Origin: Chloroflexota bacterium
GTDB taxonomy: Bacteria > Chloroflexota > Dehalococcoidia > Dehalococcoidales > UBA5760
Assembly (NCBI GenBank): GCA_015222205.1
Contig: JADFUW010000015.1
Coordinates: forward strand, 1 to 36,687
Direction of reading: 5' to 3'
Length of the DNA stretch: 36,687 nucleotides
Part shown: positions 1 to 36,687 of the stretch, piece by piece
Layout of the letters: every line of letters begins with the position of its first letter
Position numbering within the stretch: the stretch's first letter is position 1
Program-made: the position numbers and the translations under genes
Notes under the pieces: generated by a model
The model's input: only the letters and a program-made list of their open reading frames with translations
Database searches by the model: none
Told to the model about the DNA's origin: nothing

Positions 1-168
1 AGAGCCATCAATACTGAGCGATGTAACCAGTGTGGCATTTGTCTTCTCATCGGGTGCCCTGCCATTCAGAGTGAAAACAGGCAGATTTACATTGACCCAA
101 CCCTGTGTGTTGGCGACATTTGCACTATCTGTCAGCAGATTTGCCCCCGGCAGGCAATAGGTCCATAA
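1..168 (+). CDS. iorA: Indolepyruvate:ferredoxin oxidoreductase alpha subunit, C-terminal end (partial)
   Basis: Only the last 55 codons are in the window; the 5' part lies to the left. The frame reads from base 1 to a TAA at 166-168 and carries two [4Fe-4S] ferredoxin-type clusters of cysteines: CNQCGICLLIGCP, then C-x5-CTICQQICP. This matches the C-terminal ferredoxin domain of IorA, which passes electrons from the thiamine-diphosphate site to ferredoxin during oxidative decarboxylation of aryl-pyruvates to aryl-acetyl-CoA. The next gene is the matching beta subunit, which supports the call. Another 2-oxoacid:ferredoxin oxidoreductase of this split type is possible, since the TPP domain is not visible. 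Confidence 0.85.
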   Translation, partial: RAINTERCNQCGICLLIGCPAIQSENRQIYIDPTLCVGDICTICQQICPRQAIGP

Positions 169-232
169 TTCGAGGTCAAGGCTACAAAGCCAGCTTGAAA
201 AAGCAATCTAAGAGCGAGGCGATAAAATTACC

Positions 233-829
233 GTGAAGAAGTTTGACTTGCTTATTACCGGGGTAGGGGGACAGGGGGTCATCCTAGCCAGCAACATGAT
301 TAGCGAGGTTGCCTTAGCCGCCGGATACGATGTCAAGAAAACGGATACCCTGGGTATGGCACAGCGAGGGGGTAGTGTGGTAAGTCATGTGCGCCTAGGC
401 CATCGGGTCTGGTCACCCTTAATCAAGGCAGGTGAGACTGACATGCTGATTGCCTTTGAGAAGCTGGAGGCAGCCAGATGGAGCCACTACCTCCGACCCG
501 GGGCGATAGCCATCGTCAATAACCATGCGCTCCCGCCACTCCCTGTCAATCTAGGCAACGAACGATACCCCACTGATAAAGAAATAACCGATATCCTAAA
601 ACGACGAGCAGACAGCATTTACCTCATCAATGGTACCAGCCGGGCAAGGGAATTAGGCAACATCAGAACGCTTAACATGTTTCTGTTAGGATGTGCCTCA
701 CTTTTTCTCCCCCTCAAGGTTAGCATCTGGAAAGACAGTATCTCTCAGTACCTAAAACCAAGTATAAGGCAAATTAATATTACAGCTTTCAGCCAGGGTA
801 GGAAGGAAGTCCGAGATGCCTATCGCTGA
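233..829 (+). CDS. iorB: Indolepyruvate:ferredoxin oxidoreductase beta subunit
   Basis: The 198-residue protein is the gamma-type domain of 2-oxoacid:ferredoxin oxidoreductases. It opens with the typical GVGGQGVILAS glycine-rich segment (residues 10-20) and the MAQRGGSVVSHVR segment (about 42-54), both characteristic of IorB. With IorA it would convert indolepyruvate, phenylpyruvate or hydroxyphenylpyruvate to the acyl-CoA with reduction of ferredoxin in the cytoplasm. The start is GTG with only a weak purine-rich ribosome site (GAGCGAGG) upstream. It follows iorA by 64 bases and overlaps the aminotransferase gene by 14 bases, so the three genes are very probably one operon and translationally coupled at the second junction. 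Length is normal for the family. Confidence 0.9.
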   Translation: MKKFDLLITGVGGQGVILASNMISEVALAAGYDVKKTDTLGMAQRGGSVVSHVRLGHRVWSPLIKAGETDMLIAFEKLEAARWSHYLRPGAIAIVNNHALPPLPVNLGNERYPTDKEITDILKRRADSIYLINGTSRARELGNIRTLNMFLLGCASLFLPLKVSIWKDSISQYLKPSIRQINITAFSQGRKEVRDAYR

Positions 830-2003
830 CAAAATCCAGCAAAGTATGACACAAGGGTCGTGGATTCGGAAGATGTTTGAGGAGGGGGCTGTCCTTAAGC
901 GACAGTATGGCGAGGAGAATGTCTTCGACCTCTCTCTGGGTAACCCAGTGATGGAACCCCCCCAGCAGTTCCGCCAGGAACTAAGACGGCTGGCTGAGGA
1001 ATCTCTGCCGGGTATGCACCGATACATGGAAAACGCCGGCTATGCCGAGACAAGGGCAGCCGTAGCAGCACAGCTCTCACTGGAGACCAGCATCAGATTC
1101 ACCAGGGATGATATTATCATGACCTGCGGTGCTGCGGGAGCAATAAACGTAGTGCTCAAGACAATACTTAATCAAGGGGACGAGGTCATTATATTTGCCC
1201 CTTACTTTCCAGAGTATATCAACTATATCGAGAATCACAGTGGCATAACCAGGGTACTACCCACAGATGAGCAATTTATACCCCAGCTTGATACTCTCGC
1301 TACTACCATCGGGGCAAAAACTAGGGCAGTAATCATAAACTCCCCCAATAATCCCTCTGGCGTCGTCTACAGTCAGGACTTCATGCATCAACTTGGGAAA
1401 CTAGTCGGCAGAAAGGAGACTCAATACGGGACAAAGATTTTCCTCATCAGCGACGAGGCTTATCGCCGGATTATCTACGACGGACAGAAATATCCACAGG
1501 TTTGGCCACATTACCAGCAGAGTATCATCGTCAGTTCTCACTCCAAGGATTTGGCACTGCCCGGTGAACGTATTGGCTACATCGCCGTCCACCCCAGCTG
1601 TAGCCAGCGAGAGGAGCTGGTAGCCGGCCTTATCTACTGCAACCGAACGCTGGGATACGTTAATGCCCCAGCCCTGATGCAACACATCGTCAGCCGCTTG
1701 CAATCAGTAACCATCCCTGTAGAGGAATACCAGGGGAAGAGAGATTTTTTGTACCACCATCTGAGTGAGATGGGTTACTCAGTAATAAAGCCTCAAGGGG
1801 CTTTCTATATGTTCCCCAAATCACCACTAGACGATGATGTTGCTTTCGTGAGAGAATTACAGCAGTGGCGGGTGCTGACAGTGCCCGGTCGCGGCTTCGG
1901 GTCGCCGGGGTACTTTCGGATATCATACTGTGTTGATAACAGAACACTGGAAGGTTGCCTAGACGGTCTTCGCCAGGCTGCCCGAAAATTCAAGTTATGT
2001 TAA
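816..2003 (+). CDS. Pyridoxal-phosphate aminotransferase, class I/II
   Basis: A 395-residue fold-type I aminotransferase. Visible landmarks are GNP near 42-44, NNPSG at 178-182, SDEAYR with the PLP-contacting Asp213 and Tyr216, and the Schiff-base Lys244 in SHSKDLALPGERIGY. The C-terminal Arg for the substrate carboxylate is likely the one in YFRISYC. It would interconvert amino acids and 2-oxo acids. Its overlap with iorB suggests that it supplies aryl-pyruvates (from Phe, Tyr or Trp) to the oxidoreductase, or works in reverse for synthesis; substrate choice cannot be read from the sequence. The ATG at 816 has a good ribosome site (GGAAGGAAG) 5 bases upstream. Confidence 0.88.
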   Translation: MPIADKIQQSMTQGSWIRKMFEEGAVLKRQYGEENVFDLSLGNPVMEPPQQFRQELRRLAEESLPGMHRYMENAGYAETRAAVAAQLSLETSIRFTRDDIIMTCGAAGAINVVLKTILNQGDEVIIFAPYFPEYINYIENHSGITRVLPTDEQFIPQLDTLATTIGAKTRAVIINSPNNPSGVVYSQDFMHQLGKLVGRKETQYGTKIFLISDEAYRRIIYDGQKYPQVWPHYQQSIIVSSHSKDLALPGERIGYIAVHPSCSQREELVAGLIYCNRTLGYVNAPALMQHIVSRLQSVTIPVEEYQGKRDFLYHHLSEMGYSVIKPQGAFYMFPKSPLDDDVAFVRELQQWRVLTVPGRGFGSPGYFRISYCVDNRTLEGCLDGLRQAARKFKLC

Positions 2004-2120
2004 GCCACCGGCTTCATCCAACCACTCTTAAAAAGAGCCTACCCCACCGTTGTTAATCCAGCCCCGAAGAGTTTTACTCTCAAGCATAATTGGAGGTAGG
2101 CCCTAGAAGAAGGAGAGATT

Positions 2121-2561
2121 ATGAATAAGATGTCAGAGACGGCAAACAGGGCGTCTGATAATGTAGCAGAATTGAGAACCAAGGCAAAGGATGACCAGAT
2201 CGCTGCCTTCCTGGAAATGAGGCTGCTGGAGCTTAGCCCAGGCTACGCTAAAGTAGCCATTAGGTTAAAACCCAAATACCAGAACTTTCACGGCGTTATC
2301 TTCGGTGGTATTATTATGGCTTTGGCTGACCAAGCATTTGCCTATGCCTCTAATTCTCTAGTTTATCCCAGCGTGGCTTCCCAGTTTAACACCCACTTCA
2401 TCGCCGGTGCCGAGGTGAATGATGAACTCACCGCTGAGTGTCGGGTACTAAAAAGCGGCCGGCGGGTTGGTATCTCCGAGATAGCGATAACTAATCAGAA
2501 CGGCAAGCTCATCGCCAAAGCCACCGGCACGACTATCCCGCTGGCTGAACCAAGTTGCTGA
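2121..2561 (+). CDS. PaaI-like hotdog-fold acyl-CoA thioesterase
   Basis: A 146-residue hotdog protein of the PaaI (phenylacetyl-CoA thioesterase) group. The family signature is clear at residues 55-76: NFHGVIFGGIIMALADQAF, with His57-Gly58 and the likely catalytic Asp70. It hydrolyses acyl- or aryl-acyl-CoA to the free acid and CoA, acting as a tetramer in the cytoplasm in characterised relatives. It lies 117 bases after the aminotransferase on the same strand and has a strong ribosome site (GAAGGAGAG). Placed after iorAB it plausibly releases aryl-acetate from the CoA thioester; this is inference from context. The first 25 residues are a low-conservation extension, so Met4 (ATG at 2130) could also serve as the start. 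Confidence 0.82.
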   Translation: MNKMSETANRASDNVAELRTKAKDDQIAAFLEMRLLELSPGYAKVAIRLKPKYQNFHGVIFGGIIMALADQAFAYASNSLVYPSVASQFNTHFIAGAEVNDELTAECRVLKSGRRVGISEIAITNQNGKLIAKATGTTIPLAEPSC

Positions 2562-2612
2562 GCACATTATATTAATATAACCCTAATCTAAACCGTTAGA
2601 CTCATCTACCAG

Positions 2613-2633
2613 CCAGAAAGCCCTTGGTATTGA
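2613..2633. repeat. 21-base direct repeat, copy 1
   Basis: This 21-base stretch (starting CCAGAAAGCCCTTGGT and ending ATTGA) recurs exactly at 2816-2836. Similarity continues weakly upstream of both copies: each is preceded by an AT-rich run and CCCTAAT, about 35-45 bases earlier. The pair brackets the small minus-strand gene at 2649-2750. I did not find a third copy by eye. Confidence 0.85.
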
Positions 2634-2648
2634 GATATACCAGAAGTA

Positions 2649-2750
2649 TTACTTTTTTGAGTATAGTGAACAATACCAAAAAATAGCAAAACTACCAAGT
2701 AAGAGACCTAGACCACCAAAAAAGATACCTATAGAACCCAGAAATTCCAT
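2649..2750 (-). CDS. Predicted 33-residue single-span membrane peptide
   Basis: An open frame of 33 codons on the minus strand, from ATG (2748-2750) to TAA (2649-2651). It is supported by a near-perfect ribosome site GGAGGTG at 2756-2762, five bases before the start. The product begins MEFLGSIGIFFGGLGLLLGS, continues as one hydrophobic segment of about 25 residues ending in FWYCSLY, and finishes with a basic SKK tail, so an N-out/C-in single membrane span is likely. Regular glycines (GxxxGG, GxGxxxG) could allow helix packing. I recognise no family. It sits alone between two copies of a 21-base repeat. It could be a small membrane regulator or a toxin-like peptide; neither can be shown from the sequence. 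Confidence 0.5.
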   Translation of the reverse strand: MEFLGSIGIFFGGLGLLLGSFAIFWYCSLYSKK

Positions 2751-2815
2751 ATTTTCACCTCCGAAATGATAGTTTATTACAGCATATCATATCCCTAATT
2801 CAAATTGATACACTA

Positions 2816-2836
2816 CCAGAAAGCCCTTGGTATTGA
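2816..2836. repeat. 21-base direct repeat, copy 2
   Basis: Exact second copy of the repeat at 2613-2633. Here the final TTGA of the repeat runs into CA and so forms the -35 box of the promoter proposed at 2833-2862. In copy 1 the repeat is followed by GATATACC instead. Confidence 0.85.
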
Positions 2837-2862
2837 CAGGGCAATTCAGGCTATGATAAACT
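2833..2862 (+). promoter_or_regulatory. Sigma-70-type promoter for the ligase-liv operon
   Basis: A consensus TTGACA (2833-2838) is followed after 18 bases by TAAACT (2857-2862), a 4/6 match to TATAAT; with a 17-base spacer the hexamer would be ATAAAC. Transcription would start near 2869 and give a leader of about 255 bases before the acyl-CoA ligase start codon. The -35 box overlaps the second direct repeat. Confidence 0.5.
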
Positions 2863-2901
2863 GCTCTCTATTAAGACAAAGGATAATAGGGTAGAAGGTT
2901 A

Positions 2902-3003
2902 ATGGGGATGTCCACTGCTAACGAGAGACAGTGGGAAACTACTAAATTCGTCTTTACCAGGCGCACTCAGGTGCGCTTGGGGAGGTCTGACATACATATT
3001 TAG
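2902..3003 (+). other. Possible 33-codon leader reading frame
   Basis: A frame runs from ATG 2902 (or ATG 2908) to TAG 3001-3003 inside the transcript leader. AGAAGG at 2893-2898 is well spaced for the second ATG (9 bases) and too close to the first (3 bases). The predicted peptide has five Thr and five Arg and is not rich in branched-chain or aromatic residues, so ribosome-stalling control by liv substrates is not obvious. It covers the antiterminator arm at 2975-2986, so translation could influence folding. It may equally be chance. Confidence 0.25.
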
Positions 3004-3078
3004 TTAGCTACCAAAACGGTTTATCTATATAGTCTGAGGCACAGAGTACCTCCCCAAGCGGAGGTGCTCTTATTATTT
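2912..3078 (+). promoter_or_regulatory. Candidate attenuator: terminator with a 12-base antiterminator arm
   Basis: Four elements can be read. (1) Hairpin CCACTG/CAGTGG (2912-2934). (2) Hairpin GCGCAC-TCAG-GTGCGC (2961-2976). (3) GCTTGGGGAGGT at 2975-2986. (4) A terminator-like hairpin with an 11-bp stem (3043-3053 with 3060-3070, one G-U pair, six-base loop), followed by TATTATTT. The 12 bases of element 3 are the exact reverse complement of 3048-3059, which form the 5' arm and loop of the terminator, so the two pairings exclude each other. Element 2 shares two bases with element 3 and could compete with it. This is the layout of a transcription attenuator or riboswitch expression platform. 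It matches no class I recognise: no T-box AGGGUGG-ACCGCG bulge and no cyclic-di-GMP or SAM core. Confidence 0.6.
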
Positions 3079-3125
3079 GGATATAGCGCTCCCCAGCTAT
3101 GTCTGAGGGTCAATAGGACGGAATA

Positions 3126-5060
3126 ATGGTCAACATGGTGCCAACCGAAGAGCGAAATACAATTCCCAAACTTATTATGTATAACCACAAAAGATGGGGC
3201 TGCCAGACGGCTATGTGCATGAAGAAATTCGGCATCTGGCAGAGATATAGTTGGCAGGACTACTATGAGAAAGTAAAGTACTTCTCATTGGGCCTAGTAA
3301 GACTTGGCCTAGAACCAGGGGATGTAGTTTGCATTATCGGAGACAATGAGCCGGAATGGTTTTGGGGTGAGTTTGCCACTCAGGCAGCAGGGGGTATCGC
3401 CACCGGGATGTTCGTTGACTCTACTCCCTCCGAGGTAAAGTATATAGCAGCCCACTCCGGTGCCAAATTTGCTGTAGTTAATGACCAGGAGCAGACAGAT
3501 AAGTTTCTGGAAATCAAGGACGAGCTACCAGCACTAAAAAGGATAATCTACTGGGACCCCAAAGGGATGAAAAACTACGACGACCCTATCCTTATTAGCT
3601 TTACCGAGGTAATGAGGCTAGGTAAAGCCTATGAAGAGACAGCCCCCGACTTGTTTGAGCAAAATGTAAAGAAGCAGCCGGGGGATACTATCGCCTTTAT
3701 TTACTACACCTCGGGAACCACTGACCTACCTAAGGGAGCCATACTTACCCACCAAGCCCTGATAAATACGGCCCTAAAGTTCATCAGCCGCTATCCACTA
3801 AATGAAAATGATGATTTGATTTCCAACTTTCCGGCAGCTTGGATAGGAGATAGTTTCTCCGCTACTATCCCCCACCTACTAACCGGAGCCAAGTTAAACT
3901 TTCCTGAGGAACCGGAAACCATTGCTGAAGATATCCGAGAGGTTGGCCCCAACTTAGTAACCTATGGTCCACGGCAATGGGAGAGTCTAGTCAGTGATAT
4001 TCAGGCAAAAATGACTCGCGCTACCCCCCTAAAGCGCTTCGTCTATAACCTATCCCTGCCGATAGGCTATAAAACCGCTGATAGTAAATTCCAGGGCAAA
4101 AGCCTAAGTCTGTCCTCACGAGCTGCTCACCGGATTGCCCACTTAGTATTATTCAAGCCCCTCAAAGACCGATTAGGACTAAGCAAAGTCAGGTTTGCTG
4201 TCACCGGCGGTTCTATGTTGAGTCCAGATACCTTTCGGTTAATCCATGCTATAGGTATTGACCTTAGAGAGAACTATGTCAGTACCGAAGCCGGCTTTAT
4301 TTCCTCTCATAGCAGGAAGGAAACCAAATTTGAAAGTGTAGGACGGCCAGTACTCAATACTGAAGTCAGGATAACTAAGAAGGGAGAACTCCTGGTTAGG
4401 AGTAACTCAATGTTTAGCGGCTACCATGAAGACCCCGCAAAAACTGCGGCAACCTTAGTGAATGGCTGGTGTCACACCGGGGATGCTATCAATATTGATG
4501 AGGAAGGACACCTGATATTTATGGACCGTCTAGAGCATATGGCTGAGCTAAGTTCAGGGATTAAATATGCCCCCCAGTATATTGAGAGTCGGCTGAGGTT
4601 CAGTACATATATAAAGAGCGCCCTCGTCATCGGCGGTAAAAATAGAGGTTTCGTCTCCGCCATACTAAACATAGACCCTGCCATATTAGCCAAGTGGGCA
4701 GAACACAACCGACTGGTCTACGCCACCATTGCCGACCTGTCCCAGAAAAAAGAGGTCGCCAATTTAATACAAAAGGACTTGGCTCAAGTAAATAGCTATC
4801 TACCTGAGCCAGCCAGAGTAAGGAAATTTGTCCTGTTCCCCAAAGAGTTTGACCCTGATGAAGCTGAACTTACCCGAACCCGAGAATTAAGAAGAACATT
4901 CATTGAGAAACGGTATAGAGAGTTAATCAACACCATATATAGCGGTGGTAGCGAGATAAAGGTTGAGGCACCGGTAATCTATAGAGATGGCAGAAAAGGC
5001 ATGGTAACCACCAGTATTATAGTAAGGACCGTATCCGACGGACTCATAGAGAATGGCTGA
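3126..5060 (+). CDS. AMP-forming acyl-CoA synthetase, long-chain/LIV-associated type
   Basis: A 644-residue ANL-superfamily adenylating enzyme that would activate a carboxylic acid to its acyl-CoA with ATP. The phosphate-binding loop is YYTSGTTDLPKGA at 193-205, with Asp in place of the usual Gly after TSGTT. The A5 region reads NYVSTEAGF, and the A7/A8 hinge GWCHTGD and DRLEHMAELSSGIKYAPQYIE belongs to the long-chain acyl-CoA synthetase group. The A10 motif reads LTRTRELRR at about 582-590. The residue normally a catalytic Lys appears to be Glu587, which is unusual. ATG 3126 has a modest AGGACGG site. The end overlaps livH by 8 bases, so the enzyme is made with the Liv transporter and probably acts on the imported acid. 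Confidence 0.85.
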   Translation: MVNMVPTEERNTIPKLIMYNHKRWGCQTAMCMKKFGIWQRYSWQDYYEKVKYFSLGLVRLGLEPGDVVCIIGDNEPEWFWGEFATQAAGGIATGMFVDSTPSEVKYIAAHSGAKFAVVNDQEQTDKFLEIKDELPALKRIIYWDPKGMKNYDDPILISFTEVMRLGKAYEETAPDLFEQNVKKQPGDTIAFIYYTSGTTDLPKGAILTHQALINTALKFISRYPLNENDDLISNFPAAWIGDSFSATIPHLLTGAKLNFPEEPETIAEDIREVGPNLVTYGPRQWESLVSDIQAKMTRATPLKRFVYNLSLPIGYKTADSKFQGKSLSLSSRAAHRIAHLVLFKPLKDRLGLSKVRFAVTGGSMLSPDTFRLIHAIGIDLRENYVSTEAGFISSHSRKETKFESVGRPVLNTEVRITKKGELLVRSNSMFSGYHEDPAKTAATLVNGWCHTGDAINIDEEGHLIFMDRLEHMAELSSGIKYAPQYIESRLRFSTYIKSALVIGGKNRGFVSAILNIDPAILAKWAEHNRLVYATIADLSQKKEVANLIQKDLAQVNSYLPEPARVRKFVLFPKEFDPDEAELTRTRELRRTFIEKRYRELINTIYSGGSEIKVEAPVIYRDGRKGMVTTSIIVRTVSDGLIENG

Positions 5061-5937
5061 ACTTATTCAATTCGTGACTACCGGTATAACCGTGGGCATG
5101 GTGTACGCCCTCATTGCCTTGGGCTTTGTCCTGATCTGGAAATCAAGTGGCGTTGCCAATCTGGCACTGGGACAACTGGTGCTGATTTCTTCATGGTTCA
5201 CCTATGGAATGCTAGTCCAAGTAGGTCTTCCCGTCTGGCTTGGCTTTCCCCTGGTTATCCTCTTCGCCATGGGTCTGGGCTGGATAACTGAGAGATTTGC
5301 TCTACGCCCACTCATTGGCCAGCCCATCCTGTCTCTAATCACGGTTACACTGGGGATAGCCTTTTTTATTCAAGGTGCCGTGAGCTTTATCTGGCCCAAA
5401 AGTGTGGCTGCCCTACCCCGTCTCTTCCCCGAGGAGCCTATCCACATTGGTACCGCTGTTGTCTCCCAGGAATACTTCTGGGCAGCTGTTATCTCCCTAG
5501 CCCTATTTGGCGCTTTATCCCTCTTCTTCAAGTACCATAAAATGGGCATCGCTATGAGGGCAGTTGCCGATGACCAGATGGCAGTTCAGGCCTGCGGTAT
5601 CCCGGTAACCAAAATCTTTTCCCAGTCATGGATGTTCGCCTGCGTACTAGCCGCTGTTGGTGGTATTCTTATGTCTAGCATCGGCGGCATCACCTTTGGT
5701 CTAGTTGAAACCGGACTCAAGGCCTTCTCGGTAGTGATACTCGGCGGCCTTGACTCCTTCCTCGGCGCCATTGTGGCCGGCCCTATAATCGGCCTAGCGG
5801 AAAACCTTGGCGGTGGCTATCTAACCCCGTTAACCTGGCCGGGCATCAGGGAGGTTATCCCGTTTATCATTATCATAATTGTTATGTGCATTAGACCCTA
5901 CGGGCTATTTGGAGAACGTCGCATAGAGAGGATTTAG
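5053..5937 (+). CDS. livH: Branched-chain amino acid-type ABC transporter permease LivH
   Basis: A 294-residue inner-membrane permease with about eight hydrophobic segments. Near the N-terminus it has the LivH hallmark GMVYALIALGFVLIWKSSGV and ANLALGQ. Around residues 160-180 it has the ATPase-docking loop with AMRAVADDQMAVQACGI, and later VILGGLDSFLGAIVAG. With LivM it would form the channel of an importer for branched-chain amino acids or related carboxylates. Its ATG lies inside the end of the ligase gene (8-base overlap), so translation is probably coupled. Substrate range in the family extends to urea, aromatic acids and amides, so leucine transport is not assured. Confidence 0.92.
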   Translation: MAELIQFVTTGITVGMVYALIALGFVLIWKSSGVANLALGQLVLISSWFTYGMLVQVGLPVWLGFPLVILFAMGLGWITERFALRPLIGQPILSLITVTLGIAFFIQGAVSFIWPKSVAALPRLFPEEPIHIGTAVVSQEYFWAAVISLALFGALSLFFKYHKMGIAMRAVADDQMAVQACGIPVTKIFSQSWMFACVLAAVGGILMSSIGGITFGLVETGLKAFSVVILGGLDSFLGAIVAGPIIGLAENLGGGYLTPLTWPGIREVIPFIIIIIVMCIRPYGLFGERRIERI

Positions 5938-5941
5938 CCAA

Positions 5942-6988
5942 TTGGATTTACCAACCGGTACCCGCAACTATAACTACGCCCATGATATGGCTATTTTCCG
6001 AACCAGGACCCACTGGATATGGCTCTCTGTTCTCCTGGCCTTTCTATTCACTGGCCCCCTGTATTGGGGGAACTACTGGTTGGGTGTTGCCAACCTCATC
6101 GGTATTACCATAATTGCCGCTACGGGATTAAATATCCTGACCGGATACTGCGGTCAGTTATCTATTGGTCATGCTGGTTTCATCGCTGTAGGTGCCTATA
6201 CCTCAGCGGTGCTAACCAATCGTTTTGAACTCCCCTTCATCGTGGGGCTAATCTCCGCCGGGTTTATTGCCGGCCTTGCGGGAATGATCTTTGGTATCCC
6301 TTCCCTGCGTGTCAAGGGCTTCTATCTGGCGATTAGCACTATCGCCGCTCAGTTTATCATTATCTGGGTTATCAATCACTGGGCCAGTGCTACCGGGGGC
6401 TTCACCGGCATAAGTGTGCCGCCAGCTTCAGTTGGTGGTATCTCCTTCATCAGCCAGGGAAGTCAGTTCTATCTAATTATGGGAATTGTGATACTGGTAA
6501 TCTTCCTAGCCAAAAACCTGGCCAGGACACGGCCCGGCAGAGCCTTTGTTGCCATCAGGGACAACGACCTAGCCGCCCAGGTAATGGGGATTAACCTCTT
6601 TCACTATAAACTCATCGCCTTCTTTATCGGTTGTTTCCTGGCTGGAATCGCCGGTTCACTACTCGCTCACTGGACTGGCTTTATGAATGCTGAAAATTTT
6701 ACCATGATGGATTCAATACTGTATATTGGCATGATAATTATTGGCGGCTTGGGCACTACCGTCGGCCCCATCTTCGGCGCCATTTCTATCCGGATGCTGC
6801 AACAGGCAATAACCCTCATTTCACCCAACCTGGAAAGCGTCTTCCCAACCTTGCCCGCCGGATTCACCACCGGCATCGGGCCGATGGTTTTTGGCCTAGT
6901 CATTATTCTATTCCTGATATTAGAGCCACGGGGGTTGGCCCATAGGTGGACACTACTTAGAACCTCTTACCGGCTCTGGCCTTTCTAA
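5942..6988 (+). CDS. livM: Branched-chain amino acid-type ABC transporter permease LivM
   Basis: A 348-residue multi-span permease, partner of LivH. Family landmarks are GLNILTGYCGQLSIGHAGFIAVGAY (about 60-84), GIPSLRVKGFYLAI, the docking-loop stretch GRAFVAIRDNDLAAQVMGI and GGLGTTVGPIFGA. The start used is TTG at 5942, four bases after the livH stop, with AGAGAGGA seven bases upstream. An in-frame ATG at 5987 (residue 16) is the alternative and would leave the first membrane span intact. The gene is co-directional and tightly packed with livH. Confidence 0.9.
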   Translation: MDLPTGTRNYNYAHDMAIFRTRTHWIWLSVLLAFLFTGPLYWGNYWLGVANLIGITIIAATGLNILTGYCGQLSIGHAGFIAVGAYTSAVLTNRFELPFIVGLISAGFIAGLAGMIFGIPSLRVKGFYLAISTIAAQFIIIWVINHWASATGGFTGISVPPASVGGISFISQGSQFYLIMGIVILVIFLAKNLARTRPGRAFVAIRDNDLAAQVMGINLFHYKLIAFFIGCFLAGIAGSLLAHWTGFMNAENFTMMDSILYIGMIIIGGLGTTVGPIFGAISIRMLQQAITLISPNLESVFPTLPAGFTTGIGPMVFGLVIILFLILEPRGLAHRWTLLRTSYRLWPF

Positions 6989-7000
6989 TTATTAATCTTG

Positions 7001-7049
7001 AGAAGGAGGATAAAGAAATGTGATGCTGACTGAAGCCCCTGCCAATTAA
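7001..7049 (+). promoter_or_regulatory. Start-stop element (ATGTGATG) with strong ribosome site before livK
   Basis: A strong ribosome site (GAAGGAGGA, 7002-7010) lies seven bases before ATG (7018-7020), but the next codon is TGA (7021-7023). A second ATG overlaps that stop (7023-7025) and opens an eight-codon frame ending with TAA at 7047-7049. The true livK start follows at 7073 with its own GAAGGAGG site. This could be a minimal regulatory uORF, a translational buffer between livM and livK, or the scar of a deleted gene. Confidence 0.45.
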
Positions 7050-7072
7050 ACTTAACGAAGGAGGAATAATAA

Positions 7073-8332
7073 ATGAGCTACAAAAAATCCCTAAAAGTAG
7101 CCTTAGCCATATCCCTGACATTAACCATAGTTATGATACCCGTGCTGAGCAGTGGTTGCGCCGTTAGTAGCAGTGAGGATAACACCGTCAATAAGGTAAA
7201 GGTTGGCTTTAGTATTTGCTACACCGGGGTCGCCGCCGAGAAGGGACGCCCGATGGGTAATGCTAAGCTGGACTGCATGAAATACATCAACGAGGAGTTG
7301 GGCGGCGTTGCCGGACACCAGATTGAGGTGGTTTGGCGTGATAATGAATATGACGCCGCTAAAGCGGTTACCATCCTTAACGAGCTAATGGACAAGGGCT
7401 GCCTGTTCTTTACCACTAACTCCTCCAAGATGATGGGGGCGTCTATGGAGATTGCTAATCGGGCTGATTTTCCTGGCTTTACTGTCTTCAGCTCCCCGGT
7501 ATGCACTCATCCGCCGCAGCATATCTATGCCCAGACGCCCGACTATGGTGACGACTGGGCTGCCTTTGCTACCAACTACCTGGAGAATATCTGGCAGGGC
7601 GAGGGGAAACCAAGGATGGCCATGCACCTGCTTAGCAACCCCACCGGTTATGGTGCCTTGGATGCATCTAAAGCCCTAGCTGACGAGCTGGGTATTGAGA
7701 TTCTACCTGTCGCGGAGCACACAGCGACAACTATATCTGAGATGGAAAGCCTGACCCGAATTAAGGCGCTGAATCCAGATGTCCTGTTCATATCCAGCAC
7801 ACCGCAGCCAACTTCAATCATTATCCAGAATGCGGTTGACCTGGGTATGTACCCCGGTATCACTATTGGTTGCGCTCATGCCAGCTTTACCAAAAAGTTG
7901 ATTGACTTCGCTGGTGCGGATGCTGAGGGTGTTTATGGCACCTTTCCTACCGTAAGGTGGGGAGAGGATGTGCCGGCTATGGCCAAGATGACCGAGTATT
8001 GCCAGCAATATCATCCTGACGACTACGGCAACATGGACTACATCACCTCGTGGGCAGAAGGCTTAATCGTAGCCGAGATTCTAAGATTGGCCATAGAGAA
8101 TGTCGGCGTTGACAATCTAACCCCGCAGGCAGTAGAGGAGTATGGCATCAAGAAGCTTTCAAACTTTGATGTTGGCAGTCTTCAGGGTCCGGTAAGCTAT
8201 ACGCCGGGAGACAACCGACTAACCAAGTTTAACCGAATCTATCAAATAGTAAACGGCGAAATCACAAACCCAAGCGCCTGGGTAGAAGCGCCACTGATAA
8301 AGTACGAAGACTTTGACTGGTTCGGCAAGTAA
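7073..8332 (+). CDS. livK: Liv-type ABC transporter substrate-binding lipoprotein
   Basis: A 419-residue periplasmic-binding-type protein (leucine-binding family, Peripla_BP_6). It starts with a signal peptide: basic MSYKKSLK, a hydrophobic core to residue 24, then LSSGC with Cys29 as the likely lipidation site. The mature part has the type I fold features VKVGFSICYTGVAAEKGRPM, Ala/Gly-rich strands and YGDDWAAFATNYLE. It would be anchored outside the cytoplasmic membrane and deliver substrate to LivHM. A strong ribosome site (AAGGAGG) precedes ATG 7073. The ligand cannot be named; the neighbouring acyl-CoA ligase hints at an organic acid rather than a simple amino acid. Confidence 0.9.
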   Translation: MSYKKSLKVALAISLTLTIVMIPVLSSGCAVSSSEDNTVNKVKVGFSICYTGVAAEKGRPMGNAKLDCMKYINEELGGVAGHQIEVVWRDNEYDAAKAVTILNELMDKGCLFFTTNSSKMMGASMEIANRADFPGFTVFSSPVCTHPPQHIYAQTPDYGDDWAAFATNYLENIWQGEGKPRMAMHLLSNPTGYGALDASKALADELGIEILPVAEHTATTISEMESLTRIKALNPDVLFISSTPQPTSIIIQNAVDLGMYPGITIGCAHASFTKKLIDFAGADAEGVYGTFPTVRWGEDVPAMAKMTEYCQQYHPDDYGNMDYITSWAEGLIVAEILRLAIENVGVDNLTPQAVEEYGIKKLSNFDVGSLQGPVSYTPGDNRLTKFNRIYQIVNGEITNPSAWVEAPLIKYEDFDWFGK

Positions 8333-8342
8333 AGATTTGGGT

Positions 8343-8371
8343 AGGAGCCCCTGCCTTGAGCGGGGGCTCCT
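8343..8371 (+). promoter_or_regulatory. Stable intercistronic hairpin between livK and livF
   Basis: A 12-bp stem (8343-8354 with 8360-8371, one G-U pair) and a five-base loop lies 11 bases after the livK stop codon. It is not followed by a T-run, so full termination is unlikely. It more plausibly protects the 3' end of the livK message or gives partial read-through, which would fit the need for more binding protein than ATPase. Confidence 0.55.
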
Positions 8372-8390
8372 GCTAACAGAAGGTTAGGGT

Positions 8391-9182
8391 ATGCTTAAGC
8401 TGAGTAACGTTGAGGTTGCCTATTCCAATGTTATACAGGTGTTACATGGCGTCTCCCTGAGTGTGGAGGACGGCTCGATTGTTACCCTACTTGGCGCCAA
8501 CGGTGCTGGCAAGAGTACCACTCTCAAGGCAATATCAGGGCTACTTCGAACTGAGGAGGGAGAAGTAACCGATGGCAGCATCGATTGGAACGGTAAAAGA
8601 ATAGATAACAAAAGCGCCGAAGAAATTGGCAAGCTGGGTATTATTCAGGCACTAGAGGGACGCCGGGTCTTCGAGCACCTAAATACGGAGGAAAACCTGC
8701 TGGTTGGGGCTTATAACCGCAGCGACCGTCCTGCCGTCAGGCAAGACTTGGCCATGGTTTACCAATACTTTCCACGGCTCAAGGAACTCAGGCACAACAC
8801 CGCTGGTTATCTTTCCGGAGGTGAGCAGCAGATGCTGGTCATCAGCCGGGCCATAATGGCTAGCCCAAAGCTCCTGATGCTAGACGAGCCATCACTAGGT
8901 CTGGCACCAATGCTGGTTGAAGAAATATACGATATTATCCTGCGGTTTAATACGGAACATAAAACCTCGGTCCTCCTCGTGGAGCAGAATGTCAGGGTTG
9001 CCCTCGGTATCGCCCACTACGGTTATATCATGGAAAATGGCCGTGTTGTTCTTGATGGTAGTGCCGATTTCCTGAGGAATAACGAGGATGTGAGGGAATT
9101 TTACATCGGGCTATCAGCTACAGGCACGAAAAAAAGCTACCGAGAAGTAAAACACTATAAGAGGCGAAAGCGGTGGCTATAG
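8391..9182 (+). CDS. livF: Liv-type ABC transporter ATP-binding protein LivF
   Basis: A 263-residue ABC ATPase. Walker A is GANGAGKST at 35-43, the signature LSGGEQQ is at 141-147, and Walker B LLMLDEP is at 161-167, followed by the H-loop region. The segment LGIIQALEGRRVFEHLNTEENL is typical of LivF rather than LivG. The C-terminus carries a basic tail (SYREVKHYKRRKRWL) beyond the usual 235-240 residues; I recall this tail from LivF proteins next to AMP-ligases. It is transcribed with livHMK and should pair with the LivG encoded on the opposite strand at 9292-10119. The start is ATG 8391 after AGAAGG. Confidence 0.92.
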   Translation: MLKLSNVEVAYSNVIQVLHGVSLSVEDGSIVTLLGANGAGKSTTLKAISGLLRTEEGEVTDGSIDWNGKRIDNKSAEEIGKLGIIQALEGRRVFEHLNTEENLLVGAYNRSDRPAVRQDLAMVYQYFPRLKELRHNTAGYLSGGEQQMLVISRAIMASPKLLMLDEPSLGLAPMLVEEIYDIILRFNTEHKTSVLLVEQNVRVALGIAHYGYIMENGRVVLDGSADFLRNNEDVREFYIGLSATGTKKSYREVKHYKRRKRWL

Positions 9183-9230
9183 GCTGACGCCATAGACAGC
9201 AGGAATTAGCTGGTGATTTGACTAAGAGAT

Positions 9231-9248
9231 TCCGGAACTAGCTCCGGA
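9231..9248. terminator. Weak hairpin between convergent livF and livG
   Basis: TCCGGA-ACTAGC-TCCGGA forms a 6-bp stem with a six-base loop in the 109-base gap between the converging livF and livG genes. No clear T-run follows on either strand, so its role as a two-way terminator is doubtful. Confidence 0.3.
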
Positions 9249-9291
9249 TTAAATGATTAAATTAGGTAGGATTGAATTTATGTAGAAAGGT

Positions 9292-10119
9292 CTATCCTTC
9301 TTTCCCCAGATAGGCTGATATAACTTGTGGGTTGGCTCTGATCTCTACTGGAGTACCTTCAGCAATCTTCTGCCCAAAGTCGAGGACGACAATCCTATCG
9401 GCTAAATCCATGACCACTCCCATATCATGCTCAACAAGGACAATACAACTAACTCCATCCCTCAGAACCGGTGTTTCTGGATAGGTATCCCCCTGCCCCT
9501 CAAATATATCAATGATGAATCGAGCAATGTCCTCCTTCTCTTCCAGATTCATTCCCGCCATCGGCTCATCAAGGAGCAGAACCTTCGGTTCCAGAGCCAG
9601 GGCTCTACCCAGTTCAACCCTCTTACGCATTCCGTAGGGAAGGGTGCCGACCACCTTCCTTCTAATCGGCTCTATTTCCAGGAAATCAATAATATCCTCC
9701 ACTGTCTTGCGATGTTTAACCTCTTCTCCCTGAGCCCAACCGAAATACAGGGCACTACTCAGGAAGCTCTGTCTCATAAGAACATGCCTAGCAGCCATAA
9801 TATTATCCAGAGTGCTCAACCCAGCAAATAGCTCGATATTCTGGAAGGTTCTGGCTAGACCAAGCTGAGCTACCTTGTCCGGACGAACCCGGGTAAGCCT
9901 CTGACCTTCGTAGTATATTTCGCCTCCTTGTGGCTTATAGAAGCCATTGATACAGTTTAAGAGGCAGGTCTTACCGGCGCCATTTGGCCCTATAATCGCC
10001 AGAATCTCATTGTCGTTAATATCCAGACTAACGTCACTAAGTGCCCTGACGCCACCAAACGAGAGAAACAGATTCTCAATTCGGATCTTCACTTTAGGCT
10101 CACTTTTTACCTCTGGCAA
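9292..10119 (-). CDS. livG: Liv-type ABC transporter ATP-binding protein LivG
   Basis: A 275-residue ABC ATPase on the minus strand. Walker A GPNGAGKT is at 44-51, the Q-loop segment ARTFQNIELFAGL follows, the LivG-style signature LPYGMRKR is at 160-167, and Walker B LLLDEP is at 181-186. A short insertion (near GDTYPETPVLRDGVSC) separates the D-loop from the H-loop strand VLVEHD. It should form the heterodimer with LivF that drives LivHM. In most genomes livG sits between livM and livF; here it is outside and inverted, with a small cysteine-rich gene upstream in its own transcript. ATG 10119 lies 11 bases after the preceding stop codon. Confidence 0.92.
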   Translation of the reverse strand: MPEVKSEPKVKIRIENLFLSFGGVRALSDVSLDINDNEILAIIGPNGAGKTCLLNCINGFYKPQGGEIYYEGQRLTRVRPDKVAQLGLARTFQNIELFAGLSTLDNIMAARHVLMRQSFLSSALYFGWAQGEEVKHRKTVEDIIDFLEIEPIRRKVVGTLPYGMRKRVELGRALALEPKVLLLDEPMAGMNLEEKEDIARFIIDIFEGQGDTYPETPVLRDGVSCIVLVEHDMGVVMDLADRIVVLDFGQKIAEGTPVEIRANPQVISAYLGKEG

Positions 10120-10130
10120 CCTCTACCCTC

Positions 10131-10427
10131 CTAATAGACACAGCCACTTTCGCCACCGGTCTGCCCTCGGCACCCTTTCCCGGTTTCTTCAGCAAGCAGC
10201 TTCTCTTTATACTGAATCACTCGGTGGCATTCCGTACCCTCACACTCCAGCCGCCGTCCTAACTGTTTACTTTTCCGCCTCAGTAGACTAAGTATCTCCT
10301 TACGAGGCTCACTATACTTACCGTAGCCAGTACATTTTGTCGAGAAATCTCTATACACCAGCACCGTTACTTCATCATCCACAGCATCACAATAAATAGT
10401 AACTGCCGTTACCTGCCAATCTACCAT
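10131..10427 (-). CDS. Conserved-looking small cysteine-rich protein, unknown function
   Basis: A 98-residue frame directly upstream of livG, ending 11 bases before its start, so the two are probably cotranscribed. The N-terminal half (WQVTAVTIYCDAVDDEVTVLVY) looks like an alternating beta structure. A basic helical stretch (KEILSLLRRKSKQLGRR) follows, then CEGTEC and a C-terminal GKGCRG-CVY segment. The six cysteines, two of them in CEGTEC, could bind a metal, but no known ribbon pattern is met. Codon use looks coding and there is no overlapping gene. The ribosome site is weak (AAGGAG lies 15 bases from ATG 10427). I recall no named family. Confidence 0.6.
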   Translation of the reverse strand: MVDWQVTAVTIYCDAVDDEVTVLVYRDFSTKCTGYGKYSEPRKEILSLLRRKSKQLGRRLECEGTECHRVIQYKEKLLAEETGKGCRGQTGGESGCVY

Positions 10428-10606
10428 GCTCGTCTAAATCTACTCCTTACAGACTATCATATTATCACTGTCCAGCCTGAAATTCGGTAGCACCCACACC
10501 GGGCACTCCATAGACACCACGATGTAATGCGCTATGTAGGTATGTTTGACCAGGGGCTAATTCTCATAACAGCCGCCACTTTATCGGAATGCGATGCTTT
10601 CTGAAC

Positions 10607-13114
10607 CTACTTTACCTCTAACCCTTTTGATGGGGTTGGCTCTATAACCTTGCAGAACACTTCTACCAGTTCAGGGTCAAACTGAGTTCCGGCACAACGT
10701 CTTAACTCTTGAAGTGCCTGTTGTGAGGATAGCTGCGCGCGGTAAGGCCGGGGAGAAGTAATGGCATCGAAAGCATCGGCTATAGCCAAAATACGAGCCT
10801 CCAAGGGAATGTTATCACCCTTTAAACCGGAAGGATAACCACTACCGTCATAGTGTTCGTGATGATGTAAGATAATCGGCAAGCAGCTAACTAAATCGAT
10901 GACATGCCTTAGTATCTCTACACCAAGCTTAGGGTGAGTTTTAATAAGTCCCCACTCCCCATCACTTAGGGTCCCCTTTTTATTGAGCGTAGAATCCGGG
11001 ATACCAACTTTGCCTATATCATGTAGTAAGCCAGCAGCGCGAATTGTATCTATTCTATCTTGAGACAGGCCCAGCGCCTCAGCTAGAGCCACCGCATAGT
11101 CGCTAACCTTCTTAGAATGTCCATAAGTATAGTGGTCCTTAGCATCAACAGTAGCCGCCAGAGCATAGATTATATTTAGGGCTCGCGACCGCGCCTCAGG
11201 CTCCACACCTACCACAGGTGTTTCTGGCTTCGTTTCATCTGAGGATAAGCATGTCCGATTTCTGCCTGTTTGCTTCGCCCGGTACAACGCAGTATCAGCA
11301 CAAGAGATAATCTTTTCTTTCATCACGCCATCAATTGGCCAATTAGCTATGCCAAGGCTAACAGTTATCGGCGTCGCCCTAGAACTTATTTTTAACCCGA
11401 CCGTCTTGCGAATACGCTCTGCCACCTTATACGCATCATCAAGCCGTGCCTCAGGCAGGATAATAGCAAATTCCTCGCCCCCATAGCGGAAAGCAGTATC
11501 TAGACCTCGAATTGAGGTTTTAATGCACAAGGCAATTCTTCGTAGAACCTCATCCCCGGCCAGATGTCCATGAATATCGTTATAAGCCTTGAAAAGGTCT
11601 ACATCCAGTATTATTAAAGAGAAGGTAGTGCCAAAACGAGAGCCCCTGGCAATCTCTTGCTCGAGACGCTCATGGAAATGACGGTGATTATATAACTCTG
11701 TCAACCCATCGGTATTTGCCCTTACCAGAGCTTGAGAATAGAGTTGGGCATTTTCTATTATAGTGCCAGCCTGGCTTGCCATGCTCATCGCCATCTCTAA
11801 ATCATCATGCGAATAAAGAGTATCTGACTCTTTTTCTCCCAGGGCCAGGATACCAATCAATCTGCCCCGGTTTTTAATAGGGCACAAGAGACCCAGATTG
11901 GATGCCATTATCTGTTCCTTTTCCACCTCCCACAACCCCTTAAATTTCGGTATACTATCAATCGGTCCCAAGTGAAGAGGCTCATTTTCTTTGTGTAACC
12001 AAGTCACTATAGGGTTATCAGCGCTAAACTTAATCTCACCGCTTGGCTCACCCTCCACCTCAGGATAGGCAAAGTGCACCGTGAAATCACCGCTGCTTAA
12101 ATCTTGAAACAGCAGTTTGGCTTGTTTTAAGTGTAGAGCCTTAGTTACAGTGGTTAACATCTCATTAGCTAGCTCATCTAAGTTAATGATGTTACTCATC
12201 CTATTGCTGAAGCCGAGCAGTGCTCGGCGGTACTCATAGGTTTCCCGATGAAAGAAACGGTCTATCCATTCTTCAATTTTATGCGATAGTGGACGAGCCA
12301 GCAGAGCCAGTATAAGAACTAAGACCGTGGTACGTAATACAATAATGTAAGTTGGTTGGGAGGGCAGTAATCTTTGCCCCAGGAATACTACGCCAGCATA
12401 TATGCCACCGAGACAACTAATTAGCCAAACATAGGCCAGTACCTTCTGAGCCACAAACCTAACATTAAGTAATTGGTATCTCATGATGGCGTAGGTAATT
12501 ATTAGGGCATTAGTAATGTTACCAATGTGGTCTATAGATAGACCGGCTATAGACGGTGTTAGGTTACAGATATAGCTGGAAACTATTACTATACCTGAGC
12601 CTATTATTAAATAGATTGTGCGGTTGCGGTCGGTGGGGTCAAAGGAGCTACGGTAGCGGTTAATCAGCATCAGTGCAGTGCTAATCAAGAAAACGGCACT
12701 AATGCCACCTACGATGTAGACTGAAAATCCAAGGCTATGATACAGGGTCCCATTAACGATATAGGCATATTTAACTATATAGCCACTGAGGGAAAGTGCC
12801 AGGATAGTCAATACACAGCTATAACCGATGTATATGCCTATTCCGCCTGGTTTATCATTGTAAACCCTGACGAAATGGTAATAACTAACTGCTGTCCATA
12901 AAAGTGCGGCGACGAGTATCTCATTCCACAGGAGTGCCTGCTGGGGATAGGCATTAAAGTGTAGCATGAAAGAGGTAAAACTCCATACCCCGGAGGCAAT
13001 AAGAAATAAACCAAATACCCTATTTACTCGCCGCCCATCTTGCCGCAGGACTACTACAGCTAAGATAGCAAATGCTAAGAAGCTCAGTAGTGGTATTACA
13101 GCCCATATACTCAT
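10607..13114 (-). CDS. Membrane-anchored GAF-GGDEF-HD-GYP cyclic-di-GMP protein
   Basis: An 835-residue sensor with domains in order: about seven or eight membrane spans (residues 1-280, resembling the N-terminal 7TM module of some histidine kinases), a GAF-like domain (about 300-465), a GGDEF diguanylate cyclase domain (about 470-630) and an HD-GYP phosphodiesterase domain (about 640-825). The GGDEF site is GGEEF at 545-549, with an RxxD inhibitory site (RGLD 536-539) at the expected distance. The HD pair is His698-Asp699 and the GYP motif HHEHYDGSGYP is at 750-760/761. All these key residues are kept, so both synthesis and breakdown of cyclic-di-GMP are possible. It is a single-gene unit with a good promoter. 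Confidence 0.9.
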   Translation of the reverse strand: MSIWAVIPLLSFLAFAILAVVVLRQDGRRVNRVFGLFLIASGVWSFTSFMLHFNAYPQQALLWNEILVAALLWTAVSYYHFVRVYNDKPGGIGIYIGYSCVLTILALSLSGYIVKYAYIVNGTLYHSLGFSVYIVGGISAVFLISTALMLINRYRSSFDPTDRNRTIYLIIGSGIVIVSSYICNLTPSIAGLSIDHIGNITNALIITYAIMRYQLLNVRFVAQKVLAYVWLISCLGGIYAGVVFLGQRLLPSQPTYIIVLRTTVLVLILALLARPLSHKIEEWIDRFFHRETYEYRRALLGFSNRMSNIINLDELANEMLTTVTKALHLKQAKLLFQDLSSGDFTVHFAYPEVEGEPSGEIKFSADNPIVTWLHKENEPLHLGPIDSIPKFKGLWEVEKEQIMASNLGLLCPIKNRGRLIGILALGEKESDTLYSHDDLEMAMSMASQAGTIIENAQLYSQALVRANTDGLTELYNHRHFHERLEQEIARGSRFGTTFSLIILDVDLFKAYNDIHGHLAGDEVLRRIALCIKTSIRGLDTAFRYGGEEFAIILPEARLDDAYKVAERIRKTVGLKISSRATPITVSLGIANWPIDGVMKEKIISCADTALYRAKQTGRNRTCLSSDETKPETPVVGVEPEARSRALNIIYALAATVDAKDHYTYGHSKKVSDYAVALAEALGLSQDRIDTIRAAGLLHDIGKVGIPDSTLNKKGTLSDGEWGLIKTHPKLGVEILRHVIDLVSCLPIILHHHEHYDGSGYPSGLKGDNIPLEARILAIADAFDAITSPRPYRAQLSSQQALQELRRCAGTQFDPELVEVFCKVIEPTPSKGLEVK

Positions 13115-13178
13115 TACAAAATCACTCTCCGCTACCCAGAGGGGCTAATAAGAATAACTTTCACCTATATTAGTAAGA

Positions 13179-13207
13179 ATTATGTCTTATGTCTCCAGGC
13201 TTGTCAA
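13179..13207 (-). promoter_or_regulatory. Promoter of the GGDEF/HD-GYP gene
   Basis: On the minus strand TTGACA (13202-13207) and CATAAT (13179-13184) are separated by exactly 17 bases. The start point would lie near 13172, about 58 bases before the ATG. Confidence 0.65.
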
Positions 13208-13276
13208 TAGTAATACCAGTTAGAGATGTCTAATAACACAAGAAAGCAGAGTCAGAAGAGATTAGAATTAAGATAG

Positions 13277-13351
13277 GGATTAGGGTTAAGACTCCAAAGG
13301 GGAGGGAGATTAAATAAAAATGGGGGGCTTCGCCACCCTTAACCCTAATCC
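13277..13351. repeat. 75-base element with perfect 14-base inverted ends
   Basis: GGATTAGGGTTAAG (13277-13290) and its exact reverse complement (13338-13351) enclose a G-rich core. The core holds a CTCC/GGAG palindrome and a GGGGGGCTTCGCC hairpin. Similar cores, without the ends, occur near 17137-17164 and 20427-20470. It looks like a small dispersed non-coding repeat; no target duplication is evident. Confidence 0.5.
13311..13338 (-). terminator. Terminator of the methyltransferase/GH3/KAS operon
   Basis: On the minus strand GGGTGGC-GAA-GCCCCCC (13322-13338) forms a 7-bp stem with one mismatch and is followed by ATTTTTATTTA (13311-13321). It lies about 65 bases after the ketoacyl synthase stop codon and inside the 75-base repeat element. 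Confidence 0.6.
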
Positions 13352-13401
13352 ACAAGCACCCTTTAGACCACTGGTATTAACCTGCAGGTAAGCTAGGGTA
13401 G

Positions 13402-14664
13402 CTATTCAGAGTACTGACGAAAGATGAGCACCGAGTTGTGTCCACCGAAGCCAAATGAGTTTGAGAGGGCAGTCTTTACTTCAACCTGACGTGCCTCATT
13501 GGGTACATAATCCAGGTCACACTCGGGGTCAGGATGAGTAAGGTTTATAGTTGGTGGGACAACCCCATGATTTATGGCTAGGACACATATCACAGCCTCA
13601 AGGCTACCTGATGCCCCGATAAGATGTCCTGTCTGGGATTTGCTACCCGAGATAGGAACATGGTAGGCATGGTCACCAAGGGTATTTTTGATAGCCCGGG
13701 TTTCAGTACGGTCATTAAGCAATGTAGCCGTACCATGAGCATTGATATAATCAATATCGCCGGGGGTGAGGTTAGCCCTTTTCATAGCTAGATTCAGTGC
13801 TCTAGTCGCCCCCTCACCATCAGGCGAAGGTTGTGTCAGATGAAAAGCATCACTGGTAGAACTATAACCGATAATTTCAGCCAGGATAGGGGCTTCTCGC
13901 CCCAGGGCATGAGCAGCATCTTCCAGAACCATAATAGCCGCACCCTCGCCAAAGACAAATCCATCTCGCTCGGCATCAAAGGGTCGGCAGGCTGTTTCGG
14001 CCCCATTATTCTTCGTTGATAGCGCCCGGCAGGAATTAAAGGCAGCTAAGATAATGGGCATAATCGGGGCTTCAGCGCCACCGGCTATCATCACATCAGC
14101 ACCACCACCCCTAATCATCTCATAGGCTTGACCGATGGCATCACTACTACTGGAGCACGCCGATGATGGAGAATAGTTAACACCCTTGGTTCCCAATAAT
14201 AAAGAGACCTGCACCGAGGCAGCATCGCCTGACATTGTCGGGGCGAGAATCGGGCTTACCCTCTCCGGACCATCTTCGTCCATCACCCTGATCTGGTTAC
14301 AAATCCGAAGCAGACCACAGATGCTATCACCAATGATAACGCCGGTCTCCTCAGCATCGCCATTATCCATTCTCAAACCAGCCGATTCCACCGCCTGGAG
14401 ACTAGCGGCTACAGCAAACTGAGTGAACCTATCCATGCGCTCCGCTTCTTTCTGTCCAAAATAATCACACGGCTCAAAGCCCCTGACTTCAGCAGCATAC
14501 TTGGTCCTAAAGGACGTCGTGTCAAAGCTGGAGATATAATCAATACCCGATTTTCCAGAAATGAGGGCTTCCCACATGCTGGAAACCGTAAAACCAACCG
14601 GACTAATAACCCCCAAACCAGTAACTACTACTCGTCTGCCGTTATGAGACATATCCATAGCCAT
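13402..14664 (-). CDS. Beta-ketoacyl-ACP synthase, FabF-like
   Basis: A 420-residue thiolase-fold condensing enzyme. The Cys-His-His triad is complete: Cys170 in SSACSSSS, His310 in NAHGTAT and His347 in KSQTGHLIGASG. It would extend an acyl carrier protein-bound chain with malonyl-ACP, with release of CO2. The sequence around the nucleophile (ACSSSSDAIG) differs from the ACATG-type of housekeeping FabF, which suggests a specialised synthase. It is the last gene of a three-gene operon behind a GH3-like adenylating enzyme and a membrane methyltransferase-like protein; no acyl carrier protein or reductase is nearby. Met1, Met3 and Met5 are possible starts; AAGGGG upstream favours ATG 14664. Confidence 0.87.
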   Translation of the reverse strand: MAMDMSHNGRRVVVTGLGVISPVGFTVSSMWEALISGKSGIDYISSFDTTSFRTKYAAEVRGFEPCDYFGQKEAERMDRFTQFAVAASLQAVESAGLRMDNGDAEETGVIIGDSICGLLRICNQIRVMDEDGPERVSPILAPTMSGDAASVQVSLLLGTKGVNYSPSSACSSSSDAIGQAYEMIRGGGADVMIAGGAEAPIMPIILAAFNSCRALSTKNNGAETACRPFDAERDGFVFGEGAAIMVLEDAAHALGREAPILAEIIGYSSTSDAFHLTQPSPDGEGATRALNLAMKRANLTPGDIDYINAHGTATLLNDRTETRAIKNTLGDHAYHVPISGSKSQTGHLIGASGSLEAVICVLAINHGVVPPTINLTHPDPECDLDYVPNEARQVEVKTALSNSFGFGGHNSVLIFRQYSE

Positions 14665-14769
14665 TAGTTATTACCCCTTATTATTCTAAATTGGCTTAAC
14701 TATAGCCTAAATAGACTATTTACCAGACTCCTTCTTTGATAGATGACCCGTAGAATATTTCGGCGAAGT

Positions 14770-16413
14770 TTACCGACTACGAACGGCTTCTCGCTCGTAC
14801 TCCCCCTCCCTAGTTATCGGCACCTTACCACCAACCAAACACTCTATCATGCCATCCGATGGATTAATATGTGGTGGCTTCAGGTGAGCCAGGTCAGCTC
14901 CAGCCGCCTGTTGTCGTAACATATAGCTCCGAAACGCATTTTGGGGAAGCAGGGTAACCTCTAGTGGTCTTAAACCGATAAACGATTCCAAGTCAGCATA
15001 GGGGGCATCCAGCCTTGTGAGCTGCTCATGGACAGAGGCACCTACCTCCTCAGGGGTAATATGTCCGTCTTCCTTGAGTTCGAGGTATAGGTGTAGTACC
15101 GGCCTCTCCCTCAACTCCTTGCACGCTGTCCACTCCTCATAAGCCAACCCCGTGTTCTCTATCGCCTGCCAGATAACCTGTTCTGTTAACCGGGTAAAAC
15201 CGGCAATATCAATCATGTCATCCACGCGAGCGTGAAACCTCATCTGGGGGATATCTATACCGAGTTGCTCATTACGCAGCGATGTTATTCTAATCATATC
15301 GCCGAGCTTATATCTAACAAACGGCCCACCGTGAAAGCTGGTAATTACCAGTTCATAATTCTCCTCCGGCCTAACCTCATCTAAAAGCAATGTCTCTGGT
15401 TGATAAAAGGGGTCATCCCTGGATTTCAGGCTCTCTTCCTCAGGAATAAACTCAAAGAAGTTGAGGTGAGGTATGAAGGTCAGTCCCTGGTAATCCCATG
15501 TTTGCGTCGCCATAATTATACCCTCGGTGCCACCGTAGACATCCAAAGGATACCGGCCCCACATCTCCTTGACCCTTTCCCTGAATACAGAGCCATCGGA
15601 GCCGGTGGAGACTAAACCCTTAAGGCTCCAGATATCCCTGGGCAGCATTCCACGACGAGCTAGTCTGCTTTTCACCAATCCCTTTAGTAGTCGAGATAGA
15701 GTCTTGGGCTTACCCAGCAGAGGTTTAATACTGACGCTCCCGTTTCTCTGGCTGAAACGCTCACCTATAGATACCAGCACACTGGACATGGCAAAAAACA
15801 GGTCCAGCCCCTCGGAGAGAGCTAATTCAAAACCGAGCTGTACCCTGTCCTCAAAGGACATGTCTTCGGCCGCCTTTATCGGCGGCAGAAAGTCAAACAC
15901 CTCATAAGGGGCAGCGTGAATCAGAGCACCCGTAGTGTAGGGCGGTGGGGCCAGAGCATAAAGAAACTTGTCCTTTCTCTTATAGGCAATTTCACCCCTC
16001 CGCTTACAGCAGGAGAAGGCCAAGCAGGCAAACAACAGGGACCGTATTTCTTCAAACTGCCGGCTAGTAACTGGCGCCCACTTGAAAGGATACTCGCCAG
16101 AGCGGCCTGAGGTGTGTTGCCAAAAGAGCGGTTTCGCCGGCAGGGCACGCACATTTTTGGTCAGGAGAAATGGTTCATAATCAGTGTAGGTGGTTAGTGG
16201 CACCTGCCTCCGGAACTCCTCCACCGTTCTGGGTTCAACCCTACGCATGATACTCCTACCCAGCTTGCACTTCTTAAGCAGCTCTATCTGCTCTAGTAGT
16301 AACCGTTCCTGAATACTCATACAATCTTCTAAGCTCAGGTCAATAAAGCCACAGCACCTTTGCCATAGCTCTTCATTCTTACCCTGGACGATTAATTCCG
16401 CTTCTCTACTCAT
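14770..16413 (-). CDS. GH3-like adenylate-forming enzyme
   Basis: A 547-residue protein resembling the GH3 (auxin-responsive promoter) family of acyl-acid adenylating enzymes. Landmarks are VPLTTYTDYEPFL (71-83), an ATP loop HTSGRSGEYPFKWAPVT (100-116), YGGTEG (293-298), VRYKLGDMIRI (366-376) and the hinge-like RFHARVDDMIDIAGFTRLTEQVI (392-414), followed by a small C-terminal domain. Bacterial members join or activate carboxylic acids through an acyl-adenylate; the acceptor here is unknown. The gene follows the methyltransferase-like gene by 31 bases and precedes the ketoacyl synthase by 105 bases. In a lipid or polyketide setting it could load a starter acid. A phenylacetate-CoA-ligase-like activity is the alternative. 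Confidence 0.72.
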   Translation of the reverse strand: MSREAELIVQGKNEELWQRCCGFIDLSLEDCMSIQERLLLEQIELLKKCKLGRSIMRRVEPRTVEEFRRQVPLTTYTDYEPFLLTKNVRALPAKPLFWQHTSGRSGEYPFKWAPVTSRQFEEIRSLLFACLAFSCCKRRGEIAYKRKDKFLYALAPPPYTTGALIHAAPYEVFDFLPPIKAAEDMSFEDRVQLGFELALSEGLDLFFAMSSVLVSIGERFSQRNGSVSIKPLLGKPKTLSRLLKGLVKSRLARRGMLPRDIWSLKGLVSTGSDGSVFRERVKEMWGRYPLDVYGGTEGIIMATQTWDYQGLTFIPHLNFFEFIPEEESLKSRDDPFYQPETLLLDEVRPEENYELVITSFHGGPFVRYKLGDMIRITSLRNEQLGIDIPQMRFHARVDDMIDIAGFTRLTEQVIWQAIENTGLAYEEWTACKELRERPVLHLYLELKEDGHITPEEVGASVHEQLTRLDAPYADLESFIGLRPLEVTLLPQNAFRSYMLRQQAAGADLAHLKPPHINPSDGMIECLVGGKVPITREGEYEREAVRSR

Positions 16414-16444
16414 TATTATCTTCTAACCTCCTTGAGTCAGATTA

Positions 16445-17020
16445 TTAGGACCTAGCCTGCCGTAAAGAGTGCAGGAAGGCGATGACACTTCTTCTGTTGG
16501 GCAGTAACATTGGTGTTTCCCGTCGGTAGCTATCATAGCCGTCAAACATCCGACCAAAGACAAGCTTATCCTGAATAACTACCAACACGATATCCAGCAA
16601 AATAAATATTGGTGCGGCTATAAGTAGCAGGCTTGACCTTGAAACCAGGATTAGAGATAGCATAACAAGGCCAAACCAGAGAACGCCGGGATGACGGACA
16701 AGGGCATATACCCCGGTTGTTATCAGCCTATCACCAACACCGGGGGTAACATATGTCTTACGGAAGGGAAGACTGATAAATAGGGAATGCCCTAATAGAG
16801 GAAGGGACACAGCGAGCAGCCCCCAGCCTAACCAGGTTAGCCACATGGGCAATAGCAACCTATCGGGAGCCAAGCATATCATTACCAGTGAGTAAATCAG
16901 TAAGCCACTACCTGAAGCCCAAGTGACTGGCTTTGCCTTAGCAATCCCCTTTAGAGAGATGATATCGAAGAGGTGTATTACCGTGAAACCTAGGGCACCT
17001 ATAGCTATATAAATCATCAT
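16445..17020 (-). CDS. Integral-membrane methyltransferase-like protein (ICMT/PEMT type)
   Basis: A 191-residue protein with about five hydrophobic segments. The C-terminal half matches the isoprenylcysteine/phospholipid methyltransferase pattern: GVYALVRHPGVLWFG (104-118, with Arg109-His110-Pro111), then a membrane hairpin and FDGYDSYRRETPMLLP near 163-178. In characterised relatives this part binds S-adenosylmethionine and methylates lipid-soluble substrates at the membrane. The usual E-x-x-L before the Y-x-x-Y segment reads QDKLVFGRMF here, so the catalytic Glu may be absent or displaced. It is the first gene of the operon; ATG 17020 or 17017 follows GGGAAGG. A palindromic operator candidate sits about 50 bases upstream. 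Confidence 0.7.
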   Translation of the reverse strand: MMIYIAIGALGFTVIHLFDIISLKGIAKAKPVTWASGSGLLIYSLVMICLAPDRLLLPMWLTWLGWGLLAVSLPLLGHSLFISLPFRKTYVTPGVGDRLITTGVYALVRHPGVLWFGLVMLSLILVSRSSLLLIAAPIFILLDIVLVVIQDKLVFGRMFDGYDSYRRETPMLLPNRRSVIAFLHSLRQARS

Positions 17021-17070
17021 ACCTTCCCTGATTAACTATTGCGGATTATGTGGTAAATGGGAAGGTATTG

Positions 17071-17090
17071 AGTTCTAGAACAATGTTCTA
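17071..17090 (-). promoter_or_regulatory. Operator candidate upstream of the methyltransferase/GH3/KAS operon
   Basis: TAGAACA-A-TGTTCTA (17076-17090) is a perfect 15-base palindrome that overlaps GTTCTAGAAC (17072-17081). The start of the site, AGTTCTAGAA (17071-17080), is repeated exactly at 17641-17650. On the minus strand a TATAGA that could serve as -10 lies at its upstream edge. It resembles the GAAC-N4-GTTC SOS box but has a three-base gap. Confidence 0.5.
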
Positions 17091-17126
17091 TACCCTAAAC
17101 TTAATTAAAATAATCAGAGTTAAGCC

Positions 17127-17164
17127 AAAATAAATTAACCCCTCTCCTTTAATGGAGGGGGGTT
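17127..17164 (-). terminator. Terminator of the 122-residue regulator gene
   Basis: An 11-bp stem (17137-17147 with 17154-17164, one G-U pair, six-base loop) is followed on the minus strand by AATTTATTTT. It lies about 58 bases past the stop codon of the gene at 17222-17590. The stem belongs to the CTCC/GGAG family of hairpins also seen near 13300 and 20450. Confidence 0.65.
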
Positions 17165-17221
17165 TAGTAATCTCCGACAAATTAAAACCCTAGGGTGTTG
17201 GGGGAAAGGCTGGTCAGTGAA

Positions 17222-17590
17222 CTACTTCCATTTAATCGTCGCCTTCCCCTTTTCGCTGTCAGAGTCTAACTCTTTTTCCAGCCCTTGCAGTCTGCCGACT
17301 AACTCTTCAAACTCGGTTTTCGGTGATTGTTTACCCAGCTCAAGTCCATAACTAACAAAAAAGTCAAGAAAGCTTCTGAGGAGCTTCTTTATATCTTGCT
17401 CAAGGGAATGAAACTCCTCCTTGGTTACATACTGCTGCTCTTTGGTTACACCTTTTGACTCTTTGGTTTCCTCTTTTAGCTGACTATCAATTAGAAAATC
17501 GATAAGTTCTGCTTGACTCATGTCACCACGATTTTCATCAATTCTATCAACGAGTTCTGCCGGTACTATCAACATCCTCTTTTTCGCCAT
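17222..17590 (-). CDS. Small ribbon-helix-helix-like protein, possible regulator
   Basis: A 122-residue hydrophilic protein. The N-terminal 40 residues (KKRMLIVPAELVDRIDENRG, then SQAELIDFLIDSQLKEE) have the strand-helix-helix spacing and hydrophobic pattern of ribbon-helix-helix DNA-binding proteins. The rest (about 50-122) is charged and predicted helical, with heptad-like LLRSFLDF and LVGRLQGLEKEL, suited to a coiled coil. It has its own promoter, with the palindrome GTTCTAGAA next to the -10 box, a strong GGAGGAG ribosome site and a terminator. The same palindrome stands before the downstream lipid-type operon, so it may regulate both; that is inference. No exact family is recognised. Confidence 0.6.
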   Translation of the reverse strand: MAKKRMLIVPAELVDRIDENRGDMSQAELIDFLIDSQLKEETKESKGVTKEQQYVTKEEFHSLEQDIKKLLRSFLDFFVSYGLELGKQSPKTEFEELVGRLQGLEKELDSDSEKGKATIKWK

Positions 17591-17635
17591 AAATTACTCC
17601 TCCGTTTGGTGACGCCTATCAGTAGTGGCATCTTT

Positions 17636-17664
17636 ATAGTAGTTCTAGAAAGCCAAAAGGTCAA
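17636..17664 (-). promoter_or_regulatory. Promoter with embedded palindrome for the 122-residue gene
   Basis: On the minus strand TTGACC (17659-17664) and TACTAT (17636-17641) are 17 bases apart. AGTTCTAGAA (17641-17650), containing the palindrome TTCTAGAA, abuts the -10 box within the spacer, a normal place for a repressor site. The same ten bases occur at 17071-17080. Confidence 0.55.
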
Positions 17665-17918
17665 TCTTCCTCTCTTAGCTCGAGCATCGCCAGCACAACA
17701 TCTATATTCTTGAGTAGCCTGAGACCTTTCCTGGTTACTCTATAGGTTACGATAGGATTGCCTATAGTAACCTTATCTATCAGTTTTAATTCAAGCAGGA
17801 AGCCAAGATACTTTTGCAACTGGAAGAAACTCATATTAGCGCTGTACATTATCTCAGTCTTACCAGCCTCACCCAGTCTCAATATATCAGCTATTACCTG
17901 AATGCTCGACCTCCGCAC
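17661..17918 (-). CDS. Small winged-helix protein, archaeal-type
   Basis: An 85-residue stand-alone winged helix. RRSSIQVIADILRLGEAGKTEIMYSANMSFFQLQKYLGFLLELKLI gives the three helices, and VTYRVTRKGLRLLKNID gives the beta-wing and last helix. This is the pattern of small archaeal-style regulators (ArsR/HTH_45-like) that are frequent in Dehalococcoidia. The start is GTG 17918 with GGGGG a few bases upstream; no ATG is available. It has its own consensus promoter with a palindrome in the spacer (17955-17983), so it probably controls itself. Its targets are unknown. Confidence 0.72.
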   Translation of the reverse strand: MRRSSIQVIADILRLGEAGKTEIMYSANMSFFQLQKYLGFLLELKLIDKVTIGNPIVTYRVTRKGLRLLKNIDVVLAMLELREED

Positions 17919-17954
17919 CTCTGTTACCCCCTACTTTAGAACTAATACTATTAT

Positions 17955-17983
17955 ACTATAATTCGCCAAATGGCAAATGTCAA
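17955..17983 (-). promoter_or_regulatory. Promoter plus palindrome for the winged-helix gene
   Basis: TTGACA (17978-17983) and TATAGT (17955-17960) are separated by 17 bases on the minus strand. The spacer is itself an imperfect palindrome, TTCGCCA-AA-TGGCAAA (17962-17977, six of seven pairs). A protein bound there would cover the RNA polymerase site. The start point would be about 30 bases before the GTG. Confidence 0.65.
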
Positions 17984-18038
17984 TACCCTGAAGCAAGGGC
18001 ACAATGAGACTGTCAGGATTTAGCTCGTAAGATAGCGG

Positions 18039-18863
18039 CTAGAATAGCCCCAGATACCAGCCAAGGATATTAGTTCCCCACAGCAGGGTAACTATAGTAG
18101 CTAGAGAGAGGGCGGGACCAAAGGGAATGGCATCTTCTCGCTTCTTTATCTTGAGTAGAAGCAGAATCCCGGCCACCAAACCACCTAGAATTGCTGCCAA
18201 GACTAGGGCAAAAAACACCAGGGGAAAGCCGATAACTAGCCCTATCAAGGCTGCCATCTTGACATCCCCCCACCCCACACCCCCTTTGGAAATAAGAACT
18301 ATTAGCAGGGATATTCCCAGCCCGACACCACCACCAATAGCGGAGTACTTAACCCCCGGCACCACCCCTAGTTGAGGCAAAAAGACGCTGATGAGCAGAG
18401 CCGCTACCATAGTTGGGTAGACCAACCTATTGAGGATAAGCCCACGCTCCTTATCAATGACCATAAGCACGATGAATAAACAGCAGTAGAAGGCAATAAC
18501 CCCTAGCTCAACACTCAAGCCATAGTGCCCGTAGAGGTAAGCAAATAGAGCCCCAGTGCCAATTTCTACCCACGGTAGGCGCCTGGGGATAGAAGCCCGG
18601 CAATAGCGACAACGGCCACGCAGCCACAAGTAGCTAAAAACAGGAACCAGGTCCTTTACCATCAGGCGATGATGGCAAAAAGCACAATGGGAGGCTGGAA
18701 AAAGGAGCGACTCCTTATCGGGCAAGCGGTCAATACAGACATTGAGGAAACTACCCACCGCCATCCCCAGTATGACAAAAACGGCTATCAAGACACCTTC
18801 CATCTCGGTTTCTATTTTGGATGTTTTTTCTAGTCTAGTCAATAGGAGACTATCATTTAACAC
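18039..18863 (-). CDS. Type IV prepilin peptidase (leader peptidase, A24 family)
   Basis: A 274-residue membrane aspartic protease that removes the leader of type IV prepilins and methylates the new N-terminus. It has GSFLNVCIDRLP (37-48), the two cytoplasmic Cys pairs Cys60-x2-Cys63 and Cys85-x2-Cys88, and both catalytic aspartates: Asp137 in VIDKERGL and Asp200 in GWGDVKMAALIG. Eight hydrophobic segments are visible. The bifunctional PilD form is indicated by the N-terminal methylase domain with its cysteines. Met21 (ATG 18803) starts just before the first membrane span and may be the true start; neither site has a clear ribosome site. It is divergent from the zinc-ribbon gene and 1.7 kb from a pilin gene, its likely substrate. 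Confidence 0.88.
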   Translation of the reverse strand: MLNDSLLLTRLEKTSKIETEMEGVLIAVFVILGMAVGSFLNVCIDRLPDKESLLFPASHCAFCHHRLMVKDLVPVFSYLWLRGRCRYCRASIPRRLPWVEIGTGALFAYLYGHYGLSVELGVIAFYCCLFIVLMVIDKERGLILNRLVYPTMVAALLISVFLPQLGVVPGVKYSAIGGGVGLGISLLIVLISKGGVGWGDVKMAALIGLVIGFPLVFFALVLAAILGGLVAGILLLLKIKKREDAIPFGPALSLATIVTLLWGTNILGWYLGLF

Positions 18864-18907
18864 CGAGGGAGCCTAGACAGCATGAGCAGCACATTGATTT
18901 TTGGCAT

Positions 18908-18936
18908 TTGACAAAGTATACTCTGCTCAGTTTAAC
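18908..18936 (+). promoter_or_regulatory. Promoter of the zinc-ribbon/nuclease-fold gene
   Basis: TTGACA (18908-18913) is followed after 17 bases by TTTAAC (18931-18936). The start codon at 18957 has AGGGGTG just upstream. On the opposite strand TATACT lies within the same stretch, so a divergent promoter for the prepilin peptidase may overlap. Confidence 0.45.
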
Positions 18937-18956
18937 TATTAAATTAGGGGTGTAAT

Positions 18957-20324
18957 ATGGCTAAAGATAATGAGACGGTACACCCAGTAGAAACCTCGCT
19001 GGCAATAGGGGAAGACGAGAAAGCCACGAAACTGGTGATGGAAATACTGGCGGGGAGGATTATTGATATCAGACCCGAGCTTGATTTCACCAGCGAACTG
19101 GGTTTCACCTATCCTATTGCCAAACAAACACTAGGGGTTAAGGACAAGGAGTTACTATCAATCCTGGAATCCCTGGTTGATAAGGGCATACTCAAGAGGG
19201 ATTTCTTTGACCGGCTTCTCCGTTGCCCTCAGTGCGGGTCAATAAACCTGAGACCAACCACCCACTGCCCTAAGTGTGGCTCAGGGAATATTGCCCGGGG
19301 CAGGATTCTGGAGCACTTTGTCTGTGGATATGTTGGGCTTGAAGACGAGTTTGTAACCGAGGGGAGATACATATGTCCCAGGTGCCAAACGGAGCTAAAG
19401 ACTATTGACAGCGACTATAAGAGCCGGGGGTTACTGCATAAGTGCCACGATTGCGGTGACATATTCACCCTACCGTTAATAAAATGGCGCTGCCTGCAAT
19501 GCTCCTCGCTTACTGCTGAAGATAAGGTCACCGAGGTAAATATCTACTCTTATAGATTGAATGAGACAAAGAGGGGCTGGCTAGACTTTGAGCTTAACCC
19601 CAAACTCAAACTCATAGGGTTTTTGCATGGGCGTGGCTATGAAGTAACCGAAAATGCCACCAAAATGGGTAGGTCCGGTGCTGAGCACAGTTTAGATATA
19701 CTAGCCGCCCGGGATGATGGCATCGTTACGCATCACATTGCTATCGGCATTGAGGTTGGTGAGGAACCGATAGGGCTAAATAGGCTATTTAGCTTTGACA
19801 ACAAGGTCTATGATATCGGCATCCATGAGAAAGTCCTCGTGGTCGCGCCGGGATTAACCAAGGAAGCGAAGGCATTTGCCAGCCGGCAGAGGATTAAGGT
19901 GCTTGAGGCCAGTGATTTGGAAACAGTGCTAGCCAGTGCTACCTCTCAACCAAGCGTGGAGATAAAGAAGGAGCCATTTGAATTCAAGTCCAAATCACAG
20001 CTCATAGAATACCTGAAGCAGCGTGGCTACGAGATAAAGGAAAATACTGCGGTTAAGGGCAGGTCTGGTGCCGAGCATAATATAGACATACTAGCTACCA
20101 GGGACGATGGCATCATTACGCATTATATTGCTATCGGCATTGAGGTAAGCGAGGAACCGATAGAACTAAACAAGCTGTTTGACTTTGATGATAAGGCTTA
20201 TGATATCGGCATTCAGGATAAGGTCTTCATCACTGTCCCGGGACTTAGCCGGGAAGCCAGGCAATTTGCCGAGAGGCAGCGAACAAAGGTCTTTGAGGTT
20301 AAGGAATTAGAACCAGCTGACTAA
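18957..20324 (+). CDS. Zinc-ribbon protein with two tandem restriction-endonuclease-like domains
   Basis: A 455-residue protein. Residues 1-85 look like a winged-helix segment. A cysteine-rich part follows with pairs at Cys90/93, Cys104/107, Cys140/143, Cys163/166 and Cys179/182, plus a lone Cys123; it resembles the TackOD1-type zinc-ribbon output module, though I hold that name loosely. Residues 211-320 and 341-450 are two copies of one domain (63 of 100 aligned positions identical), each with RGYE, GRSGAEH, DILA and IAIGIEV. The pattern is that of Mrr-like restriction endonuclease folds. The Asp is kept, but the Lys expected after E-x is Gly or Ser, so cleavage may be lost. It lies between the prepilin peptidase and pilin genes. 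A role in DNA binding or signalling is inference. Confidence 0.6.
   Translation: MAKDNETVHPVETSLAIGEDEKATKLVMEILAGRIIDIRPELDFTSELGFTYPIAKQTLGVKDKELLSILESLVDKGILKRDFFDRLLRCPQCGSINLRPTTHCPKCGSGNIARGRILEHFVCGYVGLEDEFVTEGRYICPRCQTELKTIDSDYKSRGLLHKCHDCGDIFTLPLIKWRCLQCSSLTAEDKVTEVNIYSYRLNETKRGWLDFELNPKLKLIGFLHGRGYEVTENATKMGRSGAEHSLDILAARDDGIVTHHIAIGIEVGEEPIGLNRLFSFDNKVYDIGIHEKVLVVAPGLTKEAKAFASRQRIKVLEASDLETVLASATSQPSVEIKKEPFEFKSKSQLIEYLKQRGYEIKENTAVKGRSGAEHNIDILATRDDGIITHYIAIGIEVSEEPIELNKLFDFDDKAYDIGIQDKVFITVPGLSREARQFAERQRTKVFEVKELEPAD
19587..20306 (+). repeat. Internal tandem duplication within the zinc-ribbon gene
   Basis: Bases 19587-19916 and 19977-20306 encode the two copies of the nuclease-like domain, offset by exactly 390 bases (130 codons). 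Long stretches also agree at the DNA level, for instance GCTATCGGCATTGAGGT in both, which suggests a fairly recent duplication or conversion. Confidence 0.85.
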
Positions 20325-20357
20325 GACCTTTACACCTTAGTTACCAAATATAAGTTT

Positions 20358-20386
20358 AAGAGGGGCATCAGCCCCTCTTTCTTTTT
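20358..20386 (+). terminator. Rho-independent terminator of the zinc-ribbon gene
   Basis: A perfect 9-bp stem, AAGAGGGGC-ATCA-GCCCCTCTT (20358-20379), runs into TTTCTTTTT. It lies 34 bases after the stop codon. Confidence 0.92.
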
Positions 20387-20426
20387 CCTCCCCCAATAGT
20401 AGATAAGACCCGAACAAGGGTTTTTA

Positions 20427-20479
20427 AGAGGGGCGAAGCCCATCTCCTTCTAAGGAGAGGGGGATTAAAGGGGGTGAGG
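20427..20479. repeat. Dispersed G-rich repeat, degenerate copy
   Basis: GAGGGGCGAAGCCC followed by TCTCCTTCTAAGGAGA and GGGGGATTAAAGGGGG. The same building blocks (GGCGAAGCCC hairpin, CTCC/GGAG palindrome, ATTAA spacer) occur near 13291-13338 and partly at 17137-17164. It was probably spread as a small non-coding element; function is unknown. Confidence 0.4.
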
Positions 20480-20509
20480 TCACCCTATAGTAGCATTACT
20501 AATGAGTGA

Positions 20510-20564
20510 TTGACTGTGACTATAGCTGTGCTAAACTAGATTTAAGTGACAATAGTTACTTAAA
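20510..20564 (+). promoter_or_regulatory. Promoter and start-site hairpin of the pilin gene
   Basis: TTGACT (20510-20515), a 16-base spacer and TAAACT (20532-20537) form a fair promoter. Directly after it TTTAAGTGAC-AATA-GTTACTTAAA (20541-20564) is a 10-bp inverted repeat with one G-U pair, placed at the transcription start, so it may be an operator or a 5' stabilising hairpin. Confidence 0.45.
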
Positions 20565-20602
20565 CTTCATCAAAAATATAGGGAAAGGAGGTAAACTGAA
20601 AA

Positions 20603-21052
20603 ATGATGAAAGGGTTTATAGAGAGGCTTCGCTATGGTGAGAGGAGATTCAGGAGAACATTCCGCCACGGAGAGAAGGGCTTCACCCTGATGGAGCTGCT
20701 CATCGTGATTGCCGTCCTCGGTGTCCTGGCCGCAGTGCTGGTGCCCCGCATGGGCGCTTTCCTGTCCTCAGGGCAGGTAGCGGCAGCCAATACCGAGGTA
20801 GCCAATGTAGAAACGGCAGCCCTGGCTTTCTATGCCGATGCTAGTGCCTGGCCTGCCGACACGAACACTGCCGGGACTACCTCATTACGCCATGGCCCCG
20901 GTGGCGAGCAATATCTCAGCAAAGATGCTGTGCATAATTACACATTTGACACGGATGGCAAGGTTGTTGTCGTCGATAACACAGTATGGCCTAACGATGC
21001 AAAGGTCTTTTGGGATGTTGCTACTCATACCTGGAAGAAACAGACAGTATAG
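20603..21052 (+). CDS. Type IV pilin-like protein (prepilin, GspG-like)
   Basis: A 149-residue prepilin. A basic 26-residue leader ends in EKG, and cleavage before Phe27 gives a mature start FTLMELLIVIAVLGVLAAVLVP with the assembly Glu at position +5 (Glu31). A helical segment (SSGQVAAANTEVANVETAALAFYADASAWP) and a short beta-rich C-terminus follow, much like a GspG-type major pseudopilin. It would be processed by the prepilin peptidase encoded 1.7 kb away and assembled into a pilus or secretion pseudopilus; no assembly ATPase or platform gene is in the window. A strong ribosome site (AAAGGAGG) stands about 10 bases before ATG 20603. It is a single-gene unit with its own terminator. Confidence 0.9.
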   Translation: MMKGFIERLRYGERRFRRTFRHGEKGFTLMELLIVIAVLGVLAAVLVPRMGAFLSSGQVAAANTEVANVETAALAFYADASAWPADTNTAGTTSLRHGPGGEQYLSKDAVHNYTFDTDGKVVVVDNTVWPNDAKVFWDVATHTWKKQTV

Positions 21053-21095
21053 TACCATAGTCTGAAGCCTTAACTGAACCAGGAAGGTTTAGAAG

Positions 21096-21145
21096 AGCTT
21101 ATCGGGAGGGTTAATTTAACTCAGACCCTGCCGGTAGGCTTTTCT
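21096..21145 (+). terminator. Terminator of the pilin gene
   Basis: A 16-base stem (21096-21111 with 21125-21140; two G-U pairs, one mismatch) with a 13-base loop is followed by TTTTC. It lies 44 bases after the stop codon. Confidence 0.75.
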
Positions 21146-21345
21146 ACTTCCTGTTACTTATTACCGAGGCAAAAGAGGACAAGCTATCAATGAGAGGATG
21201 ATTAATAAATCGCCCCTTTACATTATGTCAAGCAATCGGGCAAAATATTAAGCTTTAACCCCTAGAATAAAGCGCCCTAATATGATTTAATAGTAGAAAC
21301 CATCCCTAAGCTCGCCATGCATAATAAGAATAAGGAGGATGACAA

Positions 21346-21660
21346 ATGGAAAAAACATGGAAAGGAACAACGGCAGGTATCTTAACCATAATTGGTGGTA
21401 TTGTTGGTATCATTTTTGGTAGTTTTGCGATTTTTGGAACTACACTCGCTGCTGCCCTTACCGGGTTTGCCTGGATTGGAGCAATCGGTGGTGGGTTGCT
21501 CGCTCTCGGCATAGTAGCCTTAATCGGCGGTATTTTCACCATGAAAAGAAAAACCTGGGGGCTGGCGCTTGTCGGGGCTATCTGTGCCCTGTTTCCCATT
21601 GTACCCCTGGGGGTAATGGCCATTATATTTGTCACCATGGGCAAGAGTGAGTTTGCCTAG
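21346..21660 (+). CDS. Small membrane protein, DUF4064-like
   Basis: A 104-residue hydrophobic protein with three or four membrane segments: residues 10-32 rich in Gly and Ile, about 38-65, and about 72-95. Short charged pieces (MEKTWKG, MKRKTWG and GKSEFA) lie at the ends and in the middle loop. The layout resembles the DUF4064/DUF308-like small membrane proteins common in Gram-positive and Chloroflexota genomes; no biochemical role is known to me. A strong ribosome site (AAGGAGG) is 7-8 bases before ATG 21346. It is flanked by the pilin terminator and by proS, and appears to be a single-gene unit. Confidence 0.75.
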   Translation: MEKTWKGTTAGILTIIGGIVGIIFGSFAIFGTTLAAALTGFAWIGAIGGGLLALGIVALIGGIFTMKRKTWGLALVGAICALFPIVPLGVMAIIFVTMGKSEFA

Positions 21661-21800
21661 CCTTAGCAGCATTAAACATACTTGCCTCAGGTAAACTAAG
21701 AACTTGAGCTATCCCGCCTAGCAAGGTCAAGGATAGCAGGGGGCTGGTGTGTCTAAAAGTGGTGAGCCTGTAAGCATAACTAGATGGGATAAGTAGCATA

Positions 21801-23501
21801 ATGCGTATATCACAACTATTCGGTAAAACACAGCGAGAGATACCAGCCGAGGCAGAGACGGTTAGCCACCAGCTACTGTTAAGAACCGGAATGATATATC
21901 AGGTATCTGCCGGGGTATATTCCTATCTGCCCCTAGCCTGGAGGGTACTTAAGAAGATAGAAAATATAATCCGGGAGGAGATGGACGCCGCCGGTGGGCA
22001 GGAGCTAATGATGCCCGTCCTCCAGCCTCTGGAGCTATGGCAGGAAACCGGACGAGACCGAGCCTTCGGTAAGGGGTTGTTTACCCTCTGCGACCGCAGA
22101 GACCGCAGCTTGTGCCTGGGACCAACCCACGAAGAGGTCATTACCAGGCTGGTCAGCCAATATGTCAGGAGCTACCGCGACCTGCCCCGGCTCCTATATC
22201 AAATCCAGACCAAGTTTCGTGACGAGCCCCGGCCTAGAGCCGGTCTGCTCCGGCTTCGTGAGTTCACCATGAAAGACCTCTATAGCTTTGATACCGATGA
22301 AGCAGGGCTAAGCCAGAGCTATGATAAGATGCTCAAGGCATACCAGAATATCTACGCCCGCTGTGGACTACCTACCCTGGTCGTTGAAGCTGATAGCGGG
22401 GCTATCGGCGGTAAGGACTCGCACGAGTTCATGGTTATCACCGAAAACGGTGAGGACGAGATTATCTATTGTCCCGGCTGTCAATATGTAGCCAATGCCG
22501 ATAAGGCTCAAAGCATTAAGAGCAAGGTTGATAGTGAGCAACCACTGCCATTAGAAGAAGTTGCGACTCCGGGTGCGACCACTATAGAGAAGCTATCTAA
22601 TTTCCTAAGGATAGCGCCGAATCGCACCCTCAAGGCAGTGTTTTACACAGCCGATGGAGAGATAATCTTCGCTGTTATCAGAGGCGACCTTGAGATAAAT
22701 GAGGTAAAGCTAAAAAACGCTCTAAGGTGTTTTGAACTCCATATAGCCACTGAAGCCGAAGTAACCGGAGCCGGTATAGTCGCTGGCTATGCCTCCCCCG
22801 TAGGTACTAGGAATATTAAAACTGTGGTTGATGATTCGGTAACCCCGGGGGTGAACTTTGTTGCCGGTGCCAATAAACCCGACACACACATTAGAAATGT
22901 CAACTATCCGCGGGATTTTAAGGCTGACATCACGACAGATATAGCCAAAACCCACGCCGGTGAAGGCTGTCCCAAGTGTGGCAGCAAACTGCTGTCAACA
23001 CACGGTATTGAGGTGGGACACATCTTCAAACTGGGCACCTTTCTCAGTGAGAAACTGGGGGCATTCTTTACCGACCCTGAGGGCGCCAGCCATCCTGTTA
23101 TCATGGGGTGCTATGGCATTGGCCTGGGCAGATTACTCGCCGCCGCCATAGAGCAAAACCATGACGACAAGGGTATCATCTGGCCTGTGTCCATCGCCCC
23201 ATACCACATCTACCTCTGCCCGCTATACCTGGATAGTCCTGAGGTAGTAGCTACAGCAGAAAAGCTCTATAAAGAGCTGGAGACAGAGGGCTTAGAGGTG
23301 CTTTTTGACGACCGCCAGGAATCTCCGGGGGTAAAGTTTAATGACGCCGACCTTTTAGGGATACCTATTCGGGTTACCATCAGCCCCCGCACCCTGAAGA
23401 AAGATAGCGCCGAGGTAAAAAAACGCTCCGAAAAAGAATCCCAGCTTGTGCCATTAGAGAATTTAGCAGAAAGACTCAAGGGGCTTGCCGGCGCAGAGTA
23501 G
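21801..23501 (+). CDS. proS: Prolyl-tRNA synthetase, bacterial type
   Basis: A 566-residue class II aminoacyl-tRNA synthetase that charges tRNA-Pro. Motif 2 appears in TKFRDEPRPRAGLLRLREFTMKDLYSF (about 133-159), and the class II motif 3 is CYGIGLGRLLAAAIE. Between the motifs lies the bacterial editing insertion (about 220-390), followed by a C-terminal anticodon-binding domain (ISIAPYHIYLCPLYLD onward). Length matches the family. The gene has no close co-directional partner, and its 3' end overlaps the convergent pheT by 26 bases. There is no T-box motif in the 140 bases upstream. Confidence 0.96.
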   Translation: MRISQLFGKTQREIPAEAETVSHQLLLRTGMIYQVSAGVYSYLPLAWRVLKKIENIIREEMDAAGGQELMMPVLQPLELWQETGRDRAFGKGLFTLCDRRDRSLCLGPTHEEVITRLVSQYVRSYRDLPRLLYQIQTKFRDEPRPRAGLLRLREFTMKDLYSFDTDEAGLSQSYDKMLKAYQNIYARCGLPTLVVEADSGAIGGKDSHEFMVITENGEDEIIYCPGCQYVANADKAQSIKSKVDSEQPLPLEEVATPGATTIEKLSNFLRIAPNRTLKAVFYTADGEIIFAVIRGDLEINEVKLKNALRCFELHIATEAEVTGAGIVAGYASPVGTRNIKTVVDDSVTPGVNFVAGANKPDTHIRNVNYPRDFKADITTDIAKTHAGEGCPKCGSKLLSTHGIEVGHIFKLGTFLSEKLGAFFTDPEGASHPVIMGCYGIGLGRLLAAAIEQNHDDKGIIWPVSIAPYHIYLCPLYLDSPEVVATAEKLYKELETEGLEVLFDDRQESPGVKFNDADLLGIPIRVTISPRTLKKDSAEVKKRSEKESQLVPLENLAERLKGLAGAE

Positions 23502-25890
23502 CGCCAAGCTCTTGAGATAGCTTATCCAGAATCTGCTGCTGAATCTTATCTACCTCATCATCAGTCAGGGTGTGAGTCAGCGGCTGGAAAGTAATTCTAT
23601 AGGCGAGGGACTTTTTACCCGTCGGCACCTGCTTACCAGAATAGACATCAAATATGGTAACCCCGGCTACCAAGGGAAAGCCCCTAATAATACTCTGCAC
23701 GCGGTAATGGGTCACATCGTCATCAACTACCAGGGCAATATCCCTCTCTACCGCCGGAAACCGCGGTACCGGCTGAAACATTTTATGGGCTGCAGTAAAA
23801 GGTAAGAGCTGCGAAAGGTTAATCTCAAAAAGACAGACAGCATCGGCAATATCAAAAGCCGCCACTACTTTAGGGTGCAGCTCACCAATAGTGCCTAGTC
23901 TGTTACCAGCTATAGTTATAGCTACCTGCTTACTGGGGTGTAAGCTAGCATCGCTACCCTTCTCAAAGTTAACCTCCACGCCCAACTTATCAAGTAAACC
24001 CTCAATCACCCCTTTAGCATCATAGAAATCAAACGCACTATCTCCGCCGTGCCACGACCTCTCCTGTCTCGAGCCGCTTAACAGCCCGCACAGTATCTCA
24101 GGCTCTTCAGGTAAGTCATTCGGCTGCGGGAGATATACCTTGCCCAGTTCAAAAAGCCTGACGCCAACGGCTTCGTGTTTTCTATTTGACGAGAGGGTAG
24201 CCAACAGGTTAGCCCTTAGACTAGGGCGGAGATATTCCTGCTCTGCTGTCATGGGATTAGCCATACGCAGGGGCGGAGGTTCAAGGGGGCGGGACTCAGG
24301 CAAAAGCCTGTTTAGCATCTCCAAACTGGTCAGGGAATAGGTGATTACCTCCTGGAAGCCATAACCAATAAGGCAATGCCTTACTTTTTGCTTGAGACTA
24401 AGTATTGGCTCAGGGTTTTGTCTGGGCAGTGGCTGACCCAGTAAGGTAGCTGGAATCTTATCATAGCCAGTAATACGGGCTACCTCTTCTATAAGGTCAA
24501 CATCCTGATGTATATCACTCCGCCAGTAAGGAGCCGTAACCCACACTTCTAAAGTTGAGGCTTCTGTCCTACAATCAAAACCCAAAGCAGTTAGCGCAGC
24601 TACTATCTGGTCAAGGCTGAATTCAACACCTAAAACCTTCTTTAGCTTATCAGTTGATAGCAATATAGGCTTATGGTCCAATCTGCCGGGATAGATATCA
24701 GCCAGACCTTTATCCGCTTTGCCACCAGCTAACTCAACAATCAGTTGAGTGGCTCGTTTCAGTGCTGGCAGGGCTAGCTCAGGGCGAATACCCCGCTCAA
24801 ATCTCATACGGGCTTCACTAGGCAGTCGCAGGGTGTTACCCGTGTGATGAATACTCGCCGGGCTAAAATTAGCTGCTTCCAGTAGTATTGAGGCTGTCTC
24901 ATCAGTAACCTCGCTACAAGCACCCCCCATAACCCCAGCCACGGCTACTGCCCCCTCCTCATCAGCAATAACTAACATATCCTCAGAGAGTAACCGCTCT
25001 ACCCCATCCAGGGTAGTTATAGTTTCACCACCAGCGGCCCGACGCACGATAATCTTTTTACCCTTAATCTGCTGATAGTCAAAGGCATGCAGGGGCTGCC
25101 CATACTCCAGCATAACGTAGTTGGTAACATCAACAATATTATTTATTGGGCGCATGCCGTATTTTAAAAGTCGCTGTTGTAACCACCCCGGAGACTCAGC
25201 CACGGTGACTCCGGTGATTAGACTGGCTGAGTAGCGGGGACACAGTTCAGGGGCAGCAATTTCTATTGATATCTGCTGGTCTACAGGGACGGCCGATTCC
25301 TCATAGCTAGCCTCGGAAAGATGCACCCTCTGCCCGGTTAAGGCAGCAACCTCTCTGGCAATACCAACTACCGACAGGCAGTCAGGGCGATTAGGCGTAA
25401 CATCCAGGTCAAAAATAACATCACCCAGGTAATCAGCCAGTGGGATGCCTACTGGAGCTTCAGCCGGTAAAATCAGAATCCCCTCGTGGCTATCCGAGAT
25501 ACCCAGTTCCCTTTCTGAACAAGCCATACCGCTGGAGACAACGCCGCGAATCTTGGCTGATTTCAGGCGAAATACCTGACCACTATGCCCATCAATAAGC
25601 TGAGCACCAACCGAGGCAAAGGCTACCCTGTCACCAAGCCTGAGATTGGGGGCTCCGCAGACAACGGTCGGCTGCTCCGTACCTAAATCTAAAGTAACCA
25701 GCCTAAGACGGTCAGCATTAGGATGGGGGTTAATCGCTGTTATCTGCCCAACGGTAATACCCTCCCATTTATCACCAATAACCTGTGTCCCCTTAACCTC
25801 GCTGCCTGCCATCGTTAACCGATGAGCCAGGTCAGAGGGAGAGAGGCTGACATTTACATATTCCTTAAGCCAATTAAGTGAAACCTTCAT
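23476..25890 (-). CDS. pheT: Phenylalanyl-tRNA synthetase beta subunit
   Basis: An 804-residue subunit of the alpha2-beta2 enzyme that charges tRNA-Phe. Domains in order: N-terminal MKVSLNWLKEYVN, an EMAP-II-like tRNA-binding domain (about 40-150), the B3/B4 editing domain (ITGVTV to DGVERLLSEDMLVIADEEGAVAVAGVMGG), B5 (about 400-475), the catalytic-like core and the C-terminal anticodon-binding FDX-ACB domain (FQPVPRFPAVERDIALVVDD onward). It is cotranscribed behind pheS, 23 bases downstream. The last codons overlap the end of proS on the other strand. Confidence 0.96.
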   Translation of the reverse strand: MKVSLNWLKEYVNVSLSPSDLAHRLTMAGSEVKGTQVIGDKWEGITVGQITAINPHPNADRLRLVTLDLGTEQPTVVCGAPNLRLGDRVAFASVGAQLIDGHSGQVFRLKSAKIRGVVSSGMACSERELGISDSHEGILILPAEAPVGIPLADYLGDVIFDLDVTPNRPDCLSVVGIAREVAALTGQRVHLSEASYEESAVPVDQQISIEIAAPELCPRYSASLITGVTVAESPGWLQQRLLKYGMRPINNIVDVTNYVMLEYGQPLHAFDYQQIKGKKIIVRRAAGGETITTLDGVERLLSEDMLVIADEEGAVAVAGVMGGACSEVTDETASILLEAANFSPASIHHTGNTLRLPSEARMRFERGIRPELALPALKRATQLIVELAGGKADKGLADIYPGRLDHKPILLSTDKLKKVLGVEFSLDQIVAALTALGFDCRTEASTLEVWVTAPYWRSDIHQDVDLIEEVARITGYDKIPATLLGQPLPRQNPEPILSLKQKVRHCLIGYGFQEVITYSLTSLEMLNRLLPESRPLEPPPLRMANPMTAEQEYLRPSLRANLLATLSSNRKHEAVGVRLFELGKVYLPQPNDLPEEPEILCGLLSGSRQERSWHGGDSAFDFYDAKGVIEGLLDKLGVEVNFEKGSDASLHPSKQVAITIAGNRLGTIGELHPKVVAAFDIADAVCLFEINLSQLLPFTAAHKMFQPVPRFPAVERDIALVVDDDVTHYRVQSIIRGFPLVAGVTIFDVYSGKQVPTGKKSLAYRITFQPLTHTLTDDEVDKIQQQILDKLSQELGATLRRQAP

Positions 25891-25913
25891 ACTTTTAACC
25901 TGAGATAAAACAT

Positions 25914-26954
25914 CTAGAACTGAGACAGGAATCTAGTGTCGTTACTATAGAACAGCCTGATATCATCAATTCCGTAGCGGAGCATAGGCAGACGGTCAAT
26001 GCCCATACCAAAAGCGAAACTGGTGTAGACCTCAGGGTCAATACCACCGCGCTGAAGCACTTTGGGATGGGTCATGCCCGCCCCCAGAATTTCAATCCAG
26101 CCCGTATTGCCGCACAGTCGGCAGCCGCTACCACCACAGACCAAGCATTCAATAGCCATCTCTACACCCGGCTCAACAAAGGGGAAATAATCACAGCGAA
26201 AGCGCACCTTCCTCTCTTCCCCGAAAAAACGGCGGGCAAACTCGTAAAGCACCCCCTTAAGGTCAGCCATGGTTATCCCTCTATCTACCGCAAAACCATC
26301 AATTTGATGGAACATAGGGGTATGGGTGGCATCGCTGGCCTCATAGCGATAGACCTTGCCTGGCTCAACTACCCTTATCGGGGGTTGCCGGGACTCGACT
26401 ACCCGAGCTGTGAGTGAGGTAGTATGGGTGCGCAGTAACATAGGTCTTCTGCCATCCCCAGTCTTAAAATCAACCCACGAAGTTGACATAGTGTCACGAG
26501 CCGGATGCTCCTCAGGGATATTTAATGCCTCAAAATTGTAATAATCCCACTCTACCTCTGGCCCCTCCACTACCTGAAAGCCCAGAGAGGCAAATATGTC
26601 ACATACCTCATATATTGTTTGGGTGATAGGATGTAGATGACCTACGGGAAAGGGACGACCCGGCAGGGTAACGTCCATACGACCTTTCTCAGCCGCTACT
26701 ACCAATTGCGCCTCTCGCAGGGCTTGCTCTTTTTGACTGAGAGTAGCCTCCAGGTCAGCCTTAACCCGGTTAGCCTGAGCCCCCGATAGCTTCCTCTCTT
26801 CAACGGGCAACGCTGCTAAACCACGCAAAATCCGGGTTAGCTCACTCTTCTTACCCAGATAGCAAACCCGCCAGAGCCCCAGTTCCTTAATCCCGGTAAT
26901 AGCCCCTAATTCCTTTAGGGCATTTAACTTTAGCTCTTCAAGCTGCTCTAGCAT
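25914..26954 (-). CDS. pheS: Phenylalanyl-tRNA synthetase alpha subunit
   Basis: A 346-residue catalytic subunit. A coiled-coil N-terminus (residues 1-90) is followed by the class II core: [37 protein letters not shown] (motif 2) and [23 protein letters not shown] (motif 3). [13 protein letters not shown] is an inserted cysteine-rich stretch that is common in this subunit. It is followed at once by pheT. A terminator-like hairpin lies about 56 bases before the start, so the operon may be attenuated. The order relative to infC-rpmI-rplT is the conserved one. Confidence 0.96.
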
Positions 26955-27002
26955 ATTCTTACCTTCCCAATATAACCTGAGGGCATACTATCATGCCGGC
27001 TC

Positions 27003-27046
27003 CTAAAAGAAAGTGCGGCTACCAGTAGCTAGCAACACCGCACTTT
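27003..27046 (-). terminator. Terminator or attenuator between the lipoprotein gene and pheS
   Basis: On the minus strand AAAGTGCGG (27038-27046) pairs with CCGCACTTT (27010-27018), and further pairing (GCTAGC/GGTAGC region) is possible inside the loop; CTTTTAG follows. It ends the lipoprotein transcript (72 bases after that stop) or, if pheS has its own promoter at 27065-27095, it attenuates pheST. Confidence 0.65.
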
Positions 27047-27064
27047 ACATCATAGCTGTCTTGC

Positions 27065-27095
27065 ATCATAGGTCTTAACCAACCAGGGGGGTCAA
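27065..27095 (-). promoter_or_regulatory. Possible pheST promoter
   Basis: TTGACC (27090-27095) and TATGAT (27065-27070) on the minus strand, with a rather long 19-base spacer. Transcription would start near 27058, upstream of the hairpin at 27010-27046. Confidence 0.35.
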
Positions 27096-27118
27096 CAACA
27101 CAAACAACTACAGTTTAA

Positions 27119-27565
27119 CTATTCAACGCTAAAGGAGACGCTTTTAGCTTCCTTCCCATCCACATACAGTACGACCTTGTATCCACCCCTCGGCCAGCCG
27201 GTATCAGGTCTCGGCAGTGAGAAACCAAGATATCTTGTGCCCTCAGCAATCACGCTAACTTCATCAATCAGGTAGTTTGACATGCCCTCTGTTTCACCTT
27301 CTACGTATATCCACTCAGCCTTCACCTCAGTGTCATCGGGAGCATTGGACAGCTTAACCGAGCAGCAGATTACAGGGGTGTCAGGGGTAAAGACATTAGT
27401 CGCCTCGATAGGTTTCATTGTGGTCTCATCCACGCTTTTACACATAGTTGCATCACCCAGAGAGGCAGTAGTGAAGCCAACCTCTCCCTGGCAACCACTG
27501 AGCGGCACCGCCAGCAGAAGTGATGCTGTGATAATACCCACCGTAAGAATAGCAAATTTTCTCAT
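27119..27565 (-). CDS. Predicted lipoprotein, unknown function
   Basis: A 148-residue protein with a lipoprotein signal: basic start MRKF, a hydrophobic core and lipobox LSGC with Cys25. The mature part has three further cysteines (Cys42, Cys67, Cys68) and a beta-rich, immunoglobulin-like pattern (VKAEWIYVEGETEGMSN, YLGFSLPRPDTGWPRGGYKVVLYVDGKEAKSVSFSV). It resembles small cell-surface Ig-like lipoproteins of Dehalococcoidia. A strong ribosome site (AGAGGAGG) precedes ATG 27565. It is inserted between rplT and pheS, which are neighbours in many bacteria. No function can be named. Confidence 0.75.
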   Translation of the reverse strand: MRKFAILTVGIITASLLLAVPLSGCQGEVGFTTASLGDATMCKSVDETTMKPIEATNVFTPDTPVICCSVKLSNAPDDTEVKAEWIYVEGETEGMSNYLIDEVSVIAEGTRYLGFSLPRPDTGWPRGGYKVVLYVDGKEAKSVSFSVE

Positions 27566-27648
27566 TCCATCCTCCTCTTATTATGGTTTCATGTTTGACT
27601 CAGCCATAAATCACCCCGTCATCCTTTGAACAACATCGTATCTTAGCC

Positions 27649-28002
27649 TTAAGCCTTCCCTCTGGCCACGGTCACTAAATCAGCAAAAGACTCAGGTTCT
27701 CTAACTGCCATATCCGCTAGCATCTTACGATTAATAGTCACTCCAGCCTTGTTTAAGCCATCCATAAGCCGGGAGTAGGTAAGCCCCTCGGCTCTGCTGG
27801 CAGCGTTAACCCGCAAAATCCATAAGCGCCTCATATCACCTTTCCGCTCACGCCGGTGGCTATAGGCATAGCTTAATGACTTAAGCATAGACTCATGAGC
27901 ACGGCGATAGAGGGAATGCTTAGTGGCTCTATGCCCTTTGGTGAAGGCTAGAACCTTCTTATGTCGGTGATGAGCGGTCACACCTCTCTTAACCCTTGAC
28001 AA
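27649..28002 (-). CDS. rplT: 50S ribosomal protein L20
   Basis: A 117-residue very basic protein with the full L20 pattern: RVKRGVTAHHRHKKVLAFTKGHRA, MKSLSYAYSHRRERKGDMRRLWI and RVNAASRAEGLTYSRLMDGLNKAG. It binds 23S rRNA early in assembly of the large subunit and in several bacteria also represses its own operon. The start is TTG at 28002 with a good GGAGAG ribosome site; no ATG fits the conserved N-terminus. It follows rpmI by 17 bases in the infC-rpmI-rplT operon. Confidence 0.97.
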   Translation of the reverse strand: MSRVKRGVTAHHRHKKVLAFTKGHRATKHSLYRRAHESMLKSLSYAYSHRRERKGDMRRLWILRVNAASRAEGLTYSRLMDGLNKAGVTINRKMLADMAVREPESFADLVTVARGKA

Positions 28003-28019
28003 AATACTCTCCTATCTAG

Positions 28020-28220
28020 CTAAACCCCGTAGGGTAAGAGCCTTCTTATGCGAACCCTATCACTGGGATTTACCGGCATCATTTCATCATAAAGACGCTT
28101 AGTTCGTTTCGCCTTTTTACAGCGCAAATGGCTTTTACCACCCTTAGCCCTCATAATTTTGCCGCTACCAGTAATATGGAAGCGCCTCTGCGCCCCCTTG
28201 TGTGTCTTAATTTTCGGCAT
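28020..28220 (-). CDS. rpmI: 50S ribosomal protein L35
   Basis: A 66-residue basic protein beginning [22 protein letters not shown] and containing [15 protein letters not shown], diagnostic of L35. The ATG follows the infC stop codon by one base, so the two are translationally coupled as in other bacteria. Length is normal. Confidence 0.97.
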
Positions 28221-28221
28221 C

Positions 28222-28767
28222 CTAAGCTTGTTTCACCCCTTCCGTCGTTCTAGCTTTTGCTCCCCCCAGCAGTGACAATATCATAATCATTCTTCTACCC
28301 TCCATTGAGGGTTGTTTCTCAACCGACGCCACTTCTTTTAGCGAATTCCCCATCCGGTCCAGCAACCTCAAACCAAGCTCCGGGTGTACAATTTCACGCC
28401 CTCTAAATATTACTGTCACCTTAACTTTGTCTCCACCTCCCAGCAGTTTCTTTACTGACCTAGCCTTAGCCTCAAAATCATGGTCATCAATCCTAGGTCG
28501 TAACCGAACCTCCCTTAATAACGACACCCGCTGGTTCTTCCTAGCCTCACGCTCCTTCTTAGTCTGCTCGTACTTATACTTTCCATAGTCAAGAAGACGA
28601 CACACTGGAGGCACCGCTGTAGCCGCCACTTCAACAAGGTCAAGGTTCTGCTGCCTAGCTATTTCTCGTGCTTGAGCTAAGGACATAATGCCCAGCTGCT
28701 CCCCACCATCCCCCACCAGGCGAACCTCGCTAGCTATAATCCTCTCATTAACACGCAGTTTCTTAAT
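28222..28767 (-). CDS. infC: Translation initiation factor IF-3, probable AUU start
   Basis: IF-3 prevents subunit joining and proofreads the start codon on the 30S subunit. The N-domain ([26 protein letters not shown]) and C-domain ([36 protein letters not shown]) are complete. The conserved N-terminus [22 protein letters not shown] is encoded upstream of the first ordinary start codon (GTG 28716), and no ATG, GTG or TTG lies between an in-frame TAA and that segment. Only ATA (28768-28770), ATT (28765-28767) and CTG are available. ATT at 28767 fits the AUU start used for infC in other bacteria, where IF-3 represses its own translation, and gives 181 residues. AGGGA lies a few bases upstream. 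Confidence 0.85.
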
Positions 28768-28817
28768 TATGTCCCTACTTTACCCCCTTCAAACATAGCT
28801 TACTACTACGAACAAAA

Positions 28818-28846
28818 ACTATAGCATACTCACCCAGAGTAATCAA
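28818..28846 (-). promoter_or_regulatory. Promoter of infC-rpmI-rplT
   Basis: TTGATT (28841-28846), 17 bases and TATAGT (28818-28823) on the minus strand, just after the thrS stop codon. The start point near 28811 would give a leader of about 45 bases before the AUU. Confidence 0.6.
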
Positions 28847-28847
28847 A

Positions 28848-30629
28848 TTATAGGCTTAAACCCTTAGACTTGCTAGCTATAGCCAGCCTAATACCTTCCC
28901 TGAAGCTTTCTAAGGTTTGAGAAGTTGCTTGCTCACCACTACGTAGCCGCACCGAAACAGTAGACGCAGCTACCTCCTTGTCACCTACCACCAGCATATA
29001 TGGTATCTTATCTAGCTGTGCCTGTCTAATTTTGAGGTTTATCCTCTCTGACCGCCCGTCAACCTTCACCCGCACCCCCTCGCTTCTAAGCTCGGACTCA
29101 AGGTGGTGAGCATAGTCCAGATGGCGATCAGCCACTGGTATTATCATTACCTGGATTGGTGCCAGCCACACCGGGAAGACACCTCCATAGTGTTCTAGCA
29201 ACGAAGCCAAAAAGCGCTCCATACTACCCAGTACCGTGCGGTGCACCATAGCCACTAAGTGCTCCCTACCATCCTGTCCAATGTAAGTGACATTGAAACG
29301 CTGGGGAAGATTAAAATCAACTTGAATAGTGGGACCCTGCCATCCTCTGCCCAGGGCATCCTCAAACTGAATATCTATTTTAGGCCCGTAAAAAACACCT
29401 TCCCCCGGGTCTACCTCATAAGCAATCCTTAACCGAGCCAGGGCTTGTCTTAAGATTTCAGTAGCTTTCTCCCAAGATTCTAGCTCACCAGCATACTTCT
29501 CGGGGCGAGTAGACAGCAACACCTTGTAGTTAGTGAAGCCAAAAGTATCCGTCAAGAAGAGAGCCAAATCTAATACCCCCGCCACCTCGTCCTCTAATTG
29601 CTCAAAAGAGCAGAAAATGTGGGCATCATCCTGAGTGAAGCCCCTGACCCGCGCCAGACCAAATAATACCCCAGAGCGTTCATAACGATAAACAGTGCCC
29701 AGTTCCGCATAACGCAGTGGCAACTCCTGATAGCTGCGTCGCCTAGTTTTATAGATTAAGATATGCCCCAGGCAATTCATTGGTTTAATCATGTATTCCT
29801 GCCCCTCCACCTCCATTGGGCTATACAGGTGTTCACGGTAGAATTCCCAGTGCCCGCTGGTCTTCCATAAATCCAATCTGGCAATGTGAGGGGTATACAC
29901 GATATCATAGCCACGCCTAACATGCTCATCCTTCCAGAAATCCTCAATAACTCGGCGTATCACCGCTCCCTTGGGATGCCAGAAAACCAAGCCTGGCCCG
30001 GCTTCCTCCTGAATGCTAAACAAGTCAAGCTCCCTGCCCAACTTCCTATGGTCACGCTTGGCAGCTTCCTCAATTTGTTCTAGATGCTCAGCCAAAGCCC
30101 TCTTACTAGCAAAAGCAACCCCGTATATTCGCTGCATCATAGGACGATGCTCATTGCCCCGCCAGTAGGCTCCAGCAATGCTAACCAGCTTAAAAGCCTC
30201 TATCCCCCCGGTCGAGTCCAAATGCGGCCCACGACACAAGTCAACAAACGAACCCTGCCGATATAAGCTGACCTTTTCATCTGGAATCTCATCAAGTAAC
30301 TCCAACTTATAAGGCTGAGATGCCAGTATTTGCCGGGCCTCCCCTTTAGATACTTCCTGCCGGTTAAAAGGTATATTTGAAGCAATTATCTCACTCATTT
30401 TAGCCTCAATGATTGGTAAATCATCAGGAGTGAGTGAGCGAGGTAGCTCAAAGTCGTAGTAAAAGCCATTCTTAATAGCTGGCCCAATGCCAAATTTGGC
30501 ATCAGGGAAGAGGGACTGAACTGCCTCTGCCATAACATGAGCCGCAGAATGACGCATAGTCTCCAGCTTCTTATCTTCGTTTGCCTTTGTTCGTTGTCCT
30601 TCGCTAAGAACCACCGTTGAAATCACCAA
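28848..30629 (-). CDS. thrS: Threonyl-tRNA synthetase lacking the N-terminal TGS domain
   Basis: A 593-residue class II enzyme that charges tRNA-Thr. It begins almost at the editing domain: RHSAAHVMAEAVQSLFP (26-42) corresponds to residues about 72-88 of the 642-residue E. coli enzyme, so the roughly 60-residue TGS domain is absent. An in-frame TAG 15 bases upstream rules out a hidden extension. The editing site SFVDLCRGPHLDS, the zinc ligands in MNCLGH, DAHIFC and MVHRTVLGS, and the C-terminal anticodon domain (WLAPIQVMIIPVADRH) are intact. The start at TTG 30629 is uncertain; GTG 30626 and 30614 or ATG 30557 are alternatives. A terminator-like hairpin stands just before it. Confidence 0.94.
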   Translation of the reverse strand: MVISTVVLSEGQRTKANEDKKLETMRHSAAHVMAEAVQSLFPDAKFGIGPAIKNGFYYDFELPRSLTPDDLPIIEAKMSEIIASNIPFNRQEVSKGEARQILASQPYKLELLDEIPDEKVSLYRQGSFVDLCRGPHLDSTGGIEAFKLVSIAGAYWRGNEHRPMMQRIYGVAFASKRALAEHLEQIEEAAKRDHRKLGRELDLFSIQEEAGPGLVFWHPKGAVIRRVIEDFWKDEHVRRGYDIVYTPHIARLDLWKTSGHWEFYREHLYSPMEVEGQEYMIKPMNCLGHILIYKTRRRSYQELPLRYAELGTVYRYERSGVLFGLARVRGFTQDDAHIFCSFEQLEDEVAGVLDLALFLTDTFGFTNYKVLLSTRPEKYAGELESWEKATEILRQALARLRIAYEVDPGEGVFYGPKIDIQFEDALGRGWQGPTIQVDFNLPQRFNVTYIGQDGREHLVAMVHRTVLGSMERFLASLLEHYGGVFPVWLAPIQVMIIPVADRHLDYAHHLESELRSEGVRVKVDGRSERINLKIRQAQLDKIPYMLVVGDKEVAASTVSVRLRSGEQATSQTLESFREGIRLAIASKSKGLSL

Positions 30630-30643
30630 GCCTTTTCTATACT

Positions 30644-30678
30644 AAATAAAAACCTCCCACCCCTTTGGGGAAGAGAGG
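30644..30678 (-). terminator. Terminator-like hairpin in the thrS leader
   Basis: On the minus strand CCTCTCTTCCCC-AAA-GGGGTGGGAGG (30653-30678, imperfect stem) is followed by TTTTTATTT. It lies about 25 bases before thrS, inside the transcript expected from the promoter at 30777-30805, so it may act as an attenuator. I see no T-box antiterminator motif. Confidence 0.55.
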
Positions 30679-30694
30679 CCTTACACACCCCCAT

Positions 30695-30763
30695 TTACTG
30701 CCACAGCTCAACAAAGCCTGTAAACCAAACTACCAACAATGCTCTCATTCCGGTATAACCCAT
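30695..30763 (-). other. Possible 22-codon leader frame of thrS
   Basis: ATG (30761-30763) to TAA (30695-30697), encoding MGYTGMRALLVVWFTGFVEL plus WQ. It starts about 7 bases after the predicted transcription start, without a ribosome site, and ends 17 bases before the terminator-like hairpin. It has only two Thr codons, so classical threonine attenuation is not supported. It could be chance. Confidence 0.2.
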
Positions 30764-30776
30764 CGCCTAGAGCTAT

Positions 30777-30805
30777 ATTATACCAGCTACAAGCTACAAA
30801 CGCAA
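30777..30805 (-). promoter_or_regulatory. Promoter of thrS
   Basis: TTGCGT (30800-30805), 17 bases and a perfect TATAAT (30777-30782) on the minus strand. It leaves a leader of about 140 bases before thrS. This promoter, the leader and the hairpin fill the 321-base gap between thrS and the citrate synthase gene; the rest (30806-30950) shows no gene. Confidence 0.65.
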
Positions 30806-30950
30806 TTATTCATCCTTCCTCCCCCGCTAACTTATATAGTAACAATCTTATACCCTCTTGTGAAGACTGTCCCACCATCTAGCAAGGAGATTACAGAACA
30901 ACCATTCGCCTCTAATCAACGTTTCAGCAGATTGTGCTATCCGCACATAA

Positions 30951-32204
30951 TTAGTAATCCAGAGGTCTCAGTGTCAGGAGCTTCTTAGCAATTTCTGGAT
31001 ATTTAACGATAAATACTAACTCGTCGCCGGTAAGTGGTTTCTGGGCTTCTACATTGGCATATCTTACCAGTTCCAGAATCTCTTGAGCTTCGTCAGCACT
31101 AGCAAATGATACTGCTGCCTCTCCCATTATCTCGTTTATTACATGTCTAAAACCAGATATCCCGCTATATTGTCCGGTGCATATTTCCCTTCCCGTCTCG
31201 ACAAGCTCCGGCTCACCCCTACCCAGTTCCGAGAAGCCGTATAGCTCATAATTAGAAGGGTCTTTTAAGACACCATCAGCATGAATGCCGGAAGCATGAG
31301 CAAAAGCATTAGCACCAACACCGGGCTGGTTTACGGGAATGGGTACGCCGAAGGCATAACTAGCAAAATTGGCTATCTTCCACGCTTGTGATAAATCAAT
31401 CGGACGCTCAAGTTGATATTCCCCGGCAAGATTCTTCGATTTGGCAACAGCTAGTACAACAGCCAGTAGGTCAGCATTGCCAGCTCTCTCTCCAATCCCG
31501 TTAATCGTAGTGTTGATATAAGCATCCTGCCCGCCATCTATAGCTCCTTTAGCCCCGGCAATAGAATTGGCCACTGCCATTCCCAAATCATTATGGCAGT
31601 GGAGTTCAATTGGCATCCCCACTGATTCAGCCAGTTTTTTTACTGTCTTATAAATAGTAAAGGGGTTATCATAGCCAAGGGTATCGCAGTATCTTAGCCT
31701 GTCAGCCCCGTGCTCCCTGGCTGCCAAGCCGAATTTAATAAGGAAGCTGAGGTCTGTCCGGGAAGCATCCTCAGCATTTGCCCCTATAGTCTCCGCACCA
31801 TGGGATTTAGCCGCCTCAACGGCTTCAATCATCATTTTTACTATGTCATCTTCCTGCTTCCTACCCCTAAATTTACTACTTATCATCTGAGCTGAGGTGG
31901 AAATAGATAGATTGAGGTGCCTGATATCTGGGGCTAAATTAAAGGCAGTTTCCACATCTCGTGCTGTGGCTCTTATCCACCCTCCAAGGCGAATAGGCTG
32001 TAACACCCCCATTTGAGCCAGTTCCAGATTAGCCTGAAGGTAAAGCGACTCATGACGCGTAGTAGGAAAGCCAAATTCAGACTGGAAGACCCCCATCTCA
32101 TTCAGGTAAATATTTATTAATGTCTTTTCCAGCTTAGACAAACCAAGTTTCGCTGTCTGAACGCCGTCACGGTTGGTTACATCGATGAAATATATTTTAG
32201 CCAT
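30951..32204 (-). CDS. Re-type citrate synthase (homocitrate/isopropylmalate synthase family)
   Basis: A 417-residue HMGL-like TIM-barrel enzyme. The N-terminus FIDVTNRDGVQTAKLGLSKL (6-25), with Arg12-Asp13, followed by FQSEFGFPTTRHE, is the form I recall from Re-citrate synthases of Clostridium kluyveri and Dehalococcoides; isopropylmalate synthases usually read LRDGEQ. The metal site HCHND (202-206) and GIHADG are present. It would condense acetyl-CoA and oxaloacetate to citrate. The three genes upstream in the operon encode an aconitase-type pair and an isocitrate dehydrogenase, which fits the route to 2-oxoglutarate and glutamate. Homocitrate synthase is the main alternative. No regulatory leucine domain is present. 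Confidence 0.8.
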   Translation of the reverse strand: MAKIYFIDVTNRDGVQTAKLGLSKLEKTLINIYLNEMGVFQSEFGFPTTRHESLYLQANLELAQMGVLQPIRLGGWIRATARDVETAFNLAPDIRHLNLSISTSAQMISSKFRGRKQEDDIVKMMIEAVEAAKSHGAETIGANAEDASRTDLSFLIKFGLAAREHGADRLRYCDTLGYDNPFTIYKTVKKLAESVGMPIELHCHNDLGMAVANSIAGAKGAIDGGQDAYINTTINGIGERAGNADLLAVVLAVAKSKNLAGEYQLERPIDLSQAWKIANFASYAFGVPIPVNQPGVGANAFAHASGIHADGVLKDPSNYELYGFSELGRGEPELVETGREICTGQYSGISGFRHVINEIMGEAAVSFASADEAQEILELVRYANVEAQKPLTGDELVFIVKYPEIAKKLLTLRPLDY

Positions 32205-32312
32205 TAACCCCTCTCCTACCCTACTAGCTCCTATGGGGAAGGTATAAATAACTGCTACGCCGAACTAAACAAGTCTATTATAACACACCCCGATACCAGC
32301 AGCTTACGCAAG

Positions 32313-33395
32313 CTAGTAACTACCAAGCTTTTCAATCACAGCGTCAGCTACCTGCGACGTGCCCACCGCAGTATCAGGCGCCTCAGGTTTAAGGTCGTAT
32401 GTAACATTCCTACCCTCAGCGATGACTTCAGCTACTGCCGCTTCTAAGCGGTCAGCTTTTTTTTCTTCTCCAAGGTGACGGAGCATCATCACCCCAGAGA
32501 GTATCATAGCCATAGGGTTGACCTTATTCAGCCCAGTATACTTGGGGGCACTACCGTGTGTCGGCTCAAATACGGCTATCTCGTCGCTCAAGTTAGCCCC
32601 AGGGGCTAACCCCAACCCCCCGATTAAGCCAGCACACAGGTCAGAGAGCAGGTCACCGTAAAGATTAGGTGCCACCACGACATCAAATTTGTGGGGCTTC
32701 TGCACCAGTTGCATATTCATGTTATCCGTAATCTTATCATCAAATTCAATATCAGGATATTCCTGAGCTACCTCGCGGGCAACAGATAGAAACAGCCCAT
32801 CGGAGAATTTCATAATGTTGGCTTTGTGCACCGCCGTTACTCTTTCCCGGTGGTTAGCTCGGGCATATTCAAAGGCAAATCTAACAATTTTTCTACTACG
32901 AGCCTCAGAAATCACCTTTATGCTCAACCCCGAGTCCGGCCTGAGCATCTCACCCTTAGTTTCTGATATGAGCTTTAATAGTCTCGCTGTCTCGGGGGTC
33001 CCCCTTTCAAACTCAATACCACTGTAGAGGCCTTCCATATTTTCCCTCACCACCACAATGTTCACATCTTTATAGGGCGAGGGTGCCCCGGGGTAGAGTT
33101 TACACGGGCGCAGACAGGCATAAAGACCCAAGTTCTTGCGCAAGCTAACATTCACACTTCTGAAGCCTGAGCCTACCGGTGTGGTAACCGGCCCTTTAAG
33201 AGCCACCCTATTTTTTCTTATAGACTCAAGCACCGAATCAGGCAGTAATGCACCCAGCTTATCTTGTGCCGTACGCCCCATATAGGCAATGTCCCACTGA
33301 AAACCAGCACCAGTAGCTTCTAAAACCCTTCTGGTAGCCTCAGTTATCTCAGGACCGACACCATCACCGGGGATAAGGGTAATCCGGTAAGTCAT
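32313..33395 (-). CDS. icd: Isocitrate dehydrogenase, probably NADP-dependent
   Basis: A 360-residue beta-decarboxylating dehydrogenase. The substrate loop FRSVNVSLRKNLGLYACLRP (79-97) has Ser80, Asn82, Arg86 and Arg96 in the places used for isocitrate in the E. coli enzyme, rather than the isopropylmalate pattern. Tyr124 and Lys191 are the likely catalytic pair, and DLLSDLCAGL holds the metal-binding Asp residues. HGSAPKYTG has Lys285-Tyr286, equivalent to the E. coli residues that favour NADP over NAD. It would convert isocitrate to 2-oxoglutarate. The protein is shorter than the 416-residue E. coli form, as is common for this subgroup. It follows the small aconitase-type subunit by 42 bases. 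Confidence 0.85.
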   Translation of the reverse strand: MTYRITLIPGDGVGPEITEATRRVLEATGAGFQWDIAYMGRTAQDKLGALLPDSVLESIRKNRVALKGPVTTPVGSGFRSVNVSLRKNLGLYACLRPCKLYPGAPSPYKDVNIVVVRENMEGLYSGIEFERGTPETARLLKLISETKGEMLRPDSGLSIKVISEARSRKIVRFAFEYARANHRERVTAVHKANIMKFSDGLFLSVAREVAQEYPDIEFDDKITDNMNMQLVQKPHKFDVVVAPNLYGDLLSDLCAGLIGGLGLAPGANLSDEIAVFEPTHGSAPKYTGLNKVNPMAMILSGVMMLRHLGEEKKADRLEAAVAEVIAEGRNVTYDLKPEAPDTAVGTSQVADAVIEKLGSY

Positions 33396-33437
33396 TAAGC
33401 ATATTTCCTTCTAGTTTTTTCTCTGGCGACTGCCAGC

Positions 33438-33932
33438 TTATAATTTAAAGTCACCATATTTCTCAAGATAGGGCAAAAGCCCGCCTTCGTCAAGGATATG
33501 CAGCATTATCTCAGGGATTTTACTAAAGGTAAGCTGACTACCACTGGTTATGTCCCGGATAGTACCAGCTTTAAGGTCTACCTCCAGCTCATCGCCATCG
33601 TTAATATTATCGGTATGGCATAATAACACCGGAAGTCCCACATTTATAGCATTCCTGAAGAAAATCCGAGCTACTGACCTAGCTAGTATCGCCTTTACCC
33701 CAGCCATCTTAATAACCAGCGGGGCATGCTCCCGGCTGGAACCAAGCCCGAAGTTACTACCCGCCACGATAAAATCCCCCGGCTTCACCCTAGCAACAAA
33801 GGTCGGGGCAGCATCCTCCATGGCATGCTTAGCTAACTCGGGAAGATTACTTCTCAAGTGAGCAAACCGGCCCGGTATGATCTGGTCAGTTGAGATGTTA
33901 TCGCCAAACTTAAAGGCTCGGCCCGTGAGCAT
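33438..33932 (-). CDS. Aconitase/homoaconitase-type small subunit (LeuD family)
   Basis: A 164-residue swivel domain of the two-subunit aconitase superfamily. It opens with GRAFKFGDNISTDQIIPGR (4-22); GSNFGLGSSREHAP carries the substrate-binding serines and Arg. The specificity loop reads HLRS at 25-28, with Arg27. In the archaeal family YLRT goes with tricarboxylic substrates and YLVY with isopropylmalate, so aconitate or homoaconitate is favoured over isopropylmalate. It starts directly after the stop codon of the large subunit and should form the heteromer with it. Confidence 0.85.
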   Translation of the reverse strand: MLTGRAFKFGDNISTDQIIPGRFAHLRSNLPELAKHAMEDAAPTFVARVKPGDFIVAGSNFGLGSSREHAPLVIKMAGVKAILARSVARIFFRNAINVGLPVLLCHTDNINDGDELEVDLKAGTIRDITSGSQLTFSKIPEIMLHILDEGGLLPYLEKYGDFKL

Positions 33933-35186
33933 TTATAAGACCTCTCTAGGGTCGGTGATTTCACCCGTAATAGCGGTAGCCGCTGCTGTAGCCGGACTAC
34001 CCAGATAGACAAAAGCCTCAGGGTTACCCATTCGACCCTTAAAATTTCGGTTAGCCGTGGATAGACAGCTTTCCCCAGACGCCAGTACTCCCTGGTGAAG
34101 ACCGAGGCAGGGTCCACAACCCGGTGGCAGAATAATAGCCCCCGCTTCAAGCAGGGTCTGAATATAGCCGTCTCTCATAGCCGCCAGCAGGACTCCCCGT
34201 GATGCAGGGGCGATTAACAGCCTAGTCTGCACATGACGCTTCTTCCCACTTAAAATCTTAGCTGCCACGGCTAGGTCGTCCAGACGGCCATTGGTACAGG
34301 TGCCAATCACTACTTGATTAACCTTAGTTCCCTTAAGCTCCCTAGCCAGGGCAATATTGTCCACGGTGTGAGGTCTAGCCACTACCGGCTCAAGCCCAGC
34401 TAGATTAATATCAATAATCTGTCCATAATCAGCAGAGTCGTCAGGGAAGAGTGGCTGATAATGGTCACCCCTTCCCTGTGATGATAGATAATCCCGTGTA
34501 GCCTCATCAGCAGGAAAAAGACCGACCTTTGCCCCGGCTTCTACAGCCATATTAGCTACCGTAAGCCGCTCTGAGATACTCATTGCCCCTGCGGAATCAC
34601 CGCTAAACTCCAGAGCCTTATAGGTAGCACCATCAGCCCCAATCTGCCCGATTAGATAAAGAACCAGGTCTTTAGCAAAAACACCACTAGGGAACCTACC
34701 GGAGAGGGATACCCTAACACTTTCAGGCACACGGAGCCAGGTCCTACCCAGACCGAGGGCAACAGCTATATCTGTGGAGCCCATGCCACAAGCAAAAGCC
34801 CCCAGCCCCCCAGCAGTTACCGTGTGAGAATCAGCGCCAATAACCAAATCACCAGGCTTAGCCAAAGATTCAGCCACTATCTGGTGGCAGATACCCTCAC
34901 CAACATCGGAGAGCATACCGCCAGTCTGGTAGGCAAAGTCACGAAGGAGCATATGGTCATTGGACAGCTCGCGATTTGGACTGGGAGCCGCATGGTCAAG
35001 AAATAAAATGGCTTCCAGCGAACTAGCTGTGTGCTCAAATCCGGCGGCCCGGAATTGTCTCACGGCCAATGGCCCGGTAGTATCCTGAACAAAAACCAGG
35101 TCTACCTTAGCAACAACAATATCTCCCGCCTTGGCTTCAGCCCCTGACTTGGTACTCAGTATTTTTTCGGCTAATGTCTTACCCAC
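33933..35186 (-). CDS. Aconitase/homoaconitase-type large subunit (LeuC family)
   Basis: A 417-residue iron-sulfur hydro-lyase subunit of the archaeal-type LeuC/AksD group. The three cluster ligands are Cys297 (GTCTNGRLDDL), Cys357 and Cys360 (PPGCGPCLG). VFVQDTTGPLAVRQF, SNDHMLLRDF, IGADSHTVTAGGLGAFACGMGSTD and NRNFKGRMG are standard family segments. With the small subunit it would isomerise citrate to isocitrate in the pathway of this operon; isopropylmalate or homocitrate is possible for the family, but the neighbouring isocitrate dehydrogenase argues for citrate. It is the first gene of the four-gene operon. Confidence 0.86.
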   Translation of the reverse strand: MGKTLAEKILSTKSGAEAKAGDIVVAKVDLVFVQDTTGPLAVRQFRAAGFEHTASSLEAILFLDHAAPSPNRELSNDHMLLRDFAYQTGGMLSDVGEGICHQIVAESLAKPGDLVIGADSHTVTAGGLGAFACGMGSTDIAVALGLGRTWLRVPESVRVSLSGRFPSGVFAKDLVLYLIGQIGADGATYKALEFSGDSAGAMSISERLTVANMAVEAGAKVGLFPADEATRDYLSSQGRGDHYQPLFPDDSADYGQIIDINLAGLEPVVARPHTVDNIALARELKGTKVNQVVIGTCTNGRLDDLAVAAKILSGKKRHVQTRLLIAPASRGVLLAAMRDGYIQTLLEAGAIILPPGCGPCLGLHQGVLASGESCLSTANRNFKGRMGNPEAFVYLGSPATAAATAITGEITDPREVL

Positions 35187-35227
35187 CCTACTCCCTACTC
35201 AGTGATTCCTCTATCTGGAGGGCTGTA

Positions 35228-35233
35228 ATTATA
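35228..35233 (-). promoter_or_regulatory. Possible -10 box for the citrate operon
   Basis: A perfect TATAAT on the minus strand about 40 bases before the large-subunit ATG. No good -35 box is seen 16-18 bases upstream (GGACCT at 17), so an activator or another promoter may be involved. Confidence 0.35.
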
Positions 35234-35297
35234 AAATAATGCCCACCCATAGGTCCCAGGAGATAGCGGTTACTCATCCGCCTTCAACCTCGCCTAC

Positions 35298-35349
35298 ACT
35301 AGGGCTAAGAAAATACCATAAAGATAAAAAAGCCCTAGTCAGGCTTTTC
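35298..35349 (-). terminator. Terminator between the sigma-factor operon and the citrate operon
   Basis: AAAAGCC-CTAGTCA-GGCTTTT (35328-35348) forms a 7-bp stem; the minus strand continues with TTATC and the plus strand with CTT, so it can work both ways. A second, longer pairing of ACTAGGGCT (35298-35306) with AGCCCTAGT (35331-35339) uses the same bases and excludes it. Confidence 0.6.
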
Positions 35350-35552
35350 TTGGCCGTACAATTAGTCGCCCTCTAGATAAAATAATTGTAATGGAAAAGG
35401 TAGCTAGAATGCAACAGAGTAACTAATATCTACGAGCGCATAGTCTTTATTGTTATGGGCAACATGAGGGAAATAGGTGTATCAAAGTTACCTACACCTT
35501 AAGGAATTGAAATCTATATCGACGAAAAAAGATGGCTATATCAGGGGGGGAC
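35350..35552. other. Non-coding stretch, one weak hairpin
   Basis: Nothing coding is seen here. AGGTGTA (35475-35481) and TACACCT (35493-35499) form a 7-bp stem with an 11-base loop, about 55 bases after the stop codon of the 85-residue gene on the minus strand. No strong T-run follows. Confidence 0.4.
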
Positions 35553-35810
35553 TTATGGTAGCAGTGTGGGGACTACATTCAGCGATAACCAGACACCATA
35601 GCCGATAACCCCCGAAATTACCGCTACCGCGATTGGCAGCCACAACCTGGGTCGCTTCCACAGAGGATAAGATGTATTCAAGGCAGCACCACCAGCTTCA
35701 AGAGTAAGACTCTCGAGCAACCGCTCCTTGAGTTCAGGTGAAGGTGCCCCCGATTTATACACCGATTTAAGCAGTCTTTTTATATCTTCTTCACTATTGA
35801 AATCTATCAC
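35553..35810 (-). CDS. Small single-span membrane protein, possible anti-sigma partner
   Basis: An 85-residue protein directly downstream of the ECF sigma gene (54 bases). The N-terminal half is hydrophilic and helical (FNSEEDIKRLLKSVYKSG, PSPELKERLLESL), and residues about 55-80 (LWLPIAVAVISGVIGYGVWLSL) form one membrane span, so it would be anchored with its N-terminus in the cytoplasm. The position and topology suggest an anti-sigma factor. The usual zinc-binding H-x3-C-x2-C motif is absent, so this is a guess from context. Start GTG 35810 has AGGAGAG upstream. Confidence 0.65.
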   Translation of the reverse strand: MIDFNSEEDIKRLLKSVYKSGAPSPELKERLLESLTLEAGGAALNTSYPLWKRPRLWLPIAVAVISGVIGYGVWLSLNVVPTLLP

Positions 35811-35864
35811 TTCTCTCCTGCTTTCTGGCTATTCTCCTGTTATGTTAGTCGCTTTTACCTGCCT

Positions 35865-36488
35865 TCATCCCTCATTTTGTGCTGAGAGCCTATTCTGCAG
35901 CTCCTTTCGGGCTCGTGTCAATAACCCTTCAATTGACTTTGGTGACCGTTTCATAACCTGGCTTATCTCCAAGACTGGCATTTCCTCAACGTACTTGAGC
36001 AGGAGAACCTGCCTATAGTGCAAGGGTAAGCAGGATAATGTCTCCTGAACAGCCCGACGTGTCTCCTCGGATTCCACCGTGCTGGAAACGAGCGGGTCAC
36101 CACCAGGGATTTGGTCAAGCTCTACGGCGTGAATATGTGAAGACTCGGTTTGATATTTAACCTCTCGCTTCTGGCGGCGATAGAAGTCAGCAACCTTTTT
36201 ACTAGCGATGCTGTAAAGCCAGGTATACACCTTACTCTGACCGCGAAATTTGCCCACTGATTTCAGAGCCGCCAGAAATGTTTCCTGAGTGATATCCTGA
36301 GCTGCCTCCCTATCCCCACTCACCTGGTTGAATATTAGTGAATAAATACGGTCAAAATAAGCGTTGTACAGCTCCACTACAGCAGCAGGTTTGCCACTCC
36401 TTAGCTTCTCTACAAGCCCAGCATCTTCAGCGTTGGGACCAGAACCTAACATCTCCGCATTACTCACAACGGTTGCCCCCAGCACCAT
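35865..36488 (-). CDS. ECF-type RNA polymerase sigma factor
   Basis: A 207-residue sigma-70 family protein of the extracytoplasmic-function class. Region 2 is seen at about 38-105 (ELYNAYFDRIYSLIFNQVSGDREAAQDITQETFLAALKSVGKFRGQSKVYTWLYSIASKKVADFYRR, with the DITQETF core), and region 4 at about 150-202 (LPLHYRQVLLLKYVEEMPVLEISQVMKRSPKSIEGLLTRARKEL). Regions 1 and 3 are absent. It would direct RNA polymerase to a small stress or envelope regulon. The first 20 residues are not conserved, and ATG 36488 lacks a clear ribosome site, so a start at ATG 36452 is possible. A consensus promoter lies about 30 bases upstream. Confidence 0.9.
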   Translation of the reverse strand: MVLGATVVSNAEMLGSGPNAEDAGLVEKLRSGKPAAVVELYNAYFDRIYSLIFNQVSGDREAAQDITQETFLAALKSVGKFRGQSKVYTWLYSIASKKVADFYRRQKREVKYQTESSHIHAVELDQIPGGDPLVSSTVESEETRRAVQETLSCLPLHYRQVLLLKYVEEMPVLEISQVMKRSPKSIEGLLTRARKELQNRLSAQNEG

Positions 36489-36517
36489 ACTGCAGGTTAC
36501 AAGTTCACTTACATTAG

Positions 36518-36546
36518 CTTATACTAATGATAACACACCTTGTCAA
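36518..36546 (-). promoter_or_regulatory. Promoter of the ECF sigma gene
   Basis: Consensus TTGACA (36541-36546), 17 bases and TATAAG (36518-36523) on the minus strand. This is a housekeeping-type promoter, not an obvious self-recognised ECF promoter. From here to 36687 I see no gene or RNA. Confidence 0.65.
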
Positions 36547-36687
36547 GCAGGAGAGGAAACTTGAACACTCCAGGGTCATCCCGTCGGCTATAACACCTGC
36601 TGCGGCACTAATTCGTAGCCATCGTGAAGGGGCCAACAGGCAAGCTGAGACCTCTGTTAGTACTGCGCTGACACAAGGTACAGGAAT

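Follow-up and report, generated by a model that had tools for sequence, protein, structure and literature searches.

A predicted phenylalanine-sensing transcription attenuator and its Phe/Tyr regulon in Dehalococcoidales

INTRODUCTION

The leaders of the enterobacterial pheA (Rfam RF01859, Phe_leader) and pheST genes carry Phe codons before the first arm of a series of pairings that includes an antiterminator and an intrinsic terminator. In the trp and his leader attenuators of Proteobacteria and Actinobacteria, codon-specific ribosome stalling likewise picks either the antiterminator or the terminator (PMC1262725). T-box leaders likewise respond to uncharged tRNA and act on genes of these kinds, but they bind the tRNA directly. 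According to a survey from 2010, leader-peptide systems had until then been demonstrated in Proteobacteria and Actinobacteria alone; the survey extended them to Firmicutes and left Chloroflexi unmentioned (PMC2965389). The main text of a 2024 motif survey that covered Dehalococcoides reports an rdhA motif and no aromatic attenuator; the ilvB uORF motif (uORFC-75-1) was first taken for a riboswitch and then recognized as a leader-ORF attenuator, a correction that applies here too (PMC11109978).

Herein, we analyzed the leader of an acyl-CoA ligase-liv operon in a 36,687-nucleotide stretch of DNA from a Chloroflexota bacterium of the order Dehalococcoidales (contig JADFUW010000015.1, hereafter the window). 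The locus resembles the enterobacterial pheA and pheST leaders in its Phe codons before arm 1, its antiterminator and its intrinsic terminator, and a target class (the prephenate pathway and pheST) is common to both. In contrast to the pheA leader, a single conserved cassette recurs in front of many operons, the host is Dehalococcoidales, and leaders of the ligase set have just two Phe codons. It differs from the trp and his leaders in the amino acids concerned, with no sequence relation found, and from the ilvB uORF motif, which has branched-chain codons and belongs to one gene in Corynebacterium (PMC11109978). No published description of this attenuator was found in the main texts of open papers. 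We propose, with a probability of about 0.88, that the leader is a ribosome-mediated transcription attenuator sensing the supply of phenylalanine via charged tRNA-Phe.

RESULTS

Promoter and leader peptide

The following features of the leader were located in the window, all on the forward strand.

2833..2862: promoter, with −35 TTGACA at 2833-2838, an 18-nt spacer and the extended −10 TG-A-TAAACT at 2854-2862
2893..2898: Shine-Dalgarno-like AGAAGG, read from the sequence, 9 nt before ATG 2908 and 3 nt before ATG 2902
2908..3003: leader peptide ORF MSTANERQWETTKFVFTRRTQVRLGRSDIHI, 31 aa, stop TAG at 3001-3003; the alternative start ATG 2902 adds MG
2947..2955: regulatory codons TTC-GTC-TTT (Phe-x-Phe)
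2957..2966: arm 1, CCAGGCGCAC, 5′ strand of the anti-antiterminator hairpin 1:2, with the loop at 2967-2970
2971..2986: arm 2, GTGCGCTTGGGGAGGT; 2971-2980 pairs with arm 1 and 2974-2986 with arm 3
3048..3060: arm 3, ACCTCCCCAAGCG, pairing with arm 2 (antiterminator); 3048-3053 also belongs to the 5′ strand of the terminator
3043..3078: intrinsic terminator, stem-loop 3043-3070 and tail TATTATTT at 3071-3078

The consensus −35 box named in the initial annotation is present together with an extended −10, and the leader of about 255 bases that it placed downstream stands as described. Transcription would start near 2869. Among 98 non-redundant sites, the pattern TTGAC(A)-16..19-TAnnnT occurs upstream at 96, compared with 1.9% in shuffled sequence, and TG precedes the −10 box at 93, compared with 0.15% in shuffles. 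The initial annotation had regarded transcripts starting downstream of 3070 as evidence against a switch; the conservation of a TTGACA-type promoter at 96 of 98 sites favors the switch. The cassette, with its promoter conserved across sites, is apparently transcribed as a unit. A perfect 21-nt direct repeat, CCAGAAAGCCCTTGGTATTGA, was also observed at 2613-2633 and 2816-2836, 203 bases apart. Because the second copy reaches into the −35 box, part of the promoter region may have arisen by duplication.

A short putative ORF with a start codon, overlooked in the initial annotation, lies between the promoter and the terminator. The frame containing F-x-F was open at all 98 sites, with no stop in 1372 codons, compared with 24 and 42 stops in the other two frames of the same leaders. 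An in-frame ATG was found upstream at 93 of the 98 sites (5 and 4 in the other frames), at a median of 14 codons before the second Phe codon. In the window, the codons TTC-GTC-TTT end one base short of the ACC codon that enters arm 1. The control codons at arm 1 are thus those of the amino acid proposed to be regulated: the second was Phe at every site, and the first was Phe at 95 and Tyr at 3. The middle codon almost always encoded V, I, T, A, or M. Past the hairpin loop, the reading frame varied by site (..TxVRLG.. or ..TRCAWG..) and the nucleotides remained conserved, indicating that selection acts on the peptide up to arm 1 and from there on acts on the RNA. As a side observation, the second Phe codon (2953-2955 in the window) was TTT at 98 of 98 sites and the first was mostly TTC, which may reflect a codon choice for sensitivity or a constraint on the RNA.

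Mutually exclusive pairings

The leader contains three mutually exclusive pairings, 1:2, 2:3, and 3:4, that end in an intrinsic terminator. The terminator-like hairpin at 3043-3070 that had been pointed out in the initial annotation is there, with its tail TATTATTT. The 12-base complement at 2975-2986 is in fact one of 13 nt, in which CGCTTGGGGAGGT (2974-2986) perfectly matches ACCTCCCCAAGCG (3048-3060), and it was the sole inverted repeat detected in 2400-3200. Likewise, the hairpin drawn at 2961-2976, sharing bases with the antiterminator arm, is real and extends to 2957-2980. A further hairpin at 2912-2934 does fold in the window, but it was not seen in the relatives inspected and was left out of the model.

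The free leader folded as hairpin 2957-2980 plus the terminator (z −3.05 against shuffles, 1 of 200). A strict terminator search was passed by 92 of the 98 sites. At least six Watson-Crick pairs between arm 2 and the 5′ side of the terminator were found at 88 of 97 sites, whereas an upstream control segment gave 5 of 97. Together with the conserved promoter, these comparative counts exclude a chance arrangement. In a swap test, arm 2 formed better pairings with the native downstream region than with regions taken from other sites (z 8.6), and the value was 8.3 when terminators were located independently of arm 2. This coevolution supports the mutually exclusive pairings put forward in the initial annotation. 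Compensated antiterminator variants included CGCTTAGAGG/CCTCTAAGCG, GCCGGGGG/TCCCCGGC, CGCTGGGGAGG/CCTCCCCAGCG, and GTGGGAGGT/ACCTCCCAC. For hairpin 1:2, 92% of the cells paired in an alignment fitted to the model, and the conserved part of its stem showed replacements of C-G by T-A, G-C by A-T, and A-T by G-C. A first count of pairs in this hairpin gave no excess of covariation, because the collection of sites by exact pattern had fixed the stem; the wider site set does show compensatory pairs. The initial annotation would have been contradicted by a lack of compensatory changes among relatives, and the compensation found favors the switch.

These data also bear on whether an ordinary intrinsic terminator is accompanied by a chance complement, with the conservation due to a DNA operator at the palindrome GCGCAC-n-GTGCGC. 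The core is indeed palindromic and lies just downstream of the promoter. However, an operator would leave unexplained the open frame, the invariant asymmetrical flanks, the coevolution of antiterminator and terminator, and a distance from arm 2 to arm 3 that stays nearly constant at about 45-75 nt, and we give this explanation practically no credence.

A ligand-binding riboswitch, in which direct binding of an acid, an acyl-CoA, or free Phe to the leader would shift the pairing, would share the mutually exclusive hairpins and could explain why the core TTTACCnGGCGCAn..TGCGCTTGGG is so strongly conserved in its nucleotides. However, this core is a single hairpin that lacks a junction and a conserved loop, the loop varying in both sequence and length. 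At all 98 sites the flank of the core is an open frame, Tyr codons have been added precisely where the targets make Tyr, and no Rfam riboswitch matched. Because there is an open frame and no aptamer-like conserved fold, we reject this reading as very improbable. The initial annotation had offered an attenuator or a riboswitch, controlled by a ligand or by translation. Of these, the attenuator is retained and the riboswitch is not, since the conserved part is an ORF of translated type; translation control agrees with the open frame and the invariant Phe codons before arm 1, and ligand control does not. Similarly, among the signals it considered plausible, the Phe codons point to an amino acid, and an acid or acyl-CoA is unsupported.

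Proposed mechanism

The ORF, codons, three pairings, promoter, and targets come from sequence comparison, from which we infer stalling, termination, and antitermination. In the proposed attenuator, RNA polymerase would start near 2869 and a ribosome would translate the 31-codon leader peptide. When Phe-tRNA is scarce, the ribosome would stall at TTC/TTT (2947-2955) and cover arm 1, so that hairpin 1:2 is blocked. Arm 2 would then pair with arm 3 (13 bp), no terminator would form, and the ligase-liv operon would be transcribed. When Phe-tRNA is plentiful, the ribosome would advance over arm 2, or depart and allow 1:2 to form. Arm 3 would then be free, the terminator would form, and transcription would end near 3075. 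The products of the ligase-liv operon would import and activate an aryl acid (phenylacetate-like), from which IorAB and the aminotransferase would make Phe, a step that is less certain.

The computed pairing probability of the terminator in the window was 0.98 without a ribosome, 0.08 with the ribosome stalled at TTT, and 0.98 with the ribosome past arm 2. In equilibrium folding over 92 sites, 32 switched as cleanly as the window, and with a stalled ribosome the antiterminator stayed below 0.5 at 38 of the 92, where the terminator outcompetes it. Since only 32 of 92 switch cleanly, equilibrium folding was not relied on outside the window; for the remaining sites kinetic folding, which is usual for attenuators, must be assumed. 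A second strong hairpin, GGATATAGC..GCTATGTC, was observed at about 3076-3100 in the window, downstream of the terminator and ahead of the ligase start codon, and is possibly a 5′ end stabilizer or a processing site.

Relation to known families and distribution

An Rfam search of the leader matched no family, either at the gathering threshold or at E ≤ 5, and a tRNA/tmRNA search of it found none. The T-box covariance model (RF00230) had no match at the site. T-box leaders were nevertheless found in 28 of 31 genomes of this order, one to four per genome (for example, G000:C12:7676-7965), indicating that both kinds of tRNA sensing coexist there. RF01859 had no match in the window, and the best of 13 relatives (site L102) reached 30.9 bits (E 0.21), below the gathering threshold of 55 bits. 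That full-length match lies exactly on the site, and is a resemblance, not membership. The view in the initial annotation that no known class applies therefore holds for the sequence family, but the mechanism is of the classical pheA/trp/his leader type.

When 61 genomes were searched at the DNA level, the leader turned up in many families, and the block at the hairpin was strongly conserved. Scanning named genomes for the exact pattern yielded 33 stretches, almost all of which came from Dehalococcoidales, other Dehalococcoidia, or Chloroflexi MAGs. Four exact-pattern matches in other phyla (L046, L056, L059, and L069) were set aside as probable chance matches, because three are without the F-x-F core and the fourth lies inside a long frame. 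A covariance model, the kind of test suggested in the initial annotation, was built for the core. With E ≤ 0.01 as the cut-off, it detected the cassette in 99 of 156 genomes from the order; the window's own genome carries two copies (E 5e−13 and 6e−9). When 393 genomes were sampled across the class, matches outside the order were confined to three genomes of one family. All 14 matches in a phylum-wide sample of 400 genomes fell within the same order, and no sampled genome outside the class had one. A search of viral contigs gave no match.

The attenuator is thus a new sequence family of the classical kind, with an order-wide Phe/Tyr regulon. It makes this regulon readable from sequence alone for an order of largely uncultured bacteria, relatives of organohalide respirers, and extends leader-peptide attenuation to a phylum for which we found no report.

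The ligase-liv operon and its neighbors

The genes on both sides of the leader in the window are as follows, all on the forward strand.

1..168: iorA, C-terminus, upstream of the leader
233..829: iorB, upstream of the leader
816..2003: aminotransferase, upstream of the leader
2121..2561: PaaI-like thioesterase, upstream of the leader
3126..5060: acyl-CoA ligase (AMP-binding, FadD-like, PF00501), first gene of the controlled operon
5053..5937: livH
5942..6988: livM
7073..8332: substrate-binding protein
8391..9182: livF

For iorB, the best NCBIfam match was the indolepyruvate oxidoreductase subunit beta, with a score of 233.9 against a cut-off of 237. The best match of the thioesterase was the hydroxyphenylacetyl-CoA thioesterase PaaI, under its cut-off. 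The liv genes (5053-9182) comprise two permeases, a binding protein, and one LivF-like ATPase, with no LivG directly adjoining.

The order iorAB-aminotransferase-paaI-[leader]-ligase-liv recurs in many relatives. Among close ligase orthologues of the order, the leader was detected at E ≤ 0.01 in 64 of 70, and closer inspection added another two, compared with 0 of 14 distant ligase paralogues; three close orthologues with enough upstream sequence had no recognizable leader.

An aryl-acid route to aromatic amino acids via indolepyruvate oxidoreductase occurs in archaea. Here, an acyl-CoA ligase, IorAB, and an aminotransferase would form the same chain. Unlike the archaeal route, the locus also has a liv-type importer and an adjoining PaaI-like thioesterase, and the substrate of the ligase is only predicted. 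Since the ligase is FadD-like, an aryl-acid substrate is an indirect prediction. Expression on Phe shortage would fit import and CoA activation of an aryl acid, followed by conversion to Phe by IorAB and the aminotransferase. Given iorAB, the aminotransferase, and the PaaI-like thioesterase alongside, the operon probably serves a salvage route from aryl acids to Phe. The orphan ligase-liv operon, whose genes would otherwise carry fatty-acid or branched-chain amino-acid annotations, is thereby predicted to supply phenylalanine.

Regulated genes and control codons

We classed 114 sites by simple motifs, under which some sites called "other" are ligases or DAHP synthases and some called "hisC" are CoA-transferases; the target was a ligase at 67 and a DAHP synthase at 19. 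The remaining classes were hisC-type aminotransferases, CoA-transferases, octopine-type dehydrogenases, PheS, and a few others, and representative targets were confirmed with Pfam. The second copy in the window's genome precedes aroF-aroB-aroD-aroE-aroK-aroA-aroC-pheA (shikimate to prephenate, with DAHP synthase first), in which the genes after aroF, including pheA (chorismate mutase/prephenate dehydratase), were named from translated starts only. At L224 the leader stands before pheS-pheT, and at L215 and L221 it sits between hisD-like and hisC-like genes.

Control codons were counted over the nine codons ending at the second Phe. Per site, Phe and Tyr codons averaged 3.5 and 0.5 for pheS, 2.4 and 0.2 for ligase, 2.2 and 3.2 for DAHP synthase, and 2.1 and 2.8 for hisC leaders, and hisC leaders at L186 and L187 had up to eight consecutive Tyr codons. 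Ligase leaders were enriched in Phe only, as were those of pheST. This resemblance to pheS leaders indicates a Phe signal for the ligase-liv leaders. The attenuator cassette, with Tyr codons added for shikimate/prephenate and HisC genes, is predicted from these comparisons to serve a Phe/Tyr regulon. One cassette would thus stand in front of many unrelated operons and have its control codons adjusted to each of them.

The same counts help to weigh nascent-peptide arrest of the TnaC or Erm leader type, in which F-x-F-T-x-R would stall the ribosome on a small molecule with the same pairings downstream. Such arrest would fit the nearly invariant F at −2 and 0 and R at +3, the aliphatic or small residue at −1, and the T at +1 in 77 of 98 sites. 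However, the Arg and Thr codons fall in arm 1 and may be retained for pairing, the first Phe can be Tyr (3 of 98), and the number of Tyr and Phe codons varies with the target, as codon sensing predicts. We therefore consider arrest on a small molecule quite unlikely and prefer sensing of charged tRNA-Phe. Neither the invariant TTT nor the restricted middle codon of F-x-F is required by tRNA sensing alone, and the small number of control codons in the ligase leaders, just two, also counts against it. A more speculative idea, which we hold to be doubtful, is that the invariant F-x-F-T-x-R peptide with its fixed TTT might be a dedicated nascent-chain-aided stalling module, in which upstream Tyr/Phe codons would tune the amino acid sensed and one mobile cassette would have spread over the aromatic-acid regulon.

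Several individual targets were also observed. At L220 and L222, leaders precede ABC transporters with a BPD_transp_2 permease, with an SNF-type symporter or an octopine-type dehydrogenase nearby; these transporters probably take up aromatic amino acids. At L218 (2202-9501, reverse strand; leader L185), the place ahead of aroB and the rest of an aro operon, held by DAHP synthase in relatives, is taken by an HMGL-like aldolase, which may represent an alternative first step or a gene that has been displaced. At L214 and L223, from one family, the leader precedes genes for a CoA-transferase, an HgdB/HgdC-like dehydratase, an activator, an FAD-oxidase, and Fe-S proteins. This cluster, which lies under the putative Phe/Tyr attenuator, is similar to aryl-lactate (fld) clusters.

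Follow-up and report, generated by a model that had tools for sequence, protein, structure and literature searches.

A protein of 455 amino acids encoded in the window (the whole stretch of 36,687 nucleotides analysed here) carries, behind a zinc-binding TackOD1 domain, a tandem pair of catalytically degenerate domains with the predicted fold of restriction endonucleases (REases), and the same pair is fused in the same genome to PilB, the extension motor of type IV pili (T4P). The pair, referred to as Mrr2, probably serves as a module for regulation and docking, and not for cleavage, in the T4P extension motor of Dehalococcoidia, with the TackOD1-pair protein acting in trans. The coordinates of the window protein, its parts, its neighbours and the PilB fusion are given in Table 1.

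Table 1. Features of the window protein, its flanking genes and the PilB fusion of the same genome
Feature	Position	Strand	Evidence
TackOD1-Mrr-Mrr protein, 455 aa	18957..20324	+	ORF
TackOD1 domain, aa 21-201, winged-helix-like N-part, five CxxC + one HxxC	19017..19559	+	PF18551 E 6.9e-44; 11 Cys at 90-182; wHTH-like match 2p4w Z 8.3
Mrr-like unit 1, aa 211-322, catalytically degenerate	19587..19922	+	
Mrr-like unit 2, aa 341-452, catalytically degenerate; G394/E396 at expected Q/E and K positions; S370, G371, D377, K413, D416 kept	19977..20312	+	
Prepilin peptidase (PilD), divergent neighbour	18039..18863	-	PF06750 E 3e-32, PF01478 E 8e-14
Type IV pilin, N-methylation motif	20603..21052	+	PF07963 E 4e-8
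PilB fusion	L004:5513-7924		T2SSE E 3.5e-123, MshEN 2e-17, Mrr_cat 7e-11

The zinc ribbon named in the original prediction was confirmed by profile search, in which the window protein scored 150 bits against TackOD1 (PF18551; curated cut-off, 32), a named family previously linked with pilus loci in archaea. The paired arrangement of its cysteines stood, but their number is 11 instead of ten, the additional one being C123 within HxxC, and all 11 are invariant in a 16-sequence alignment of homologues. The C-terminal part of the protein matched Mrr_cat (PF04471) in two stretches (E 1.6e-11; 44.8 bits against a cut-off of 21).

The AlphaFold2 model of the window protein, built with 16 homologues, reached a pLDDT of 81.5 and a pTM of 0.64, and both units were well predicted, with pLDDT mostly 84-93. 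The alpha-beta-beta-beta-alpha-beta core of Mrr_cat and PD-(D/E)XK nucleases is present in this model. By Foldseek and VIA-align, the closest fold match was AF1548 (1y88; Z 14.1, rmsd 2.9, 113 aa), and other matches included NucS/EndoMS, Can2, Cdn1, EcoT38I, FokI and RPB5, a non-catalytic subunit of RNA polymerase. Based on these matches, the REase-like fold that had been claimed is confirmed for both units as PD-(D/E)XK at the level of the predicted structure. Sequence search of the PDB identified only AF1548, at E 0.02, and two probable chance matches.

The two units match each other without gaps at an offset of 130 residues (70 of 112 positions identical), with a BLOSUM62 score of 371 as compared with 31 at the next-best offset, and the DNA of the repeat is 71% identical, or 58% at third positions. 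The figures reported before (63 of 100 positions identical, offset of 130 codons) were right, and the core GRSGAEH...DILA...IAIGIEV is found in each copy. The duplication had also been called recent, and this part failed. In a tree of 89 units (119 columns, many forks open; L022_P1 is a mislabelled second unit from the same protein as L072), the two copies fall into distinct lineages throughout Dehalococcoidia: one clade (98/98) unites the second units of 18 TackOD1 proteins, and a tendency to cluster by position is also seen for the first units and for both the first and the second units of PilB. Since the duplication is older than the spread of these lineages, it is, on sequence grounds, old. 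The three-part protein of TackOD1 and two units is conserved at 15 database loci (one of them, L015, cut at its start), all from Chloroflexota and nearly all titled Dehalococcoidia or Dehalococcoidales.

The second match in the own genome is a protein of 803 amino acids, in which the tandem pair precedes MshEN_C and the T2SSE ATPase, identifying it as PilB; its gene is followed by those for PilC, pilins, a PilM/PilN-like protein and PilT. The match to MshEN (PF05157) starts at profile position 12, indicating that MshEN_C is kept, and in the model of the PilB N-terminus the REase units matched AF1548 with Z 14.0 and the MshEN_C half matched MshE (5htl) over 77 aa with Z 11.0. MshEN_N, a four-helix subdomain that binds c-di-GMP in other PilBs, comprises residues 1-64 of MshE with two 24-residue RLGxx...LxxQ motifs, and MshEN_C comes next, as described for MshE (PMC5013675). 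A profile of MshEN_N was constructed from 12 ordinary Dehalococcoidia PilBs, a 13th fetched as ordinary (L148) being left outside for want of a complete PilB frame. All 12, each left out in turn, scored 72-108 bits, and a score below 7 bits, or no match at all, was obtained for each of the 38 rows (36 distinct) that comprise pair-fused PilBs, pair-adjacent PilBs and short PilBs without the pair.

The PilBs without MshEN_N form one clade (98/94) apart from the ordinary PilBs, and most of those examined carry the pair in cis. In five cases (L081, L082, L083, L120 and L121) PilB is devoid of the pair and a TackOD1-pair gene is located 13-31 bp upstream of pilB, while L068 of this pair-adjacent group has both the fused pair and the TackOD1-pair gene. 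Seven PilBs of the clade (L137-L141, L143 and L145) have the pair neither in cis nor in an adjoining TackOD1-pair gene, which indicates that the module is dispensable; their genomes are outside the 20 with TackOD1 (see below). The nesting of the clade fits an ancestral fused PilB with several losses, a second fusion being possible. Loss of c-di-GMP as the cause of the swap was rejected because GGDEF proteins, found in 189 of 294 genomes, remain in module genomes such as G000. Among the open-access papers searched, none with a fusion of PilB to an REase or Mrr domain was found.

Several other features were observed around these PilBs. One PilB of 1098 aa (L073:1573-4866, minus strand) carries four REase units before MshEN_C and the ATPase. 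A LuxR-type response regulator is encoded directly upstream of the PilB fusion at L004:4732-5442 (plus strand), and likewise in L069, L071, L072, L084, L085 and L128; a similar gene lies upstream of the pair-less PilBs of L138 and L139. In L068, L081, L082 and L083, a large protein of 1053-1183 aa with a weak Sortilin-Vps10-like match, possibly a surface protein, is encoded divergently beside the TackOD1-pair/PilB operon.

Among the own genome and 40 relatives, 12 of the 41 matched the pair; most of the frames concerned are 770-830 aa (PilB) or about 460 aa (TackOD1) long. In the class as a whole, the unit was detected in 44 of 294 genomes, mostly as tandem pairs in frames of PilB or TackOD1 length; a weak third match in each PilB proved to be an artefact of the profile and was filtered out on length. 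Many of the sampled genomes are fragmented MAGs, for which absence of a gene is weak evidence. MshEN, detected in 116 of the 294 genomes, was present in 41 of 43 unit genomes as against 75 of 251 others (Fisher p 7e-17, with genomes counted as independent and relatedness ignored); G240, with an unrelated Mrr-HlyD protein, was dropped before this test, and G140, with fragment matches only, was kept. TackOD1 was above the cut-off in 20 of the 294 genomes, and the unit was present in all 20, following within the TackOD1 frame in 19; the TackOD1 frame of G248 is a fragment of 129 aa.

The unit profile was also run against the phylum and viral contigs, and plasmids were searched with the window protein. 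A total of 17 out of 301 genomes of the phylum sample matched, all within the own class, and none of 22 pattern stretches in the viral scan was confirmed as a relative. The plasmid search by tblastn gave 21 records, none covering 80% of the query, and the seven examined, from haloarchaea and Proteobacteria, are TackOD1 proteins that lack the tandem pair. A role in defence or in mobile elements was rejected on these viral and plasmid results.

A T4P gene is located within 5 kb of 24 of the 29 distinct TackOD1-pair genes: PilD and/or a pilin in the window and many others, PilB (f48, f90) or PilT (f79). The TackOD1-pair gene adjoins pilT in L019/L129, L130, L131 and L076. Four of the five misses (L008, L016, L125 and L132) are at contig ends; L011, in which no T4P gene was found near the TackOD1-pair gene within full flanks, is a real exception. 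The placement between prepilin peptidase and pilin genes, from which a pilus link had been proposed, was verified (Table 1), and the link itself, extended by PilB fusions and by operons with pilB or pilT, is much stronger than could be seen from the window. Beside PilD, the window also encodes a coiled-coil protein (17222-17590, minus strand) and an archaeal-type winged-helix protein (17661-17918, minus strand; HTH_45, E 1e-19). Both are possible pilus regulators; their gene order is kept in L005, L006, L009, L010 and L014, and similar genes lie near the PilB fusion in L071 and L128.

No receiver domain was detected by profile search in the window protein, but one is present at the start of the complete relatives L087 and L122, the latter adjoining genes for a histidine kinase and a response regulator. 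From this REC-TackOD1-pair architecture, TackOD1-Mrr2 could be driven by a phosphorelay. In L087 (3996-8578) and in L080, which is cut at the contig start, the REC-TackOD1-pair gene is followed by genes for a family-2 glycosyltransferase and a GDP-mannose dehydratase-like protein, suggesting surface polysaccharide, not pili, as the output of this paralogue.

Upon profile alignment with an intact Mrr domain (SNF2-Mrr protein L074 of the same class), the catalytic q-c-k falls on G394-I395-E396, so that both Q/E and K are lost; the absence of the catalytic Lys, predicted for both copies, was thereby borne out. Among 111 aligned units (a few being the same protein with different ends), position 394 is G in 62, D in 30, C in 8 and E in 5, and position 396 is E in 32, L in 29, A in 16, I in 12 and K in 9. 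The full catalytic triad is found in a single unit, that of the unrelated outgroup L086 (Mrr-HlyD protein). Other residues are retained in nearly all of the 111 units: S370 in 110, G371 in 108, D377 in 103, K413 in 99 and D/E416 in 110. The loss of the triad together with the retention of these residues indicates that the nuclease centre has gone and a different patch has been held constant, and the selected non-cleaving role foreseen in the original prediction appears right. As judged from this conservation, binding of a ligand or partner, not cleavage, is the probable function of the patch (GxSGxxH...D and FDxKAYD) at the old active site; a rearranged catalytic site is less likely than a binding site.

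What the patch may bind leads to a narrower proposal, put forward only tentatively: the dead nuclease pair would be a new signal receptor, which replaced the c-di-GMP sensor of PilB and whose former active site accommodates a different nucleotide-like signal, the zinc partner with the same pair passing phosphorelay or other signals in trans. REase-fold domains often pair, and together with the several losses of the pair in the PilB clade this would agree with a mere structural or dimerisation spacer in the PilB and TackOD1 proteins, devoid of ligand and regulation; such a role is doubtful, however, because the near-invariance of the patch exceeds the needs of spacing and the pair occurs on response regulators as well. 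A nuclease fold with a conserved site could also point to binding of nucleic acids, by which the pair would couple the pilus motor to DNA uptake, and the ComEC-type Competence domain was indeed detected in 17 of 18 module genomes tested. The one genome without a match is the own MAG (90% complete), however, and the presence of ComEC says little, since it is widespread in bacteria and was found in 10 of 14 control genomes; moreover, the site of action of PilB is the cytoplasmic base of the pilus and not the point of DNA entry, and the DNA-uptake role is considered improbable. Persistent nuclease activity from a rearranged active site, in which D377 (strand 2) and K413 and D416 (next helix) replace (E/D/Q)xK, is very unlikely. 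In its favour, 96 of the 111 units combine D377 with K/R413 and D/E416, helix 404-417 directly follows the third strand in the model, and nucleases are known in which the catalytic Lys has moved to a helix. Against it, none of the 110 in-family units has the normal triad, strand 3 offers no constant second acid, G or D being the usual residue at position 394, and a lasting fusion to a pilus motor is an odd location for a nuclease.

With the pair taken as a regulatory and docking module, its location in PilB, N-terminal to MshEN_C and the ATPase at the position of MshEN_N, suggests an input or coupling domain of the motor. The window protein, in which the same pair is attached to the zinc-binding TackOD1 output domain, probably acts in trans on the pilus machine, where it may stand in for an absent PilB pair or pair with that of PilB through REase-fold contacts. 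As a trans regulator, it would play a part similar to that of PilZ/FimX, known to act on PilB in bacteria other than these (PMC11656802). Signals reach the pilus motor through the N-terminal domain of PilB, whose workings are described as poorly understood (PMC11656802). A whole lineage has exchanged the c-di-GMP part of PilB for inactivated nuclease domains, and the same domains are also found on response regulators and on zinc proteins distinct from PilB. Whether a nuclease fold has become a motor regulator can be tested directly in this case, and TackOD1 gains a first lead to its function. If the proposal of a dead-nuclease receptor is true, it would add to type IV pili an input route not described before. 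The PilB form is present in small single-contig genomes of the same order, and cultured organisms should be usable.

The defining features of TackOD1 include 11 conserved Cys with five CxxC and one HxxC (PMC5847659). TackOD1 (arCOG06883) proteins occur in thaumarchaeal T4P loci (PMC4858521, PMC5847659), which is an independent link to pili; the role of the domain was called obscure by its describers (PMC5847659). In Aeromonas, a plasmid-borne TackOD1 (L163:2584-3966, plus strand) is joined to a GGDEF domain that is weak and possibly degenerate, and a similar-looking protein was observed in Photobacterium (L160). The haloarchaeal TackOD1 proteins of about 325 aa (L157, L158, L159 and L162) have a C-terminal stretch that was given 18% probability as an REase unit by profile comparison; that it may be a decayed single unit is a weak indication from sequence and is not claimed.

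Compared with known systems, the inactive REase domains associated with NACHT (PF22722 and PF22739) resemble the pair in being, to go by their Pfam names, inactive Mrr-like domains in a non-nuclease role, but their partners differ from those of the window protein, which matched neither profile at E up to 1. The units share the fold, the order of elements and the first Asp with Mrr_cat (PF04471) and PD-(D/E)XK nucleases such as AF1548, but differ from these in the absence of (E/D/Q)xK, a new conserved helix motif, FDxKAYD, the tandem arrangement and the pilus context. The zinc part is a clear member of TackOD1 with its 11 Cys and with a pilus-locus context as in Thaumarchaeota; unlike the architectures listed in PMC5847659 (TackOD1, REC-TackOD1 and REC-wHTH-TackOD1, stand-alone forms included), the window protein has a C-terminal REase pair. 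With respect to MshEN of PilB and MshE (PF05157), the pair occupies the same position in PilB and MshEN_C is retained, but in the fusions MshEN_N is replaced by the REase pair.
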